A stretch of 64,000 bases of DNA. Origin: Pseudoroseomonas cervicalis. Lineage in GTDB: Bacteria > Pseudomonadota > Alphaproteobacteria > Acetobacterales > Acetobacteraceae. The translations under genes and the position numbers were made by a program. Each line of letters opens with the position of its first letter. Within the stretch, counting starts at the first letter, position 1. The stretch covers positions 3,573,501-3,637,500 of the forward strand of contig NZ_JAUTAJ010000004.1 in the NCBI RefSeq assembly GCF_030818485.1, in the 5' to 3' direction. Positions 1 through 64,000 of this stretch are shown here, in pieces. The notes under the pieces are model-generated. The model ran no database searches, was not told the DNA's origin, and was given only the letters and a program-made list of their open reading frames with translations.

Positions 1-621
<621 letters not shown>

Positions 622-812
622 GCGGAGCCACATGCCACGCCCGGGCCGCCGCCGCCACCCGCCAGCGTTTACGAAGGGTTTCGCCACACGGTGCCGGCTG
701 GGGCCGGGCCTGGAGCGCGGCGGCGCGGCCGCCGGGCTTGCGGCCCGTCTTCGCGGCCGGCGCTTGCGGCTGGGGCTTGCGGCTTGGGCGGCGCCCCGGC
801 ATAGCCCGCTGC

Positions 813-1376
813 ATGCGTCTTCAATGCCCGGATTGCGCCGCCGCCTATGAGGTGCCGGAGTCGCTGGTCGCCCCCGGCCGGCTGGTCCGCTGCGTCCGCT
901 GCGGCCATGGCTGGGTGCCGCTGCCGGCGCCGCCGCGCGCCCTGCCGCGCACCGAGATGCCGCCGATCCGCCCCTCCTTCGGCCTGGCCGACAAGGCGGA
1001 ACCCGCGGGCGAGGGGCGCGCGCCGCAGAGGGCAGGGGCGGAGGCCGCCGGGCGGCAGGATGCGGCGCCGGAGACCGCCCGGGCCGCGACGCCGCGCCAG
1101 CAGGCCGCCACCGGCCCGGCCGCTGCCGCCGCGCCGCCAGCCGCGTCTTCGCCAGCCTCGCCCTCGCCAGCCGCGCCGCCGCCGGCGCGGCCCAGCCAGA
1201 ACCTGCCGGTGCCGGTGCCCACCCCGGTCAGCGCGCCGCCGCGCGGCGCCGGCCTGGCCTGGCTGCTCTCCCTGCTGCTGCTGGCGGCCGCGCTCGGGGC
1301 GCTGTGGCATTGGCGGGGGCCGATCGCCGCCGCCTGGCCGCCCATGCGGCGCCTCTACCAGCTGCTGGGCGGCTGA
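813..1376 (+). CDS. MJ0042-type zinc-ribbon membrane protein
   Basis: A 187-residue protein with an N-terminal zinc ribbon (CxxC at Cys5/Cys8 and Cys27/Cys30) of the MJ0042 type. A long Ala/Pro-rich low-complexity linker (about 40-145) follows, then one predicted membrane helix (about 147-166) and a short tail. It would be anchored in the inner membrane with the zinc ribbon probably in the cytoplasm. Function is unknown; proteins of this design are often found divergent from ftsE in alphaproteobacteria. The ATG at 813 is chosen because it begins directly with the zinc ribbon; an upstream in-frame start at 738 would add residues with no family match. Confidence 0.8.
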   Translation: MRLQCPDCAAAYEVPESLVAPGRLVRCVRCGHGWVPLPAPPRALPRTEMPPIRPSFGLADKAEPAGEGRAPQRAGAEAAGRQDAAPETARAATPRQQAATGPAAAAAPPAASSPASPSPAAPPPARPSQNLPVPVPTPVSAPPRGAGLAWLLSLLLLAAALGALWHWRGPIAAAWPPMRRLYQLLGG

Positions 1377-1492
1377 GGCGCCACCGGGGCATTTTCTGCC
1401 TCGTCAGGTCATCTGACGAATTGACCCCGGCCGGCGCCGGGTGCGAGCCTCCGGCCCCAGGGCGGCGCCCAGCCGCACGGAGGAAACAAGCC

Positions 1493-2569
1493 ATGACGAT
1501 GACGAGGCGCGGCCTGCTCGGGGCCGGCGGCGCGCTGCTGGCCAGCGGTGCCGCGGCGCAGAGCTTCCCCTTCACGCCGAACCAGCGCTACCCGGACCCG
1601 GCGGTGCAGATCCTCGACCCCAGCTTCGCGCGCTACCGCATCTACAGCTCGACGCTGGAGCAGGTGGCGAGCGGCATGCGCTGGGCCGAGGGGCCGGTCT
1701 ATTTCCCCGAGGGCGGCTACCTGCTCTGCAGCGACATCCCGAACAACCGCATCATGAAGTTCGACGAGAAGGATGGCAGCTTCACCGTCTTCCGCGCCGG
1801 CGCCAACTACGCCAATGGCAATGCGCGCGACCGGCAGGGCCGGCTCGTCACCTGCGAGCATTCGGTGACGCGCCGCGTCACCCGCACCGAGCGCGATGGC
1901 AGCATCACCGTGCTGGCCGACAGCTATGAGGGCAAGCGGCTGAACGCGCCGAACGACATCGTGGTGCGCTCGGACGAGACGATCTGGTTCACCGACCCGC
2001 TCTTCGGCATCAATGGCGAATGGGAGGGCAGCCGCGCCCGGCCGGAACAGGCGACGACCAATGTCTACCGCATCGGCGCGGACGGAAAGATCGCCGCCGT
2101 CATCACCGATCTGGTGAACCCGAACGGCCTCGCCTTCTCGCCCGATGAGAGCAAGCTCTATGTCGTCGAATGGCGCGGCACGCCGAACCGCAGCATCTGG
2201 AGCTATGATGTCGGCGCCGGTGGCGCGCTGTCGAACAAGACCAAGCTGATCGATGCCAGCGACCAGGGCGCGCTGGACGGGTTCCGCGTCGACCGCGACG
2301 GCAATCTCTGGTGCGGCTGGGGCAGCAATGGCGCGCTGGAGGCGGAGCCGCGCCAGGTCAATGGCCGCGCCGTGCACGAGCTGCGCGGCAAGCCGGAGGA
2401 TCTGGACGGCGTCAAGATCTTCAATGCGCAGGGCAAGCCGATCGGCTTCATCCGCCTGCCGGAGCGCTGCGCCAATCTCTGCTTCGGCGGGCCGAAGAAC
2501 AACCGGCTCTACATGACGTCGAGCCACTCGCTCTACGCGCTCTATGTCGAGGCGCATGGCGCGGTGTGA
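1493..2569 (+). CDS. SMP-30/gluconolactonase family protein, exported
   Basis: 358-residue six-bladed beta-propeller hydrolase of the SMP-30/gluconolaconase/LRE family, which hydrolyses sugar lactones or related esters using a bound divalent metal. An N-terminal signal with adjacent arginines (MTRRGLLG, then a hydrophobic run ending near residue 23) suggests Tat export. Visible family signatures include an early E in WAEGPVYF, the NAPNDIVV segment, FTDPLFG, the NPNGLAFSPDE segment and DGFRVDRDGNLW with its metal-binding Asp. A good ribosome site (ggaggaaa, 1479-1486) precedes the ATG at 1493. The gene is monocistronic and convergent with azlD. Substrate cannot be told from sequence. Confidence 0.88.
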   Translation: MTMTRRGLLGAGGALLASGAAAQSFPFTPNQRYPDPAVQILDPSFARYRIYSSTLEQVASGMRWAEGPVYFPEGGYLLCSDIPNNRIMKFDEKDGSFTVFRAGANYANGNARDRQGRLVTCEHSVTRRVTRTERDGSITVLADSYEGKRLNAPNDIVVRSDETIWFTDPLFGINGEWEGSRARPEQATTNVYRIGADGKIAAVITDLVNPNGLAFSPDESKLYVVEWRGTPNRSIWSYDVGAGGALSNKTKLIDASDQGALDGFRVDRDGNLWCGWGSNGALEAEPRQVNGRAVHELRGKPEDLDGVKIFNAQGKPIGFIRLPERCANLCFGGPKNNRLYMTSSHSLYALYVEAHGAV

Positions 2570-2572
2570 AGG

Positions 2573-2648
2573 TTGAGGGGGCTTTGCCCCCTCAAACTCC
2601 CCCATTTCTTTCCCTTGGGCAGGGGACAAGGGTCCCCTGCACCCGCCT
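2573..2648 (+). repeat. Palindromic dispersed repeat, copy A
   Basis: About 76 bp between convergent genes. It contains a perfect 10-bp hairpin (2573-2595, loop ttt), a linker with a C-run, and a second hairpin built on gcaggggac/gtcccctgc. The same unit occurs in inverted orientation at 12826-12903 with only a few differences. It resembles a REP/BIME-type intergenic element and may also end transcription from both sides. Confidence 0.75.
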
Positions 2649-2674
2649 TCAGTAAAGTTCCAACAGATGGGTTT

Positions 2675-2724
2675 CCAAAGGCCTCAGGCCTTTGGTGGGG
2701 AGTGAGAGGGGCAAAGCCCCTCTC
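2675..2724. terminator. Paired hairpins between convergent genes
   Basis: Two perfect stem-loops in the gap between the SMP-30 gene and azlD: a 9-bp stem with loop tca (2675-2695), and a second stem gagaggggc/gcccctctc at 2704-2724. Neither has a clear T-run. Their place just past two convergent stop codons suggests bidirectional termination or an extension of the adjacent repeat. Confidence 0.5.
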
Positions 2725-2733
2725 AAGCAGGCG

Positions 2734-3033
2734 CTATCCGAAAAAAACCTGCGCCAGCCACACCGCCCCGATGCCGGCCAGGATCGAGGCGCTGAGATGC
2801 CCGGTGCGCCATTGCACCAGCACCACCGCGGCGCTGCCCAGCACGCCGACCCAGCCGATGCGGTCCAGCGCCAGCGCCACATAGGCGGTGAAGATCGGCC
2901 CCGGCAGATTGCGCAGCATGGCGTCGACGAAGGGCGGCGGCCGCACCGCGCGCAGCACCGCATAGCCGCCGGCGCGGCAGGCATAGGTGACGACGGCCAT
3001 GCAGAGGATGGCCAGCAGGACGTCCCATCTCAT
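2734..3033 (-). CDS. azlD: AzlD family branched-chain amino acid transport protein
   Basis: Small (99 aa) inner-membrane protein with about four hydrophobic segments, the partner of AzlC in export of branched-chain amino acids. Family features include the N-terminal MRWDVLLAIL helix, an early TYACR segment and the central LPGPIFTAYVAL motif. Its ATG overlaps the azlC stop by four bases (3030-3033), so the two are translationally coupled. The C-terminus abuts hairpins at 2675-2724. Confidence 0.88.
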   Translation of the reverse strand: MRWDVLLAILCMAVVTYACRAGGYAVLRAVRPPPFVDAMLRNLPGPIFTAYVALALDRIGWVGVLGSAAVVLVQWRTGHLSASILAGIGAVWLAQVFFG

Positions 3034-3776
3034 CGCGCCGCGCGCCCTTCCAGCCAGGCGGCCAGCGCCGCGCCGGACAGCGCGCCAAAGAGCAGCGGCA
3101 GCGGCTGCGGCAGGCCGAGGCGCTGCGCCGCCACCGCCACCGCCCCGGCCAGCGCCCAGGGGGCGAGGTCGCGCCGCGCGCCGCGCCACAGCGGCACCAG
3201 CAGCCCGCTGAAGGCGGCGATGCCGCCAAAGAACAGCGGATGCCCCGGCGGCAGCGCCACGCTGTTGCCCAGCACATGGCCGGCGATGCTGGCCAGCTGC
3301 CAGGCGAACCACAGCGACAGGCCGATGCCGAGCAGATAGCCCGCATCGCGCCCGCCCGCCCGCTGCTCGGCTACACCCAGCGCGAAGGAATGGTCGACCA
3401 GCGTCGCCAGCGTGCCCCAGAGCCGCAGGCCGCGCAGCCGGTCCAGCCAGGGGGCCAAAGCCGCGCCCATCGGCGCCAGGCGGATATTCACCACCGCCGC
3501 CGCCAGCGTCACCGCCAGGATCGGCGCCGGATCGGCCCAGAGCTCGAGGGCCAGGAGCTGCGAGGCGCCGGCATAGACGATCATCGACATCAGCGCCGTC
3601 TCGGCGAGCGTCAGCCCCTTGCCGGCGGAGAGCACGCCGACCACCAGGCCGAAGGGCAGCAGCCCGATCCACAGCGGCAGGGCGGTGCGCACGCCGCGCC
3701 ACACCCCGGCGCGGGTGAACACCACCGGGCCGCGCGGCGCGGCGGCGCCGGTCGTTGCCGGTGCGGGCTCAGCCAC
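3030..3776 (-). CDS. azlC: AzlC family branched-chain amino acid exporter subunit
   Basis: 248-residue membrane permease of the AzlC family, the larger subunit of a two-part exporter for branched-chain amino acids and analogues. It shows the conserved N-terminal block with LPFGLVVGVLS and the MSMIVYAGASQLLAL motif, followed by several hydrophobic helices. A roughly 20-residue polar, Ala/Pro-rich N-terminus precedes the first helix. The start at 3776 overlaps the 3' end of recX by eight bases, making recX-azlC-azlD a tightly packed transcription unit. Confidence 0.9.
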   Translation of the reverse strand: MAEPAPATTGAAAPRGPVVFTRAGVWRGVRTALPLWIGLLPFGLVVGVLSAGKGLTLAETALMSMIVYAGASQLLALELWADPAPILAVTLAAAVVNIRLAPMGAALAPWLDRLRGLRLWGTLATLVDHSFALGVAEQRAGGRDAGYLLGIGLSLWFAWQLASIAGHVLGNSVALPPGHPLFFGGIAAFSGLLVPLWRGARRDLAPWALAGAVAVAAQRLGLPQPLPLLFGALSGAALAAWLEGRAAR

Positions 3777-4473
3777 GGCGGGCCTCCAGCAGCCGCGCCT
3801 CGGCCTCCTCGGGCGGCAGGTCGAGCGCGCGCTGCGCGACCTCGCGGGCGAAGCCGGCGCGGGCCAGCGCGCCGAGCGCCTTCAGCCGCGCCTCGGGCGA
3901 GGGCGGCTCGGGCGCGAAGGGGCCGGCGCGGCGGCGGCGCAGCTGCGCCAGCGCGGCCGCCAGCTCATCCGGCGGATTTTCCTCCAGCACGCCGGCGGCG
4001 GTGGCGGCGGGCACGCCCTTGGCGGCCAGATGCGCGCGGATGGCGCGGGTGGAGCGGCCGGATTGCGCCAGCCGCCGCGCGCGGGAGGCGGCATAGGCGG
4101 TGTCGTCCACCGCGCCGGCGGCGGCCAGGCGGCGGGCGATCCCGGCCACCGCTTCGCGGGCCGGGCCGGTCACGGCGGCGATGCGCTCGGGCGGCTGGCC
4201 CTCGGCCTCGGCGCGGCGGGCCCAGCGGTCGATGCGCCGCTGCAGCACGCGGGCGAGCCCGGCCTCGGTGGCGGCGAAGCGCGCCAGATGCGCCAGCGCC
4301 GCCTCGCGCAGCGCGGCCGCGTCGGGCGGTCGCCCGGCGGCGGGCGGGCCGCTCGGGCGCCTGGCCTGGCGGCCGCGCGCGGCGCGCTGCTCCATGCCCG
4401 GGCCGTCCCGCTCCATCCCCGATCGCCGCGGCGCCGGGGCGGGGTCCCCTGGCGCGTCCTCCCGCTCATCCAT
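3769..4473 (-). CDS. recX: Regulatory protein RecX
   Basis: RecX inhibits RecA by capping or binding along the RecA filament. The protein (234 aa from the chosen ATG) has an Arg/Pro-rich disordered N-terminus of about 55 residues. The three-helix-repeat RecX core follows, including LARVLQRRIDRWARR, the VDDTAYAASRARRLAQSGRS motif and IRAHLAAKGV. The start at 4473 (MDERED) is chosen because the upstream extension has no family match; in-frame ATGs at 4416 and 4398 are also possible. No strong ribosome site is visible. recA is not in this window; the gene overlaps azlC instead. Confidence 0.82.
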   Translation of the reverse strand: MDEREDAPGDPAPAPRRSGMERDGPGMEQRAARGRQARRPSGPPAAGRPPDAAALREAALAHLARFAATEAGLARVLQRRIDRWARRAEAEGQPPERIAAVTGPAREAVAGIARRLAAAGAVDDTAYAASRARRLAQSGRSTRAIRAHLAAKGVPAATAAGVLEENPPDELAAALAQLRRRRAGPFAPEPPSPEARLKALGALARAGFAREVAQRALDLPPEEAEARLLEARRG

Positions 4474-4597
4474 GCCGGCACTGTGCCATGGCGCGGGCGG
4501 CGCGCCCATCCGCCCAGGCCCGCCGGCGCGGCCGGGGCTGGCATGCCCTGGCGGCGATGCGCTCCCCCGGCAAAGCCCCCCTGCGGAGACAATCATG

Positions 4598-4630
4598 AAA
4601 AAAGGCCGGCGCCCCAGGGGGACGCCGGCC
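4598..4630 (-). terminator. Rho-independent terminator
   Basis: A perfect 8-bp stem (4604-4611 with 4623-4630) is followed on the minus strand by six T residues (a-run at 4598-4603 on the plus strand). It lies just after the stop of the minus-strand Pro-rich protein gene and is the clearest intrinsic terminator in the window. Confidence 0.85.
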
Positions 4631-4657
4631 GGTCAGGCCGCCTCGGCTTGGCCGCGC

Positions 4658-5068
4658 TTACGGGCGCGGATGGCCGGACTGGGCGTTCGGCGGCGTCGGC
4701 GCGCCGGTGCCCGGGGTCATCACCGGGGCGTTGGCGCCGGCCTGGCCGGTGGTGGTGCTCTGCGGCGCCGGGCGCTCGGGCGTCGGCGACGGGTTGCCGG
4801 ACTGCACCGGCGCCGGCGTGCCGGGCTGCGAGCCGCCGACGGTCGGCGGGCTGGCGCCCTGCGAGGAGGGCGCGGTGGGCTGGGTGGTCACGGTGCTGCC
4901 CGGGGCGGGGGTGCTGCTGGTGGCGCCGCCGCTGGTGTTGCCGCTCAGATTGGGCTGGCCGGCGGTGGGGCCGGAGCCCGAGCCCGGGCTGCCGGCGCCT
5001 TGCGCGAAGGCGGCGCCGCTGAGCCCGATCAGGGCGGCGGCAGTGAGGGCGAGCATCGAACTCCGCAT
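4658..5068 (-). CDS. Small exported Pro/Thr/Gly-rich protein of unknown function
   Basis: 136-residue protein with a clear Sec signal peptide (residues 1-22, hydrophobic core LALTAAALIGL, cleavage after AFA). The whole mature part is low-complexity and rich in Pro, Thr, Ser, Gly and Gln, with no folded domain recognisable; it is probably disordered in the periplasm or on the surface. A strong gaggagg ribosome site six bases before the ATG at 5068 decides the start over the ATG at 5074, which abuts it. A rho-independent terminator follows. I do not recognise a family. Confidence 0.75.
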   Translation of the reverse strand: MRSSMLALTAAALIGLSGAAFAQGAGSPGSGSGPTAGQPNLSGNTSGGATSSTPAPGSTVTTQPTAPSSQGASPPTVGGSQPGTPAPVQSGNPSPTPERPAPQSTTTGQAGANAPVMTPGTGAPTPPNAQSGHPRP

Positions 5069-5266
5069 GAACATCCTCCTCGGTGATCGTTGCGCACGGG
5101 GCGCAAGGGCATCTCGGCGGGGTAACGGCGCGGATCCGGCGCGGGTTGCGGGAAAACGCCATGCCTGCCTTTGACCGGTGCGGCGGTTTGCGTCACTGTG
5201 GGTCTTTCCGCGTGGACGCCGCGCGACAGGCGCGCGGGCCGCGGAAAGATCCGGAGAAAGACTCGC

Positions 5267-6469
5267 GTGATCCCCGCCCTGATGCCGACCTACAACCGTG
5301 CCGACCTCGCTTTCGAGCGGGGCGAGGGCGCCTGGCTGTGGACGGTGGATGGCCGACGATTCCTGGATTTCGGCAGCGGCATCGCCACCACCAGCATCGG
5401 GCATGCGCATCCGCATCTGGTGCAGACCGTCGCCGAGCAGGCGGCCAAGGTGATGCACGTCTCCAACCTCTACCGCGTGCCGCAGGCCGAGCGCCTGGCG
5501 GCGCGGCTGGTCGAGACCTCCTTCGCCGACAGCGTCTTCTTCTGCAACTCGGGCGCCGAGGCGAATGAGGGCATGATGAAGGCCGTCCGCAAATACCATG
5601 CGGAGAACGGCCATCCGGAGAAGTTCCGCTTCATCTGCTTCGAGGGCGCCTTCCACGGCCGCACCCTCGCGGCGCTGGCGGCCACCGGCAACCCGAAATA
5701 CCTGGAGGGCTTCGGCCCGGCGCCGGAGGGGTTCGACCACATCCCCTTCGGCAACATGAACGCGGTGCGCGACGCCATCGGCCCGAACACCGCGGCCATC
5801 ATGATCGAGCCGATCCAGGGCGAGGGCGGCGTGCGCCCGGCCGAGCTGCGCTTCCTGCGCGAGCTGCGCGCCGTCTGCGACGAGTTCGGCCTGCTGCTGG
5901 CGCTGGACGAGGTGCAGACCGGCATGGGCCGCTCCGGCAAGCTCTGGGCGCATCAATGGGCCGGGATCGAGCCGGATGTGATGTCCTCGGCCAAGGGCAT
6001 CGGCGGCGGCTTCCCGCTCGGCGCCATCCTGGCGAAGGAGAAGGTGGCCCAGTATCTGAAGCCGGGCACCCATGGCACCACCTATGGCGGCAACCCGCTG
6101 GCCTGCGCCGCCGGCAATGCGGTGCTCGACGTCATCCTGGCGCCGGGCTTCCTGGAGCAGGTGGACCGCGTCGCCCGCCATCTCTGGCGTTCGATGCAGG
6201 ATCTCGCCGCGCGCCATCCGGGGGTGACCTCGGGCGTGCGCGGCGCCGGGCTGCTGCTCGGCCTGCAGCTGCTGCCGGAGGTGACCAACACCGAGCTGCA
6301 GGCGGCCGCGGTGGCGGAAGGCCTGCTGACGGTGGCGGCGGGGCAGAATGTGCTGCGCGTCGCGCCCTCGCTGATCATCACCGAGGCCGAGGTGGATCAG
6401 GCGATCGAGATGCTCGACCGCGCGCTGCGCCGCGTCACCCCCTCGCAGGCGAAGGTGGCCGCCAAGTGA
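5267..6469 (+). CDS. argD: Acetylornithine aminotransferase
   Basis: PLP-dependent class III aminotransferase of arginine synthesis; it converts N-acetylglutamate semialdehyde to N2-acetylornithine and may double as succinyldiaminopimelate aminotransferase. Length is 400 aa, typical. Visible features: CNSGAEANEG (93-102), the FHGRT loop, the PLP-contacting Asp214 in LALDEVQTG, the Schiff-base Lys243 in SSAKGIGGG, and THGTTYGGNPL. The GTG at 5267 is chosen for its ggagaaag ribosome site seven bases upstream; an ATG at 5282 is possible. argF follows in the same direction and probably starts at a GTG overlapping this stop. Confidence 0.93.
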   Translation: MIPALMPTYNRADLAFERGEGAWLWTVDGRRFLDFGSGIATTSIGHAHPHLVQTVAEQAAKVMHVSNLYRVPQAERLAARLVETSFADSVFFCNSGAEANEGMMKAVRKYHAENGHPEKFRFICFEGAFHGRTLAALAATGNPKYLEGFGPAPEGFDHIPFGNMNAVRDAIGPNTAAIMIEPIQGEGGVRPAELRFLRELRAVCDEFGLLLALDEVQTGMGRSGKLWAHQWAGIEPDVMSSAKGIGGGFPLGAILAKEKVAQYLKPGTHGTTYGGNPLACAAGNAVLDVILAPGFLEQVDRVARHLWRSMQDLAARHPGVTSGVRGAGLLLGLQLLPEVTNTELQAAAVAEGLLTVAAGQNVLRVAPSLIITEAEVDQAIEMLDRALRRVTPSQAKVAAK

Positions 6470-6501
6470 GTTCGCCGATCCAGTCCGGACCGGCGCGTGA
6501 C

Positions 6502-6523
6502 GGGGGGGCTGCGAAGCCCCCCC
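6502..6523 (+). repeat. G/C-run hairpin with GCGA tetraloop
   Basis: A perfect 9-bp stem (seven G-C pairs, one C-G, one T-A) closed by a GNRA-type gcga loop. It lies just past the argD stop and, if argF starts at 6466, within the argF reading frame. It could be an mRNA processing or attenuation structure or a small palindromic insertion. The seven-base G and C runs are also error-prone for sequencing. Confidence 0.5.
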
Positions 6524-6574
6524 GGCATTTCCTGACTGGAACTGTCGGATTTCGAACCCGCCGCGCTGCGCCAC

Positions 6575-7432
6575 ATGCTGCAGCTGGCGGCCGACGCCAA
6601 GGCCGGCCGCGTGCCGGAGAAGCCGCTGGCCGGCAAGTCGGTGGCGCTGATCTTCGAGAAGCCCTCGACCCGCACCCGCGTCTCCTTCGAGGTCGGCATC
6701 CAGAAGCTCGGCGGCCATGCCGTGGTGCTCTCCGCCCGCGACATGCAGCTCGGCCGCGGCGAGAGCGTGGCGGACACGGCGCGCGTGCTGTCGCGCTATG
6801 TGGACGCCATCATGCTGCGCACCGACAGCGTGGCGAAGCTGCGCGGCCTGGCCGAGCACGCCACCGTGCCGGTGATCAACGGGCTGACCGATGTCTCCCA
6901 CCCCTGCCAGCTGATGGCCGACATCCTCACCTTCGAGGAGCATCGCGGCCCGGTCGCCGGCAAGGTCTTCGCCTGGACCGGCGATGGCAACAATGTCGCG
7001 CAGAGCTTCATCCAGGCGGCCGCGCGCTTCGGCTTCATCCTGCGGCTGGCGACACCGCCGGAGCTGGCGCCGCCGGCCCAGCTGGTCGACTGGGCGCGGC
7101 GCGAGGGGGCGCGGGTCGAGCTGACCTCCGACCCGGTGGAGGCGGTGCGCGGCGCCGATTGCGTGGTGACCGACACCTGGGTCTCCATGTCGGACGAGAA
7201 GGAGGATGGGCCCTCCGCCCGCCACAACCTGCTCGCCCCCTACCAGCTGAACGCGGCGCTGCTGAAGCATGCCAAGCCCGAGGCGCTGGTGATGCATTGC
7301 CTGCCCGCGCATCGCGGCGAGGAGATCACCGAGGAGGTGATCGAGGGGCCGCAGAGCGTGGTGTTCGACGAGGCGGAGAACCGGCTGCACGCGCAGAATG
7401 GCGTGCTGCTCTGGGCGCTGGCCGGGCTCTAG
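6575..7432 (+). CDS. argF: Ornithine carbamoyltransferase (N-terminus frameshifted)
   Basis: Converts ornithine and carbamoyl phosphate to citrulline. The open frame carries the carbamoyl-phosphate loop STRTR (31-35 from the ATG at 6575), HPCQ (108-111), the DGNN segment and the catalytic HCLPAHRG (240-247). The conserved N-terminal helix is split over two frames: RHFL is read at 6523-6534 in the frame of a GTG at 6466 that overlaps the argD stop. [12 protein letters not shown] continues from 6542 in this frame, behind a TGA at 6533. One extra G near 6538-6539 explains the break. The full gene is therefore probably 6466-7432, coupled to argD. No ribosome site precedes 6575, so a real start there is unlikely. 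Confidence 0.85.
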
Positions 7433-7535
7433 CCCCGGCCGGCGGCGCCGGATGCCTGGTTCCGGCGCTGTAATTAACAGCATGGTAATATCGCTTGGCG
7501 ATTAGGAGGGTTTCCTTGCCCCGGGAAACCCGCCC

Positions 7536-9236
7536 ATGCCCCTGCTCCGCTGGTTTGCTGGCCTGCCGCGCCGCTTCGGCGTGGTGAGCTGTCTGCTCTC
7601 TGTCACCCTCCTTTCCGTGCTGGTCGCCGCCGGCGCCGTCGCCGTCGCCCTCACCGCGGAGGTGCGCGAGAGCATGCTGGAGCGCTCGCAGCAGCGGCTG
7701 GAGGGCAATCTCGGCATGCTGAAGGCGCTGCTGGCGCAGCAGGGCAGCGAATGGCGCCTGGAGGGCGACCGGCTGCTGCTGGGCGGCCAGCCGCTGAACG
7801 GCCGCAACGAGGTGGTGGACACGGTGAAGAGCATCACCGGCGGCGTCGCCACCCTGTTCGCCGGCGACACCCGCATCGCCACCAATGTGCTGCGCCCGGA
7901 TGGCGGCCGCGCCGTCGGCACCAAACTGGCGCCCGGCCCGGCCTATGACGCGGTGTTCCGCCGCGGCGAGGCCTATCGCGGCGTGGCGCAGATCCTGGGC
8001 AGCGAGCACCAGACCATCTATGAGCCGATCCGCGACGCCTCCGGCCGCGTCATCGGCCTGTTCTTCGTCGGCCAGCCGCTCTCCGCCGTGCAGGCGCAGA
8101 CCGCCGAGCTGCAGCAGCAGGGGCTGATCGTCGGCGGCGCGGTGATGCTGGTGATCGGGCTGCTGGCCTGGCTGGCGACGCGGCTGGCGCTGCGCCCGCT
8201 GCGCGGCCTGGCGCGCGCGGTGCACGACATCTCCGAGGGCCGGCTGGATCTCGACCCGCCCTGCACCGACCGGCGCGACCTGCTGGGCGAGATCGGCCGC
8301 GCCGTGCAGCGCCTGGCCGAGCGCGGCCGCCAGGCCCGCGCGCTGGAGGCGGAGGCCGAGGCGGCGCGCGAGCGGTCGCGCGCCGAGCGGCGGCAGATGC
8401 AGCAGGGCCTGGCCGGCGAGATCGAGCAGGCGGTGGGCGGCGTGGCGCGCGGCCTGGCCGATGAGACCGGCCGGCTGAACACCGCCGCCGCCCTGCTGGC
8501 CGAGGGCACCACCCAGGCGCAGCGCGATGCCGGCCAGGTGGCCGAGCGCGCCCGCGGCGCCACCCAGAACGTCCAGGCGGTGGCGGCGGCGGCCGAGCAG
8601 CTGGCCAGCAGCATCGCCGAGATCAACCGCCGCGTCAGCGAGGGGGCGCAGATGGCGCAGCGCGCCGTCACCGCCGCCGGCGCCTCGGACGCCACCGTGG
8701 CCGGGCTCGCCGCCGCCGCCGACCGCATCGGCGATGTGGTGCGCCTCATCGCCGACATCGCCGGCCAGACCAATCTGCTGGCGCTGAACGCCACGATCGA
8801 GGCGGCCCGCGCCGGGGAGGCCGGCAAGGGCTTCGCCGTCGTCGCCTCGGAGGTGAAGACGCTGGCCAGCCAGACCGCCCGCGCCACCGAGGAGATCTCC
8901 GCCCAGATCGGCGCCATGCGCGGTGCCACGGCCGAGGCGGTCACCGCCGTGCGCGGCATCGCCGAGGCGGTGGCGCGCATGGGCGAGGTGACCGCGGCCA
9001 TCGCCGCCGCCGTGGAGGAGCAGGGGGCGGCGACGCGGGAGATCGCCCGCAACGCCGCCGCCGCCGCCCAGGGCACCGAGGGCGCGGCGCAGAGCACGCT
9101 GGGACTGACCGAGCATGTCGAGGCCGCCGCCGCCGCGCTGGGCGATGTGCGCCACGCGGCCGAGGCGGTGGGCCGCCAGGGCGCGGCGCTGCAGGGCGAG
9201 CTGTCCGGCGTGGTGCAGCGGCTGCGCGCCGCCTGA
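7536..9236 (+). CDS. Methyl-accepting chemotaxis protein with periplasmic Cache domain
   Basis: 566-residue chemoreceptor. Order: membrane helix 1 (about 15-37), a periplasmic single-Cache-like sensor (about 45-185, including the [16 protein letters not shown] and VGQPLSA segments), membrane helix 2 (about 197-217), HAMP (about 215-268), then a long helical signalling domain. The conserved hairpin tip reads [21 protein letters not shown], followed by [15 protein letters not shown]. It would control CheA activity in response to an unidentified small ligand. No CheB/CheR-binding C-terminal pentapeptide is visible. The ATG at 7536 lacks a nearby ribosome site; a strong aggaggg lies about 25 bases upstream (7504-7510). 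No che genes are adjacent. Confidence 0.9.
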
Positions 9237-9355
9237 GCCGGGGGCATCCGCGCCGGGCGGGGCGGGGGCTGCCCGCCCGCCCCGGGGCGCGCGGCGCCCT
9301 TCCCGAAACCCGGCGGCGGGCCTACCTATCGGCCAGGACGCAGAAGGCAGCGCAG

Positions 9356-10535
9356 ATGCAGTTCGATATCGCGATCATGGGCGGCGGTCCGGCCGGGCTG
9401 GCGCTGGCCACCTCCCTCTCCGGCACCGGGCTCTCCGTCGCGGTGGTCGAGAAGCAGCCGGAGGCGGCGCTGCAACAGGCCGGCTTCGACGGGCGGGAGA
9501 TCGCGCTCACCCACCATTCCCAGGCGCTGCTGCGCGCGATGGGGGCGTGGGCGCTGATCCCGGAGGAGAGCATCTCGCCGCTGCGCGAGGCGCGGGTGCT
9601 GAATGGCGGCTCGGCCTATGCGCTGCGCTTCGACACCAGCGGCCGCGCCGAGGCCGAGCTGGGCAAGCTGGTCTCCAACCACGCCATCCGCCGCGCCCTC
9701 TACCGCACCGCCACCGCCGCGAAGGAGGTGACGCTGCTGGCCGGCACCGGCGTGGCCAGCCTGCGCACCGATGTCGAGCGGGTGGAGCTGACCCTGCAGG
9801 ATGGCCGCAGCCTGCGGGCGCGCCTGCTGGTCGCCGCCGATAGCCGCTTCTCGATGGCGCGCCGCGCGCTCGGCATCGGCGCCGAGACGCGGGATTTCGG
9901 CAAGCGCATGATGGTCTGCCGGCTGCGGCACGAGGCGCCGCACCAGGGTGTCGCCACCGAATGGTTCGACTATGGCCAGACCATCGCCATGCTGCCGCTG
10001 AACGGGCGCGAATCCTCGGCCGTCATCACCCTGCCGGCCGGAGGAGATGGCGCGGCTGGAGGCGCTGCCGGAGGCCGAGTTCGGCCCGGAGATCGCCCGC
10101 CGCTACCGCCAGCGCCTGGGCGCCATGGAGCTGGTCAGCACCCGCCATGTCTATCCGCTGGTCGCCGTCTATGCCGAGCGCTTCGCCGCCACCCGCGCCG
10201 CCCTGCTGGGCGACACGGCGGTCGGCATGCATCCGGTGACGGCGCATGGCTTCAATTTCGGCCTGAGCGGGCAGGAGATCCTGGCGCGCGAGATCCGCGG
10301 CGCCCTGGCCGCCGGGCGCGACATCGGCGCCCCCGACCTGCTGCGGCGCTACGCGGTGGCGCATCGCCGCGCCACGCGGCCGCTCTACCTGGCCACCAAC
10401 GCGACCGCGCTGCTCTACACCGAGGACACGGCGCCGGCGCGGCTGCTGCGCAACATGGCGCTGCGGCTGGGCAACCATCTGCGCCCGGTGCAGCAGCGCA
10501 TCGTCTCCCACCTGATGCAGACCCGCGCCGCCTGA
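9356..10535 (+). pseudogene. ubiM: UbiM-type demethoxyubiquinol hydroxylase, split by a frameshift
   Basis: FAD-dependent monooxygenase of ubiquinone synthesis. The UbiM subgroup is recognisable by FDGREIALTHHS and LVSNHAIRRALY after the GGGPAGLALA dinucleotide-binding motif. Codons from 9356 read correctly to about 10038 (...SSAVITLPA). The conserved continuation EEMARLEALPEAEF... is in the +1 frame and runs to the stop at 10535, with the FAD motif LLGDTAVGMHPVTAHGFNFG intact. Removing one G from the ccggagg near 10039-10042 restores a single protein of about 392 residues. Both halves are otherwise undamaged, so this is either a very recent mutation or a sequence error. hslO follows in the same direction. 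Confidence 0.85.
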
Positions 10536-10716
10536 GGGCGCCGCCTGGGGGAGGAGCATGGCGGGGGCGGGTCGCAGAGCGGGCCGGGACGCACTATCTA
10601 GGCAGGGACGCGCCCTCAGAAGCGCATCCCTTCCCACCGACGCCCGGCCCCCGTGATCGCCTGCCTGAAGCGGGCGCGCATGCCCCGGGCCGTTTTCGTA
10701 CCGAGACCCCTGCCGC

Positions 10717-11670
10717 GTGACCGATCCGACCGAACCCTCCGCCACCCCCGATTTCCTCAACCATGACCGCCCGCCGGTGCCGCATCTGACGGTGCCGCGC
10801 GGCGTGCAGCCCTTCCATCTGGAGCAGAAGCCGGTGCGCGGCCGGCTGGTGCGCCTCGGCCCGCTGGCCGAGGCGCTGCTGGCCCGGCACGACAATCCCG
10901 AGCCGGTCTCGGCGCTGCTCGGCCAGGCGCTGGCGCTGACCGCGGGCCTGGCCGCGGCGCTGAAATTCCAGGGCAGCTTCAGCCTGCAGGCCAAGGGCGA
11001 CGGCCCCGTCGCCATGCTGCTGGCCGATTGCACCGAGGCCGGCGCGCTGCGCGGCTATGCCCGCGCCGAGGCGCTGCCGGAAGGCGCCGAGAGCGCCGCC
11101 GCGCTGCTGGGCAGCGGCTATCTGGCCTTCACCTGCGACCAGGGGCCGGACATGGACCGCTACCAGGGCATCGTCGCCATCGAGGGCGAGACCCTGGCGC
11201 AGATGACCGGCCAGTATTTCGAGACCTCGGAGCAGCTGGACAGCCGCGTCTGGCTGGCCGCCGCGCGTACGCAATCCGGCTGGCGCGCCGCCGCGCTGAT
11301 CCTGGAGCGGGTGGCCGGGGCCGGCGGCATCGGGCCGGAGCTGGACGCCACGGCGCAGCAGGATGCCTGGGAGACGGCGCTGGCGCTGGCCGGCACCATC
11401 ACCGAGGCGGAGCTGCTGGACGACAACCTGCCGCCCGACCGTCTGCTCTACCGGCTGTTCCATGCCGAGGGGCTGGCGCTCGACCGGCCGCGTCCGCTGT
11501 CCTATGGGTGCCGTTGCTCCCGCGCCCGGCTGGCCTCCGTGCTGTCCGGCTTCGGGGCGGATGATCTGGACCACATGGCCGAGGACGGGGTCATCACCAT
11601 GACCTGCGAGTTCTGCAATGTCGGCTTCCGCTTCGAGCGGGACGAGGTGCAGGCGGCAGGGCGCGGCTGA
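10717..11670 (+). CDS. hslO: Redox-regulated chaperone Hsp33
   Basis: Hsp33 is a cytoplasmic holdase that is activated when oxidation releases zinc from its C-terminal cysteines. The 317-residue protein has the N-terminal chaperone domain (FSLQAKGDGPVAMLLADCT near 87-106, and the GYARAE segment) and the four zinc ligands Cys265, Cys267, Cys297 and Cys300 (CxC...CxxC). A roughly 25-residue N-terminal extension precedes the core. It starts at a GTG (10717). No heat-shock promoter could be confirmed in the 180-base gap upstream. Confidence 0.92.
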   Translation: MTDPTEPSATPDFLNHDRPPVPHLTVPRGVQPFHLEQKPVRGRLVRLGPLAEALLARHDNPEPVSALLGQALALTAGLAAALKFQGSFSLQAKGDGPVAMLLADCTEAGALRGYARAEALPEGAESAAALLGSGYLAFTCDQGPDMDRYQGIVAIEGETLAQMTGQYFETSEQLDSRVWLAAARTQSGWRAAALILERVAGAGGIGPELDATAQQDAWETALALAGTITEAELLDDNLPPDRLLYRLFHAEGLALDRPRPLSYGCRCSRARLASVLSGFGADDLDHMAEDGVITMTCEFCNVGFRFERDEVQAAGRG

Positions 11671-11706
11671 GGACGGTCCGCAAGCAGACGGGGGAGTAGC
11701 AGCAGC

Positions 11707-12405
11707 ATGACGCCGACCGAGCGCCTGACGGAACGCCCAGCCCGCAGCCCAGCCGAGGATCCGGGGGGGCGCCGCGCGCCCGGCCGCCTGCCGCGCCGCG
11801 CCGCGCTGCTGCTGGCCCCCCTGCTGCTGGCCGCCTGCGGGGGCGGTGGCGAGGCGCCGCCGGTGCTCGCCGCGCCGCCGGGCTATGCCTATCTGACGCC
11901 GCTGCGGCTGAACGTGCTGGAGGTCGAGGTGGTGGAGCCCGCCGCCATGCGCGCCGATCCGCCGGCGCCGCTCTCCCCCGCCACCCAGGCGGCGCGCATG
12001 GGGCGGGAGCGGCTGAGCGCCGTCGGCACCACCGGCCGCGCCCGCTTCCTGGTCGACAATGCCGTGCTGACGCGGGAGACCGCCGATGGCGGCGGTCTGT
12101 TCAGCCAGCGCACCGAGCGGCTGACGGTGGTGATCCGCGTCCGTGTCGAGGTGCTGGGCAATGATGGCCGCCGCGTCGGCTTCGCCGAGGCCGAGGTGCG
12201 CCGCAGCGCCACGCTGATCGATGACGGCCAGGCCAGCCGCAGCCGCAATGCCGACCAGATCGTCCGCCAGGCGATGGACGATTTGAATGTCGAGTTCGAG
12301 TTCCAGCTGCGCCGCAACCTGCGCGACTGGATCATGAGCGGCCCGCCCGCCGCCCCGCTGCCCGGCCCGGTGCAGCAGGAGAATCTTTCGCGTCCCGGCA
12401 GCTGA
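11707..12405 (+). CDS. Predicted lipoprotein of unknown function
   Basis: 232-residue protein with a long N-region (residues 1-31, several Arg), a hydrophobic stretch and a lipobox LLAAC with Cys44 as the predicted lipidation site. A Gly-rich linker follows. The mature domain (about 60-215) has alternating strands and no recognised catalytic motif. It lies between hslO and a Rid-family gene, in the same direction with short gaps, but the neighbours do not indicate its job. Confidence 0.7.
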   Translation: MTPTERLTERPARSPAEDPGGRRAPGRLPRRAALLLAPLLLAACGGGGEAPPVLAAPPGYAYLTPLRLNVLEVEVVEPAAMRADPPAPLSPATQAARMGRERLSAVGTTGRARFLVDNAVLTRETADGGGLFSQRTERLTVVIRVRVEVLGNDGRRVGFAEAEVRRSATLIDDGQASRSRNADQIVRQAMDDLNVEFEFQLRRNLRDWIMSGPPAAPLPGPVQQENLSRPGS

Positions 12406-12422
12406 ACCGGGGGCGGCAGGAC

Positions 12423-12812
12423 ATGGCGGAGATCCGGTTTTCCGACCCGGAGGGCGTGCCGGCGCCGATGGGCCCCTATTCCCAGGCGGCGCTGATCCAG
12501 GGCGCGGGCCGGCGGCTGGTCATCAGCGGCCAGATCGGCCAGCGCGCGGACGGCACGGTGCCCGAGGCACCGGCCGCGCAGATGGCCCAGGCGCTGGCGA
12601 ATCTGCAGGCCGTGCTGGCGGCGCATGCGATGCGCCCCGGGCAGGTTGTGCGGGTGCTGGTGCTGCTGACCGACCGTGCCCTGCTGCCGGAATGGCGCCA
12701 GGCGCGCAACGCCGCCTTCGGCGCGCACAGGCCCTGCAGCACGCTGATGATCGTGGCGGGGCTGGCCGACCCCCGCCTGGTGGTGGAAGTCGAGGCCGAG
12801 GCCATCGATTGA
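12423..12812 (+). CDS. RidA/YjgF family protein lacking the deaminase arginine
   Basis: 129-residue Rid-fold protein (PMGPYSQAALIQG near the N-terminus, then the FISGQIG-like strand VISGQIGQ). RidA enzymes hydrolyse reactive enamines and imines and need an Arg in the PAR(T/S) motif near the C-terminus. Here the corresponding segment reads RPCSTLM, so by eye that Arg is replaced by Ser. This places the protein in a non-RidA subfamily (Rid4-7-like) whose function is unknown. It begins 17 bases after the lipoprotein gene and ends before a palindromic repeat. Confidence 0.8.
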   Translation: MAEIRFSDPEGVPAPMGPYSQAALIQGAGRRLVISGQIGQRADGTVPEAPAAQMAQALANLQAVLAAHAMRPGQVVRVLVLLTDRALLPEWRQARNAAFGAHRPCSTLMIVAGLADPRLVVEVEAEAID

Positions 12813-12825
12813 AGGCGGGCGACTA

Positions 12826-12903
12826 AAGGCGGGTGCAGGGGACCCCGTCCCCTGCCCAAGGGAAAGAATGGGGGAGCCTGAGGGGGCAAAGCCCCCTCAA
12901 GCC
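12826..12903 (-). repeat. Palindromic dispersed repeat, copy B
   Basis: Inverted second copy of the element at 2573-2648, lying between the convergent Rid-family gene and folE. It keeps the hairpin gagggggc/gccccctc and the gcaggggac/gtcccctgc stem with the same spacing, differing by a few substitutions and one short indel. Its left end overlaps a short duplicated aaggcggg. Confidence 0.75.
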
Positions 12904-12904
12904 T

Positions 12905-13564
12905 TCAGGCCTCGGGCGCCGGCGCCCCGCGCGTCATGGCGAGGAATTCCCGGCGCAGCCCGGCATCCTCGCGGAAGGCGCCCAGCATGCGGCTGGTGAT
13001 CATGCTGACCCCCGGCTTGTGCACGCCGCGGGTGGTCATGCATTGGTGGCTGGCCTCGATCACCACGGCGACGCCGCGCGGCTGCAGCACCTCCTGGATC
13101 GAGTTGGCGATCTGCGCCGTCAGCTTCTCCTGGATCTGCAGGCGGCGGGCATAGGCCTCGACCACCCGGGCCAGCTTGCTGATGCCGACCACCCGGCCGG
13201 AGGGCAGGTAGGCGACATGGGCGCGGCCGATGATCGGCACCATGTGGTGCTCGCAATGGCTCTCCACGCGGATGTCGCGCAGCACCACCATCTCGTCATA
13301 GCCCTCCGTCTCCTCGAAGGAGCGGGCGAGCAGCGCCACCGGGTCCTCCTGGTAGCCGGAGAAGAATTCCTCATAGGCCCGCGCCACCCGCGCCGGCGTG
13401 TCCCGCAGCCCCTCGCGCTCCGGGTCGTCGCCGGCCCAGAGCAGCAGGGTGCGCACCGCCTCCTCGGCCGCCTCCCGGCTCGGGCGGGGGGCGGTGACAT
13501 CGGGCAGGGCCCGCTTGGCGGCGGGCGGCAGGGGCATGTTCAAGGCGGAGTTCCGGTGCATCAT
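12905..13564 (-). CDS. folE: GTP cyclohydrolase I
   Basis: Converts GTP to 7,8-dihydroneopterin triphosphate, the first step of folate/pterin synthesis. About 219 residues. Visible zinc and active-site motifs: [21 protein letters not shown] (Cys and His ligands), the [20 protein letters not shown] helix, and the second Cys in [11 protein letters not shown], followed by SMITSRMLG. Starts at 13564 (tandem ATGs) or 13537 are all plausible because the first 30 residues are variable; no strong ribosome site helps. The Zn-dependent type IA residues are present. Confidence 0.92.
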
Positions 13565-13661
13565 CGGGAATGGGCGCGCTGCCGCATCAGATGGCAAGGC
13601 GGCGCGCCAGGGCAATGGGCAAAGAAGCAGGCCAGTCCTGCCCGCGGCGCGGCCTCGCGCC

Positions 13662-14072
13662 TCAGTGCATCGCGCCGGTCTGGTGCGGGCTGTCCAGGCT
13701 GAAGGCGGGGATGGCGATGTCGAAGGCCTCGCCGCTGGCGGTCTCGACCATGTGGTAGGTGCCGCGCATGAAGCCCGACGGCGTCGAGAGCGGCGTGCCG
13801 GAGGTGTATTCGAAGCTCTCGCCCGCTTCCAGCACCGGCTGTTCCCCCACCACGCCGGGGCCGTGCACCTGCTGCATGCGCCCCTGGGCGTCGGTGATCT
13901 GCCAGCTCCGCCTGAGCAGCTGCACGGTGCGCTGGCCGAGATTCTCGATCGTCACCCGATAGGCCCAGACGAAATGCGACTGCTCGGGGTTCGACTGGTC
14001 CTCGAGATAGAAGGCGCGCACCGAGACGCGGATCTCGTGCGTGGTGGCGGTGAAGAGGGGCGGTTGCGACAT
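13662..14072 (-). CDS. apaG: ApaG domain protein
   Basis: 136-residue single-domain ApaG protein with a fibronectin-III-like beta sandwich, reported in E. coli and Salmonella to affect Co2+/Mg2+ sensitivity; its biochemical role is not settled. Family signatures: [54 protein letters not shown], then [22 protein letters not shown]. It lies between metZ and folE on the same strand, with gaps of about 100 bases each side. Confidence 0.93.
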
Positions 14073-14186
14073 GGCCTAACCCTGCGCGGCACGGCGCCGC
14101 TCTGGCAAGCCCGCAGGCGGGCCGGCGGTGGCGGGGCGGCCCCGAAGGACCGCCCGCGACCGCGGCGCGCCGGCGGGCGGCTGCGG

Positions 14187-15647
14187 TCAGCGGCGCTTGC
14201 GCGGCGCCGTCTCGGCGAAGAGGTCGGGCTCGGCCGGCTTGCGGGCGCGCGGCTTGGCCGGCTCGGCCGGCGCCGCCGCCTCCGGCTGCGCCGGGACGGG
14301 CCTGGCGGCGGCAGGCTTGGCCTTGGCCGGCGCCGCCTTGGCCTTGGCCGGCCTGGGGGCGGCGGGCTTGGCCGTGGCGGGCCTGGCGGCGGGCGCCACG
14401 CTGTCCTCCACCACCAGCCGCGCCAGCGGCTTCCGGCGCGGCGCCGGGTTGCCGGCCACCGCGTCCAGCGCGGCGGCGATGTCCTCGACCAGATCCTCGA
14501 CATCCTCGAGCCCGACCGAGAGCCGCACCGCGCCCTCGCCGATGCCGAGCTTGGCCCGCTCCTCCGCCGGCACCCGCATATGGGTGGTGGTGGCGGGGTG
14601 GGTGATCAGGCTCTTGGCGTCGCCCAGATTGTTGGAGATGTCGATGACCCGCAGCGCGTCCATGAAGCGGAAGGCCGCCTCCTTGCCGCCCTTCAGCTCG
14701 AAGCTGACCAGCGTGCCGCCGCCCGACATCTGCTGCTTGGCCAGCGCGTATTGCGGATGGCTGGCGAGGTAGGGGTAGCAGACGCGCGCCACCTCGGCCC
14801 GCTCCTCCAGCATCTGGGCGATGGTGGTGGCGCTGCGGCACATGGCGTGCACGCGCAGATGCAGCGTCTCCAGCCCCTTCAGGATGACCCAGGCGTTGAA
14901 GGGGGAGATCGAGGCGCCGGTGTTGCGGGTGAAGGGCTGCAGCACCTCCTCGACCCATTTCTTCGCGCCGAGCACGGCGCCGCCGAGGACGCGGCCCTGG
15001 CCGTCGAAATGCTTGGTGGCGGAATAGACCACCACATCGGCGCCGAGCTTCAGCGGCTTCTGCAGCAGGGGTGTGGCGAAGACATTGTCGACCACGACGA
15101 TGGCGCCGGCCTCATGCGCCAGGTCGCAGACCGCCTTGAGGTCGACCAGTTCCAGCATCGGGTTGGAGGGGGTCTCCAGCAGCACCGCCTGGCAGGGCCG
15201 GCGGAAGGCGGCCTTCCACTGCTTCAGGTCGGCACCGTCGACGAACTCCGTCTCGATGCCGTAGCGCGGCAGCAGGGTGGAGATGATCCAGTGGCAGGAG
15301 CCGAACAGGGCGCGGGCGGCCACCACCCGGTCGCCGGCCTTCAGATGCGACAGCAGCGCGGCGTGCACCGCGGCCATGCCGGTCGGCGTCGCGCGACAGG
15401 CCTCGGCGCCTTCGAGCGCGGCGAGGCGGTTCTCCAGCATCTGAACCGTCGGGTTGCCGAAGCGGGAATACTGGAAATGGCTGACCTCGCCGGTGAAGGT
15501 CTGCTCGGCCTGCAGCGCGCTGTCATAGGCGAAGCCCGAGGTCAGGTAGAGCGTCTCGGAGGTTTCGTCGAAATTGCTGCGCATCTGCCCGCCGCGGACC
15601 AGAAGGGTGGCGGGGCGCAGCGGTCGGTCGGAACTGGGCTTGGCCAT
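14187..15647 (-). CDS. metZ: O-succinylhomoserine sulfhydrylase with C-terminal tail
   Basis: Cys/Met-metabolism PLP enzyme that makes homocysteine from O-succinylhomoserine and sulfide. The core (1-400) shows QYSRFGNPTV, the PLP-stacking region and Schiff-base Lys212 in VYSATKHFDGQGR. Further along come FNAWVILKGLETL and the SLGD-equivalent NLGDAKSLITHPATTTH. The MetZ assignment over MetY/MetC rests on length, the SNFDETSE start and the SAM-II riboswitch upstream. Residues about 400-486 form an unusual Ala/Pro/Lys repeat-rich tail ending in basic residues, absent from ordinary MetZ. The start at 15647 (MAKPSS) fits the family; an upstream frame extension is not conserved. Confidence 0.9.
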   Translation of the reverse strand: MAKPSSDRPLRPATLLVRGGQMRSNFDETSETLYLTSGFAYDSALQAEQTFTGEVSHFQYSRFGNPTVQMLENRLAALEGAEACRATPTGMAAVHAALLSHLKAGDRVVAARALFGSCHWIISTLLPRYGIETEFVDGADLKQWKAAFRRPCQAVLLETPSNPMLELVDLKAVCDLAHEAGAIVVVDNVFATPLLQKPLKLGADVVVYSATKHFDGQGRVLGGAVLGAKKWVEEVLQPFTRNTGASISPFNAWVILKGLETLHLRVHAMCRSATTIAQMLEERAEVARVCYPYLASHPQYALAKQQMSGGGTLVSFELKGGKEAAFRFMDALRVIDISNNLGDAKSLITHPATTTHMRVPAEERAKLGIGEGAVRLSVGLEDVEDLVEDIAAALDAVAGNPAPRRKPLARLVVEDSVAPAARPATAKPAAPRPAKAKAAPAKAKPAAARPVPAQPEAAAPAEPAKPRARKPAEPDLFAETAPRKRR

Positions 15648-15715
15648 CGGGCGGGCGACTCTCGGATCTGGCAACGACCCGGCCCGGTCGGCGGGGCACG
15701 CGCACGCCCCCCGCA

Positions 15716-15774
15716 CGGCCGTTTAGCGCGGTTGTTTATGCTCGCCGCAAGCTGGCCGGACAAATCGCGAGCGC
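15716..15774 (-). promoter_or_regulatory. SAM-II riboswitch (metA/metZ leader)
   Basis: On the minus strand, 69 bases upstream of metZ, there is a P1 stem gctcgc/gcgagc enclosing the SAM-II loop gatttgtccggccagcttgc. The conserved taaacaaccgcgctaaac segment follows. A pseudoknot can form between cggcc in the loop and ggccg at the 3' end (15716-15720). These match the SAM-II class, which in alphaproteobacteria shuts down methionine-synthesis genes by hiding the ribosome site when S-adenosylmethionine is abundant. Confidence 0.85.
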
Positions 15775-15849
15775 CCCGCCTGGCGGGACGGGGCGGACCT
15801 TACGCCCGGCTTGCCGAGGGCACAAGGGCAGGCTAAAAGCGGCGCCGAG

Positions 15850-15923
15850 GCGGGCGTAGCTCAATGGTAGAGCTCTTGGTTCCCAACCAAGTGACGAGGG
15901 TTCGATTCCCTTCGCCCGCTCCA
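15850..15923 (+). tRNA. tRNA-Gly (anticodon CCC)
   Basis: A 74-base cloverleaf with encoded CCA: acceptor gcgggcg/cgcccgc, D-arm gctcaatggtagagc, anticodon stem cttgg/ccaag with loop ttcccaa (anticodon CCC), and T-arm cgagggttcgattcccttcg. The discriminator is T. It reads GGG glycine codons. No integrase or att duplication is visible next to it. Confidence 0.95.
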
Positions 15924-16031
15924 GACACCTGCAAAACCCCTTATAGACCGCCCCTTTGCGCCGATCTGTTGGTCGGGCGTATCGGTTCAGCCCTTGCTAA
16001 CCGGAGGCGGCGCATCCTGCGTTATCCGCGC

Positions 16032-17099
16032 ATGGAAATGAGGGATGTGCCGCGTGTGGTCGATAATCCGTTTCCCGGGCTGCTGTCGAAGGTGGCCCTG
16101 GCCAGGGCTGCCGCGGACAGGGCTTCCGCTGGCAGGGCAACCGGCCCGCGCGCCGCTTCCGCCCGGGCCGATCTGACCAGTGCGGCCTTGATCGACGCGG
16201 CCGGCCGCGCCCTGACATCGGAAGAGCTGCGGCTGATTCTGGACGCCGTCCCGGTGCCGCTCAGCTGGGCGACGCTGCCGGATGGCCGCATCCGCTTCAT
16301 GAACCAGGCCTTCCGCCGCTGCTTCGGCTATGCGGTCGAGGATTTCTCGGGGGTCGAGGACTGGATCTCCCGCGCCTATCCGCGCGAGCAGGATCGCGAC
16401 AGCGCCCGCGCGCTGTGGGAGGTGCTGTGGAAGGCCCGCCGCAGCGGCCATGCCATGGTCGAGGATATCGAGCTGGAGCTGCGCTGCGCCGATGGCAGCT
16501 CCCGCACCGTGCTGCACCGGGGCATCGTGCTCTACGATATCGGCATCGGCATCGCGACCTTCGACGACATCACGCTGCGCAAGCAGGCCGAGCAGGCGGC
16601 CTGGCATTTCGCGCATGAGGATTGCCTGACCGGCCTGCCCAATCGCCGCCAGCTGAAGCAGCGCTGGGAAGATTCGGCGTCGCGCCCGGGCGAGGGCCCG
16701 GCGGTGCTGGCGCTGCTCGACCTCGACGATTTCAAGCCGGTGAATGACCGCTACGGGCACGAGGCGGGGGATGCGGTGCTGCGCCAGGTGGCCACGCGGC
16801 TGCGCGGGCTGCTGCGGAAGGAGGATCTGGTCTGCCGCCTCGGCGGCGATGAATTCGCCCTGCTGATGGGCCCGCCTTCCGACACCGCCTCGGCCGAGGC
16901 GGTCTGCGCCCGGCTGCGCGAGGCGATCCGCGCGCCGCTGCCGGGGCTGGACGGGCACCGGCTGGACGTGTCGCTGGGGCTGGTGCGGGTGGCGCCGGGG
17001 CGGGCGGATTTCTCCCAGGCCTATCGCGCCGCGGATGCCGCGCTGTACCGCGCCAAGCGCGCCGGCAAGGGCAGCTGGCGCTGGGCCGAGACCGGCTGA
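16032..17099 (+). CDS. PAS-GGDEF diguanylate cyclase
   Basis: 355-residue enzyme predicted to make cyclic di-GMP. An Ala/Arg-rich N-terminus (1-60) has no membrane helix. A PAS fold follows (about 65-185, with the FMNQAFRRCFGY and IATFDDITLRKQAE segments), then a GGDEF domain (about 195-350). The active-site loop reads RLGGDEFALL (GGDEF at 271-275) and the inhibitory I-site RKED (262-265) stands exactly five residues ahead. Both catalysis and product feedback should therefore work. It appears cytosolic. The start at 16032 lies beyond the tRNA; the longer open frame that runs through the tRNA is spurious. Confidence 0.9.
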   Translation: MEMRDVPRVVDNPFPGLLSKVALARAAADRASAGRATGPRAASARADLTSAALIDAAGRALTSEELRLILDAVPVPLSWATLPDGRIRFMNQAFRRCFGYAVEDFSGVEDWISRAYPREQDRDSARALWEVLWKARRSGHAMVEDIELELRCADGSSRTVLHRGIVLYDIGIGIATFDDITLRKQAEQAAWHFAHEDCLTGLPNRRQLKQRWEDSASRPGEGPAVLALLDLDDFKPVNDRYGHEAGDAVLRQVATRLRGLLRKEDLVCRLGGDEFALLMGPPSDTASAEAVCARLREAIRAPLPGLDGHRLDVSLGLVRVAPGRADFSQAYRAADAALYRAKRAGKGSWRWAETG

Positions 17100-17152
17100 A
17101 GCAGGAGAGGAGAGGCAGGGGCGGCTGGCCCTCTGGCGGGCCGCGCCGCGCC

Positions 17153-17797
17153 TCAGGCGTGGCCGGCGCTGCCGGAGAGCAGCAGCGGGTCGACCCGCAG
17201 CTTGGCCAGGGCCAGGCGCCATTTGTCGTCCGGCGGGCCCTCGAACAGCAGCGCCTCATCGGCCGGCACGCTGAGCCAGGCATTGCGCTGGATCTCGTCC
17301 TCCAGCTGGCCGGGGCCCCAGCCGGCATAGCCCAGCGCCAGCAGGCCGAGGCGCGGGCCGCCGCCGCCGGCGATCGCCTTCAGGATGTCGACGCTGGCGG
17401 TCAGCGCCAGCTCGCCCGTCACCTTCAGGCTGCCCTCGCTGGACCAGTCGGTGGTGTGCAGCACGAAGCCGCGCCCGCCCTCGACCGGGCCGCCGGCCAT
17501 CAGCCGGATCTGCCGCTGCGGCGGCGTGGGCTCGACCTCCAGCTGGCGCAGCAGCTCCTCGAAGCTCAGATTGTCGAGCGGCTTGTTCAGCACGATGCCC
17601 ATGGCGCCATCGGCCGAATGCGCGCAGAGGCAGATGACCGAGCGGACGAAGCGCGGATCCTGCATGCCGGGCATGGCGATCAGCAGCTGCCCGCCCAGAT
17701 AGCCCGCCTGCAACAGGGGGCCGTCCTCGCCCCGCGCGGCCCGGGAGCGGCCGCCGAAAGCCTCGGGAATTTCGTCCTCGCGTGCGCGTCGTGCCAT
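17153..17797 (-). CDS. yqgE: YqgE/AlgH family protein
   Basis: 214-residue cytoplasmic protein of the YqgE/AlgH (DUF179) family. Signatures: GYLGGQLLIAMPGMQDPRF, SVICLCAHSADGAMGIVLNKP, the MAGGPVEGGRGFVLHTTDW segment and LALGYAGWGPGQLEDEI. AlgH was named for a link to alginate regulation in Pseudomonas, but the molecular function is unknown. It is convergent with the diguanylate cyclase and divergent from the peroxiredoxin gene. Confidence 0.9.
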   Translation of the reverse strand: MARRAREDEIPEAFGGRSRAARGEDGPLLQAGYLGGQLLIAMPGMQDPRFVRSVICLCAHSADGAMGIVLNKPLDNLSFEELLRQLEVEPTPPQRQIRLMAGGPVEGGRGFVLHTTDWSSEGSLKVTGELALTASVDILKAIAGGGGPRLGLLALGYAGWGPGQLEDEIQRNAWLSVPADEALLFEGPPDDKWRLALAKLRVDPLLLSGSAGHA

Positions 17798-17946
17798 GGC
17801 GAATCAAAATGGCGGGGGGGCGGCCGGCGCGCAAGCATCTCGCGGGCGCCGCGCCGAGGCGGTGCCGGGCGCCAGCCCGGGCCGGGCCGTTGACAGGCCG
17901 CGCCACGGCGTGAAATGCCGGTGCCTCCGCAGGAGGACACGCAGCC

Positions 17947-18429
17947 ATGACCATCCAGACCGGCGATTCGATTCCCGCCCAGACGCTGACCCAGGCCACC
18001 GCCGAGGGCCCGCGCGAGCTCTCCACCGAGGCGCTGTTCGGGGCCAAGACGGTGGTGCTGTTCGGCGTGCCGGGCGCCTTCACGCCGACCTGCTCGGCCC
18101 GCCACATGCCGGGCTTCCTGCAGAATCTGGAGGCGCTGAAGGCCAAGGGTGTCGACACCGTGGCTTGCATGGCGGTGAACGATGCCTTCGTGATGAATGC
18201 CTGGGCCAAGGACCAGGGTGTCGAGGACCGGGTGGTGATGATCGCCGATGGCGCGGCCGCCTTCACCCGCGCGCTGGGGCTGGAATTCGACCTGACGGCG
18301 CGCGGCCTGGGCGTGCGCTGCCAGCGCTTCGTGCTGGTGGCCAAGGACGGCAAGGTGGCGCATGTGGCGGTCGAGGCGCCGGGTGCCTTCGAGGTGTCCA
18401 GCGCCGAAGCCGTGCTCGCCGCCCTCTGA
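17947..18429 (+). CDS. Peroxiredoxin (Prx5 type)
   Basis: 160-residue thiol peroxidase of the AhpE/Prx5 redoxin group that reduces hydrogen peroxide and alkyl peroxides. The active-site motif is VPGAFTPTCSARHMP with peroxidatic Cys49. Cys74 and Cys125 are further candidates for resolving thiols, so the recycling route (glutathione/glutaredoxin or thioredoxin) is open. A clear aggaggac ribosome site precedes the ATG. A GC-rich hairpin follows the stop. Confidence 0.9.
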   Translation: MTIQTGDSIPAQTLTQATAEGPRELSTEALFGAKTVVLFGVPGAFTPTCSARHMPGFLQNLEALKAKGVDTVACMAVNDAFVMNAWAKDQGVEDRVVMIADGAAAFTRALGLEFDLTARGLGVRCQRFVLVAKDGKVAHVAVEAPGAFEVSSAEAVLAAL

Positions 18430-18442
18430 TTTTTTTCAGGTG

Positions 18443-18495
18443 CGGGGGCGGTGCCCCCGCGAGGGTCGGGGCGCGTCCTGCGGGGCGCGCCCTTT
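18443..18495 (+). terminator. Possible terminator after the peroxiredoxin gene
   Basis: Two hairpins follow the stop: gcgggggc/gcccccgc (about 18443-18460), then gggcgcg/cgcgccc (18469-18475 with 18486-18492) followed by tttctgtt. The T-tract is short, so termination is plausible rather than certain. Confidence 0.4.
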
Positions 18496-18582
18496 CTGTT
18501 GCGCCGGTTCCACCAGCGATGCGGCCGAGTGCCGCGTCCCGCTTCCCCACGAGGCGGCGGCAGCCCGACAGAAATAAAAGCC

Positions 18583-19230
18583 TTATTCTATGAGGCGGGT
18601 TTCGCGGCCGCGGTACCAGATCAGGGGGAGGGTGTGGCGGGTCTCCTCCGGCTGGGCCAGCCAGAGGCGGAACTCGCCCAGCACCCGCGCGGTGATGGGC
18701 GCCACGGGCAGGGCCAGCAGCCCGTCCAGCGGATGCCAGGCCAGATCCTCCAGCTCGCCCGAGCCTTCGAGCCGGCCGCTGGCGCGTTCGGCGGGAGCGA
18801 TCAGGAAGCGGGCGTTGAAGCGGATGGGGCTGACCGGCGGGGTCACCGCGCGGCAGAGATAGGCGAAGGCGTCCAGCTCCGGCGCCGTGGCGCCGAGGCG
18901 CAGGCCGGTCTCTTCCTGCAGCTCGCGCGCCGCGGCGATGGCCAGCGCCCGGGCCAGGCGGGGCGGGGCGCGGCGTTCCAGGGCGGCGCGGGTTTCGGGG
19001 CGCAGCTCGGTGGCGGCGGGGGCGGTGCGGTCGCCGAGGTCGACGCGCCCGCCGGGGAAGACCAGCCGGTTGGGCATGAAGCGGTGCCCGGCGGCGCGCA
19101 GCCCCATCAGCAGCTCCACCGTGCCATCCTGGCGGCGGCGCCAGAGCAGCAGGCTGGCGGCGTGGCGCGGGAAGGCGGGGCGGGCGCGGGGGGCGGCGGG
19201 CTGCGCCGGGGCGCTGGGGAGCGGCGACAT
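18583..19230 (-). CDS. Nudix hydrolase (NUDT19-like layout)
   Basis: 215-residue Nudix pyrophosphatase. The glycine part of the Nudix box (FPGGRVDLGDR) is separated by about 30 residues from the catalytic helix AAARELQEETGL, an insertion also seen in the CoA-type NUDT7/8/19 relatives; the metal-binding Glu pair EE is intact. The N-terminal HAASLLLWRRR strand and C-terminal ITARVLGEF helix fit the fold. The substrate is not predictable. The ATG at 19230 is preferred; the longer frame runs into the suf promoter. It is divergent from the suf operon. Confidence 0.82.
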   Translation of the reverse strand: MSPLPSAPAQPAAPRARPAFPRHAASLLLWRRRQDGTVELLMGLRAAGHRFMPNRLVFPGGRVDLGDRTAPAATELRPETRAALERRAPPRLARALAIAAARELQEETGLRLGATAPELDAFAYLCRAVTPPVSPIRFNARFLIAPAERASGRLEGSGELEDLAWHPLDGLLALPVAPITARVLGEFRLWLAQPEETRHTLPLIWYRGRETRLIE

Positions 19231-19277
19231 GGCATCAGCCTTGCACCGCGCGGGCGCGCCGGAAAGATGCCAACTTC

Positions 19278-19306
19278 TTGACATTCGAGGGGGCCGGGCG
19301 CATCTG
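19278..19306 (+). promoter_or_regulatory. Putative suf operon promoter
   Basis: A consensus -35 ttgaca (19278-19283) is followed after 17 bases by a weak -10 catctg (19301-19306). It lies in the gap between the divergent Nudix gene and the Rrf2 regulator gene, directly ahead of an inverted repeat. Confidence 0.5.
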
Positions 19307-19309
19307 CCG

Positions 19310-19334
19310 AAAGCGGACAAGAACGGTCCGCTTT
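19310..19334 (+). promoter_or_regulatory. Inverted repeat, likely Rrf2 operator of the suf operon
   Basis: A perfect 9-bp inverted repeat, aaagcggac (19310-19318) and gtccgcttt (19326-19334), separated by 7 bases. It sits four bases after the putative -10 and 15 bases before the first suf codon. Size and position suit a dimeric Rrf2 repressor acting on its own operon, though an RNA hairpin in the 5' leader is also possible. Confidence 0.6.
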
Positions 19335-19349
19335 GAGGAGAAGGTCCGC

Positions 19350-19829
19350 GTGTTGCGGCTGTCGAAACTCACCGATTACGCCGTGGTGGTACTGGCGCGG
19401 CTGGAGGCCGAGGGCGGGGTGCAGACCGCGCCGGGCCTGGCGGCGGCGACCGGCATTGCCGAGCCGACGGTGGCCAAGGTGCTGAAGCATCTGGGCCATG
19501 CGTCGCTGGTCGAGGGCTTGCGCGGGGCGCGCGGCGGCTACCGCCTGGCGCGTCCGCTCTCCTCGATCCCGCTATCGGAGGTGATCTGCGCCATCGATGG
19601 CCCGATCGCGCTGACCGCCTGCGTGGATGGCGCGACCGGGGGCTGCGAGGCCGAGGGGCTCTGCCCCGTGCGCGGCCGCTGGGACCCGGTGAACGAGGCG
19701 ATCCGCGCCGCCCTCTCCGCCATTTCCGTGGCCGATATCGCCGCGCCGCGCAGCGCCACTGGCTGCCGCCGCCCGGCCGTCTCCGCCGCTCTGTCCGCCC
19801 TATCGGCCTCCCTGCCGGCCGCTGAGTAG
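19350..19829 (+). CDS. Rrf2-family SUF operon regulator
   Basis: 159-residue winged-helix regulator of the Rrf2 family, SUF-system subgroup, which senses iron-sulfur status and controls suf transcription. The N-terminus [14 protein letters not shown] is characteristic. The recognition region is [14 protein letters not shown] and the wing ARGGYRLA. Three cysteines (Cys91, Cys99, Cys105) probably bind an Fe-S cluster as in IscR. The GTG at 19350 follows gaggagaagg and gives the family start MLRLSK; a TTG at 19353 is one codon shorter. It is first in the suf operon, with a 9-bp inverted repeat just upstream. Confidence 0.9.
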
Positions 19830-19840
19830 GATCACGACCA

Positions 19841-21340
19841 ATGCCTGCCGTCACCGAGACCATCGACGCCGTCCAGTCGGTCACCCAGGGAACCTACAAA
19901 TATGGGTTCGAGACCGAGATCGATATGGAGTTCGCGCCCAAGGGGCTGAACGAGGACATCGTTCGCTTCATCAGCGCGAAGAAGAACGAGCCGGCATGGC
20001 TGCTGGAATGGCGGCTGAAGGCCTTCGCGCTGTGGAAGACGATGGAGGAGCCGCGCTGGCCCGCCGTCTCCTACCCGCCGATCGATTACCAGGATGCCTA
20101 TTACTACGCGGCGCCGAAGCAGAAGGTGAAGCCGAAGTCGCTCGACGAGGTCGATCCCGAGCTGCTGCGCACCTATGAGAAGCTCGGCATTCCGCTGAAG
20201 GAGCAGGCGATCCTGGCGGGCGTCGAGGGCGCGGGGGACACCCCGGCCGAGGGCGGGCGCATGCCGGTGGCCGTCGATGCGGTGTTCGACAGCGTCTCCG
20301 TCGCCACCTCCTACAAGGACCGGCTGGCGAAGGAGGGCATTGTCTTCTGCGCCATCTCCGAGGCGGTGCAGGAGCACCCCGAGCTGGTGCGGCAGTATCT
20401 GGGCAGCGTGGTGCCACAGGGCGACAATTTCTTTGCCGCGCTGAACTCCGCCGTCTTCACCGATGGCAGCTTCGTCTACATCCCGAAGGGCGTGAAATGC
20501 CCGATGGAGCTGTCGACCTATTTCCGCATCAACGCCAAGAGCACCGGCCAGTTCGAGCGCACGCTGATCATCGCCGAGGAAGGCTCCAGCGTCTCCTATC
20601 TGGAGGGCTGCACGGCGCCGATGCGCGACGAGAACCAGCTGCACGCGGCGGTGGTCGAGCTGGTGGCGCTGGACGACGCCTCGATCAAGTACAGCACGGT
20701 GCAGAACTGGTATCCGGGCGACGAGAACGGCCGGGGTGGCATCTACAACTTCGTCACCAAGCGCGGCGCCTGCCGCGGCAAGCGCTCCAAGATCAGCTGG
20801 ACGCAGGTGGAGACGGGGTCGTCCATCACCTGGAAGTATCCTTCCTGCATCCTGCAGGGCGATGAATCGGTCGGCGAATTCTACAGCGTCGCCATCACCA
20901 ACAACCGCCAGCAGGCCGATACCGGGACCAAGATGTTCCATATCGGCAAGAACACGCGCTCGACCATCATCTCCAAGGGGATCAGCGCGGGCTTCGGGCA
21001 GAACACCTATCGCGGCCTGGTCAAGATCAGCCCGAAGGCGTCCGGCGCGCGCAACTTCACCCAGTGCGACTCCCTGCTGATCGGCGATCAGTGCGGCGCG
21101 CACACCGTGCCCTATATCGAGAATCGCTGCATGACGGCGAAGGTCGAGCATGAGGCGACGACCAGCCGCATCGCCGAGGACCAGCTCTTCTACTGCCGCC
21201 AGCGTGGCCTGTCCGAGGAGGACGCGGTCGGCCTCATCGTCAACGGCTTCTGCCGCGAGGTGCTGAAGGAGCTGCCGATGGAGTTCGCGGTCGAGGCGCA
21301 GAAGCTGCTGCAGATCAGCCTCGAAGGCTCGGTCGGCTGA
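19841..21340 (+). CDS. sufB: Fe-S cluster assembly protein SufB
   Basis: 499-residue scaffold subunit of the SufBC2D complex, where new iron-sulfur clusters are built. It has the SufB beta-helix core with [28 protein letters not shown] and [10 protein letters not shown]. Downstream are [11 protein letters not shown], the [22 protein letters not shown] segment and C-terminal [15 protein letters not shown]. Length and motifs are typical. It begins 11 bases after the regulator stop. An 87-base gap follows before sufC. Confidence 0.96.
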
Positions 21341-21427
21341 AGAATTCCGGCGCCTTCCGCGCCATTGATCGCGAAGCTGCACGGGTGGCGCCTGCCAGCG
21401 CCCCCTTGAGGACGGAACTGAAAAAAG

Positions 21428-22171
21428 ATGTTGAAGATTGAAGGGCTGCGCGCCGAGGTCGAGGGCAAGGAGATCCTGAAGGGGATCGATCTCGAAGTGC
21501 CGGCGGGCGAGATCCACGCCATCATGGGCCCGAACGGCTCGGGCAAGTCGACGCTCTCCTATGTGCTGGCCGGGCGCGAGGGCTATGAGATCACCGGCGG
21601 CAGCGTGACCTTCCACGGCCAGGACCTGCTGGCGATGGAGCCGGAGGAGCGCGCGGCCACCGGCCTGTTCCTGGCCTTCCAGTATCCGGTCGAGCTGCCG
21701 GGGGTGGGCAATGCCAATTTCCTGCGCACCGCGCTGAACGCCATCCGCCGCTCCAAGGGCGAGCCGGAGCTGGACGCGATGCAGTTCCTGAAGGTGGCGC
21801 GCGCCCGCATGAAGGCGCTGTCGATGCCGGAGGACATGCTGAAGCGCGGCGTCAATGTCGGCTTCTCCGGCGGCGAGAAGAAGCGCAACGAGGTGCTGCA
21901 GATGGCGCTGCTCAACCCGAGCCTGGCCATCCTGGACGAGACCGATTCCGGCCTCGACATCGACGCGCTGAAGATCGTGGCCGATGGCGTCAACGCCATG
22001 CGCGGGCCCAACTTCTCCTCGCTGGTGATCACCCATTATCAGCGCCTGCTCGACTACATCGTGCCGGACAAGGTGCACGTCCTGATGGGCGGCCGCATCG
22101 TGCAGACCGGCGGGCCGGAACTGGCGCATCAGCTGGAGGCCTCGGGCTACGGCTCGGTGCAGGCGGCATGA
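21428..22171 (+). CDS. sufC: Fe-S cluster assembly ATPase SufC
   Basis: 247-residue soluble ABC ATPase that drives conformational change in SufBCD. Walker A GPNGSGKST (34-42), the Q-loop in FQYPVELPGV, signature FSGGEKKR, Walker B LAILDETDSGLD and a switch His in VITHYQRLL are all present. Its stop overlaps the sufD start by four bases (22168-22171). Confidence 0.96.
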   Translation: MLKIEGLRAEVEGKEILKGIDLEVPAGEIHAIMGPNGSGKSTLSYVLAGREGYEITGGSVTFHGQDLLAMEPEERAATGLFLAFQYPVELPGVGNANFLRTALNAIRRSKGEPELDAMQFLKVARARMKALSMPEDMLKRGVNVGFSGGEKKRNEVLQMALLNPSLAILDETDSGLDIDALKIVADGVNAMRGPNFSSLVITHYQRLLDYIVPDKVHVLMGGRIVQTGGPELAHQLEASGYGSVQAA

Positions 22172-23457
22172 GCGCGCCGGTCCTGACGGGGGCCGCCGGC
22201 TTCCTGCACCGCTATGAAGGGCTGCGCGCGCGGCTGCCGGGCCAGGGCCTGCCCTGGCTCACCGCGCTGCGCGAGCGTGGCATCGAGGCCTTCCGCACGC
22301 TCGGCCTGCCGACGCGCCGGGTCGAGGCCTGGAAATACACCGACCTCGCCCCCGTGGCGCAGGCCGGCTTCGCCGAGCCGCTGACGCCGGTCGATGGCGC
22401 GCTGCCCCTGCCGCGCGCAGCCGCGCCGAAGCGCATCGTCTTCGTCGATGGCCGCTACCGCGCCGACCTGTCGGATGCCGACGCGCCGGCCCGCAGCCTG
22501 GCCGCCAATCTGCCGGCGGCCGAGGGGCTGCTGGGCAGCGTCGCGCGCATCGACGACCTGCCGCTGGTGGCGCTGAACACCGCGCTGTTCGAGGATGGCG
22601 CGCTGATCGATCTCGGCCCCGGCGTGGATGGCGGGGTGGTCGAGGTGCTGCATGTGACGCTGGCCGACCGGCCGGTCGCCGCGCATCCGCGCCATCTGGT
22701 GCGGCTGGCCGAGGGCGCGAAGCTGGTGCTGATCGAGCGCGCCTGGGGTCATGGCGTGGGCGGCACGGAAAGCCGCACCCTGCACAGCCCGGTCTGGGAG
22801 TTCATCGTCGGTGCGAAGGCGCATGTCACCCATGCCCGCCTGCAGCAGGAGGCGCTGAGCGGCGTGCACCTGGCCACCACCTTCGCCCGCGTCGAGGCCG
22901 AGGGCACCTATGACAGCTTCCTGCTGCATGCCGGTGCGAAGCTGTCGCGCTCCGAGGCGCATGTGGTGCTGGCGGGGCCGAAGGCGGCGGCGCATCTGAA
23001 CGGCGCGCAGCTGCTGGCGGATGGCCAGCATGGCGATTGCACCACCTTCCTCGACCATGCGGCGCCGGATTGCCCGAGCCGCCAGACGGTGAAGACGGTG
23101 CTGTCCGGCAAGTCGCGCGGCGTGTTCCAGGGCAAGATCCATGTCCATCAGGTCGCCCAGCGCACCGATGGCTACCAGATGAACCAGGCGCTGCTGCTCT
23201 CCGACCAGGCCGAGATCGACAGCAAGCCGCAGCTGGAAATCTACGCCGACGATGTGAAGTGCAGCCATGGCGCCACGGTGGGCGAGCTGGACGAGGCGCA
23301 GCTTTTCTATCTGCGCGCCCGCGGCATCCCGGAAGAGACCGCCCGCGCCATGCTGATCGAGGCCTTCCTGCTGGAAGCCGTCGAGGGTGTCGCCGATGAG
23401 ACGGCGCGCGCCGCGCTCTCCGAGGTGGTGGCCGGCTGGTGGGAGAAGGTGGCGTGA
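22168..23457 (+). CDS. sufD: Fe-S cluster assembly protein SufD
   Basis: 429-residue SufB paralogue that completes the SufBC2D scaffold and is needed for iron entry. Features: the N-terminal GLPTRRVEAWKYTDL motif, the central beta-helix region, and a C-terminal block including QALLLSDQAEIDSKPQLEIYADDVKCSHGATVG, shown here only by its key positions (Cys before SHGA) and LFYLRARGI. The stop overlaps the sufS start codon (gtga). Confidence 0.95.
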   Translation: MSAPVLTGAAGFLHRYEGLRARLPGQGLPWLTALRERGIEAFRTLGLPTRRVEAWKYTDLAPVAQAGFAEPLTPVDGALPLPRAAAPKRIVFVDGRYRADLSDADAPARSLAANLPAAEGLLGSVARIDDLPLVALNTALFEDGALIDLGPGVDGGVVEVLHVTLADRPVAAHPRHLVRLAEGAKLVLIERAWGHGVGGTESRTLHSPVWEFIVGAKAHVTHARLQQEALSGVHLATTFARVEAEGTYDSFLLHAGAKLSRSEAHVVLAGPKAAAHLNGAQLLADGQHGDCTTFLDHAAPDCPSRQTVKTVLSGKSRGVFQGKIHVHQVAQRTDGYQMNQALLLSDQAEIDSKPQLEIYADDVKCSHGATVGELDEAQLFYLRARGIPEETARAMLIEAFLLEAVEGVADETARAALSEVVAGWWEKVA

Positions 23458-24722
23458 CCAGCGCCGCGGCGGCCCCGGTGGGAGCGCCAGTGGCGGCGGG
23501 CGGCTTCGATGTCGCCCGCATCCGCCAGGATTTCCCGATCCTGTCGCAGAAGATCCGCGGCAAGGATCTGGTGTTCCTCGATTCCGGCGCCTCCGCCCAG
23601 AAGCCGCGCCAGGTGATCGAGGCGATGACCGGGCTGCTGGAGCGCCGCTATGCCAATGTGCATCGCGGCGCCTATTTCCTCTCCGAAAGCGCGACCGAGG
23701 CCTATGAGGCGGCGCGCCACGCCGTGGCCGGTTTCCTCGGCGCGGCGACGGAGCGGGAGATCGTCTTCACCGGCTCCTCCACCAACGCCATCAACCTGGT
23801 GGCGCATTCCTATGGGCGGGGCGTTCTGAAGCCCGGCCAGGCGGTGCTGGTCTCCGAGATGGAGCACCACGCCAATCTCGTGCCCTGGTTCATGCTGCGC
23901 GACAGCCACGGCATCGAGCTGCGCATCGCCCGCGTGACCGAGAGCGGCGAGCTCGACCTCACCGATCTGGAAGCCAAGCTGGCGGATGGCAAGGTCGGGC
24001 TGGTCGCCGTCACCCATATGTCCAATGTGCTGGGCACGGTGACGCCGGCCGCCCGCATCGCCCAGCTGGCGCATGCTTATGGCGCGAAGCTGCTGCTGGA
24101 CGGCTCCCAGGCGGCGGTGCACCGCGCGGTCGATGTGCAGGCGCTGGGCTGCGATTTCTACGTCTTCACCGGCCACAAGCTCTACGGCCCGACCGGCATC
24201 GGCGTGCTCTGGGGCCGGATGGAGCTGCTGGAAAAGATGCCGCCCTTCCTCGGCGGCGGCGACATGATCTCCGAGGTGTCGCTGGAAGGCTTCCGGCCGG
24301 CACCGGTGCCGGCGAAGTTCGAGGCCGGCACGCCGCCGATCACCGAGGCGGTCGGGCTGCACGCCGCCATCGACTATGTGCAGGCCATCGGCATGGCGGC
24401 GATCGAGGCGCATGAGCGCCATCTGGTCGACCACGCCATGCGCCGGCTGTCGGGCATCGAAGGGCTGCGGCTGATCGGCCAGGCGCAGGATCGCGGCGGG
24501 GTCTTCGCCTTCGCCCTCGACAACGCCCATGCGCATGACCTGGCGACATTGCTGGACCGCGTCGGCATCGCGGTGCGTTCGGGTCGCCATTGCGCCGAGC
24601 CGCTGCACGCCCGATTTAACGTCGAGAGCACCTGCCGCGCCTCCTTCGGCCTGTACACGACCGAGGGGGAGGTCGATTACCTGGCCGAGGCGCTGGACAA
24701 GGCGCGGGAGTTCTTCCGCTGA
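23454..24722 (+). CDS. sufS: Cysteine desulfurase SufS
   Basis: PLP enzyme that takes sulfur from cysteine as a persulfide and passes it to SufU. 422 residues. Visible: the HHANLVPW segment with the PLP-stacking His, DGSQAAVH, Schiff-base Lys242 in TGHKLYGPTG, and catalytic Cys380 in SGRHCAEPL (group II desulfurase with a short loop). It starts at a GTG that overlaps the sufD stop by four bases. The first 18 residues are an Ala/Val-rich extension. The next gene is sufU, with a one-base overlap. Confidence 0.95.
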   Translation: MTSAAAAPVGAPVAAGGFDVARIRQDFPILSQKIRGKDLVFLDSGASAQKPRQVIEAMTGLLERRYANVHRGAYFLSESATEAYEAARHAVAGFLGAATEREIVFTGSSTNAINLVAHSYGRGVLKPGQAVLVSEMEHHANLVPWFMLRDSHGIELRIARVTESGELDLTDLEAKLADGKVGLVAVTHMSNVLGTVTPAARIAQLAHAYGAKLLLDGSQAAVHRAVDVQALGCDFYVFTGHKLYGPTGIGVLWGRMELLEKMPPFLGGGDMISEVSLEGFRPAPVPAKFEAGTPPITEAVGLHAAIDYVQAIGMAAIEAHERHLVDHAMRRLSGIEGLRLIGQAQDRGGVFAFALDNAHAHDLATLLDRVGIAVRSGRHCAEPLHARFNVESTCRASFGLYTTEGEVDYLAEALDKAREFFR

Positions 24723-25189
24723 TGTTCGACGATCTGCGCGATCTCTACCAGGAAGTCATCCTGGACCATGGCCGCAAGCCGCGGAATTTCCGCCGGCTGG
24801 AGGAGGCCGACCGGCATGGCCGCGGCGACAACCCGATGTGCGGCGACCGCATGGAGCTGTGGGTGAAGCTGGCCGGCGATGGGCGGCTGGACGACGTCGC
24901 CTTCCAGGGCAAGGGCTGCGCCATCTCCATGGCCAGCGCCAGCCTGATGACCGAGACGGTGCGCGGCAAGACCCAGGACGAGGCGCGCGAGCTCGCCGGA
25001 AAATTCCGCGAGCTGGCGATGACCGGGCATTGCCCGGAATGCGGCGCCTCGCTGGAGGAGGAGATGGAGCGGCTGCAGGTGCTGGGCGGCGTCGCCGAGT
25101 TCCCGAGCCGGGTGAAATGCGCGACGCTCGCCTGGCACACGCTGGTGGCCGCGCTGGATGACAGCGGCAAGGAGGCGAGCAGTGAGTGA
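24722..25189 (+). CDS. sufU: SufU-type sulfur transfer/scaffold protein
   Basis: 155-residue NifU-like protein of the SUF system, which accepts persulfide sulfur from SufS. Conserved ligands Cys40 and Asp42 (NPMCGDR), Cys66 (GKGCAIS) and Cys133 (RVKCATLAWHT) match the SufU zinc site. The insert between the third helix and the last ligand carries an extra CPEC pair (Cys104, Cys107), which I have not matched to a described role. No SufE gene is present, in line with SufU doing this job. Overlaps sufS by one base and sufT by eight. Confidence 0.92.
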   Translation: MFDDLRDLYQEVILDHGRKPRNFRRLEEADRHGRGDNPMCGDRMELWVKLAGDGRLDDVAFQGKGCAISMASASLMTETVRGKTQDEARELAGKFRELAMTGHCPECGASLEEEMERLQVLGGVAEFPSRVKCATLAWHTLVAALDDSGKEASSE

Positions 25190-25571
25190 CGGCAGCCCCA
25201 CCCAGGACAGCGCCGCCCCGGTGGCGGGCGCGCATGGCGCCTGGACGCCGGAGGGCGAGACCACGCCGCGCGTCAGCGAGGATGCGGTGATCGGCGCCAT
25301 CGCCACGGTCTACGACCCCGAGATCCCGGTGAACATCTATGAGCTCGGCCTCGTCTACGCCATCGAGCTGGGCGAGGACGGCACGGTCAAGGTCGAGATG
25401 ACGCTGACCACCCCCTCCTGCCCCTCGGCGCAGGAACTGCCGGGGCAGGTGGAGGAGTCGATCCGCCTGCTGCCGGGCGTCAAGGATGTCGCGGTCGAGA
25501 TCGTCTGGGATCCGCCCTGGGACCCCTCGCGCATGAGCGAGGATGCCCGGCTGGCGCTGAACATGTTCTGA
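25182..25571 (+). CDS. sufT: SUF system protein SufT (MIP18/DUF59 family)
   Basis: 129-residue Fe-S maturation factor of the MIP18 family, thought to help load clusters onto client enzymes. The core motif reads VYDPEIPVNIYELGLVYAI, followed by MTLTTPSCPSAQELPG with its conserved Cys, then VWDPPWDPSRMSEDAR. The GTG start at 25182 is supported by an aaggaggc ribosome site (25169-25176) and overlaps sufU by eight bases. Confidence 0.93.
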   Translation: MSDGSPTQDSAAPVAGAHGAWTPEGETTPRVSEDAVIGAIATVYDPEIPVNIYELGLVYAIELGEDGTVKVEMTLTTPSCPSAQELPGQVEESIRLLPGVKDVAVEIVWDPPWDPSRMSEDARLALNMF

Positions 25572-25582
25572 GGGAGGGAGGC

Positions 25583-25951
25583 ATGAGCACCACCACCACC
25601 GCCCCGCGCCCGCCGCGCGCCCTGCCGCCGCTGATGCAGCTGTCGGAGGCGGCGGCCGAGCGGCTGCGCGGCCTCTACGCCAAGGGGCAGGAAGGCAAGC
25701 TGTTGCGCATCGCCGTCAGCACCAAGGGCTGTTCCGGCATGGCCTATGACCTCACCTGGGCCGATGCGCCGGGCCCGGGCGACGAGGTGGTGACCGACAA
25801 GGGCGTCACCGTGCTGGTGGACCGCAAGGCGACGCTGTTCCTGATCGGCACCACCATGGATTACGAGGTGAAGGCGATGTCCGCCGGCTTCACCTTCACC
25901 AATCCGAACGAGAAGGGCCGCTGCGGCTGCGGCGAGAGCTTCCACGTCTGA
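25583..25951 (+). CDS. sufA: A-type Fe-S carrier SufA
   Basis: 122-residue A-type carrier that moves assembled clusters to target proteins. The three cluster-binding cysteines are present: Cys50 in STKGCSGMAY and Cys114/Cys116 in GRCGCGESF. It is the last recognised gene of the suf operon, 11 bases after sufT with a gggagg ribosome site. The downstream LysR frame opens two bases after its stop. Confidence 0.94.
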   Translation: MSTTTTAPRPPRALPPLMQLSEAAAERLRGLYAKGQEGKLLRIAVSTKGCSGMAYDLTWADAPGPGDEVVTDKGVTVLVDRKATLFLIGTTMDYEVKAMSAGFTFTNPNEKGRCGCGESFHV

Positions 25952-25952
25952 C

Positions 25953-26861
25953 GAGGGCGGCCCCAGCGAGCGCGACTATGCCGATCTGCAGTCGCTGCGC
26001 TGCATCATCGAGCAGGGCAGCTTCGTCGCGGCGGCGCGCCAGCTGCGCGTCTCCCGCTCGGCGCTGAGCGAGACGATCCGCCGCTTCGAGGCGCGGCTCG
26101 GCCTGCAGCTGCTCCACCGCACCACGCGCAGCGTCAGCCCGACCCCGGCCGGGGAGCGGCTGGCGGCGCGCTTCGGCGGCGCCGCGGCGGAGATCGGGGC
26201 GGCGCTGCGCGAAGCCATCGAGGCCAGCGGCGAGGCTGCCGGCGCCGTGCGCATCCACACCCAGCGCCTGGGCTATGACACGGTGCTGAAGCCCTTCCTG
26301 CCGGGCTTCCTGGCCGCCCATCCGCGCATCACCGTCGAGGTCGAGATCGGCGATGCCGGCCTCGACATCGTCTCCGGCCGGTTCGACCTGGCCATCCGGC
26401 TGGGCGAGCTGCTGGAGCAGGATGTCATCGCCATCCCGCTGCAGCCGCCGATGCGGCAGATCGCGGTCGCCAGCCCCGCCTATCTGGCGGCGCAGGGCGC
26501 GCCGCTGCACCCGCGCGACCTGCTGCGGCATCGCTGCCTCTGCTTCCGCTGGCCCGGCCATGACGCGCTGTACAGCTGGGAGTTCTTCGAGGATGGCGCC
26601 TGGTTCGCGGTGCCCGTCTCCGGCCCGCTGATCGTCAATGACCAGCGCGCCACCATCGACGCCGCCATCGCGGGCGCGGGCATCGCCTTCTGGGTGGAGA
26701 GCGAGCTGCAGCCGCATATCGGGGCCGGCCGGCTGGTGCCGCTGCTGCTGCCCTACACGGCGGAATTCCCGGGCTTCGCGCTCTCCTACGCCCGGCACCG
26801 GCACCGCTCCGCCGCGGTGAATGCCTGCATCGCCGCGCTGCGCGCCAGCGCCCGCCGCTGA
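25953..26861 (+). CDS. LysR-family regulator without a visible start codon
   Basis: The frame from just after the sufA stop encodes a complete LysR protein. The helix-turn-helix is near the N-terminus (SLRCIIEQGSFVAAARQLRVSRSALSETIRRFE), with the wing LLHRTTRSVSPTPAG, and a periplasmic-binding-type effector domain runs to 26861. No ATG, GTG or TTG occurs in this frame upstream of the helix-turn-helix; the first is a GTG at 26247, which would remove the whole DNA-binding domain. Either a small indel near 25950-25975 hides the true start, a rare codon is used, or the gene is dead. An SDR gene lies downstream in the same direction. Confidence 0.65.
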   Translation, partial: EGGPSERDYADLQSLRCIIEQGSFVAAARQLRVSRSALSETIRRFEARLGLQLLHRTTRSVSPTPAGERLAARFGGAAAEIGAALREAIEASGEAAGAVRIHTQRLGYDTVLKPFLPGFLAAHPRITVEVEIGDAGLDIVSGRFDLAIRLGELLEQDVIAIPLQPPMRQIAVASPAYLAAQGAPLHPRDLLRHRCLCFRWPGHDALYSWEFFEDGAWFAVPVSGPLIVNDQRATIDAAIAGAGIAFWVESELQPHIGAGRLVPLLLPYTAEFPGFALSYARHRHRSAAVNACIAALRASARR

Positions 26862-26975
26862 GCCCCGGCGCCGGGGATTGTACCCCGCCAGGCGAATGAC
26901 CCATGCGGCCGGCCGGGCATTCCGGGGCCCGGCCACCTGGCCCATCTGCGCTGGACCCCAACCAAGGAGGTCCAG

Positions 26976-27737
26976 ATGACCACGCAGAACAACACCGCGC
27001 CGGAATTCGCTGGCCAGGTCGCCATCGTCACCGGCGCCGCCAGCGGCATCGGCCGCGCCACGGCCGAGCTGCTGCACGCCCGCGGCGCCATCGTGATCGC
27101 CGAGGATCGCGACCCGGCGGTGGAGGCGCTGCGCCGCCCCGGCATCGAGCCGCTGGTCGGCGACGTGACCCAGGAGGCGGCGGCGCAGCGCGCCGTGGCG
27201 CTGGCCACCGGGCGGTTCGGCCGGCTCGACATTCTGGTGAACAATGCCGGCATCATCCTGAACAAGCCGGTGCTCGAGACCAGCCTGGCGGAGTGGGAGG
27301 GCGTGCTCGCCGTCAACGCCACCGGCGCCTTCCTGCATGCGCGCGAGGCGATGCGCGCCATGGTCCCGGCCGGGCGTGGCGCCATCGTCAATGTCGGCTC
27401 CTATGCCTGTTTCCAGGCCTTCCCCACCATCGCCGCCTATGCGGCGTCGAAGGGCGCGCTGGCGCAGCTGACGCGGGTGCTGGCGCTGGAGGGCATCGGG
27501 CATGGCATCCGCGTCAATGCCGTGGGCTCGGGCGATGTGGTGACCAACATCCTGAACACGGTGCGCGAGGATGGCCGCGATTTCCTGGCCGAGCATGGCC
27601 GCAACGCGCCGATCCGCCGCGCCGCCGAGCCGGAGGAGATCGCCGAGGTGATCGCCTTCCTGGCCTCGGAGCGGGCCAGCTACATGGTGGGCTCGGTCAC
27701 CATGGCCGATGGCGGCATGAGCGTGGCGCTGCCCTGA
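26976..27737 (+). CDS. Short-chain dehydrogenase/reductase
   Basis: 253-residue classical SDR using NAD(P)H. The cofactor motif TGAASGIG begins at residue 19, NNAG follows, and the catalytic Ser/Tyr/Lys lie in the VGSYACF and YAASK segments. The C-terminal MVGSVTMADGGMSV is typical. Residues after the Rossmann beta-2 strand (AEDRD) favour NAD. Substrate unknown. A strong aaggagg ribosome site lies upstream. It follows the LysR gene in the same direction and is convergent with the TetR gene. Confidence 0.9.
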   Translation: MTTQNNTAPEFAGQVAIVTGAASGIGRATAELLHARGAIVIAEDRDPAVEALRRPGIEPLVGDVTQEAAAQRAVALATGRFGRLDILVNNAGIILNKPVLETSLAEWEGVLAVNATGAFLHAREAMRAMVPAGRGAIVNVGSYACFQAFPTIAAYAASKGALAQLTRVLALEGIGHGIRVNAVGSGDVVTNILNTVREDGRDFLAEHGRNAPIRRAAEPEEIAEVIAFLASERASYMVGSVTMADGGMSVALP

Positions 27738-27779
27738 GCCGGGCAGGGCTGAGCCGGGCAGGGTTGAGCCGGGCAGGGA
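27735..27779 (+). repeat. Three tandem 15-bp repeats
   Basis: The unit tgagccgggcaggg plus one variable base occurs three times in a row (27735-27749, 27750-27764, 27765-27779), the first beginning with the SDR stop codon. Each unit carries an in-register tga. It looks like a slippage expansion. Confidence 0.85.
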
Positions 27780-27780
27780 G

Positions 27781-27803
27781 GCCGGGGCGGCTAGCGCCCC
27801 GGC
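27781..27803. terminator. Bidirectional hairpin between SDR and TetR genes
   Basis: A perfect 9-bp stem gccggggcg/cgccccggc with loop gctag lies across the stop codon of the minus-strand TetR gene and follows the SDR gene, so it can serve both convergent genes. No T-run. Confidence 0.5.
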
Positions 27804-28417
27804 CACATCTGCAGGAAGGTCGCCGCCACGCCCTGCAGCTCCGCCTCGGTGGCGCCGCTGGCGGCGGCGACCAGCAGCCCGTCGGTCGCGGCCTTCAGCG
27901 AGAGCGCCAGGCTGCGCGCCTCGAAGCCGGGCGGGAAATCGCCGGCGCGGCCGGCCTCCTCCATGCGGTCGATCAGCTTCTGCCGCCAGAACAGGCCGCG
28001 CCGGGTGACGAAGTCGCGGATCCTCTCATCGCCCGGGGCATGGCTGAGGGAATGCACGATGCCCATGCTGCCCTTCGGGTCCGCCGTGCCGGCCTGCAGG
28101 GCCAGCGTGCCCTGCAGCAGCGTCTCGGCCACGCCGCGGGCGGTCGGGCGCTGCAGCGCCTCCAGCATGTAGGCGGTCTTCTCCCGCTCATAGAGATCCA
28201 TGACCTGGTGGAACAGGCTCTCCTTGTCGCCGAAGCTGGCATAGAGCGTGGCGCGGCTGATCCCCATGGCCTGCAGCAGCGTGCCGATGCTCGCCCCCGC
28301 ATAGCCATGCTGCCAGAAGACCCGCATGGCGGCGGCCAGCGCCACATCGCTGTCGAACTGGCGCGGGCGGCCGCGCGCGGCGGGCGGTCCGGCGGGCGGG
28401 GCGTCAGGCTTGGGCAT
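27791..28417 (-). CDS. TetR/AcrR-family repressor
   Basis: 208-residue regulator with an N-terminal TetR helix-turn-helix (about 25-70: ALAAAMRVFWQHGYAGASI, ISRATLYASFGDKESLF) and a variable ligand-binding domain. A disordered Pro/Ala-rich N-terminus precedes it. The start at 28417 has gaggag directly upstream; a start at 28432 is possible. It is divergent from the NTF2-like gene, and two matching palindromic sites lie between them, so it probably represses both directions. It may also affect the neighbouring DJ-1 and SDR genes, which is inference. Confidence 0.9.
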   Translation of the reverse strand: MPKPDAPPAGPPAARGRPRQFDSDVALAAAMRVFWQHGYAGASIGTLLQAMGISRATLYASFGDKESLFHQVMDLYEREKTAYMLEALQRPTARGVAETLLQGTLALQAGTADPKGSMGIVHSLSHAPGDERIRDFVTRRGLFWRQKLIDRMEEAGRAGDFPPGFEARSLALSLKAATDGLLVAAASGATEAELQGVAATFLQMWPGR

Positions 28418-28470
28418 GCGGCTCCTCATCACGATCCAGGCAGGGCGTCGGCGCCCAATATGGCAGCGCG

Positions 28471-28520
28471 TTGACTTTTGGAACGATCGGTCTAACTGAG
28501 GGTTTCTGGAACGATCAGTC
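28471..28520 (+). promoter_or_regulatory. Promoter with two TetR-type operators
   Basis: Two near-identical imperfect palindromes, gaacgatcggtc (28481-28492) and gaacgatcagtc (28509-28520), are spaced 28 bp centre to centre, each in the same orientation and preceded by tg/ttg. A ttgact (28471-28476) could be a -35 whose spacer contains the first site, with taactg (28493-28498) as -10. They lie between the divergent TetR and NTF2-like genes, as expected for the TetR operator. Confidence 0.7.
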
Positions 28521-28569
28521 CAGAAAATGCGGGGCCGTCATACCGCGGCCCTCGACCCAGGAGAGACCC

Positions 28570-28989
28570 ATGCCCTACTCCCCCCAGGAACAGGCCAATC
28601 TGCAGATCGTGAAGGCGGCGCTGGCGCAGGCCGCGCAGGATTTCCCGATCTTCTTCCAGAGCATCTTCGCGGAGGATGTGGAATGGTCGATCGCCGGCCA
28701 TGGTCCGGTCGCACGGACCTATTCCGGCATGAAGGACCTGTTCGAGAATGCCGAGGACGCGCTGTTCCGGCGGCTGGCCGAGCCGCTGCGCATCACCACG
28801 CGCGGTGTCTGGGCCGATGGCGACGAGGTCTTCGCCCGCATCGACAGCGCCAGCCGCGCCATCGATGGCGAGCCCTATCGCAATGGCTACATGTACATCA
28901 TGACGCTGAAGGACGGGAAAGTCGTCTCCGGCATCGAATGGCTCGACCTCAACGCCTATTACGGCATCATCGAGCGGGTGAAGCTGTAA
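28570..28989 (+). CDS. NTF2-like/SnoaL-type protein
   Basis: 139-residue cone-shaped NTF2-fold protein. The pattern of an N-terminal helix, FAEDVEWSIAGHGPVARTYSGMKDLF, and later strands IDSASRAIDGEPYRNGYMYIMTLKDGKV fits SnoaL-like polyketide cyclase/ketosteroid-isomerase relatives; key residues can be seen but not a defined active site. Small-molecule binding or isomerase activity is plausible. It is probably controlled by the divergent TetR through two operators in its promoter. The start at 28570 fits the fold; the longer frame reads back through the operators. Confidence 0.8.
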   Translation: MPYSPQEQANLQIVKAALAQAAQDFPIFFQSIFAEDVEWSIAGHGPVARTYSGMKDLFENAEDALFRRLAEPLRITTRGVWADGDEVFARIDSASRAIDGEPYRNGYMYIMTLKDGKVVSGIEWLDLNAYYGIIERVKL

Positions 28990-29000
28990 CCCGCTGACCG

Positions 29001-29029
29001 CCGGCATGCCCCGGGCAGGGGCATGCCGG
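29001..29029. terminator. Bidirectional terminator hairpin
   Basis: A perfect 12-bp stem (29001-29012 with 29018-29029) with loop gggca occupies the short gap between the convergent NTF2-like and DJ-1 family genes. No T-run on either side. Confidence 0.6.
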
Positions 29030-29037
29030 CCCCCGCC

Positions 29038-29733
29038 TCAGGCCAGCGCGGCGACCACCTCCCGGGCCAGCTGCGCGCTGGAGCCGGGATTCTGCCCGGT
29101 CAGCAGATGGCCGTCGCGCACGGTGAAGACGGCCCAGTTCGGCCCCTGCTCGAACACCGCGCCGGCCTTGCGCAGCCGGTCGGCCAGCAGCCAGGGCGCG
29201 TTCTCCGCCGTGCCGAAGGCGATCTCCTCCTCATCGGTGAAGGAGGTCATCCGCCGCCCGGCGAAGGGCCAGCGGCCCTGCTCGTCGCGCGCCGCCAGGA
29301 AGGCGGCGGGGCCGTGGCAGACGGCGGCGATCAGCCGCGACTGCCGGTCGGCCTCCACCAGCACGCGGCCCATATCGGGGTCCTTGTGCAGATCCTCCAC
29401 CGGCCCGTGGCCGCCCGGCACCACCACGGCGTCGTAGCGGGAGACATCGACATTGCCGAGCACCATCGGCTTCTGCAGCCGCGCCGCGTGGCGCGCCAGA
29501 TAGTCGCGCATCTGGCCGGCGACCGCCTCGCCGACGACGGCCGGATCCAGGCTGTGATGGTCGATGGTGGGCGTGGTGCCGCGCGGGCTGGCCAGCTCCA
29601 CCTCGAAGCCGGCCTGCAGGAAGGCCTCGTCCAGATCGACGAATTCCTGCGCCCAGACGCCGGATTCATAGAGCGAGCCATCGGCGCGGGTCCAGTGCGT
29701 GGCGGCGGACAGCACGATCAGGATGCGGGTCAT
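29038..29733 (-). CDS. DJ-1/PfpI family protein (class I glutamine amidotransferase-like)
   Basis: 231-residue protein with the DJ-1/PfpI alpha/beta fold. The nucleophile elbow AAVCHGPAAF carries the reactive Cys, and VPGGHGPVEDL supplies the oxyanion region. The length and cap segments resemble the Hsp31-like glyoxalase III/deglycase group that removes methylglyoxal, but amidase or chaperone roles are possible. It lies 3' of a same-strand SDR gene with a gap of about 67 bases, so the two may be co-transcribed. Confidence 0.85.
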   Translation of the reverse strand: MTRILIVLSAATHWTRADGSLYESGVWAQEFVDLDEAFLQAGFEVELASPRGTTPTIDHHSLDPAVVGEAVAGQMRDYLARHAARLQKPMVLGNVDVSRYDAVVVPGGHGPVEDLHKDPDMGRVLVEADRQSRLIAAVCHGPAAFLAARDEQGRWPFAGRRMTSFTDEEEIAFGTAENAPWLLADRLRKAGAVFEQGPNWAVFTVRDGHLLTGQNPGSSAQLAREVVAALA

Positions 29734-29800
29734 GTCATTCTCCCGGTCTCGGGGCGGCCGCGCGCGGCGGCCGCGGTTTCGAAAGTTTGCTTCGCGCGGC

Positions 29801-30553
29801 TCAGATGTTCTGGCCGCCGGAGATCTCGATGCGCTGCGCCGTCACCCAGCGATTATCGGGGCCGAGCAGGCTGGCGATGGCCGGGCCGATATCGTCCGGC
29901 ACGCCGACGCGGCCGAGCGCGATCATCTTCGCGAAGGCCTCGTTGTATTCGGGCGTGTCGCGCACGGCGCCGCCCAGGAAATCGGTCTCGATGGCGCCCG
30001 GCGCGACGGTGTTGGCGGTGATGCCGCGATGCCCCAGCTCCTTCGCCAGGTAGAGCGTCAGGATCTCCACCGCGCCCTTGGCCGCCGAATAGGCGGAGAA
30101 GCCGGGGAAGGAGACGCGCGTCAGGCCGGAGGAATAGTTCACGATGCGGCCGCCATCGGCCAGCAGCGGCAGCAGCGCCTGGGTCAGGAAGAACACGCCC
30201 TTCACATGCACGTTGAACAGCGCGTCGAACTGCGCCTCGGTGGTCTCGGCGAAGCCCGCCATCTCGCCATGGCCGGCATTGTTGACGAGATGGTCGAAGC
30301 GCTCGCGGCCGAGCTCGCGCAGCACCCGCCGCACCTGTTCGGCGAAATCGCCGAAGCTTCCGACATTGGCGACGTCGAGCGGCAGCGCCACGGCGCGGCG
30401 GCCCAGCGCCTCGATCTCCTCCACCACGGCGCGGGCCTGCGCGGCGCCGCTGCGATAGGTGAGCAGCACGTCGCCGCCATGGCGGGCGATGCTGATGGCG
30501 GTGTTGCGGCCCAGGCCGCGGCTGCCGCCGGTGACAATCGACAGAGTGGTCAT
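29801..30553 (-). CDS. Short-chain dehydrogenase/reductase
   Basis: 250-residue classical SDR: TGGSRGLGRNTA cofactor motif, LVNNAGHG, catalytic Ser in NYSSGLTR, YSAAK motif with Tyr and Lys, and C-terminal RIEISGGQNI. The Arg in the cofactor loop and the TYRSG after beta-2 suggest NADPH. The ATG at 30553 is preferred because gagga lies nine bases upstream; an ATG at 30568 adds five residues. Probably co-transcribed with the DJ-1 family gene downstream. Confidence 0.9.
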   Translation of the reverse strand: MTTLSIVTGGSRGLGRNTAISIARHGGDVLLTYRSGAAQARAVVEEIEALGRRAVALPLDVANVGSFGDFAEQVRRVLRELGRERFDHLVNNAGHGEMAGFAETTEAQFDALFNVHVKGVFFLTQALLPLLADGGRIVNYSSGLTRVSFPGFSAYSAAKGAVEILTLYLAKELGHRGITANTVAPGAIETDFLGGAVRDTPEYNEAFAKMIALGRVGVPDDIGPAIASLLGPDNRWVTAQRIEISGGQNI

Positions 30554-30658
30554 CGCAGGATTCCTCATGGCATGGCTCCGCAGGGCCGGGCCTGAAGGCC
30601 GGGCCGCATGGGCGGGAGCGTGATGGATCGGGGGTGCCGGCCTGGCGCCGTGCGGGCG

Positions 30659-31144
30659 CTATCCCGGCAGGTCGGGCGGGCCGGCCTGGCCCGCGCCGAA
30701 GGCGTGGTGCAGCCGCAGCAGGCCGCGGCCGCAGGCGCCCTCGCGGAAGAAGGCGTGGGCGGCGGCGAGCAGGAAGAGCAGCGCCGCGCCGCCCGCCGCC
30801 GTCAGCGCATGGCCGAGCGGCAGCGCCGGCACCAGGCCGGCGCGGGCCAGGAAGGCGCCGCCGAGGCTCGCCACCGTGCTGGCCGCGAACAGCGCCACCG
30901 CCGCGTTGAGCAGGCCGAGCCCGCGCAGCTGCAGCCGCAGCCGCCGCTCGGCCAGGGCCAGCGCCGCGCCGGGGTCGCGGTAATGCTGCGCCAGCCTGCC
31001 ATCCGCCGCGGCCAGCGAGGCGCGGAAATCCCGCCATTGCGTGATGGCCAGGTTGTGGCGCAGGGTCGCGCCGTTCTGCAGGATGGCACAGGCATTGGTC
31101 AGGATCGCCGTGCCGGCCGCGAAGGGAAGCGGATCGTCGAGCAT
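30659..31144 (-). CDS. Small membrane protein of unknown function (DUF2721-like)
   Basis: 161-residue protein with three hydrophobic segments (about 8-24, 76-100 and 113-132) and a charged helical region between the first and second. The layout resembles DUF2721 membrane proteins, but I cannot confirm the family by eye. The start at 31144 is preferred; an ATG at 31192 would overlap the dehydrogenase gene upstream by 17 bases and add Arg/Pro-rich residues. It follows gabD on the same strand. Confidence 0.65.
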   Translation of the reverse strand: MLDDPLPFAAGTAILTNACAILQNGATLRHNLAITQWRDFRASLAAADGRLAQHYRDPGAALALAERRLRLQLRGLGLLNAAVALFAASTVASLGGAFLARAGLVPALPLGHALTAAGGAALLFLLAAAHAFFREGACGRGLLRLHHAFGAGQAGPPDLPG

Positions 31145-31175
31145 GCGGAAGAGTCCTCGCTGCGGGCGCCGCGGA

Positions 31176-32603
31176 TCAGGCGATGCTGACATGCTTGCTC
31201 CGCTGATAGGGTTCGAGGATCTCGATGCCGCCCTCGGTGTCGATGCCGCTTTCCTTCCAGCCGCCCAGAGAGGCTTCGGGATAATGGGTCAGCGCGCTGT
31301 TCACCCCCACCACGCCATAGTCCAGCGCCTGGGTCAGCCGCCGCTCGCGATGGACGTCGCGTGTCAGGATGTAGGAGGCGAGGCCGAATTCCAGCCCGTT
31401 GGCGCGCGCCAGCATCGCCGCCTCGTCGGTGAAGGGCAGGATCGGCACGACGGGGCCGAAGATCTCCTCGCGCAGGACCGCGGCCTCCTCCGGCACATCG
31501 GCCAGCACGGTCGGGCGGTAGAAATAGCCGCGCTGGCCGAGGCGCTCGCCGCCGGTCAGCAGGCGGGCGCCGCGTTGCCGCGCATCCTCGACCAGCCGCG
31601 CGACCGCCTCCAGCCGGCGCGCATTGGCCAGCGGCCCCATCTGCGTCGCGGGGTCGGTGCCGTCGCCGAGGCGCAGCGCGGCGGCGAGTTCGGTGAAGCG
31701 CGCGGTGAAGCGCGCCTGGATCGGCGCCTCGACGAAGAAGCGCGAGGGGCACAGGCAGATCTGCCCGGCATTGGTGAATTTGGCGCGCACCAGCAGCTCC
31801 GCCGCCCAGTCCGGGTCGACATCGGCGCAGATGATCACCGGCGCATGGCCGCCCAGCTCCATCGTCACCGGCTTGATGCGCGCCGCCGCCGCGGCCGCCA
31901 GGCGCTTGCCGATGGGGATCGAGCCGGTGAAGGTGATCTTGGCGATCTCCGGCGCGGCGATGAGCTGCTCCGACACCTGTTCGGCATGGCCGAACACCAC
32001 CGCCAGCGCCGCCGGCGTCACCCCGGCCTCGAGCAGGGCGCGCGCCATCGCCAGCACCGAGCCCGGCGTCTCCTGCGAGGGCTTGCAGAGGATGGCGCAG
32101 CCGGCGCCCAGCGCGCCGGCGAATTTCTTCGCCGCCAGCGCCATCGGGAAGTTCCAGGGGGTGAAGGCGGCCACCACGCCGACCGGGTGGTGCTGGATCT
32201 CGACCCGGCTGCCCGGCGCGCGGCCGCTGATGACCCGGTCGCTGAGGCGCCGCGCCTGCTCGCCGCCCCATTCCAGGAAATCGGCCGAGCGCTCCACCTC
32301 GATGCGCGCCTCGGCGAGCGGCTTGCCCTGCTCCAGCGTCATGGCGAGCGCGGCCTGGTCGCACTGGCCGCGCAGGATGTCGGCGGCGCGCTTCAGGATG
32401 CGGCCGCGCTCCCAGGGCGGCACCGCCTGCCATTCGCGCTGGCCGCGCACGGCCAAAGCGAGGGCGTCGTCCAGATCGGCGGCGGTGGCGTAGGCGACGC
32501 GGCCGATCGTCTCGCCGGTCGCCGGGTTCAGCACCGCCTCGCTCTCGCCGCCCGATCCGTCGCGGTGCCGGCCATCGATCAGCAGGGGGAATTCGCTCGT
32601 CAT
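31176..32603 (-). CDS. gabD: NAD(P)-dependent succinate-semialdehyde dehydrogenase
   Basis: 475-residue aldehyde dehydrogenase. Visible: TLEQGKPLAEA (typical of the GabD group), TPWNFPMA, FTGSIPIGK, catalytic Glu in MELGGHAP, catalytic Cys in FTNAGQICLCPSRF, and the EEIFGPVVP and ESGIDTEGG segments. It oxidises succinic semialdehyde to succinate in GABA and related breakdown; other semialdehydes are possible. The ATG at 32603 follows ggaggtcgtc and is preferred over 32618. It is divergent from a LysR gene that may control it. Confidence 0.85.
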   Translation of the reverse strand: MTSEFPLLIDGRHRDGSGGESEAVLNPATGETIGRVAYATAADLDDALALAVRGQREWQAVPPWERGRILKRAADILRGQCDQAALAMTLEQGKPLAEARIEVERSADFLEWGGEQARRLSDRVISGRAPGSRVEIQHHPVGVVAAFTPWNFPMALAAKKFAGALGAGCAILCKPSQETPGSVLAMARALLEAGVTPAALAVVFGHAEQVSEQLIAAPEIAKITFTGSIPIGKRLAAAAAARIKPVTMELGGHAPVIICADVDPDWAAELLVRAKFTNAGQICLCPSRFFVEAPIQARFTARFTELAAALRLGDGTDPATQMGPLANARRLEAVARLVEDARQRGARLLTGGERLGQRGYFYRPTVLADVPEEAAVLREEIFGPVVPILPFTDEAAMLARANGLEFGLASYILTRDVHRERRLTQALDYGVVGVNSALTHYPEASLGGWKESGIDTEGGIEILEPYQRSKHVSIA

Positions 32604-32780
32604 GACGACCTCCGACAAGGGGCCGGCCCGGCGGGGGCCGGGGCCGGCCCGGCCACCGCCTTCACGGGAGCGTCATGCCCCGGCGGCAGGCCGATTTCGT
32701 TCGCCGTCGTTAATTAGCCAGCTTTCCCTTGATCAGAAGGACTTTGTAGATTGGCTTTCCATACCTCGGAGGCATGACCC

Positions 32781-33698
32781 GTGGAGCTGCGGCATCTGCG
32801 CTACTTCGTCGCCATCGCCGAGACGGGCAGCCTGACGGTCGCTGCGGAGACGCGGCTGCATACCGCGCAGCCCTCGCTCAGCCGGCAGCTGCGCGACCTG
32901 GAGCACGAGGTCGGCGTGCCGCTCTTCACCCGCAGCGCGCGGGGCATCGCGCTGACGCCGGCGGGGCGCGCCTTCCTCGACCATGCGCGGCTGGCGCTCG
33001 GCCAGGCGGCGGAGGCGGTGGCCGCCGCGCGCCGCGCCGCCAGGCCGCCCAAGACCAGCTTCTCGGTCGGCTTCCTGACCGGGCAGGAGGTGGAGTGGCT
33101 GCCGCATGTGACGCATGTCCTGCGCAGCCAGCTCAAGGAGATCGATTTCCGCGTCACCAGCGATTTCTCGCCCGATGTCGCGCGGGCCGTGCAGCGCGGC
33201 GAGATCGATCTCGGCTTCTCCCGCATCGAGCCGCAGCCGGATGTGCGCTACCGGGTCATCGCGCATGAGCCGATCCTGGCCATCCTGCCGCGCGAGCATC
33301 CGCTGGCGGCGCGCGACGAGATCGACCCGCGCGAGCTCGATCCCGCCGCCTTCATCGGCTATTCCGACACGCCGCATGTGCTGCGCGGCATCGTCGACCG
33401 CTATCTGCAGGAGCGCGGCATCCGCGTCTCGCCCAGCCATGTGCTGGACGGCTTCGCCACCGGCATCTCGCTGGTGGCCTCGACCGGCGGCGTCACCCTG
33501 CTGCCCGCCTATGTCGAGCGGCTGCTGCCCTGGTCGGTGGTCAGCCGCAGGCTGCGCGGCAACGCGCCGGTGATCGAGATCGCCGCCGGCTACCGGGCGG
33601 ACAATCCCTCGCCGGTGCTGCGCAGCTTCCTCGACCGTATCGAGGAGCTGATCGCCTCCCACGCCGCCATGCCGGGGCCGCCCGGGCCGCGCGGCTGA
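32781..33698 (+). CDS. LysR-family regulator
   Basis: 305-residue LysR protein: helix-turn-helix LRHLRYFVAIAETGSLTVAAE, then LHTAQPSLSRQLRDLEHEVGVPLFTRS, and an effector domain of the CatR/BenM style (VGFLTGQEVEWLP, HPLAARDEIDPREL). A GTG start at 32781 directly begins the conserved N-terminus. It is divergent from gabD across a 177-base gap with AT-rich stretches (about 32710-32760), so autoregulation and control of gabD are likely. Confidence 0.9.
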   Translation: MELRHLRYFVAIAETGSLTVAAETRLHTAQPSLSRQLRDLEHEVGVPLFTRSARGIALTPAGRAFLDHARLALGQAAEAVAAARRAARPPKTSFSVGFLTGQEVEWLPHVTHVLRSQLKEIDFRVTSDFSPDVARAVQRGEIDLGFSRIEPQPDVRYRVIAHEPILAILPREHPLAARDEIDPRELDPAAFIGYSDTPHVLRGIVDRYLQERGIRVSPSHVLDGFATGISLVASTGGVTLLPAYVERLLPWSVVSRRLRGNAPVIEIAAGYRADNPSPVLRSFLDRIEELIASHAAMPGPPGPRG

Positions 33699-33900
33699 GG
33701 CGCCCCGCCGGCGTGTCGCCGCGGCCACGCCGCGCCCCCCGCTGCGGCGGCGCCGGGCTGCGGGCTGGCGCCGCGCGCGCGGCCGGCTAAGATCGGCGGC
33801 GCAACATCGGCGGCGGGCGGTCCCGGCGCGGCGGCGGGAGAGCGGGCGTGACCAGAACGGGATGCAGCGCCGGCCCCGCGGCCACAGGCGGGGCGCCGGC

Positions 33901-35292
33901 ATGACGCCCGAAGCCCCCGCCGCCGCGCCCCCCGCCGCCCCCTCTTCCGCCCCGTCCCCGCCGCAGGCCCCGGCACCCTCCGCCCCGCCGCTCTTCCGCA
34001 GCGCGGCGCTGGAGGGCGGCCTGTCCAGCCAGGAGCTGGATGGCGCCCTGGCGGTGGTGCGCCCCTGGCATCGCCGCGCCGGCCTGCTGCTGCTGGCGGC
34101 GCTGCTGGGCGGGCTGGGCTGGGCCGCGCTGGTGCAGGTGCCGGTGAAGGTGCAGGGCCGCGGCATCCTGCTGGCCCCGGCCGGGGTCACCGACATCTTC
34201 GCCGCCGGCGAGGGCCGCGTGGCGTCGCTGCTGGTGGCGCCGGGCGATGCGGTGCGGGCGGGCCAGCTGGTGGCGCTGATCGACCAGAGCGATGTCCGGC
34301 TGCAGCTGGCCGCCGCCGAGGGCACGCTGCGCGACGCCATCGCCGCGCGCGACGAGCTGCTGCAATTCCACGCCCGCGACGCCGCCGCCGACCAGGCCTG
34401 GCGCCAGGCGCGCGACGCGGCGCTGGGGCAGAGCCTGGAGGCCGCGGCCGAGAGGCTGCGCCTGACCGCCGAGCGCGAGGCGGTGATGCGCGGCCTGGCC
34501 GACCGCAACCTGGTCTCGCAGGACCGCGCCCTGGCCTCGCGCGTCGATGTCTACCAGCTGCGCGACAGCATCGAGCAGATGCGCAATGAGCGCCGCTCCC
34601 TGGTGCTGGACGCCGCCATCAAGCGCACCCAGCGCGAGCGCGAGGCGCTGACCGCCGAGCAGAAGCTGGCCGAGGCGCGGCGCGCCGTCACCACCCTCTC
34701 CGACCGGCTGGCCGGGGAGGGGCGGGTGCTGGCCGCCGATGCCGGGCGGGTGGTGGAGGTGAAGGCGGCGCCGGGCCAGGCGGTCACCCGCGGCACCGCG
34801 CTGCTGACCCTGGCGCGGCGCCAGGCGGGCGAGGGCCCCGAGATCCCGCTGGCCATCGCCTATGTCAGCGCCGAGGACGGCAAGAAGCTGCAGCCCGGGA
34901 TGGCGGCGGAAATCTCCCCCTCCACCACCCGGCGGGAGGAGAATGGCTTCCTGCGCGGCCGCGTCGCCTGGGTGGCCGACAGCGCCTCCAGCAGCGCCGG
35001 GCTGCTGCGCACCCTGCAGAACGACCAGCTGGTGCAGGGTTTCGTGCAGAGCCTGGGCACGCCCTTCGAGGTGCGGCTGGAGCTGCTGGCCGATCCGGCC
35101 GGGCCGCAGGGCCTGGCCTGGTCCTCCGGCCGCGGCCCCGGCTTCCCGGTGACCAGCGGCACCATGGCCGAGATGGCGGTGACGGTGCGGCGCATGCGGC
35201 TGATCACGCTGGCCATCCCGGCGCTGCGCCGCTGGCTGCCGGATGAGGAGGCCCGCACCGCCCCCGGCGCGGGGCCGGAGGCCGCGCGGTGA
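33901..35292 (+). CDS. HlyD-like adaptor of an NHLP-type export system
   Basis: 463-residue membrane-fusion (periplasmic adaptor) protein. A Pro/Ala-rich cytoplasmic N-terminus (1-50) precedes one membrane helix (about 60-80). A lipoyl/barrel half-motif follows (GRGILLAPAGVTDIFAAGEGRVASLLVAPGDAV), then a long helical hairpin (about 130-270) and the second lipoyl half. It would link the inner-membrane ABC transporters to an outer-membrane channel; no TolC gene is in the window. Its stop overlaps the GTG of the C39 transporter gene (gtga), so the two are coupled. It fits the NHLP/NHLM bacteriocin secretion HlyD group. Confidence 0.88.
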   Translation: MTPEAPAAAPPAAPSSAPSPPQAPAPSAPPLFRSAALEGGLSSQELDGALAVVRPWHRRAGLLLLAALLGGLGWAALVQVPVKVQGRGILLAPAGVTDIFAAGEGRVASLLVAPGDAVRAGQLVALIDQSDVRLQLAAAEGTLRDAIAARDELLQFHARDAAADQAWRQARDAALGQSLEAAAERLRLTAEREAVMRGLADRNLVSQDRALASRVDVYQLRDSIEQMRNERRSLVLDAAIKRTQREREALTAEQKLAEARRAVTTLSDRLAGEGRVLAADAGRVVEVKAAPGQAVTRGTALLTLARRQAGEGPEIPLAIAYVSAEDGKKLQPGMAAEISPSTTRREENGFLRGRVAWVADSASSSAGLLRTLQNDQLVQGFVQSLGTPFEVRLELLADPAGPQGLAWSSGRGPGFPVTSGTMAEMAVTVRRMRLITLAIPALRRWLPDEEARTAPGAGPEAAR

Positions 35293-37457
35293 GGCACCGC
35301 ACGCCGACCCTGCTGCAGATGGAGGCGACGGAATGCGGCGCCGCCGCGCTCGGCATCGTGCTGGCGCATCACGGGCGCTGGCTGACGCTCGAGGAGCTGC
35401 GCCAGCGTTGCGGCGTCTCCCGCGATGGCAGCCGCGCCGCCAACATCGCCCGCGCCGCGCGCGCGCTCGGGCTGGAGGTGCAGGCCTTCCGCGCCGAGCC
35501 GGAGGCGCTGGGCGAGGTGGCGCTGCCCGCCATCCTGCATTGGGGCATGGACCATTTCGTGGTGCTGGAGGGGCGGCGCGGCCGGCACTGGTTCATCAAC
35601 GATCCGGCGCGCGGCCCGCGCCGGGTGGAGGAGGCGGAGTTCGGCCGGCAATTCACCGGCGTGGTGCTGGCGCTGCAGCCGGGGCCGGAATTCCGCCGCG
35701 GCGGCGCGCCGCCCTCCGTCTCGCGCGCCCTGGCGGGGCGGCTGGACGGCGCCTGGCCCGGCTTCGCCCTGCTGCTCGGCCTCAGCCTGCTGCTGCTGCT
35801 GCCGGGGCTGCTGCTGCCGGCGGCGGCGCAGCTCTTCATCGACCAGGTGCTGGTGGCGCGGCTGCAGGACTGGCTGCTGCCGCTGCTCGGCGGCATGGTG
35901 GCGCTGGCGCTGCTGATGGCCGGGCTCACCCGGCTGCAGCTCAGCCTGCTGCTGCGGCTGGAGACGCGGCTGGCGGTACAGGGCTCCGGCCGCTTCCTGG
36001 AGCGGCTGCTGCGCCTGCCGCTCGGCTTCTACGCGCAGCGCCATCCGGGCGATGTCGCCACCCGGGTGCTGCTGAACAACCGCCTCGCCATCCTGCTGGC
36101 CGGGGAGCTGGGGCGCGCCCTGCTGGCGCTGGTCGGCGCCCTGGTCTACCTGGCCGCCATGCTGGCCTATGCGCCGGATCTGGCGGCGGTGGTGGCCGGG
36201 CTCGCCGCGCTGAACCTGCTGGCGCTGCAGCTTTCCGCCCGGGCGCTGGCCGATGACAATCACCGCCTGCTCTCCGAGACGGCGCTGGGCCAGGGCGAGG
36301 CGCGGCAGGGGCTGCAGCTGCTTGAGGCCTATCGCGCCAAGGGGGCGGAGGCGCTGCTGCTGCGCCGGCTGGTGGCGCGGCAGGCGCGGGTGCTGGGGCT
36401 GCGCCAGGGCCTGGCGCTGCGCCGCGCGGTGGTGGAGGCGCTGCCCGCGGCGCTGGCCGTGCTGGCCGCCGGCGCCGTGCTGGTGCTGGGCGGCCAGCGC
36501 GTCATGGCCGGGCAGATGAGCGTCGGCGCCCTCGTCGCCTTCCAGGGGCTGATGGCCGGCTTCGCCGGGCCGCTGGCGCAGCTCACCCAGCTCGGCGCGC
36601 AGTTCCAGGATGCGCGCGCCTACCTCGCCATGCTGGACGACACGCTGCGCCACCCCCTGGCCGAGGAATTCTCGCCGGTGGCGGAGGCGGCGCCGCTGGC
36701 GGCGCCGGCCCTGGCGGCCGCCCCCGTCACGGGCCGGCTGCGCGGCGCGCTGGAGCTGCGCCGGGTCAGCTTCGGCCATGCCCGGCTGGGCCCGCCGCTG
36801 CTGCGCGACATCTCCTTCCGGCTGCCGCCGGGGGCGCGGCTCGGCCTGGCCGGCGGCTCGGGCTCGGGCAAGTCGACGCTGGGCGGGCTGATCGCCGGGC
36901 TGCACACCCCGTGGTCGGGCGAGGTGCTGGTGGATGGTAGGCCGCTCGCCGCCTGGCCGCGCGCGCGGCTGCGCGGCGACCTGGCCCTGGTCGACCAGAA
37001 TGTCGTGCTGTTCGAGGGCAGCGTGCGCGACAATCTGACGCTGTGGGACCCGACCCTGTCGGAGGAGCGGCTGCAGGCCGCCTGCCACGACGCCGCCATC
37101 CACCTGCCGATCCTGCAGCGCGGCGGCTATGGCAGCCCCGTCGCCGAGGATGGGCGCGACCTCTCGGGCGGCCAGCGCGCCCGGCTGGAGCTGGCCCGCG
37201 CCCTGGCGATGGAGCCGCGCATCCTGGTGCTGGACGAGGCCACCGCCGCGCTGGATGCGGTGACCGAGGCCGAGGTGCTGGCCAATCTGCGCCGCCGCGG
37301 CTGCACCCTGGTGATGATCGCGCACCGCGCCTCGGCGCTGCGCGATTGCGACGAGGTGCTGGTGCTGGAGCAGGGCGCGGTCATCGAGCGCGGCGCGCCG
37401 GCGGCGCTGCTGCGCCAGGGCGGCGCCTTCGCCCGGCTGCTGGCGGAGGCGGCGTGA
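35289..37457 (+). CDS. C39 peptidase/ABC exporter (NHLP type, processing subunit)
   Basis: 722-residue transporter that cuts double-glycine leaders while exporting the cargo. The N-terminal C39 domain has the full catalytic set: Gln10, Cys16 in TECGAAAL, His89 in DHFVVLEG and Asp105 in NDPARG. Six-helix membrane domain (about 150-430), then an ABC ATPase with Walker A GGSGSGKST (about 520), signature LSGGQRAR and Walker B ILVLDEATAALD. The GTG start overlaps the hlyD-like stop. Its natural substrates are probably the two GG-leader proteins encoded just beyond the next gene. Confidence 0.92.
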   Translation: MRHRTPTLLQMEATECGAAALGIVLAHHGRWLTLEELRQRCGVSRDGSRAANIARAARALGLEVQAFRAEPEALGEVALPAILHWGMDHFVVLEGRRGRHWFINDPARGPRRVEEAEFGRQFTGVVLALQPGPEFRRGGAPPSVSRALAGRLDGAWPGFALLLGLSLLLLLPGLLLPAAAQLFIDQVLVARLQDWLLPLLGGMVALALLMAGLTRLQLSLLLRLETRLAVQGSGRFLERLLRLPLGFYAQRHPGDVATRVLLNNRLAILLAGELGRALLALVGALVYLAAMLAYAPDLAAVVAGLAALNLLALQLSARALADDNHRLLSETALGQGEARQGLQLLEAYRAKGAEALLLRRLVARQARVLGLRQGLALRRAVVEALPAALAVLAAGAVLVLGGQRVMAGQMSVGALVAFQGLMAGFAGPLAQLTQLGAQFQDARAYLAMLDDTLRHPLAEEFSPVAEAAPLAAPALAAAPVTGRLRGALELRRVSFGHARLGPPLLRDISFRLPPGARLGLAGGSGSGKSTLGGLIAGLHTPWSGEVLVDGRPLAAWPRARLRGDLALVDQNVVLFEGSVRDNLTLWDPTLSEERLQAACHDAAIHLPILQRGGYGSPVAEDGRDLSGGQRARLELARALAMEPRILVLDEATAALDAVTEAEVLANLRRRGCTLVMIAHRASALRDCDEVLVLEQGAVIERGAPAALLRQGGAFARLLAEAA

Positions 37458-40258
37458 GCGAAGCGCCGGGCGATGCGCCGGACGGGCTGATCCGCCTGGA
37501 GCCGGGCCAGAGGCTGGTGCTGGACGCGCCGCTGCTGCTGCTGAAGGGCGAGGTGCAAATCTTCGCCCAGCTGCGGGAGGCGGGGGAGGGGCCGCGCTGG
37601 GCCTTTGGCGGCCTCGGCCCCGGCGCCCTGCTGCTGGGCGCGCCCGAGGAGCGGGAGGCGCTGTTCGCGACCGGCGAGGCCGAGCTGCTGCCGGCCGGAT
37701 CCATCCCGCCCGAGGCCGCCCTGGCCTGGGCGGCGCTGCTGGCCACCGGGCTCGGGCGGCTGCTGGGGCCGCGGCCGGCGCTGCAGGCGCTGCTGCGGCC
37801 GGGCCAGAGCCGCGCCTTGCCGGATGGCGCCGGCTTCGCCCTGGCCGAGCCGGGCTGGCTGTCCTGCGAGGGCGGCGCCGCCAGCCTCTACGGGCTGGTC
37901 CCGCTGCCGGACGGGCTGCCGCTGCCGCCACAGGCCTGGGCCAGCCTGGAGGGCGCCGCGCTGGTCGCGGTGCGGCCCGCCGGCACCGCCGATCTCGCCG
38001 CGCTGCGGGCGCTGACGGCCAACGCGCTGGAGGCGCTGCCGCTGATCCGCGGCCTGGCCGAGGTGGATGCGCGCAACCGCGAGCGCCTGCGCGCCGCGCG
38101 CGAGGCGGCCGAGGCGCATGCGACGGCCGAGCGCCTAGCCGGCATCCTGGGCAATCCGCCGCCGCCGCCGCCCGTCCAGGCCGATGATTCGCTGTTCCGC
38201 GTGATGCAGGCGGTGGCCGCGGCGCAGGGCGCGCGGCTCTCCCGCCCGGCCGCGCAGCGCGAGGCCGATCTGGACCGGCTGCCCGAGGCGGAGGAGATCG
38301 CCCGCGCCTCCGACCTGCGGCTGCTGCCGGTGCGGCTGCCGCCCGGCTGGTGGCGGCGCGATCTCGGCCCGCTGCTCGGGCGCGACGCGCGGGGGCAGCC
38401 GGTGGCGCTGCTGCCGGGACAGCGCGGCTACCGGCTGCGCGACGGGGCGGGGGCGGAGCGGCGGGTGGATGCGGCGCTGGCCGCCGGCCTCGCGCCCCAG
38501 GCGGGCGCCCTGCTGGCGCCGCTGCCGGGCACGCCGCTGGGCCTGGCCGCGCTGCTGCGCTTCAGCCTGCAGGGCAGCTCCGGCGATGCGGCGGTGATCC
38601 TGCTGGCGATGCTGGCCGGGGCGCTGCTCGGCCAGCTGATGCCGCTGGCCACCAGCCTGGCCTTCGCCCTGCTGGTGCCGGCCGGGCTGTCGGGCGCGCT
38701 GGCGCAGCTCGGCCTGGCCATGGCGGTGCTGGCCGGGCTGCTCTACGCCGCGCGGCTGACCGCCGAGGCGACGCGCCAGCGGGTGGAGGCGCGCGCCGGG
38801 GCGCGGCTCGGCGCCGCGCTGTGGGACCGCATCCTGCGCCTGCCGCTGCCGGTGCTGCGGCGCTACGCCACCGGCGATCTGGCGGCGCGCACCGGCGGCG
38901 CCATCGCCCTGCCGGCGGCGCTGCGCGGCCTGGCGGCCAGCGGCGGCGGCGCGCTCGCCATGCTGCTGAGCAGCGCCGCGATGATGCTGTGGTACGCCCC
39001 GGCGGCGGGGGCGGCGGCGCTTGGCTGGTCGCTGCTCGGCCTGCTGCTGGCCGGCTTCGCCGCCTGGCGGCAGGAGCGCGCCTTCGCCGATGGCGAGGCG
39101 CTGGAGGGGCTGGCCGACAGCCTGGTGCTGCAATATGTCCAGGGCGTCGCCAAGCTGCGCGTGGCGGCGGCCGAGAGCCGCGCCTTCCGCCGCTGGGCCG
39201 ACCGCTTCGCGGCGCTGCGCGGGCGCAGCGTGCGGGCCCGCGCCGTGGGCTACTGGCACGATGCCTGGCTGGCGGCCAGCCCGGTGCTGCTGGCCGCCCT
39301 GGCCTATTGGCTGCTGGCGCCGCAGCACGACCCGGCCAGGCCGGCGGTGCCGCCCATGCCGCTGTCGCAGGTGATGGGTTTCCTCAGCGCGATGGGGCTG
39401 CATGTGGCGGCCGCCGCCCAGCTGGCGCAGGGGCTGCTGGCGCTCGGCATGCAGCTGCCCGGCTGGCGCTATGCCAGGCCGCTGCTGGAGCCGGTGCCGG
39501 AGCGCGCCGCGGGCGGCGCCGATCCGGGGCGGCTCTCCGGCGCGCTGGACCTGGTCGGGCTGCATTTCGCCTATCCGGGCGGGCCGCCGGTGCTGCGCGG
39601 CGTCCAGGCCCGCATCGCGCCGGGCGAGTTCGTCGCCATCACCGGCCTGTCGGGCGGCGGCAAGAGCACGCTGCTGCGGCTGGCGCTGGGGCTGGAGCGG
39701 CCGCAGGCCGGCGCCATCCTGTTCGACGGGCAGGAGCTGGGCGGGCTGGACCCGGTGCTGCTGCGCCGCCAGATCGGCACCGTGCTGCAGGGGGAGAAGC
39801 TGCCGGCGGGCACCATCCTGGAGGCGGTGCGCGGCCTGTCCGGCGCCGGCGAGGCCGAGATCTGGCAGGCGCTGCGCGACGCCGCCATCGCCGAGGAGGT
39901 GGCCGCCATGCCGATGCGGCTGCACACGCTGATCACCGATGGCAGCCGCACCCTCTCCGGCGGCCAGGTGCAGCGGCTGCTGCTGGCGCGCGCCCTGGCG
40001 CAGCGCCCGGCGCTGCTGCTGCTGGACGAGGCGACCAGCGCGCTGGATGGCGCGACCGAGGCGGCGGTGACCGCGGCGCTGGACCGGCTGGCGGTGACGC
40101 GGCTGGTGGTGGCGCACCGCCTGCCCACCATCCGCCGCGCCGACCGCATCCTGGTGCTGGACCAGGGGCGGGTGGTCGAGGCCGGGAGCTATGACGCATT
40201 GCTGGCCGCCGGGCGCGGCTTCGCCCGGCTGGTGGCGGCCTCCGGCGCGCCGGGCTGA
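37454..40258 (+). CDS. Second ABC exporter of the NHLP-type system (no peptidase)
   Basis: 934-residue ABC transporter. The long N-terminal region (about 1-360) has no C39 cysteine motif and includes a regulatory-type beta-rich part and a helical linker (ALEALPLIRGLAEVDARNRERLRAA). A six-helix membrane domain (about 370-650) and an ATPase with GLSGGGKST, LSGGQVQRLLLARAL and LLLLDEATSALD follow. This layout matches the permease/ATPase partner of NHLP export systems. It probably forms a heterodimer with the C39 transporter. GTG start overlapping the previous stop by four bases. Its stop lies 28 bases from the convergent cargo gene. Confidence 0.88.
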   Translation: MSEAPGDAPDGLIRLEPGQRLVLDAPLLLLKGEVQIFAQLREAGEGPRWAFGGLGPGALLLGAPEEREALFATGEAELLPAGSIPPEAALAWAALLATGLGRLLGPRPALQALLRPGQSRALPDGAGFALAEPGWLSCEGGAASLYGLVPLPDGLPLPPQAWASLEGAALVAVRPAGTADLAALRALTANALEALPLIRGLAEVDARNRERLRAAREAAEAHATAERLAGILGNPPPPPPVQADDSLFRVMQAVAAAQGARLSRPAAQREADLDRLPEAEEIARASDLRLLPVRLPPGWWRRDLGPLLGRDARGQPVALLPGQRGYRLRDGAGAERRVDAALAAGLAPQAGALLAPLPGTPLGLAALLRFSLQGSSGDAAVILLAMLAGALLGQLMPLATSLAFALLVPAGLSGALAQLGLAMAVLAGLLYAARLTAEATRQRVEARAGARLGAALWDRILRLPLPVLRRYATGDLAARTGGAIALPAALRGLAASGGGALAMLLSSAAMMLWYAPAAGAAALGWSLLGLLLAGFAAWRQERAFADGEALEGLADSLVLQYVQGVAKLRVAAAESRAFRRWADRFAALRGRSVRARAVGYWHDAWLAASPVLLAALAYWLLAPQHDPARPAVPPMPLSQVMGFLSAMGLHVAAAAQLAQGLLALGMQLPGWRYARPLLEPVPERAAGGADPGRLSGALDLVGLHFAYPGGPPVLRGVQARIAPGEFVAITGLSGGGKSTLLRLALGLERPQAGAILFDGQELGGLDPVLLRRQIGTVLQGEKLPAGTILEAVRGLSGAGEAEIWQALRDAAIAEEVAAMPMRLHTLITDGSRTLSGGQVQRLLLARALAQRPALLLLDEATSALDGATEAAVTAALDRLAVTRLVVAHRLPTIRRADRILVLDQGRVVEAGSYDALLAAGRGFARLVAASGAPG

Positions 40259-40286
40259 GCCGGCGGCGATCCGCGGCCGCGCGGCC

Positions 40287-40724
40287 TCAGCCCGTGGACT
40301 TGCCCGTCTGGTCCGGGCCCGGCGCGCCGCCATGGCCGCCGCCGCCGCCGGCCAGGCCCGCCGGCTTGCCCATGCCGGCCATGCCGGCCATGCCGGCGGC
40401 GAGGCTGGTCGCGCCCCCCACCACCTGCGAGACCATCGCCGCGATCGCGCCGGACATCATGCTTTCCGCCTGCGACTGCAGCTCGCCGGCCTGCTGCTGC
40501 AATTGCTGCTGCTGGGCGCTCTGCGACGCCTGCCGGTCCTGCAGGGCCTGGTCCCGCTGCTGCTGCGCCTGCTCCGTCATGAGCTGGCCGAGCGTCGCGA
40601 AGAGGTCGGCCGCGTCGCCGCCCGGGATCTGCGGCATTGTCGGGCCGGAGGCCTGGCCGGTGCCGCCATGCACCTGCTCGAGGGCATCCTCCGGAAGCGG
40701 CTGGAGCGCGGCGTTGCGGGTCAT
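40287..40724 (-). CDS. Double-glycine-leader exported protein 1 (translocator-like)
   Basis: 145-residue protein. Residues 1-21 are a class II leader ending VHGG, with conserved ALxPLPEDALExVHGG, predicted to be cut after Gly21 by the neighbouring C39 transporter. The mature part has a Gln-rich helical stretch (about 45-85, likely coiled coil), then a hydrophobic/amphipathic segment (about 90-118: MMSGAIAAMVSQVVGGATSL and a GMAGM repeat), and a Gly-rich tail. The order of coiled coil then glycine-rich hydrophobic segment recalls SctB/EspB-type translocators of type III secretion; this is a resemblance by eye only. Tandem with a second such gene; a moderate gagg ribosome site lies upstream. 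Confidence 0.75.
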   Translation of the reverse strand: MTRNAALQPLPEDALEQVHGGTGQASGPTMPQIPGGDAADLFATLGQLMTEQAQQQRDQALQDRQASQSAQQQQLQQQAGELQSQAESMMSGAIAAMVSQVVGGATSLAAGMAGMAGMGKPAGLAGGGGGHGGAPGPDQTGKSTG

Positions 40725-40821
40725 GGCGTGCCTCGTCGCTGGAGGGGAGTGGGGCACTGCCCGGCGCCGGGGGCGGCGGCGACCGGCCGGCAATGCCCGT
40801 GGCGGGCCCCGGCCCGCGGCC

Positions 40822-41529
40822 TCAGCCGCGATGCTTGCCGGTGGCCTCTGTCGCGGACCCGCCGAGGCCGATGGAGGTGCCGCCCACGGTGACTGTCGCG
40901 GTCGGGCTCCCCGTGCCCTGGCCGGTGAAGAGCGGCAGCGCCGACTGGAACATGTGGATCATCTCCGGCTGGCTCAGATGGCCATCCTGCATCGCCTCGG
41001 AGAAGCTGTGCAGGAAGTCGTAGGGGCCCGGCTCCTGGCCGTGCTGCAGCAGCATCTGCTGCACCTGCGGCTGTTCCAGCACCGGCTGCAGATAGCCCCA
41101 CAGGGTCTCCAGGCTCTGCTGGGCCACGGTCATGAGCGAGGCCGTATTGCCGCCCGGCATCTGCGGGGCGGCGACCTGCACGGCCGCGAAAAACTGGACG
41201 ATGGCGCCGAGCTGCTCGAAGGCCATCCCGATCTTGTCGGCGACCGAGCCGGAGCCGTGCTTGTCCATCGCCTCCTGCATCTTGGCCGCCATCTCGTTCA
41301 TCTTGTCCTGCTTCTCCTCGATGGAGGATTGCATGGCCGACTGGGCGTGCGTGATCTGCTGATCCTGGGAGTCCGCATTGTCCTGCCGCAGCGCCAGCAG
41401 CTGCGACACCAGATCCGCATCGTCGCCGGGCTGCCCGCTCGTCCCCGGCAGCGCGATCTTCCCGGCGCCGCCATGCACCAGCTCGAGGGCGTCCTCCGGA
41501 AGGGGGTGGAGCGCGGTGTCGGGGGTCAT
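40822..41529 (-). CDS. Double-glycine-leader exported protein 2 (translocator-like)
   Basis: 235-residue protein whose 21-residue leader is identical to that of the downstream neighbour at 16 positions and ends VHGG. The mature part begins with a short linker. A charged helical region follows (about 45-95, SAMQSSIEEKQDKMNEMAAK, likely coiled coil), then a hydrophobic segment (about 98-120: IGMAFEQLGAIVQFFAAVQVA). A helical region (about 130-205) and a Gly/Thr-rich tail complete it. No Sec signal, no cysteines and no modification-enzyme gene nearby. Cargo of the adjacent NHLP-type exporter is the best reading. A pore-forming or membrane-inserting role is inference. It is divergent from a LysR gene. 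Confidence 0.75.
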   Translation of the reverse strand: MTPDTALHPLPEDALELVHGGAGKIALPGTSGQPGDDADLVSQLLALRQDNADSQDQQITHAQSAMQSSIEEKQDKMNEMAAKMQEAMDKHGSGSVADKIGMAFEQLGAIVQFFAAVQVAAPQMPGGNTASLMTVAQQSLETLWGYLQPVLEQPQVQQMLLQHGQEPGPYDFLHSFSEAMQDGHLSQPEMIHMFQSALPLFTGQGTGSPTATVTVGGTSIGLGGSATEATGKHRG

Positions 41530-41761
41530 GGCCTGACTTTCGGAGCGAGGGTGGTGCGAAGCCGGAATGGTTCCCGCCTGTGTCGCATGCCTGACGCCGC
41601 CATGCCCGCGCCGAGTGGGTCATCACGCTGACGTGAAGCGCTGCCATGGCGGTTGGCGGAGGGCGGAGCCGGGGTGGCAGGGGCCGCGCGCCGGCGCATT
41701 GGCCCGCCCGCGCCGCGCATTGTAGGCTGGGCCATCTCCACCCTCCGCGGCAGGCCTCGCC

Positions 41762-42727
41762 ATGTTCGATGGGCGCATCATCAGCGGCATCACGGTCTTC
41801 GTCGCGGTGGCGGAGGCGGGCGGCTATGCGCGCGCCTCGCAGCATCTCGGCCTGTCGCGCTCGGGCGTCGGCAAGGCGGTGGGCCGGCTGGAGGAGCGCA
41901 CCGGGCTGCGGCTGTTCGACCGCACCAGCCGCGCGCTGAAGCTGACCGATGAGGGGCGCGCCTTCCTGGAGGAGGTGCGGCCGCTGCTGGACCGGCTGGG
42001 CCAGGCGGCGCGCCCGGCGCGGCCGGACGAGCTGCGCGGCCGGCTGCGGGTGACCTGCGACGCCGCCTTCGGCACCTATCTGCTGATGCCGAGCCTGCCC
42101 GAGCTGGTCGCGCGCCACCCGCGGCTGAAGGTGGAGCTGCTGATCCGCGACCGCACCGACAATCTGCTGGCCGAGGGCGTCGACATCGCCGTGCGCTTCG
42201 GCGAGCCCGAGGCGCGCGACCTGCACAAGCGGCTGCTGTTCCGCAGCCGCGTCGTCACCTGCGCCACCCCGGCCTATGTCGCGCGGCACGGCCTGCCCGA
42301 CCGGCCGGAGGCGCTGCTCGACGGCCATCAATGCCTGCGCCTGCTGGATGACGTCACCGGCCGGCCGCATGGCTGGAGCTTCCTGAACGAGGCGGGCGAG
42401 CCGCAGCGCATCGCCGCCGAGGGCAGCGTCACGGTCAATGACGCGCCCTCGCTGATGGCCGGCATCCAGAGCGGCTTCGGCATCGGCCGGGCGCTGGATT
42501 TCATGGTGGAGGCGGAGCTGCGCGCCGGCAGGCTGGTCGAGCTGCTGCCAGATTGGAACCACGCCACCTGGCCGGCCTACATGTATCTGCCGGCCCGCGC
42601 GCATCGCTCCGCCGGGCTCGAGGCCTTCAAGGCCTTCATCCTGTCGCGGCCCTTCGCCAACGCCGCGGCGATATCGGCGCCGCTGATGCCGCTCCCCGCG
42701 GCGGCCGCGCCGGCGCGGCAAGGCTGA
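41762..42727 (+). CDS. LysR-family regulator
   Basis: 321-residue LysR protein of the CrgA/DsdC-like subgroup: N-terminal GITVFVAVAEAGGYARASQHLGLSRSGVGKAVGRLEERTGLRLF (key HTH positions), wing DRTSRALKLTDEG, and effector domain with VRFGEPEARDLHKRLLFRS. It diverges from the cargo gene of the export cassette across 232 bases and lies upstream of a molybdenum oxidoreductase operon in the same direction (also 232 bases). Either could be its target. Confidence 0.88.
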   Translation: MFDGRIISGITVFVAVAEAGGYARASQHLGLSRSGVGKAVGRLEERTGLRLFDRTSRALKLTDEGRAFLEEVRPLLDRLGQAARPARPDELRGRLRVTCDAAFGTYLLMPSLPELVARHPRLKVELLIRDRTDNLLAEGVDIAVRFGEPEARDLHKRLLFRSRVVTCATPAYVARHGLPDRPEALLDGHQCLRLLDDVTGRPHGWSFLNEAGEPQRIAAEGSVTVNDAPSLMAGIQSGFGIGRALDFMVEAELRAGRLVELLPDWNHATWPAYMYLPARAHRSAGLEAFKAFILSRPFANAAAISAPLMPLPAAAAPARQG

Positions 42728-42959
42728 GGCGCGGCCGCTTCCCGCACGCCGCGGACCTCCCGGCGCCGCTCCGGCGCGGCGCGCTTGTCGCCAAATCCTC
42801 CCCGCTGCACCGACAGCTTGGCGCTCAACGCGGCGCCGCTCCGGTCGTTACCAGCGGCGCGCCCTGCGGTTTCGGACAGGGCGGCTGACAGAATCGCGGG
42901 AAGCGGGTGCGCCGCAGGGCGCCGGGACCCGGGACCGCGCCAGCGATCAGGAGGGTGTC

Positions 42960-43502
42960 ATGAACTGGACGGAAGCCGATCAGACCCTGGAGACGAGGCT
43001 GGAGGTGAATGGCGAGGCGCGGCTGCTGCGCCTCGACCTGCGCGTCACGCTGCTGGACGCGCTGCGCGAGCATCTGCGGCTGACCGGCACCAAGAAGGGC
43101 TGCGACCACGGGCAATGCGGCGCCTGCACCGTGCTGGTGAATGGCCGCCGCCTGAACAGCTGCCTGACCCTGGTGGCGATGCATGATGGCGACCGCATCA
43201 CCACCATCGAGGGGCTCGGCAGCCCCGAGGCGCTGCACCCGCTGCAGGCCGCCTTCATCGAGAGGGACGGCTTCCAGTGCGGCTATTGCACGCCGGGCCA
43301 GATCTGCTCGGCCATCGGCATGCTGGACGAGATCCGCGCCGGCTGGCCGAGCCATGTCTCCGCCTCGCTGGAGGGGGCCGCCACGCCGGAGCCGGCGGAG
43401 ATCCGCGAGCGGATGAGCGGCAATCTCTGCCGCTGCTCGGCCTATCCCAACATCGTCGAGGCGATCGGCGACTACGCCGCCGGGACGGAGAAGAACTCGT
43501 GA
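42960..43502 (+). CDS. Aldehyde oxidoreductase 2Fe-2S subunit (PaoA-like, no signal peptide)
   Basis: 180-residue small subunit of a xanthine-oxidase-family enzyme. The plant-type [2Fe-2S] cysteines are Cys48, Cys53, Cys56 and Cys68, and the second cluster uses Cys107, Cys110, Cys157 and Cys159 ([14 protein letters not shown]). There is no Tat or Sec signal, unlike PaoA of E. coli and unlike the second set in this window, so this enzyme is probably cytoplasmic. A gaggg ribosome site precedes the ATG. The stop overlaps the GTG of the FAD subunit by four bases. Confidence 0.9.
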
Positions 43503-44488
43503 TCGGCTTCGGTTATGCCCGCGCCGCCAGCGTCGAGCAGGCGCTGCACGCCGCCGCGGAGCGGCCTGAGGCGCGCTTCATCGCCGGCGGCACCAATCTG
43601 CTCGACCTGATGAAGCTCGGCATCGAGGCGCCGACCCAGCTGGTGGACATCAACCGGCTCGGCCTGCCCGCGGTGGAGGAGACGGCGGAGGGGGGCTTGC
43701 GCATTGGCGCGCTGCTCAGCAATGCCGAGCTGGCCGCGCATCCGCTGGTGCGCGCCCGCTACGCGGTGCTGTCGCGCGCCATCCTGGCCGGCGCCTCCGG
43801 CCAGCTGCGCAACAAGGCGACCACGGCGGGCAATCTGCTGCAGCGGACGCGCTGCTATTATTTCTACGACACCGCCAGCCCCTGCAACAAACGCCAGCCG
43901 GGCAGCGGCTGCGCGGCGCAGGGCGGCTTCAACCGCATCATGGCGATCCTCGGCACTTCCGAGCACTGCATCGCCAGCCATCCTTCCGACATGGCGGTGG
44001 CGATGCGCGCGCTGGACGCGGTGGTGGAAACCATCCGGCCGGGCGGCGAGCGGCGCGAGCTGACCCTGGACGACCTCTACCGCCTGCCGGGCGACACGCC
44101 GCAGCGCGAGCACAACCTTGAACCGGGTGAGCTGATCCTCTCGGTGCGCCTGCCGCCGGCGCCGCCCGGGCGCCAGCTCTACCGCAAGGTGCGCGACCGC
44201 GCCTCCTATGCCTTCGCGCTTGTCTCGGTCGCCGGCATCGTCGCCGTGGCGGAGGGGCGCATCGCCTCGGCGCGGCTGGCCTTCGGTGGCATCGGCGCCA
44301 TGCCCTGGCGCAACCGGGAGGCCGAGGCGGCGCTGACCGGCGCCGAGCCCGGCCCGGCCCTGTTCGACCGCGTGGCCGACATCGTGCTGCAGGGCGCGCG
44401 CGGCCAGGGCGGCAATGACTTCAAGATCCCGCTGCTGCGGCGGACGCTGTCCGCCTGCCTGGCGCAACTGACGGAGGCCTCGGCATGA
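43499..44488 (+). CDS. Aldehyde oxidoreductase FAD subunit (PaoB-like)
   Basis: 329-residue FAD-binding subunit. Features: [13 protein letters not shown] (FAD pyrophosphate loop), [10 protein letters not shown], and [20 protein letters not shown] followed by [10 protein letters not shown]. The cysteines around RTRC and CNKRxPGxGC match the extra [4Fe-4S] site described for PaoB-type subunits. GTG start overlapping the previous stop; its own stop overlaps the large-subunit ATG. Electrons pass from the Mo subunit through the 2Fe-2S clusters to this FAD. Confidence 0.9.
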
Positions 44489-46707
44489 GCGCCGGACGGA
44501 TCGTGATGGATGCGCCGGTCGGGCACAGCCTGCTCGACGATGTCGCCAACCCGCAGACCGGGCGCGCGCTGGGCCGCATCGAGGGCCGGCTGAAGGTCGC
44601 CGGCGCCGCGCGCTACGCCGCCGAGCATTTCTTCCCCGGTCTTGCGCATGGCGTGCTGGTGCAGGCGCCCTTCGGCGCCGGGCGGGTGACGCGGCTCGAC
44701 ACCGCGGCGGCGCTGGCCATGCCCGGCGTGCTGGCGGTGATCGATGATGACCGCCTGCTGCGCATCCCGGGCGATTTCGCCAGCAGCGAGGCGCCGCCGC
44801 AGGGGGTGGAGGAGGTGGTGCATTTCCGCCAGCCCATCGCCCTTGTCGTCGCCGAGAGCTACGAGGCGGCGCGCGCCGGCGCCCAGGCCATGCGGGTGGA
44901 ATTCGCGGCGGCCGGGGGCGTCTTCGATTTCGAAAGCGCGCGGCACGCGGCCGAGCATCCGGAGAATGATCTCGGCGGGCTGTTCGCCATCCACACCGAG
45001 CAGGGCGATCTGGAGGCCGGGCTGCGCGACGCCGCCGCGACCATCGACACGGTCTGGACCACGCCGAGCCAGAGCCACGCGGCGATGGAGCCGCACGCCT
45101 CGGTCGCGGTGTGGGAAGGGGAGCGGGTGACGGTCTACGGCTCCTACCAATCGCCGATCGTCACGCGCAACCAGCTCGCCGCCAGCCTGCGCATCGCGCC
45201 GGAACAGGCGCGCGTGGTCTCGCCCTATGTCGGTGGCGGCTTCGGCGGCAAGCTCGGCGTGATGCCGGAGGCGGTGGCGGCCGCCATCGCGGCGCAGCGC
45301 CTCGGCCGGCCGGTCAAGATCGTCATGGCGCGGCAGCAGGTCTTCGACATCACCGGCCGCCGGCCGGAGACCTGGCAGCGCATCCGCCTCGGCGCCGATC
45401 GCGAGGGGCGGCTCTCCGCCATCGCGCATGAGACGGTGACCAGCCAGATGGAGGGCGAGATCTTCTTCGAGCCCGCCGGCATCGCCACGCATTTCCTCTA
45501 CGCCGCGCCGAACCGCATGGTCGACCACAGGGTGGCGCGGATGAACAAGGTGGTCGGCGTCTCGATGCGCGCACCGGGCGAGGCGGTCGGCATGCTGGCG
45601 CTGGAATGCGCCCTCGACGAGTTGGCGGAGACGCTCGGCCTCGACCCGGTGGCGCTGCGCCTGCGCAACGAGCCGGAGCGCAACCCGGAAACCGGCGCGC
45701 CCTTCTCCAGCCGCGCCTTGGCGCAATGCCTGCGCCAGGGGGCGGAGCGCTTCGGCTGGGCCGCGCGCAACACGAAACCCGGCGGGCGGCGCGAGGGGGA
45801 GTGGCTGATCGGCCATGGCATGGCCGCCGCGGCGCGCGGCAATCTGCTTGGCCCCAGCAGCGCGCGGGTCGGCATCGGCGCCGATGGCCGCGTGACGGTG
45901 GCGACCGAGATGACCGATATCGGCACCGGCACCTACACCATCCTGGCGCAGATCGCCGCCGATCTGCTCGGCACCCGGGTGGAGCAGGTCGAGGTGCGGC
46001 TGGGCGACACGAATGATCCGGCCAGCGCCGGCTCCGGCGGGTCCTGGGGCGCGGCCAGTTCCGGCAGCGCCGTCTACGCCGCCTGCGCGGCGCTGCGCCA
46101 GAAGCTGGCCGCCGCCGCCGGCTGCGACCCGGCCGCGATGCGCCTGGCCGATGGCATGCTGGAGGCGCCGGGCCTCAGCCGGCCGATCGCGCAGCTGGTG
46201 GGCAATGGCATGGAGGCGGAAGGCGCGGTCGAGCCCGGCCAGGCCAACCAGGATTTCCACCAGGCCTCCTATGGCGCGCATTTCTGCGAAATGCGGGTCA
46301 ATGCCGTCACCGGCGAGACGCGGGTCACCCGCTGGACCAGCGTGCTGGCGGCGGGCCGCATCCTGAACCGCAGGACGGCGCTGTCCCAGGCCACGGGCGG
46401 CATCATCTTCGGCATTGGCGGCGCGCTGACCGAGGATCTCGTGCACGACCCGCGCAGCGGCAAGATCGTCAATCGCGATCTCGGCGAATACCATTTGCCG
46501 GCGCATGCCGACATCCCGCCGCTCGACGTGGTGTTCCTGGAGGAGCGCGACCACGCCGCCAACCCGCTGCTGTCGAAGGGCATCGGCGAGCTCGGCATCA
46601 GCGGCGCCGGGGCGGCGGTGGCGAATGCCATCTACAACGCCACCGGGATCCGCGTGCGCGACTACCCGATCACGCTGGACCGGCTGCTGCCCTTCCTGCC
46701 GGGCTGA
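44485..46707 (+). CDS. Aldehyde oxidoreductase molybdenum subunit (PaoC-like)
   Basis: 740-residue catalytic subunit binding a molybdopterin cofactor. Visible: the [18 protein letters not shown]-terminal block, [13 protein letters not shown], the VSMRAPGEA segment, [23 protein letters not shown], and the catalytic Glu in [10 protein letters not shown] near the C-terminus. It should oxidise aldehydes to acids, with the range unknown. It is last of a three-gene coupled operon; no paoD/xdhC-type cofactor-insertion gene is in the window. A strong hairpin follows the stop. Confidence 0.9.
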
Positions 46708-46713
46708 CGGGCT

Positions 46714-46742
46714 GCCCCCGCCGCGTGCTGCGCGGCGGGGGC
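46714..46742. terminator. Bidirectional terminator hairpin
   Basis: A perfect 12-bp GC-rich stem (46714-46725 with 46731-46742) with loop tgctg fills most of the 45-base gap between the convergent paoC-like and bdcA-like genes. No T-run. Confidence 0.65.
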
Positions 46743-46752
46743 GCTTCGGTGG

Positions 46753-47466
46753 TCAGGCGCCGAAGCCGCCATCGATGGTGTGCATGGCGCCGGTGACGAA
46801 GCCGGCCTCCGGCCCGGCCAGCCAGGCGACCATGCCGGCCACGTCCTCCGGCTTGCCATGCCGCTTCAGCGCCATCAGCGGATGCACCAGATCCTTCAGC
46901 GGCCCGTCGGCGGGGTTCATGTCGGTGTCGATCGGGCCCGGCTGGACGATGTTCACGGTGATGCCGCGCGGGCCGAAATCATGCGCCAGGCCGCGCGCCA
47001 TGCTCTGCAGCGCCGATTTGCTCATGGCGTAGGCGGAGAGGCCGGGGAAGGGCACGCGGTCGCCATTGACCGAGCCGATGACCAGGATGCGCCCGCCATC
47101 CGGCATGCGCCGCGCCGCCTCCACCGCGGCATGGTAGGGGGCGGTGACATTGATGCGCACCAGCCGGTCGACCTCGTCCGGATCCTGCTCCAGCGGGTCG
47201 CCGAAGATGGCGACGCCGGCATTGACCACCAGCACGTCGAGCGGGCCGCTGTCGCGCACCCGGGCGATCACCGCGTCGCGGTCGGCGCTGTCGGTGCGCG
47301 CGGCGCTGGCGCCGGTCTCGGCGGCCAGCTTCTCCGCCGCCTCCTGCGAGCCGGAATAGGTGAAGGCGACCTTGGCGCCCTCGGCGGCGAAGCGCCGCAC
47401 GATCGCCGCGCCGATGCCGCGGCTGCCGCCGAGGACGAGAACGGATTTGCCCTGGAAATCGGCCAT
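46753..47466 (-). CDS. bdcA: BdcA-like SDR family protein
   Basis: 237-residue SDR closely resembling E. coli BdcA, which was reported to bind cyclic di-GMP and promote biofilm dispersal: VLGGSRGIGAAIVRRF, TDSADRDAVI, VIGSVNGDRVP, YAMSK, and the C-terminal WLAGPEAGFVTGAMHTIDGGFGA (key stretch FVTGAMHTIDG). Cofactor and catalytic residues (Ser, Tyr, Lys) are intact, so it is probably still an oxidoreductase. It is divergent from a BdcR-like TetR gene with palindromes between. The intact diguanylate cyclase elsewhere in the window makes a cyclic di-GMP link possible but unproven. Confidence 0.85.
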   Translation of the reverse strand: MADFQGKSVLVLGGSRGIGAAIVRRFAAEGAKVAFTYSGSQEAAEKLAAETGASAARTDSADRDAVIARVRDSGPLDVLVVNAGVAIFGDPLEQDPDEVDRLVRINVTAPYHAAVEAARRMPDGGRILVIGSVNGDRVPFPGLSAYAMSKSALQSMARGLAHDFGPRGITVNIVQPGPIDTDMNPADGPLKDLVHPLMALKRHGKPEDVAGMVAWLAGPEAGFVTGAMHTIDGGFGA

Positions 47467-47488
47467 GCGGCCCTCCTTGAGATGAAAC

Positions 47489-47552
47489 GTAGTGGGTGCT
47501 ACATAAATGCTCCGGAGGCCCCGTCAAGGCATTTTGTATCGATGACTACAAA
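47489..47552. promoter_or_regulatory. Two palindromes between bdcA-like and TetR genes
   Basis: gtag-tgggtg-ctac at 47489-47502 and tttgta-tcgatgac-tacaaa at 47533-47552. Both share a gta/tac dyad core with 6-8 base spacers. The second spans the ATG of the TetR gene (47542), a position that would give tight autoregulation. Confidence 0.55.
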
Positions 47553-48135
47553 TTCCCCGCGGCCGCGTGGCCGCCCCCGCCGCTTCGACCCCGAGGCGGC
47601 CCTCGTCACCGCCCAGCGGCTGTTCCATGAGCGCGGCTATGATGCGGTGAGCGTCGCCGACCTCACCGCCGCGCTGGGCATCAACCCGCCCAGCTTCTAC
47701 GCCGCCTTCGGCAGCAAGGCGGCGCTCTATGCCCGCACCCTGTGCCGCTACGGCGCGGTCGAGGGGCTGCCGCTCTCGGAGATCCTGCGCCCCGGCCGGC
47801 CGGTGGCGGAGGGGCTGGCCGCGCTGCTGGAGGAGGCGGCGCGCCGCTATGCCGGCGGCAGCGCCGCCGCCGGCTGCCTGGTGATCGAGGGCATGCGCTG
47901 CAACGATGCCGAGGCGCGCCAGGCCGCGCGCAGCCTGAGCAGCGCCTCGCTGGAGCGGATCAGGGGCTTCATCGCCGCCGCGCATCCGGCGCTGGCCGAG
48001 GCGCTGACCGATTACGTCGCCACGGTGATGACCGGGCTGTCCGCCCTGGCGCGGGAGGGGCATGCGCCGGAGCGCCTGCTGGCCACCGCCCGGCTGGCCG
48101 CCCAGGCCATCGCCGCGGCGCTGCCGCCGGATTAG
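47542..48135 (+). CDS. bdcR: BdcR-like TetR-family repressor
   Basis: 197-residue TetR regulator resembling E. coli BdcR: GRPRRFDPEAALVTAQRLFHERGYDAVSVADLT and LGINPPSFYAAFGSKAALYAR (helix-turn-helix), the central AAGCLVIEGMRCND with two cysteines, and TVMTGLSALAREGHAPERL. The divergent arrangement with a BdcA-like SDR is the same as in E. coli. The ATG at 47542 lies inside a palindrome that is probably its operator. A histidine kinase gene is convergent downstream. Confidence 0.87.
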   Translation: MTTNSPRPRGRPRRFDPEAALVTAQRLFHERGYDAVSVADLTAALGINPPSFYAAFGSKAALYARTLCRYGAVEGLPLSEILRPGRPVAEGLAALLEEAARRYAGGSAAAGCLVIEGMRCNDAEARQAARSLSSASLERIRGFIAAAHPALAEALTDYVATVMTGLSALAREGHAPERLLATARLAAQAIAAALPPD

Positions 48136-48150
48136 CGGCGCGGGCGGCGC

Positions 48151-49569
48151 TCAGCCGGGCGGCAGGGTTTCCGGCTGGGCCGGCAGGGTGACGTGCACCT
48201 CCAGCCCGCCGCCGGGCCGGTTGGCCAGCCTCACCTCGCCGCCATGCGCGCGGATGATGCTGCGCGCCGAGGTCAGGCCGAGCCCCACCCCGCCGCTGGC
48301 CCGGTTGCGCGAGCTCTCCATCCGGTAATAGGGGGCGAAGACCTGCTCCAGCGCCTCCTGCGGCAGGCCGGGGCCGGCATCGCGCACCAGGATCTCGGCG
48401 CGCCCCGCCTCCAGCCGCAGCAGGATCTCGGGCGGGGTCGCGTATTTCACCGCATTCTCGACCAGGTTGACGAAGGCGCGGCGCAGCGCGTGCGGCCGGC
48501 CGTGATGCGGGCCATGGTCGGGCCCGGCATAGGGGATGGCGATGCCCTGGTCGCCATAATCGTCGATGATGGATTTCAGCAGCTCCGGCAGGTCGAAGCG
48601 GGTGAAGGGCTCCTGCCCGGCATCGTCGCGGAAGAAGGCCAGCGCCGAATCCACCATGCCCTGCATCTCGTCGACATTGCGGAACAGGCGGCCCTGCTGC
48701 GGCTCCTCGACGAATTCGGCGATCAGCCGCATGCGCGTCAGCGGCGTGCGCAGATCATGCGAGATCGCCGCCAGCATCACCGTGCGGTCCTGCACGAAGC
48801 GGCCGATGCGCGCCTGCATGGCGTTGAAGGCCTCGATGGTCTGGCGCAGCTCGGCCGGGCCGGTGGGGGGGATGGGCGGCGCCTGCGGGTCGGTGCCGAA
48901 GCGGCGCACCGCCGCGGCCAGCCGCTCGATCGGCCCCGCCAGGCTGCGCGCGGTCAGCGTCGCCAGCAGCAGCACCGAGGCCAGGGCGAAGAGGAAGCGC
49001 ACCACCTTGCGCAGCCAGGGTGTCGGCCCCCAGCGCCATTCCGGCACGGTGAACATCAGCCAGGAGCGGTCCGCCAGCTGCACGCCCATGAAATAGGTCT
49101 TGTCCTCCGCCGGCGGCCCGACGTCGAAGCGCGCCCCGGCCATTTCCTCGCTGTCGGAATCGAAGAAGATGATGTTGCGCTCATCGCCGAGCAGGGCGCG
49201 CAGCATCGGCCGCGCCTGCCAAAAATTGCGCCGCAGCCGCTCGGTCAGCGGCAGCGGCGTGTCGCCCGGATACCAGGCGAGGCGGTATTCCGGCGTGGCG
49301 GCGGCCGCCGCCGCCTGCGGTCGCGAGTCGGGCGGCAGCGCCTCGATGATGCGCACCGCCGCCGCCGCGCCGTGCAGCAGCCCGGTCTCCGGCACCGAGG
49401 GGCGGCCCCACACCCCGGCGAAATTGACGAAGAGCAGGTTCATCCCCAGCGTGGCGGCGAAGGCCAGCAGGATGGTCATGGCGAAGCGCCGGGCCAGGGT
49501 GTCGCCCAGCCAGCAGCTCAGCCACGCGATCCGCGCCGCCCCCGCGCCCAGCGCGGCCCTGCCCCTCAC
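48151..49569 (-). CDS. Sensor histidine kinase
   Basis: 472-residue inner-membrane kinase: helix 1 (about 30-50), a periplasmic sensor (about 52-185) containing a DSDSEEM acidic patch, helix 2 (about 188-208), HAMP (about 208-262), the H-box AAISHDLRTPLTRMR with phosphoacceptor His271, and an HATPase with N-box NLVENAVKYA, DAGPGLP and GGVGLGL. EnvZ-like layout. GTG start overlapping the response-regulator stop by four bases. The signal is unknown; the divergent MipA/OmpV gene suggests an envelope cue. Confidence 0.92.
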   Translation of the reverse strand: MRGRAALGAGAARIAWLSCWLGDTLARRFAMTILLAFAATLGMNLLFVNFAGVWGRPSVPETGLLHGAAAAVRIIEALPPDSRPQAAAAAATPEYRLAWYPGDTPLPLTERLRRNFWQARPMLRALLGDERNIIFFDSDSEEMAGARFDVGPPAEDKTYFMGVQLADRSWLMFTVPEWRWGPTPWLRKVVRFLFALASVLLLATLTARSLAGPIERLAAAVRRFGTDPQAPPIPPTGPAELRQTIEAFNAMQARIGRFVQDRTVMLAAISHDLRTPLTRMRLIAEFVEEPQQGRLFRNVDEMQGMVDSALAFFRDDAGQEPFTRFDLPELLKSIIDDYGDQGIAIPYAGPDHGPHHGRPHALRRAFVNLVENAVKYATPPEILLRLEAGRAEILVRDAGPGLPQEALEQVFAPYYRMESSRNRASGGVGLGLTSARSIIRAHGGEVRLANRPGGGLEVHVTLPAQPETLPPG

Positions 49570-50279
49570 AGCCGCACCACGGCGGCCATCAGGATGTAGC
49601 CGCCATTGCGCACGGTGCGGATCAGCTCCGGCGTCTTCGGGTCGGCCTCCAGCTTGCGGCGCAGCCGGCTGATCTGCACATCGATGCTGCGGTCGAAGGC
49701 GGCGTAGCTTTCGCCGCGCGTCAGGTCCATCAGCATGTCGCGCGTCAGCACGCGCTGCGGATGCTCGGCGAAGGCCAGCAGCAGGTCGAACTCGCCGGCC
49801 GAGAGGAAGACCAGCGTGTTGTCCTGCGCCCGCAGCTCCCGCCGCGCGATGTCGAGCCGCCAGCGGCCGAAGCCCAGCACCGGCCGCGCCGCCTGGGCCG
49901 GCTGCGGCGCCGTGGCGCGGCGCAGCACCGCCTTGATGCGCGCCAGCAGCTCGCGCGCGCTGAAGGGCTTGGTCAGATAGTCATCGGCGCCGATCTCCAG
50001 CCCCACGACCCGGTCGGTGTGCTCGCTCATCGCCGTCAGCATGATCACCGGCACGCCGGATTGCGCGCGCAGCCTGCGGCACAGGTCGAAGCCGTTCTCC
50101 CCCTGCAGCATGACGTCGAGGATGACGACGCTGACCGGCTCGGCCTCCAGCCGCGCGAACATCTCCTCGCCGCGCCGGGCCACGCTCACGCTGCAGGAAT
50201 GGTTCTGCAGGAACTGGGTCAGCAGCGACAGGATGTCCTCGTCATCATCGACGATCAGCACATGCGGCATCGGCGTCAT
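49566..50279 (-). CDS. OmpR-family response regulator
   Basis: 237-residue transcription factor: receiver domain with acidic pocket DDDED (11-15), phosphoacceptor Asp55 in VILDVMLQG, and Lys in LTKPFS. The OmpR/PhoB winged helix covers about 135-232 (FDLLLAFAEHPQRVLTRDMLMDLTRG, SIDVQISRLRRKLE). Start at 50279 or three codons later at 50270. It is coupled to the kinase gene and divergent from the MipA/OmpV gene, a likely target. Confidence 0.93.
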   Translation of the reverse strand: MTPMPHVLIVDDDEDILSLLTQFLQNHSCSVSVARRGEEMFARLEAEPVSVVILDVMLQGENGFDLCRRLRAQSGVPVIMLTAMSEHTDRVVGLEIGADDYLTKPFSARELLARIKAVLRRATAPQPAQAARPVLGFGRWRLDIARRELRAQDNTLVFLSAGEFDLLLAFAEHPQRVLTRDMLMDLTRGESYAAFDRSIDVQISRLRRKLEADPKTPELIRTVRNGGYILMAAVVRL

Positions 50280-50437
50280 GCCATCCTTCTACCGCGCAGC
50301 TCCGCCGCGCGTATGACCGGTCCTTGGCGGAAATGTATCATGGCTGCAACAAGGTGACGGTGCCGCCACAAGCGCCACATCAAGGCGCAAAACCGCCTGG
50401 CTAGGGTCGCTCCGCAGGAACAGGAGCATCCCCCGCC

Positions 50438-51313
50438 GTGTCGTTCAGCCTCCGCGCCATCCTCGCCGCCCGATGGGCACCCCCGCTGCTGGCGGCCCCG
50501 CTGCTGGCCCAACCCGCTTTGGCCCAGCCCGCCTTGACCCAGCCGGTCCAGGGCCCGCTCGCCATCGCCCCCGCCGCCCGCCCGGCGCCGGCCCCCGACC
50601 CGGTCACCGGCTGGACCGGCTTCCTCGGGATCGGCCCCGCCTTCGCGCCGGAATATGCCGGGGCGGAGACCAGCCAGTTTGCCCCCTTCGTCATGGGCGA
50701 GCTGTCGCATGGCCCGTATTTCCTGCAGCTGCGCGGCCTCGGCCTGCGCGCCAATCTGCTGCCCTCGCGCCGGCTGGTGGCCGGGCCGGTGCTGCGCCTG
50801 GCGCCCGGGCGCGACGATGATGTCGACAATGACCGCGTGGCGCGGCTGGACGAGATCGACCCGGTGCTGGAGGCGGGCGGCTTCGTCGCGCTGCGGCTCG
50901 GCGGCGATGCGCGCGGCCAGGGGCAGGTGGAGCTGTCGCTGACCGCCACCGGATCGTCCAATGGCGCCCAGGTCTCGGCCGGCCTGTCCTACGCCGCGCT
51001 GCGCGGGGCGCGCTATTTCGTCAATCTCGACACCGAGCTGAGCTATGCCGATGGCGACTACACCCGCACCCATTTCGGCGTGACGCGGGCCGAGGCGCTG
51101 CGCTCCGGCCTGCCGGAATACCGCCCCGCGGCGGGGCTGCGCGATGCCGGGCTGGGGCTGACCGCCGGCTACCAGCTGACCGACCATTGGGGGCTGACCG
51201 GCCGGCTCTCCTATTCCTACCTGCTGGGCGACGCGGCCGACAGCCCGATCGTCCGGCTGGAGGGCAACCGCAACCAGCTGCGCGGCGGCCTCGCCGTCAC
51301 CTACCGGTTCTGA
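50438..51313 (+). CDS. MipA/OmpV family outer-membrane protein
   Basis: 291-residue beta-barrel protein. A signal peptide (about 1-29, ending PALAQP) precedes a Pro/Ala-rich linker and a barrel starting GWTGFLGIGPAFAPEYAGAE, the family's hallmark first strands. It ends in the outer-membrane C-terminal pattern LAVTYRF with terminal Phe. MipA relatives act as scaffolds for murein synthesis enzymes or as porin-like barrels. GTG start at 50438. It is divergent from an OmpR-type two-component system that probably regulates it. Confidence 0.88.
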   Translation: MSFSLRAILAARWAPPLLAAPLLAQPALAQPALTQPVQGPLAIAPAARPAPAPDPVTGWTGFLGIGPAFAPEYAGAETSQFAPFVMGELSHGPYFLQLRGLGLRANLLPSRRLVAGPVLRLAPGRDDDVDNDRVARLDEIDPVLEAGGFVALRLGGDARGQGQVELSLTATGSSNGAQVSAGLSYAALRGARYFVNLDTELSYADGDYTRTHFGVTRAEALRSGLPEYRPAAGLRDAGLGLTAGYQLTDHWGLTGRLSYSYLLGDAADSPIVRLEGNRNQLRGGLAVTYRF

Positions 51314-51331
51314 GCGGCGGGGGGCGGGGCC

Positions 51332-52234
51332 GTGCCGGCGACCGCGCTGCCGCGCCGCGCCCTGGGCCAGACCGGGCTGGTGGTCGGCGCCTGCGGCCTC
51401 AGCCTCGGCGCCGTGCCGGATCGCCGCCAGGCGCTGCGCCTGCTGCGGCAGGCGCGGGAGGGCGGCGTCACCCTGTTCGAGGCCGGCACGCCCGAGGCCG
51501 AGGCGCTGCTGGGCGAGGCGCTGCGGGGCGAGGCGCTGCACGGCGAGGCCGCGCCGCCGGTGCTGGCGGCGCGCCTGCCGCCGCCAGGGCCGCGCGCCGC
51601 CGGGTTGCGCGGCGCGGTCGAGGGCGCGCTGCGCCGGCTGCGCACCGATTGCCTGGACCTCGCCCAGCTGCCGCTGCCGGCGCCGGGCGAGGCCACCGAG
51701 GCGGCGCTGGCGCTGCTCACCACCCTGATATGGGAGGGCAAGCTGCGCGCCTTCGGTGTGCTGGAGCCGCAGCCTTCCCTCCTCGTCGAGGCGCATTGGC
51801 GGGCCGAGGGGCGTGGCCTGGCCCGGCCGGGCAGCGCCCGCGCCCTCTACGCCCCGCTCGCCCGCGGCGCCGAGCGCGACCTGCTGCCGAGCTGCCGGCG
51901 CCACGGAATGGGCGTGCTGGCGCGCGGCCCGGCCCGCCCCATGGACGCGCCGCAGCAGGCCGGGCTGCAGCGCCTGGCGGCGGCGGCGGGGCTGACGCCG
52001 GCGCAGCTCGCCCTGGCCTTCACCCTCGCGCATCCGGCGGTGACGGCGGCGCTGGTCGCGCCAGCCGGCGCGGCGGCCCTGGAGCAGGCGCTGCACGCCG
52101 CGCGGCTGGTGCCGGAGCCGGAGCTGCTGGACGGCCTCGACCAGCTGCTGCCGCCGGGCAGCGACGCGCTGCCGCCGGAGGCGCCGCCCGCCCCGACGCG
52201 CCGCCGCCCCGGCGAGGGGCGCGCGGCGGCCTGA
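51332..52234 (+). CDS. Aldo/keto reductase-like protein without catalytic residues
   Basis: 300-residue protein with the start of an aldo/keto reductase barrel (RRALGQTGLVVGACGLSLGAV), the DCLDLAQLPLP strand in place of the usual D-x-x-x-x-H pattern, and IWEGKLRAFGVLE. The catalytic tetrad looks lost. FDTAxxYG is replaced by FEAGTPEAE (Asp to Glu, no Tyr), the Lys strand reads VLAARLP, and the His is Leu-Pro. NADPH-loop residues at the C-terminus are also not evident. GTG start, 18 bases after the mipA-like gene, so probably co-transcribed. It is either a non-enzymatic relative or a decaying gene whose frame is still intact. Confidence 0.7.
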   Translation: MPATALPRRALGQTGLVVGACGLSLGAVPDRRQALRLLRQAREGGVTLFEAGTPEAEALLGEALRGEALHGEAAPPVLAARLPPPGPRAAGLRGAVEGALRRLRTDCLDLAQLPLPAPGEATEAALALLTTLIWEGKLRAFGVLEPQPSLLVEAHWRAEGRGLARPGSARALYAPLARGAERDLLPSCRRHGMGVLARGPARPMDAPQQAGLQRLAAAAGLTPAQLALAFTLAHPAVTAALVAPAGAAALEQALHAARLVPEPELLDGLDQLLPPGSDALPPEAPPAPTRRRPGEGRAAA

Positions 52235-52257
52235 CGGCCAGCCCGGGTGCCCGCCGG

Positions 52258-54435
52258 CTACAGCAGGTGCTCCACCCGGATCGGCAATTCCCGCACCCTG
52301 CGCCCGGTGGCGTGGAACACCGCATTGCCGATGGCGGCGGCGACGCCGACCATCGCCACCTCGCCCAGGCCCTTCACGCCGGCGCCGTTCAGCCGCGGAT
52401 CGGGGCGGTCGACGAAGCCGACCTCGATGGCGCCGATATCGGCGGCCACCGGCACGACATATTCGGCCAGATCGTTGTTCAGCACGCCGCCATAGCGCGG
52501 GTCGATCTCCGCCGCCTCGCGCAGCGCCGCGCCGATGCCCCAGACCACGGCGCCGCGCACCTGGCTTTCCGCCGTGCGCGGGCTGACCACGCGGCCGCAA
52601 TCGATGACGCTGACGACACGCGGCACGCGGATGCGCCGCGTCGTCGGCTCCACCCGCACCTCGACGAAATGCGCGGCGTGGCTGAAGCTGACGAAGTCCG
52701 GATATTCCGGCCCGGCCGCGGCGGGCAGCCCGCTGGTCAGCCGGCCGAACACCGCATCCGGCTGGCCCGGCGCCTGGGCGCGCGCCTCCACCTCGATCTG
52801 CGGCCGGCGCAGCCGGGCCAGGCGCTGGTGCAGATTGCCGCGCAGGGTGCGGCCCTGGCGCAGCTCCTCCATCCGGTCGCGCAGCGCCAGCGCGGCGCGG
52901 CGCACCGCGGGCAGGCTGCTGGCGCTGCCCCAGGAGCCGGCGGTCAGGTGCTGCGGCGCCGCCTCGGTCTCGCCGATGCGGATCTCCACCCGCTCCGGAT
53001 CGATGTCGAGATAGGCGACCAGCATGGCCAGGATGGCGGTGCGCATCCCCTGGCCCATCTCATGCCCGCTGACGGCGAGATGCGTGCTGCCATCGGCGCG
53101 CACCCGCAGCCGGGCGATGGCCGGCGAGATGGCGGCCTTGTAGGCGCCGCAGGCGACGCCCCAGCCGACCCGCTGCCCGGCCGCGTCGCGCATCGCGCCG
53201 GGCCTCGGGTCGCGGCGCGCCCAGCCGAAGCGCTCCGCCCCCTGGCGCAGGCATTCGGCCAGGAAGCGGGAGGAGAAGGGCCGCCCCGTCACCGGGTCCC
53301 GCGCCGCGTCATGCGCCAGGCGGAATTCCAGCGGGTCGCGGCCCAGCGCATGCGCCAGCTCGTCCACCGCGCTCTCGAAGGCGAAGGAGGCCGGTTGCTC
53401 GAAGGGCGCGCGCATATAGCCGGGCGATTGCACATCGGTGCGCACCAGCCGCTCGGCGCTGCGGTAGTTCGGGATGTCGTAGAGCCGCGAGGTGATCTCG
53501 CTGAACAGCGCCGGCAGCGTGTCGGCGCGGCTGTTCTGCATGTCGGCCTCGTAGAGCGCGGCCGTCATGCGCCCTTGCGCATCGGCGCCGAGGCGGATGC
53601 GGTGGCGGCTGGCGGGGCGGAAGCTCGCCGTGTGGAAGAGCTGGGCGCGCGGCATCACCAGCTTCACCGGCCGGCCCAGCGCCATGGCGGCGCGCGCCAC
53701 CAGCACGGTCTGCGCCTGCAGCGAGTTCTTCTGGCCGAAGCCGCCGCCGAGATAGGCGCTCTCCACCCGCACCTGCGCCGGGTCGAGGCCGAGCGCGGCG
53801 GCGACACCGAACTTCACCGCGCCGGCATTCTGCGAGCCCTCATGCAGGGTCAGCACGCCGTCGCGCCAATCGGCGAGGGTGGCGATCAGCTCCATCGGGT
53901 TCTGGAACTGCGCCGGATGGCTGTACTCGGCCTCCACCACATGGGCGGCGGCGGCCAGCGCCGCGGGCGCGTCGCCCACATCGTAGCTCTGCCGCGGCGG
54001 CGTCGCCTCGGCGCCGGGGGCGTCCGGCAGGGCGGCGAAGGGCTCGGCCTCGCAGCGCGGCTGCACCAGCCGGGCGGCCTCGGCGGCGATTTCCGGCGTC
54101 TCGGCCACCACCAGCGCCACCGGCTCGCCATGATGCACCAGCCGGTCGGACAGCATGGGCTGGTGGCTCTGGAAGCCGCGCCCGCCGCCCATCAGGTAGC
54201 CGGCGGAGGTGACGCCGGCGAAATCGCGCCAGCTCAGCACCGCCAGCACGCCGGGCAGGGCGCGCGCCGCCGCGTCGTCGAGGCCGAGCAGCCGGCCGCG
54301 CACGATGGGGGAGGGCACGGTCATCGCATGCGCCAGGCGTGGCAGCGGCAGATCGGCGGCGAAGCGGGTGGCGCCGCGCACCTTGTCGGCGGCCTCCAGG
54401 CGCGGGCGGTCGGGGAAGGACGGGGTGTCGCTCAT
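52258..54435 (-). CDS. Aldehyde oxidoreductase molybdenum subunit, second set
   Basis: 725-residue Mo-cofactor subunit: LEAADKVRGATRFAADLPLP, ESAYLGGGFGQKNSL, the MRAPFEQPASFAFES segment, GHEMGQGMRT, TAGSWGSASS, and catalytic Glu in GVKGLGEVAMVG. It pairs with the FAD and 2Fe-2S genes upstream on the same strand (four-base ATGA overlap with the FAD gene). Sequence differs widely from the set at 42960-46707, so the two were not produced by a recent duplication. A periplasmic site is expected from the Tat signal on the small subunit. Confidence 0.9.
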   Translation of the reverse strand: MSDTPSFPDRPRLEAADKVRGATRFAADLPLPRLAHAMTVPSPIVRGRLLGLDDAAARALPGVLAVLSWRDFAGVTSAGYLMGGGRGFQSHQPMLSDRLVHHGEPVALVVAETPEIAAEAARLVQPRCEAEPFAALPDAPGAEATPPRQSYDVGDAPAALAAAAHVVEAEYSHPAQFQNPMELIATLADWRDGVLTLHEGSQNAGAVKFGVAAALGLDPAQVRVESAYLGGGFGQKNSLQAQTVLVARAAMALGRPVKLVMPRAQLFHTASFRPASRHRIRLGADAQGRMTAALYEADMQNSRADTLPALFSEITSRLYDIPNYRSAERLVRTDVQSPGYMRAPFEQPASFAFESAVDELAHALGRDPLEFRLAHDAARDPVTGRPFSSRFLAECLRQGAERFGWARRDPRPGAMRDAAGQRVGWGVACGAYKAAISPAIARLRVRADGSTHLAVSGHEMGQGMRTAILAMLVAYLDIDPERVEIRIGETEAAPQHLTAGSWGSASSLPAVRRAALALRDRMEELRQGRTLRGNLHQRLARLRRPQIEVEARAQAPGQPDAVFGRLTSGLPAAAGPEYPDFVSFSHAAHFVEVRVEPTTRRIRVPRVVSVIDCGRVVSPRTAESQVRGAVVWGIGAALREAAEIDPRYGGVLNNDLAEYVVPVAADIGAIEVGFVDRPDPRLNGAGVKGLGEVAMVGVAAAIGNAVFHATGRRVRELPIRVEHLL

Positions 54436-55424
54436 CGGGCGGGGCTCCGTGCGGCGGCGATCATCAGCGCGTCGGCCACGGTCTCCGCGCCCAGCGCCAG
54501 CTTGAACTGGTTGTGCCGGCCCGGCCGGGCCTCGGCGAAGGCGGCGCGGCCGGCCTCGAGGGCCAGCGCGCGGTCCAGGCGGCGGCCGGCCAGCACCGCC
54601 TCGGCCTGCGGCACGCGCCAGGGGCGGGTGGCGACGCCGCCCAGCGCGATTCGCGCCTGGCGCACCACCCCGCCCTCCAGCGCCAGCGCCACGGCGGCGG
54701 AGACCAGGGCGAAGGCATAGGATTCGCGGTCGCGGATCTTGTGATAGGTCGAGGCGGCGCCATGCGGCCCGAGCGGCACGCGGATCCGCAGGATCATCTC
54801 GCCCGGCCGCAGCGTATGCTCCTGCTGCGGCGTGTCGCCGGGCAGGCGGTGCAGCTCGGCCACCGCCAGGCTGCGCGGGCCCTCGGGGCCCAGCAGGTCG
54901 AGCGTGGCGTCGAGCGCCACCAGCGCCACCGCCCAGTCGCCGGGATAGACGGCGATGCAGGCCTCGCTGCCGCCGAACAGCGCATGGCCGCGATCCAGCC
55001 CCTCCCGCGCGGCGCAGCCGCTGCCGGGATTGCGCTTGTTGCAGGCGTAATGCGCGCCATTGCGGAAATAGGGGCAGCGCGTCCGCTGCAGCAGATTGCC
55101 GCCCAGGCTCGCCATGTTGCGCAGCTGCTGCGACGCCGCCTTGGCCAGCGCCTCCGCCAGCACCGGGCAGCGGCGCAGGATCTCGGGGTGGTGCGACGCG
55201 TCGCTCATCCGCGCCAGGGCGCCGAAGGTGATCTCGTTCTCGCCGATCTCGATGCCATCCAGCCCGGGCATGCCGGAGATGTCGAGCAGCGCATCCGGCG
55301 TCTCGATGCCGAGCTTCATCAGGTCGTAGATTGTGGTGCCGCCGGCCAGGATCCGGGCGCCGCCGGCGAGGGCGGCGGGTACCGCCTCCACCGCGCCGGC
55401 GCGGGCGTAATCGAAGGGGCGCAT
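54432..55424 (-). CDS. Aldehyde oxidoreductase FAD subunit, second set
   Basis: 330-residue PaoB-like subunit: AGGTTIYDLMKLG FAD loop, [37 protein letters not shown] and CNKRNPGSGC (extra [4Fe-4S] ligands), then the DWAVALVALDATL segment. It starts two bases before the end of the small-subunit gene region (gap of two) and overlaps the Mo-subunit start by four. Same gene order as paoABC. Confidence 0.9.
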   Translation of the reverse strand: MRPFDYARAGAVEAVPAALAGGARILAGGTTIYDLMKLGIETPDALLDISGMPGLDGIEIGENEITFGALARMSDASHHPEILRRCPVLAEALAKAASQQLRNMASLGGNLLQRTRCPYFRNGAHYACNKRNPGSGCAAREGLDRGHALFGGSEACIAVYPGDWAVALVALDATLDLLGPEGPRSLAVAELHRLPGDTPQQEHTLRPGEMILRIRVPLGPHGAASTYHKIRDRESYAFALVSAAVALALEGGVVRQARIALGGVATRPWRVPQAEAVLAGRRLDRALALEAGRAAFAEARPGRHNQFKLALGAETVADALMIAAARSPAR

Positions 55425-55426
55425 GC

Positions 55427-56074
55427 TCAGCCCTCCCGCATCTTGGGGGCGGCGTCGCGGATCGCCGCCAGGATGCCGGCATAGGCGCCGCAGCGGCAGA
55501 GATTGCCGCTCATCGCCTCGCGGATCTGCTCGTCGCTGCCGGCCTGGCCTTCGCGGACACAGGCGATGGCGGCCATGATCTGGCCCGGCGTGCAATAGCC
55601 GCATTGCAGCGCGTCATGGTCGATGAAGGCCTGCTGCATCGGGTGCAGCCGGCCCTCGGGCGCGATGCCCTCGATGGTCAGCACCGCGCGCCCCTCCACC
55701 TGCGCCGCCAGCGTCAGGCAGGATGCGACGCGCCTGCCATCGACATGCACGGTGCAGGCGCCGCACTGGCCATGGTCGCAGCCCTTCTTGGCGCCGGTCA
55801 GGTGCAACCGCTCGCGCAGCAGGTCGAGCAGCGAACTGCGCGGATCCACCGGCAGCGACACCGCCTGGCCATTCACCCGCAGCGACAGCGGCAGGCTGGC
55901 GCCGGGGGGCGGCGCCGCGGCCGCGGGGGGCGCCGCGGGGGTGGCGGTCTGCGCCGCGGCGGGCAGGGCGGAGAGGGCGGCCAGGGCGGCGCCGCAGCGC
56001 GCCAGGCCGCGTCGCGTGGCCTCGGGCGACGCGGCGTGTGGGTCGGGGGCGTCATCCATCGCGAATTCGGTCAC
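55427..56074 (-). CDS. Aldehyde oxidoreductase 2Fe-2S subunit with Tat signal, second set
   Basis: 215-residue PaoA-like small subunit. A twin-arginine signal (Arg21-Arg22 in TRRGLARC, hydrophobic run to about residue 42) and an Ala/Pro linker precede the domain. Cluster ligands are Cys99, Cys104, Cys107, Cys119 and Cys158, Cys161, Cys193, Cys195. As in E. coli PaoABC, the folded heterotrimer would be exported by Tat as one unit. First gene of its operon and divergent from a LysR gene. Confidence 0.9.
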   Translation of the reverse strand: MTEFAMDDAPDPHAASPEATRRGLARCGAALAALSALPAAAQTATPAAPPAAAAPPPGASLPLSLRVNGQAVSLPVDPRSSLLDLLRERLHLTGAKKGCDHGQCGACTVHVDGRRVASCLTLAAQVEGRAVLTIEGIAPEGRLHPMQQAFIDHDALQCGYCTPGQIMAAIACVREGQAGSDEQIREAMSGNLCRCGAYAGILAAIRDAAPKMREG

Positions 56075-56208
56075 CGGCAGGTCCTTTCCATCGCGGGCGA
56101 GGCCGGGGGAGGCCGCCTCGGCCTGGCGAGGGAAAGCTATTCACGCCGGTGGGGAAGAATAATCCCGCCATGCTTGACATGTCCGTTCGGGAAGCGCGAA
56201 CAATCCGC

Positions 56209-57102
56209 ATGGACCGGCTGGATGTGATGCGGCTGCTGACCCGCATCGTCGAGACAGGCAGCTTCAGCGCGGCGGCCCGCGACCAGGGCCTGCCGCGCTC
56301 CACCGCGACCGAGGCGATCCAGCAGCTGGAGGCGCGGCTGGGCGTGCGGCTGCTGAACCGCACCACGCGCCATGTCTCGCCGACGCGGGAGGGCGAGGCC
56401 TATTACCATCGCTGCCTGTCGATCCTGGCCGAGGTCGAGGATGCCGAGGGCAATCTGGCCGCAAGCCAGCCGCGCGGCCTGCTGCGCATCGATGTGCATG
56501 GCCGCATGTTCCGCAGCCTGATCCTGCCCGCCCTGCCCGAGTTCCTGGCACGGCATCCGGGCCTCGAGCTGCGCATCGGCGAGGGCGACCGGCTGGTCGA
56601 CCTGGTGCGGGAGGGGGTGGATTGCGTGGTCCGCGCCGGCGTGCCGGCGGAAAGCGGCATGATCCTCCGCCGCCTGGGCCAGCTGCCGGAGGCGACGGGC
56701 GCCAGCCCCGACTACCTGGCCCGCCACGGCGTGCCGCGCACGCCCGACGAGCTGGAGGGGCACCAGATGGTGGGGTTCGTCTCCTCGGCCAGCGGCGAGG
56801 TGATGGCGCTCGACTTCCACCAGGGCGGGCGGCTGCGCGAGGTGATGCTGCCCAGCCGCATCACCGTCACCGGCTCCGACACCAGCCTGGCGCTGGCGCG
56901 GCTGGGCTATGGGCTGGTGCAGGCGCCGCGCTACGGCATGGAGGCGGATTTCGCCGCCGGCACGCTGGTCGAGGTGCTGCCGGATTTCCCGCCCTCCTCG
57001 ATCCCGGTCTCCGCCCTCTATCCGCAGAGCCGCCAGCTCTCGCCCCGGGTGCGGGTCTTCGTCGACTGGCTGGTGCAGATCTTCCGCCCCTTCCGCGACT
57101 GA
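56209..57102 (+). CDS. LysR-family regulator
   Basis: 297-residue LysR protein: MDRLDVMRLLTRIVETGSFSAAA, LPRSTATEAIQQLEARLGVRLLNRTTRHVSPTREG (HTH and wing), and an effector domain. Start at 56209 matches the family; an in-frame ATG at 56170 lies beside a ttgaca (56174-56179) that may be its promoter. Divergent from the Tat-type aldehyde oxidoreductase operon, the likely target. Its 3' end meets another LysR gene tail to tail, with an 8-base gap and a small hairpin (57103-57119). Confidence 0.9.
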   Translation: MDRLDVMRLLTRIVETGSFSAAARDQGLPRSTATEAIQQLEARLGVRLLNRTTRHVSPTREGEAYYHRCLSILAEVEDAEGNLAASQPRGLLRIDVHGRMFRSLILPALPEFLARHPGLELRIGEGDRLVDLVREGVDCVVRAGVPAESGMILRRLGQLPEATGASPDYLARHGVPRTPDELEGHQMVGFVSSASGEVMALDFHQGGRLREVMLPSRITVTGSDTSLALARLGYGLVQAPRYGMEADFAAGTLVEVLPDFPPSSIPVSALYPQSRQLSPRVRVFVDWLVQIFRPFRD

Positions 57103-57110
57103 GCGGGCGC

Positions 57111-58046
57111 TCAGCCCGCGCCCTGGCGGCGGCGCAGCCCGCGCAGCAGGAGCTCCGCCTCATGCCGCGCGCTGCGGGCGACCAGCGCGGCGAAATCCTC
57201 GACCAGCGCCGAGCGCGGCTGCCAGGTCGGGAAGAACACGCCATAGGGCAGCGGGATGGCGGGGGCGAAGGCGCGGATGACCATCTGCGGCGCCGGGGAG
57301 GAGCGGGCAACGAAGGGATCGGCCAGCGCGACGCCGAGGCCGAGCGCCGCCATCTGGCAGACCACCACGCCATTCGAGGCCTCGAACCGTGCCCGGGGCG
57401 TCACCCCGGCCTCGCGGCAATGCTGCTCCAGCCCCTGGCGCAGCAGGGAGCGCGGATGCGTCACCACCATGTCGTGGCCGGGGAGGTCCGTCACCGTCAC
57501 CACTGGCCGGGCCGCCAGCGGATGGTCGCGCCGCATCACCGCCACCGCCTCCACCTCGCAGAGCGGCTCCACCTTCAGCCCGGCATGCGCCAGCGGCAGC
57601 ACGGTGACGCCCATGTCGAAATGCTCCTGCTCCAGCACCGTCTCGGCATCCAGGCGGATGCGGGTGTCGATGGTGGCGGAGAAATCCGGCACCCGGGCGG
57701 CCATGGCGCGCAGCGCCTGGCCCAGCACGAAGCTCGCCACCTGCGGCGCGGTCAACAGGCGGAGATGGTTGTCCTTCTTGCCCTGGCGGATGCCGCTGGC
57801 CAGCCGCGCCAGCCCGTCATGCCCGGCCAGCACGCGCTCGGCCTGCTGCCAGAAGCGGAAGCCCTCGGCGGTCAGCGCCAGGCGGCGATTCTCGCGGCTG
57901 AACAGGGCGAAGCCCAGCTCCTGCTCCAGCGCCGCCAGCAGCCGCCCGACCTGGGGCTGGGTCCGCCCCAGCCGCGCCGCCGCCTGGGAGACCGAGCCGC
58001 CCTCGACAAAGGCGCGCAGCGCCTCGAGTGACCGCAGATTGTGCAC
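57111..58046 (-). CDS. LysR-family regulator of the hydrolase/binding-protein operon
   Basis: 311-residue LysR protein: LRSLEALRAFVEGGSVSQAAARLGRTQPQVGRLLAALEQELGFALF (HTH) and effector domain with MGVTVLPLAHAGLKVE. The GTG at 58046 starts directly at the conserved N-terminus; the longer frame reads back into the promoter region. It is divergent from the CocE-type hydrolase operon, with a TATAAT and a T-N11-A dyad in the gap. Confidence 0.88.
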   Translation of the reverse strand: MHNLRSLEALRAFVEGGSVSQAAARLGRTQPQVGRLLAALEQELGFALFSRENRRLALTAEGFRFWQQAERVLAGHDGLARLASGIRQGKKDNHLRLLTAPQVASFVLGQALRAMAARVPDFSATIDTRIRLDAETVLEQEHFDMGVTVLPLAHAGLKVEPLCEVEAVAVMRRDHPLAARPVVTVTDLPGHDMVVTHPRSLLRQGLEQHCREAGVTPRARFEASNGVVVCQMAALGLGVALADPFVARSSPAPQMVIRAFAPAIPLPYGVFFPTWQPRSALVEDFAALVARSARHEAELLLRGLRRRQGAG

Positions 58047-58089
58047 AATCGCCCCCTGACCCTGTGCGGAAACCGCATGATCTGCACGG

Positions 58090-58108
58090 TATAATGCATT
58101 TGACGCAT
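58090..58108 (+). promoter_or_regulatory. TATAAT box overlapping a LysR-type dyad
   Basis: A perfect tataat (58090-58095) overlaps atgcatttgacgcat (58094-58108), a T-N11-A dyad with arms atgc/gcat typical of LysR binding sites. It lies between the divergent LysR gene and the CocE-type hydrolase gene. A good -35 is not evident, in keeping with activator dependence. Confidence 0.5.
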
Positions 58109-58176
58109 CGGGCACGCTTGGGCATCGGTGACGCAACCATGACAGCGGCCGAGGGGCCGGCAGCGAGGGTGCGAGC

Positions 58177-59997
58177 ATGTCCGACAGTGATCACGGCAGT
58201 GCCGCCTGGCACGTCACCCCTTCGGCCTATGAAGCCGCGCGCGAGGCTGCCCATGCCCTGCCGGCCGCGCCCGAATCCCGCTACCTGGCGATGCGCGATG
58301 GCTGCCGCATCGCCATCGATGTCTGGCGGCCCGAGGGCGCCAAGGGCCCGGTGCCCGCCATCCTGATCCTCACCCCCTATTACCGCCGCTTCGCGGTGGC
58401 GCCGGGCAGCGCGGCGGACGCCATCCCCAATGCCGGCAAGTTCGTGCGCCATCTGGTGCCGCGCGGCTATGCGGTGGTGGTGGTGGATGTGCGCGGCACC
58501 GGTGCCTCTTTCGGCACGCGCGACAGTTTCCGCTCGCCGAAGGAGCGCGAGGACAGCCGCGAGATCGCCGATTGGATCGTCGCGCAGCCCTGGTCGGACG
58601 GGCAGATCGGCGCCACCGGCATCTCCTATCCGGGTGCTGCCTCCGACTTCCTGGCCAGCACCGGCCACCCCGCGGTGAAGGCCATCGCGCCGCTGTTTGC
58701 CGTCTGGGACACCTATGCCGACAACTACTATCCCGGCGGCATCCTGCTGAAGCAGCTGGCCAAGAGCTATGACGATTTGATGGTCGCCATGGACCATGAC
58801 CGGCGCGACCTGCTGCGCAACTATGTCTACTACGCCAACCCCGATCTGCGCGGCCCGCATCCGGTGGACGAGGATGCGGATGGCAGCCTGCTCGCCGCCG
58901 CGCTGCGCGAGCATCTGGGCAATTTCCGCCAGCCGGATTTCATGGGCGAGTTCCGCTTCCGCGAGGAGCCGCTGCCTTATGATCCCTCCTTCAGCTCCGC
59001 CTCCTTCAGCCCCTATTCGGTGAGCGAGGGCATCCGCCCGGATGTCGCGGTGCTGGCGGTCTCCGGCTGGATGGATGGCGCGGGCTACGCCAATGGCGCC
59101 ATTTCCCGCTATCTGACGCTGCGCGGGAACAAGGTGCATCTGCTGCTCGGCCCCTGGGATCATGGGGCGCGCTGCAATGTCTCCCCCTGGCGGCGGGAGC
59201 AGACATCCGAATTCGCGCTGCTCGGCGCGCTGCTGCGCTTCTTCGACCATTACCTGCTGGGCCGCGACACCGGGCTCGAAGCCGAGCAGCCGGTGCATTA
59301 TTTCAGCCTGCACGCGGAGGAATGGCGCGGCGCCGCATCCTGGCCGCCGGTCGAGACCGTGCAGCGCCTGCATCTGGGCGAGGCCATGCTGGACGCGGTG
59401 GCGGGCGAGGCGGGGCACGAAAGGATCAACGCCGATTTCGCCTGGGGCAGCGGCAGCGGCACGCGCTATGAGCGCATCGCCGGCATCAACAGCACCACCT
59501 ACTACGCCGATTGGCCGCAGCGGGAGGCGCAGCTGGCCGGCTGGTCCTCGGCCCCGCTGGCGCAGGATATGGAGCTGACCGGGCATGGCCTGGCCGATCT
59601 CTGGCTCAGCGCCGACACGCCGGATGCCGCGCTCTTCGTCTATCTCTCCGAGGTCGAGGCGGATGGCACGGTGCGCTACGTCACCGAAGGCCTGCTGCGC
59701 GCGCTGCACCGCAAGGAAAGCCCGGCGCCCCCGCAGTACCGCACCAGCTGGCCCTTCCGCTCCTTCCGGCGGGAGGATGCGGCGCCGCTGGTGCCGGGCC
59801 AGGTGGAGCGCATCCGCGTGCCCCTGCTGCCGGTCTCCTGGGTGTTCCGCGCCGGTTCGCGCATCCGCCTCTCCATCGCCGGCATGGATGCCGACCATTG
59901 CGTGCAGGTGCCGCATGGCCGCCCGCCGGAACTGCGCCTGCTGCGCGGTGGCGACCGGGGCTCGGCCCTGGAACTGCCGCTGCGGCCGGCGCGCTGA
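58177..59997 (+). CDS. CocE/NonD family X-Pro dipeptidyl-peptidase-like hydrolase
   Basis: 606-residue serine hydrolase. The alpha/beta hydrolase domain has VDVRGTGASFG, nucleophile Ser150 in GISYPG, an Asp in the SGWMDG region and catalytic His329 in GPWDHG. A C-terminal jelly-roll domain (about 380-606) completes the CocE/NonD design. Family members cut acyl esters, amides or Xaa-Pro peptides. No signal peptide, so cytoplasmic. First gene of an operon with two binding proteins and a gamma-glutamyltransferase, which suggests processing of an imported amide or peptide (inference). Confidence 0.9.
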   Translation: MSDSDHGSAAWHVTPSAYEAAREAAHALPAAPESRYLAMRDGCRIAIDVWRPEGAKGPVPAILILTPYYRRFAVAPGSAADAIPNAGKFVRHLVPRGYAVVVVDVRGTGASFGTRDSFRSPKEREDSREIADWIVAQPWSDGQIGATGISYPGAASDFLASTGHPAVKAIAPLFAVWDTYADNYYPGGILLKQLAKSYDDLMVAMDHDRRDLLRNYVYYANPDLRGPHPVDEDADGSLLAAALREHLGNFRQPDFMGEFRFREEPLPYDPSFSSASFSPYSVSEGIRPDVAVLAVSGWMDGAGYANGAISRYLTLRGNKVHLLLGPWDHGARCNVSPWRREQTSEFALLGALLRFFDHYLLGRDTGLEAEQPVHYFSLHAEEWRGAASWPPVETVQRLHLGEAMLDAVAGEAGHERINADFAWGSGSGTRYERIAGINSTTYYADWPQREAQLAGWSSAPLAQDMELTGHGLADLWLSADTPDAALFVYLSEVEADGTVRYVTEGLLRALHRKESPAPPQYRTSWPFRSFRREDAAPLVPGQVERIRVPLLPVSWVFRAGSRIRLSIAGMDADHCVQVPHGRPPELRLLRGGDRGSALELPLRPAR

Positions 59998-60018
59998 ATT
60001 CACAACAAGGAAACGCCC

Positions 60019-61614
60019 ATGCAACGCCGCCAGTTCCTGGCCGCCACCGGCCTGCTCGCCACCACCGGCTGGGGGGCGCTGGCGCCGCGCCCGGCCCGCG
60101 CTCAAACCGCGACGCTGCGCATCGGCCTGGGCGGCGCCTTCACCACGGTGGACCCGCATTTCTACCACGCGGTGCCGAACCACACCGTCGCCATGCACAT
60201 GTTCGAGCGGCTGATCAACCGCGCCCCCGATGGGCGCCTGATCCCCGGCCTGGCGACGGAGTGGCGGCTGCTCTCCGACACGCTGTGGGAGTTCAAGCTG
60301 CGCCCCGGCGTGAAATTCCATGATGGCGGCGACTTCACCGCCGACGACGTGGTCTTCACCTTCGAGCGCGCCCGCGACGTGCCGAACAGCCCGGGCGGCT
60401 TCGGCGGCTTTCTCCGCGCCGTGCAGCGGGTCGAGGTGATCGACCCGCTGACCATCCGCCTGCACACGCCGGTGCCGGCGCCGGATCTCGGGCCGAACCT
60501 CACCTATGTCGGCATCGTCTCCCGCCGTGTGGGCGAGGGCGCGACCACCGCCGACTACAATTCCGGCAAGGCGGCGATCGGCACCGGCCCGTACAAATTC
60601 GCGTCCTACACGCCCGGCAGCCGCGTCGATCTGGCGCGCAACGAGCTGTGGTGGGGCGAGAGGCAGGGCTGGGAGAGTGTCTCCCTGCGCCTCATCACCA
60701 ACCCGGCCGGCCGCACCGCCGCGCTGCTCTCGGGCGATGTCGATCTGATCGACACCCCCTCCGTCACCGACCTGCCGCGGCTGCGCGAGGATTCTCGCGT
60801 CAATGTCGCCGCCATCCCCGGCATCCGCCTGCTCTATCTGACGCCCGATCTGTCGCGCGAGGGCGAGAGCCCCTTCGTCACCGACAGGAGCGGCAAGCCG
60901 CTGCCCAAGAACCCGTTCCGTGATCTGCGGGTGCGCCAGGCGCTGTCGCTGGCGCTGCAGCGCGACGCGCTGGGCGAGCGGGTGATGCTCGGCACCGGCG
61001 CGGCGACCGGCCAGTGGATGCCGCCCGGCGCCTATTCCTACGCGCCGAACCTGGCGCCGCCGAAGCCCGACCCGGAGCGGGCCCGCCGCCTGCTGGCCGA
61101 GGCCGGCTTCCCGGAGGGCTTCAACCTCACGCTCCACACGCCGAATGACCGCTACCCCAATGATGCGCGGCTGGCCCAGGCCATCGCCCAGATGTGGACG
61201 CGCATCGGCGTGCAGACCACGGTCGAGGCGATGCCCTGGAGCACCTATGCCGCGCGCGGCGGCCGCCAGGAATTCTCCATGGGGCTGTGGGGCTGGGGCA
61301 GCGCCACTTTCGAGGGCGGCTACATGCTCAGCCAGTGCATGGCCAGCTATGACAAGGAGCGCAGCCTGGGCCTGTACAATTACGGCCGCTACAGCAGCCC
61401 CGAGCTGGATGCGCTGATCATCCGCGCCACCTCCACCGTCGAGGATGCGGCGCGCGAGGCGCTGCTGATCGAGGCGACGGAGAAGGCGATGGCGGATGTG
61501 CCGCTGATCCCGCTGCTGATGCTGCAGAACATCTGGGCGGTGCGGAAGGGTGTGACGCTCTCGCCGCGCTCGGATGAGCGGACGCTCGCCATGGACGCGA
61601 AGGCGGAGGGCTGA
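60019..61614 (+). CDS. Family 5 peptide-type ABC substrate-binding protein
   Basis: 531-residue periplasmic binding protein of the DppA/OppA group. A Tat/Sec-type signal (RRQFLAATGLLATT, cleavage near residue 29) is followed by the family signature FKLRPGVKFHDGGDFTADDVVFTFERA, IGTGPYKFASY, LLSGDVDLID, and the C-terminal WGSATFEGGYMLSQ region. Such proteins bind oligopeptides, glutathione or nickel. No permease or ATPase gene is seen next to it in the window. 21 bases after the hydrolase gene, with a caaggaaac ribosome site. Confidence 0.9.
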   Translation: MQRRQFLAATGLLATTGWGALAPRPARAQTATLRIGLGGAFTTVDPHFYHAVPNHTVAMHMFERLINRAPDGRLIPGLATEWRLLSDTLWEFKLRPGVKFHDGGDFTADDVVFTFERARDVPNSPGGFGGFLRAVQRVEVIDPLTIRLHTPVPAPDLGPNLTYVGIVSRRVGEGATTADYNSGKAAIGTGPYKFASYTPGSRVDLARNELWWGERQGWESVSLRLITNPAGRTAALLSGDVDLIDTPSVTDLPRLREDSRVNVAAIPGIRLLYLTPDLSREGESPFVTDRSGKPLPKNPFRDLRVRQALSLALQRDALGERVMLGTGAATGQWMPPGAYSYAPNLAPPKPDPERARRLLAEAGFPEGFNLTLHTPNDRYPNDARLAQAIAQMWTRIGVQTTVEAMPWSTYAARGGRQEFSMGLWGWGSATFEGGYMLSQCMASYDKERSLGLYNYGRYSSPELDALIIRATSTVEDAAREALLIEATEKAMADVPLIPLLMLQNIWAVRKGVTLSPRSDERTLAMDAKAEG

Positions 61615-61616
61615 GC

Positions 61617-62117
61617 ATGGCGCAGCATTCCGATCCGCTGCCGCATCTGGCCCGCCTGGCGCTCGCCCAGGCGGAGGAGGGCCAGCCGCATTCCAGCTTC
61701 GCCGCGCTGGACGCGGCGCTGGCGGCGGTGGTCGGCCACCGGCTCTGCACCATCCAGATCCATTATCCGGGTGGCGAGGCGGAGCGTGTCTATTCCAACG
61801 TGCCGCAGCATTACGCCGTGGGCGGGCGCAAGCGCGCCTCCGACGCGCCGCGCATGCGCGAGCTGATGCAGCATGGCCGCCCGATCCTGATCCGGACCGA
61901 GGCCGAGCTGCGCGCCAGCTACCCGGACCATGCCGGCGCCAGCGCGCTGGGCTGCGGCAGCGCCATGAACACGCCGGTGCGCTGGCAGGGCCGCACGCTG
62001 GGCCAGGTGAACCTGATGCATCAGGAAGGCTGGTACGGCGAGGCCGACCTGCCGCTGGTGCGCTGCTTCGCGCAATATCTGGTGCCCGCCTTCCTCGCCT
62101 TGGCCGAGGCCGGCTGA
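61617..62117 (+). CDS. GAF domain protein
   Basis: 166-residue stand-alone GAF domain: LGCGSAMNTPVRWQGRTLGQVNLMH with the typical core, and SNVPQHYAVGGRKRASDAP in the ligand loop. It may bind a small molecule linked to the operon's substrate. Starts two bases after the previous stop. No output domain, so its partner is unknown; genes like this are found with amide and ureide catabolic operons, which I cannot confirm here. Confidence 0.8.
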   Translation: MAQHSDPLPHLARLALAQAEEGQPHSSFAALDAALAAVVGHRLCTIQIHYPGGEAERVYSNVPQHYAVGGRKRASDAPRMRELMQHGRPILIRTEAELRASYPDHAGASALGCGSAMNTPVRWQGRTLGQVNLMHQEGWYGEADLPLVRCFAQYLVPAFLALAEAG

Positions 62118-62163
62118 CACCGCCCAACCACCACCCAGGCGCCGCGCGCCCGTCTTGGAGAGC

Positions 62164-63153
62164 ATGAGCATGTTCGCTGGACTTCCCCGCCGCCGCCTGC
62201 TGCAGGGCGCCGCCCTGCTGGCGCTGCCCGCCGGCCCGGCCATGGCCCAGGCGCCCTGGCCGCAGGCCCGCGCCATCAATGTGGTGGTCCCCTTCGGCGC
62301 CGGCGGCGCCACCGACATCGCCGCCCGCGTCATCGCCCAGGAGATGCAGGCGAGCCTCGGCCAGAGCCTGGTGCTGGAGAACAGGGGCGGCGCCGGTTCT
62401 ACCCTCGGCACCGGTTATGCGGCGCGGCAGGCGCCGGATGGCTACACGCTGCTGATCACCACGATCAGCGGGCTGGCGATCGGCCAGACCCTGTATCGCG
62501 GCCGCATCCAGTATGATGCCGACACCTCCTTCGCCCATATCGCCATCATGATGGGCACGCCCTATCTGCTGTGTGTCGATCCGCGCCTGCCGATCCGCAG
62601 CCTGGCCGACTATGTCGCCGCCTCGCAGAGCCGGGTGATGGATTACGGCACCTCGGGCGTCGGAGGCGTCGCGCATCTGATCGGGCTGCGGCTGGCGCGC
62701 GCCACCGGCGCGAAGCTGGAGCATGTGCCCTATCGCGGCTCCACCCAGGCGATCACCGATGTCATGGCGGGTGTCGTGCCCTCGGTGATGGACAGCCTGA
62801 CGGCCACCAGCGCGCATCTGCGCTCCGGCGCGCTGCGGGCGCTGGCGACCTCGGCGCCTGAGCGCTCGCCCGATTTCCCGGATGTTCCGACCTTCCGCGA
62901 ACTCGGCTATCCGGATGTGGTGGCCGATGGCTGGGCGGGCCTCGCGGCACCGGCCGGCACGCCGCGCCCGGTGCTGGAGAAGCTGGCCGAGGCGGTGCGC
63001 AAGGCGCAGGACAGCCCCAATGTGCAGCGCCGCTTCGCCGAGACCTCGACCACGGCGGGGCGGCTCTATCTGGACGCGGCGCAGGATTTCGTGCGCCGTG
63101 AGGTGGCGAGCTGGAAGCCGGTGATCGAGGCCTCCGGCATCACGCCGGACTGA
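62164..63153 (+). CDS. Bug-family tripartite tricarboxylate transporter binding protein
   Basis: 329-residue periplasmic binding protein of the Bug/TctC family. A signal peptide (RRRLLQGAALLALP, cleavage near residue 28-30 after AMA) precedes INVVVPFGAGGATDIAARVIAQ, ENRGGAGSTLGTGYAARQAPDGYTLL and the VPYRGSTQAITDVMAG segment, all characteristic. No TctA/TctB membrane genes are nearby, which is usual for orphan Bug proteins. ATGs at 62164 and 62170 and a TTG at 62155 compete; ggag at 62157-62160 supports one of the ATGs. Confidence 0.9.
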   Translation: MSMFAGLPRRRLLQGAALLALPAGPAMAQAPWPQARAINVVVPFGAGGATDIAARVIAQEMQASLGQSLVLENRGGAGSTLGTGYAARQAPDGYTLLITTISGLAIGQTLYRGRIQYDADTSFAHIAIMMGTPYLLCVDPRLPIRSLADYVAASQSRVMDYGTSGVGGVAHLIGLRLARATGAKLEHVPYRGSTQAITDVMAGVVPSVMDSLTATSAHLRSGALRALATSAPERSPDFPDVPTFRELGYPDVVADGWAGLAAPAGTPRPVLEKLAEAVRKAQDSPNVQRRFAETSTTAGRLYLDAAQDFVRREVASWKPVIEASGITPD

Positions 63154-63191
63154 GCGGCGGCGGAACGGGCAAGGAAGCGGGGAGAGAGCGG

Positions 63192-64000
63192 ATGCGCGGC
63201 ATCGTGGTGGCGGCCCAGCCGGAAGCGGCGGAAGCGGGCGTCGAAATCCTGCGGCAGGGCGGCAATGCGGTGGACGCCGCCATTGCCTGCGCCTTCAGCC
63301 AGGGCGTGGTGGACCCGCAGATGTGCGGCATCGGCGGCTTCGGCGCCATGCAGATCTGTATGCCGAAGCAGGGCGTGCACAGCGTGCTGGAATTCTTCGC
63401 CCGCGCGCCGCTCTCCGCCACGCCGGAGATGTGGGCGGACAAGTTCATCGGCCAGTCGCGCGACGGTTTCGTCTTCCTGCTCGACGACCAGAGCAACGAT
63501 ATCGGCTATGGCTCGGTCGGCACGCCAGGCAATGTGGCGGGCTATACCGAGGCGCTGTCGCGCTTCGGCACCATGAAGCTGCGGGACGTGATGGCGCCGG
63601 CCATCGCGCAGTCGCGCCGCGGCGTGATGGTGCGGCCCTATGTCCACTATTACTGGGCGCTGGACCACGGCAATGACGGCCAGGTCAATGTCGAGGACAA
63701 GCTGCGCTTCAGCGAGACCGGGCGGCAGGTCTATTTCCGCCCCGATGGCAGGCTGAAGCGCCCGGGCGACATTCTGCGCAACCCGGAGATGACGCGCACG
63801 CTGGAGCGCATCGCCGAAGGCGGCGCCGATTCCTTCTATCGCGGCGACATCGCGCGCGAGATCGCGGCCGACATGGCGGCGCGCGGCGGCGGCATCACGC
63901 TGGAGGACCTCGCCGCCTATCGGGTGCGGGAGAAATCGCCCTGCTGGGGCGAATATCGCGGGCTGCGCGTGGCCTCCAACCCGCCGCCGGCGGGCGGCGG
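63192..64000 (+). CDS. Gamma-glutamyltransferase family protein (C-terminus beyond window)
   Basis: The first 269 residues of a GGT-fold enzyme: VVAAQPEAAEAGVEILRQGGNAVDAAIACAF, PQMCGIGGFGAMQI, GSVGTPGNVAGY, and the ITLEDLAAYRVREKSP segment. GGTs are made as a precursor that cuts itself before a Thr to form the active enzyme; that Thr would lie past the window end. No signal peptide is visible, so it may be cytoplasmic and act on a gamma-glutamyl or similar amide substrate. Last visible gene of the operon, with a ggggagag ribosome site. Confidence 0.88.
   Translation, partial: MRGIVVAAQPEAAEAGVEILRQGGNAVDAAIACAFSQGVVDPQMCGIGGFGAMQICMPKQGVHSVLEFFARAPLSATPEMWADKFIGQSRDGFVFLLDDQSNDIGYGSVGTPGNVAGYTEALSRFGTMKLRDVMAPAIAQSRRGVMVRPYVHYYWALDHGNDGQVNVEDKLRFSETGRQVYFRPDGRLKRPGDILRNPEMTRTLERIAEGGADSFYRGDIAREIAADMAARGGGITLEDLAAYRVREKSPCWGEYRGLRVASNPPPAGG

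What the first reader, a model, noticed from the sequence alone, without database searches (positions are those of the whole stretch)
40287..41529. Two GG-leader proteins with translocator-like mature parts
Both tandem genes encode a 21-residue double-glycine leader but large mature proteins (124 and 214 residues), not small bacteriocins. Each has a likely coiled coil followed by a hydrophobic or amphipathic segment and a Gly-rich tail. That order is typical of type III secretion translocators (SctB/SctE) and some alpha-helical pore formers. No needle complex, chaperone or modification-enzyme genes are near. If correct, this is a peptidase-processed type I route for a two-component membrane-inserting pair. 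The leader and neighbourhood are seen; the pore-forming role is inference.
Basis: partly seen in the sequence, partly recalled or inferred. Interest (0 to 1): 0.9.

Follow-up and report, generated by a model that had tools for sequence, protein, structure and literature searches.

The report
Translocator-like proteins with peptidase-cleaved leaders
Two bacterial proteins that carry the export tag of small antibiotic peptides look like shortened relatives of the proteins with which injection machines pierce membranes, and related genomes suggest that such proteins have moved from the injection machine to a simpler exporter.

Summary
Two tandem genes (P0002, 235 aa; P0001, 145 aa) share a double-glycine leader (16 of 21 residues identical) beside an NHLP-like exporter (HlyD, C39-ABC, ABC). 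Both are nearly unique: one homologue of P0002, none of P0001 in 5.8 billion proteins.

The best NCBIfam hit of P0001 is the type III translocon subunit SctB; the best Pfam hit of P0002 is SseC/SctE; both are below cut-off. Models from eight injectisome loci give P0001-SctB 24.8 and P0002-SctE 25.4 bits, unmatched by 1,000 block and 1,000 heptad shuffles each.

Relatives make the case. The same-genus genome with the closest exporter encodes a GG-leader protein above NCBI's SctB cut-off. Four genomes with related exporters, and the window's own, encode GG-leader members of a family whose leaderless members lie in injectisome loci in all nine class and family genomes that had them. The five GG-tip genomes lack an SctV of that type.

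Against: P0002 lacks SctE's hydrophobic hairpin, P0001 lacks SctB's C-terminal domain, and related exporters also carry RTX and Gly-rich cargo. Export, cleavage and pore formation are inferred. No structure could be predicted.

The parts
40822..41529 (-). P0002: GG-leader protein, 235 aa (leader 1-21, mature 22-235); SctE/SseC-like coiled coil plus weakly hydrophobic segment, Gly-rich tail
   Evidence: 77% homologue P0003
40287..40724 (-). P0001: GG-leader protein, 145 aa (leader 1-21, mature 22-145); SctB-like coiled coil plus hydrophobic segment, Gly-rich tail
33862..35292 (+). HlyD-type periplasmic adaptor of the NHLP exporter type
   Evidence: TIGR03794, 247 bits, cut-off 156.2
35289..37457 (+). 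ABC1: C39 peptidase/permease/ATPase that would cut the leader
   Evidence: PF03412 1.4e-34; TIGR03796 850.4 bits, cut-off 853.3; C39 motifs
37454..40258 (+). ABC2: second ABC permease/ATPase without peptidase
   Evidence: TIGR03797 591.3 bits, cut-off 709.4
41467..41529 (-). double-glycine leader of P0002 (21 codons)
   Evidence: sequence; shared with P0001 at 16 of 21 residues
40662..40724 (-). double-glycine leader of P0001 (21 codons)
   Evidence: sequence

Best explanation
The pair are unmodified protein cargo of the neighbouring NHLP-like C39 exporter. The shared leader is cut after GG by ABC1 and the mature proteins go out by the type I route (inferred from leader, neighbourhood and exporter clade). 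By descent they are most likely shortened relatives of type III translocon subunits, P0002 of SctE and P0001 of SctB, in the gene order SctE-SctB of all 8 injectisome loci used for the models. A third GG-leader protein elsewhere in the same genome (G000:C1 10090-10644, downstream of a response regulator and a histidine kinase) belongs to the T3SS tip family and may be co-exported. Most likely function (inference): the mature proteins form coiled-coil assemblies with membrane-active helices at the cell surface or on a target membrane, a needle-free use of translocon parts. Shown: genes, leaders, exporter, profile similarities, linkage in relatives. Inferred: cleavage, export, partnership, membrane action.
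For: (1) In unbiased library scans the top NCBIfam hit of P0001 is SctB (NF038055, 27.3 bits, E 2.2e-6; next 0.03) and the top Pfam hit of P0002 is SseC (E 0.0011; next 0.014); none of 25 block shuffles of P0001 hit NF038055 at E<=0.05. Calibration: the gene next to the annotated sctE in a Mesorhizobium huakuii injectisome locus (annotated hypothetical; 103.4 bits on the local SctB model) also scores 27.3 bits on NF038055. (2) Models from 8 SctB and 8 SctE of injectisome loci: P0001 mature vs SctB 24.8 bits, P0002 mature vs SctE 25.4 bits; 0 of 1,000 block and 0 of 1,000 heptad-preserving shuffles reach either; leave-one-out 15.5-27.6 and 22.3-29.0 bits. Among 3,524 ORFs outside the T3SS loci that I had listed, P0001 is the third SctB hit, behind the G001 GG-leader protein and an SctB-like ORF of G973; P0002 is the best SctE hit after two fragments of one SctE-like ORF of G973. 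(3) G001, the closest exporter (71% ABC1), encodes a 190-aa GG-leader protein at 44.4 bits on NF038055 (cut-off 37). (4) Exporters of three Tistrella genomes and Aquibaculum arenosum lie next to GG-leader tip-family genes; the own genome has another, 56.7 bits against a model of injectisome tips only. In the class and family searches the 9 genomes with leaderless hits all have T3SS parts beside them. In the class sample the 5 genomes with GG tips are the same 5 whose best exporter match has at least 50% identity to the window's ABC1 (both calls searched 385 genomes). (5) Of the exporters fetched, one clade (support 1.0, 13 members) has GG-leader protein genes adjacent in 11 of 13.
Against: P0001 and P0002 are below the curated cut-offs; P0001 has no T3SS hit in Pfam and P0002 none in NCBIfam at E<=1. 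The 77% homologue P0003 does not hit SseC at E<=0.05 and scores only 13.7 bits on the SctE model (0 of 1,000 shuffles of either kind reach it; 1 of 500 block shuffles did). Two of the eight leave-one-out scores of P0001 (16.2, 15.5) are below the best block shuffle on the full SctB model (19.2). P0001 also reaches 18.4 bits on SctE. P0002 lacks the hairpin of SctE (19-residue hydropathy 1.36 against 2.25-2.94 in 8 SctEs). P0001 and the G001 protein lack the C-terminal region of SctB. The pair are not detectable members of the tip family. Of 80 genomes searched, only G000 and G001 had SctB-like hits of the GG kind, and both were in the query; G002 had an unexamined weak hit. Other exporters of the clade carry RTX or Gly-rich cargo, so the exporter does not predict translocon-like cargo. 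Nothing shows export.
Confidence: 0.58

Rival explanations
1. Secreted structural or adhesive proteins: coiled-coil, Gly-rich matrix or surface proteins exported by a C39 transporter, as the EbfG proteins of Synechococcus or MAM of Faecalibacterium; the likeness to translocators would be a feature of the fold class only.
For: GG-leader non-bacteriocin proteins exist (EbfG, PMC4997328, passages; MAM, residues 23-135 as cargo, abundant in the envelope, PMC12184118, passages). Sister exporters carry RTX and Gly-rich cargo. Hydropathy is weak.
Against: Class-specific profile matches beyond heptad-preserving shuffles, and GG-leader proteins of the T3SS tip and SctB families in relatives.
Confidence: 0.25
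2. A two-component unmodified bacteriocin or microcin-like toxin pair against other bacteria.
For: GG leader, NHLP-like exporter, tandem genes with the same leader.
Against: Mature parts of 124 and 214 residues; no immunity gene recognised by eye in the gene calls of 28.5-50 kb; relatives point to T3SS families.
Confidence: 0.1
3. Chance similarity of low-complexity coiled coils; the pair are orphan proteins of unrelated origin.
For: Scores are near 25 bits; P0003 hits PhaP (E 0.0019) and other coiled-coil models about as well as P0002 hits SseC; P0001 also scores 18.4 bits on SctE.
Against: 0 of 1,000 in two shuffle types for each; ranks in a background that includes HlyD-type ORFs, the best ORF without a T3SS or GG link scoring 16.3 bits for SctB.
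Confidence: 0.2

Closest known systems
T3SS translocon subunits SctB (NF038055) and SctE (PF04888 SseC)
   Same: Coiled coil followed by a hydrophobic segment; class-specific profile matches; gene order SctE then SctB
   Different: GG leader instead of needle export; no SycD chaperone found; below curated cut-offs; no SctE hairpin, no SctB C-terminal domain
T3SS tip/filament proteins (Bsp22 and EspA are the recalled analogues by architecture)
   Same: The GG-leader cargo of the Tistrella and Aquibaculum exporters and the GG-leader protein of G000:C1 match the tips of injectisome loci; Bsp22 is described as a long N-terminal and a long C-terminal helix joined by a mixed region (PMC12607632, passages)
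   Different: GG leader; no SctV of that type in these genomes; the window pair itself is not in this family; Bsp22 and EspA sequences were not compared
NHLP/N11P natural-product exporters (TIGR03794/03796/03797; PMC2887384, passages)
   Same: Same three-gene exporter
   Different: Divergent clade; its cargo are precursors of 145-449 residues with short GG leaders; the window pair has no NHLP or Nif11 leader
GG-leader proteins EbfG1-4 / PteB (PMC4997328) and MAM / PCAT (PMC12184118)
   Same: Non-bacteriocin proteins with GG leader and a C39 transporter
   Different: No translocon relatives described in the passages read; EbfG mature parts are 6-7 kDa

Membership tests
T3SS SctB (NF038055) | curated score of 37 bits | tested here: not met
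   P0001 27.3 bits; the GG-leader relative in G001 reaches 44.4; an SctB by position and local model in a M. huakuii injectisome locus has 27.3
T3SS SctB (NF038055) | coiled coil followed by hydrophobic segment in register with SctB | tested here: met
   mature 23-102 aligns to SctB model 78-157, 24.8 bits, 0/1000 in each shuffle type
T3SS SctB (NF038055) | C-terminal domain after the hydrophobic segment | tested here: not met
   alignment A8
T3SS SctB (NF038055) | encoded with an injectisome and SycD-type chaperone | tested here: not met
   none in window; own genome has only FHIPEP proteins 35-36% identical to SctV
T3SS SctE (PF04888) | curated score of 30.2 bits | tested here: not met
   P0002 19 bits, E 0.0011
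T3SS SctE (PF04888) | N-terminal coil leading into first hydrophobic segment | tested here: met
   25.4 bits, mature 15-100, 0/1000 in each shuffle type
T3SS SctE (PF04888) | strongly hydrophobic hairpin | tested here: not met
   best 19-mer 1.36 against 2.25-2.94 in 8 of 8 SctEs
T3SS tip family (alignments A5/A6) | profile match of the window pair | tested here: not met
T3SS tip family (alignments A5/A6) | profile match of the GG-leader protein at G000:C1 | tested here: met
   E 1.7e-15 with A5, which did not contain it; 56.7 bits to injectisome tips only
C39/GG-leader substrates | hydrophobic -12, -7, -4 and GG at -2/-1, with an adjacent C39 transporter | tested here: met
C39/GG-leader substrates | cleavage after GG | not testable with these tools
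   needs mass spectrometry
NHLP exporter (TIGR03794/96/97) | all three genes above curated cut-off | tested here: not met
   HlyD above; ABC1 3 bits below; ABC2 118 bits below
NHLP natural product | NHLP or Nif11 leader on the precursor | tested here: not met
   no such hit for either protein at E<=1
Small bacteriocin | short mature peptide | tested here: not met
   124 and 214 residues

The most novel reading that the evidence does not exclude
A needle-free translocon: tip-like, SctE-like and SctB-like proteins, each given a double-glycine leader, are cut and released by a dedicated C39/NHLP-like exporter and assemble outside into a filament or pore on a target membrane. A complete set of injectisome tip parts would then have been taken over by a bacteriocin-type export route.
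Probability: 0.3. Interest if true: 0.95.

Novelty: new variant of a known kind. Interest (0 to 1): 0.83.

Why it matters
Translocon proteins are thought of as parts that only make sense at the end of an injectisome needle (general knowledge). GG-leader members of the tip and SctB families, beside or in genomes with a C39 exporter, would show that these parts can work, or once worked, without the machine. That makes testable whether the translocon is an independent membrane-active module, and it widens C39 exporters from peptides to families of coiled-coil, RTX and Gly-rich proteins.

Tried and rejected
Homology of the window pair to the tip family: first suspected from an EF-hand-like motif in P0002; not borne out by hhalign (the P0001 alignment, E 0.0012, probability 19.5, runs through the leader) or by profile controls. 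The SseC hit of P0002 as stand-alone evidence: weakened because P0003 does not share it at E<=0.05; kept only with the local model. Searches that gave nothing useful: PHROGs, PDB sequences, P0001 in the protein database, genome-contig scan with ABC1 (only distant transporters), plasmid searches with P0002 and the G001 protein. Literature: by title and abstract start, none of the papers listed is about GG-leader or C39-exported type III translocon or tip proteins; these searches cover open-licence PMC papers only. Tip-family hits sorted by leader: the script gave 16 GG, 28 Sec-like, 52 without leader, 1 other of 97; I moved 3 of the 16 (P0026, P0037, P0049) out by eye because their N-terminus is a hydrophobic segment, leaving 13 GG. 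The genome context of these 97 database proteins was not seen, except where the same genes appeared in the genome searches. The leader scans were loose and listed many antisense ORFs, and one search missed the Tistrella and Aquibaculum cargo, which the gene calls showed; I kept by eye only genes that looked real. Exporter tree: 39 loci given, 38 used, one partial copy (L037) dropped; the loci are a selection, not every match.

Full report
1. What is there. On the minus strand, P0002 (41529-40822, 235 aa) is followed after 97 bases by P0001 (40724-40287, 145 aa). Their first 21 residues agree at 16 positions and end in GG. Convergent to them lies an operon HlyD (33862-35292), C39-ABC (35289-37457) and ABC (37454-40258), matching TIGR03794, TIGR03796 and TIGR03797, the exporter of NHLP natural products; only HlyD is above its curated cut-off. 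The C39 motifs are present. T3SS proteins used as tblastn queries found nothing in the window.

2. Rarity. Among 5.8 billion proteins P0002 has one homologue besides itself, P0003 (77% identity, 3-kb contig); P0001 has none at E<=0.001. Among 98 relatives only the own genome matches P0002 at E<=0.001.

3. The exporter and its cargo. In 299 genomes of the family 20 have a TIGR03797 match at E<=1e-120; in 17 genomes of the genus 7 have a C39-ABC match at E<=1e-100; in 385 genomes of the class 26 at E<=1e-120. I fetched 38 regions, a selection of these matches, and scanned them for GG leaders and genes. A tree of 38 C39-ABC proteins puts the window exporter in a clade of 13 with support 1.0, apart from the canonical NHLP exporters. 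Of the 13, 11 have a GG-leader protein gene next to the exporter: RTX repeats in five (by eye; Pfam run on three of these), a Gly-rich protein in one, a coiled-coil protein of 192-202 aa in four, and the window pair. The two others are G001, closest to the window (71% ABC1), and one of two exporters of G283.

4. The coiled-coil cargo is a T3SS tip family. A profile of the four (three Tistrella genomes, Aquibaculum arenosum) finds 97 proteins. By script and eye, 13 carry GG leaders, 31 a hydrophobic Sec-like N-terminus (the named ones that I looked at are Bacillales), 52 no leader and 1 was not sorted. Seven of 28 aligned members hit the T3SS needle model PF09392 at E<=0.01, best 7.6e-6. In the class search 13 of 385 genomes have a match; 5 have GG-leader proteins, and the other 8 all have T3SS parts beside the match (SycD, SctE, SctN, SctJ or SctV in varying completeness; G478 on a short contig with SycD only). 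In the family search 2 of 299 match: G000 and G325, the latter in a T3SS locus, where a second match is the needle protein itself. G973, from the phylum search, has SctB-, SctE- and tip-like ORFs by the local models. Of five plasmid records that match I read two: in Mesorhizobium huakuii the family member is next to an SctB by local model, one gene from an annotated sctE, beside a secretin; in Bradyrhizobium sp. 62B it is beside a secretin, with sctJ and sctV annotated in the stretch. So in the loci that I read, leaderless members sit where a tip protein is expected. The contexts of the 52 leaderless database proteins were not seen.

5. The own genome has one too. At G000:C1 10644-10090 (L140) a 185-aa protein with a GG leader matches the family at E 1.7e-15 with a profile that did not include it, and at 56.7 bits a model of injectisome tips alone. 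It follows a response regulator and a histidine kinase on the same strand. The genome has two FHIPEP proteins, 35% and 36% identical to the SctV of G571, against 60% between two injectisome SctVs; the three Tistrella genomes have one such protein each and Aquibaculum none. I read these as flagellar; their neighbourhoods were not annotated.

6. The window pair. Unbiased scans put SctB first for P0001 in NCBIfam and SseC/SctE first for P0002 in Pfam, both under cut-off; P0001 has no T3SS hit in Pfam and P0002 none in NCBIfam. Of 25 block shuffles of P0001 none hit SctB at E<=0.05. I built models from 8 SctB and 8 SctE found near the tip genes. P0001 mature scores 24.8 bits on SctB and P0002 mature 25.4 on SctE; 0 of 1,000 block shuffles and 0 of 1,000 heptad-preserving shuffles reach these. 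Leaving out one locus at a time gives 15.5-27.6 and 22.3-29.0 bits; two of the eight P0001 values are below the best block shuffle on the full model, 19.2. P0001 also reaches 18.4 on SctE; P0002 scores nothing on SctB. P0003 reaches 13.7 on SctE (1 of 500 block shuffles reach it, 0 of 1,000). In a background of 3,524 ORFs from loci outside the T3SS loci listed, the SctB list is headed by a GG-leader protein of G001 (53.2 bits), then an SctB-like ORF of G973, then P0001 with its upstream extension (28.2), then an HlyD-like ORF at 16.3. The SctE list is headed by two fragments of a G973 ORF, then P0002 (25.4), P0001 (19.9) and the Aquibaculum tip at 12.8. On the two plasmid loci, not used to build the models, the annotated sctE of M. 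huakuii scores 148 bits on SctE and nothing on SctB, and each of five further proteins that score highly does so on one model only.

7. G001. Its GG-leader protein (L181 9686-9114, 190 aa), not adjacent to the exporter, passes NCBI's SctB cut-off (44.4 bits, cut-off 37). Of 80 chosen genomes, 60 of them of the genus or bearing an NHLP-type exporter, the SctB alignment hit G571 and G325 (T3SS), G001 and G000 (all four in the alignment) and G002 weakly (0.0054, not examined).

8. What speaks against. The pair are below curated cut-offs. P0002 has no strongly hydrophobic helix pair. P0001 and the G001 protein end soon after the hydrophobic segment and lack the C-terminal region of SctB. They are not detectable tip-family members. 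The exporter clade is promiscuous in cargo. The co-occurrence of GG tip and exporter in 5 of 5 genomes of the class sample covers only three genera. No structure was obtained.

9. Reading. Most likely the genes encode cargo cut and exported by the C39 system and derived from translocon subunits; whether they still act on membranes is open. A matrix or adhesion role as in EbfG (PMC4997328, passages) or MAM (PMC12184118, passages) is the main rival.

Noticed in passing
P0024, P0027, P0034, P0043, P0050, P0096 (database proteins): Members of the T3SS tip-like family with Sec-type N-termini in Bacillales (Paenibacillus, Lysinibacillus, Aneurinibacillus), organisms that by general knowledge have no injectisome.
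   Followed up: partly
L031 3733-4359 (-), L032 3010-4059 (-), L033 477-1139 (+), L094 11009-11647 (+), L095 4330-5079 (+): RTX-type repeat proteins with a GG leader next to the same exporter clade; Pfam RTX match run on L032, L094 and L095.
   Followed up: partly
L028 13274-15469 (-) (own genome, C4) and L035 11661-13673 (-): GG-leader proteins of 731 and 670 aa followed by small proteins and a divergent exporter; no family hit above noise.
   Followed up: partly
G000:C1 10090-10644 (L140): GG-leader tip-like protein with an EF-hand-like loop in its middle, downstream of a two-component system.
   Followed up: yes
L110 334-5893 (+): Eleven tandem paralogous precursors of 87-111 aa, NHLP-like by recall, beside a canonical exporter.
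   Followed up: no
G000:C1:106592-108550 and G000:C4:1427062-1429029: Two FHIPEP genes, probably two flagellar export systems, one on a 120-kb contig.
   Followed up: partly
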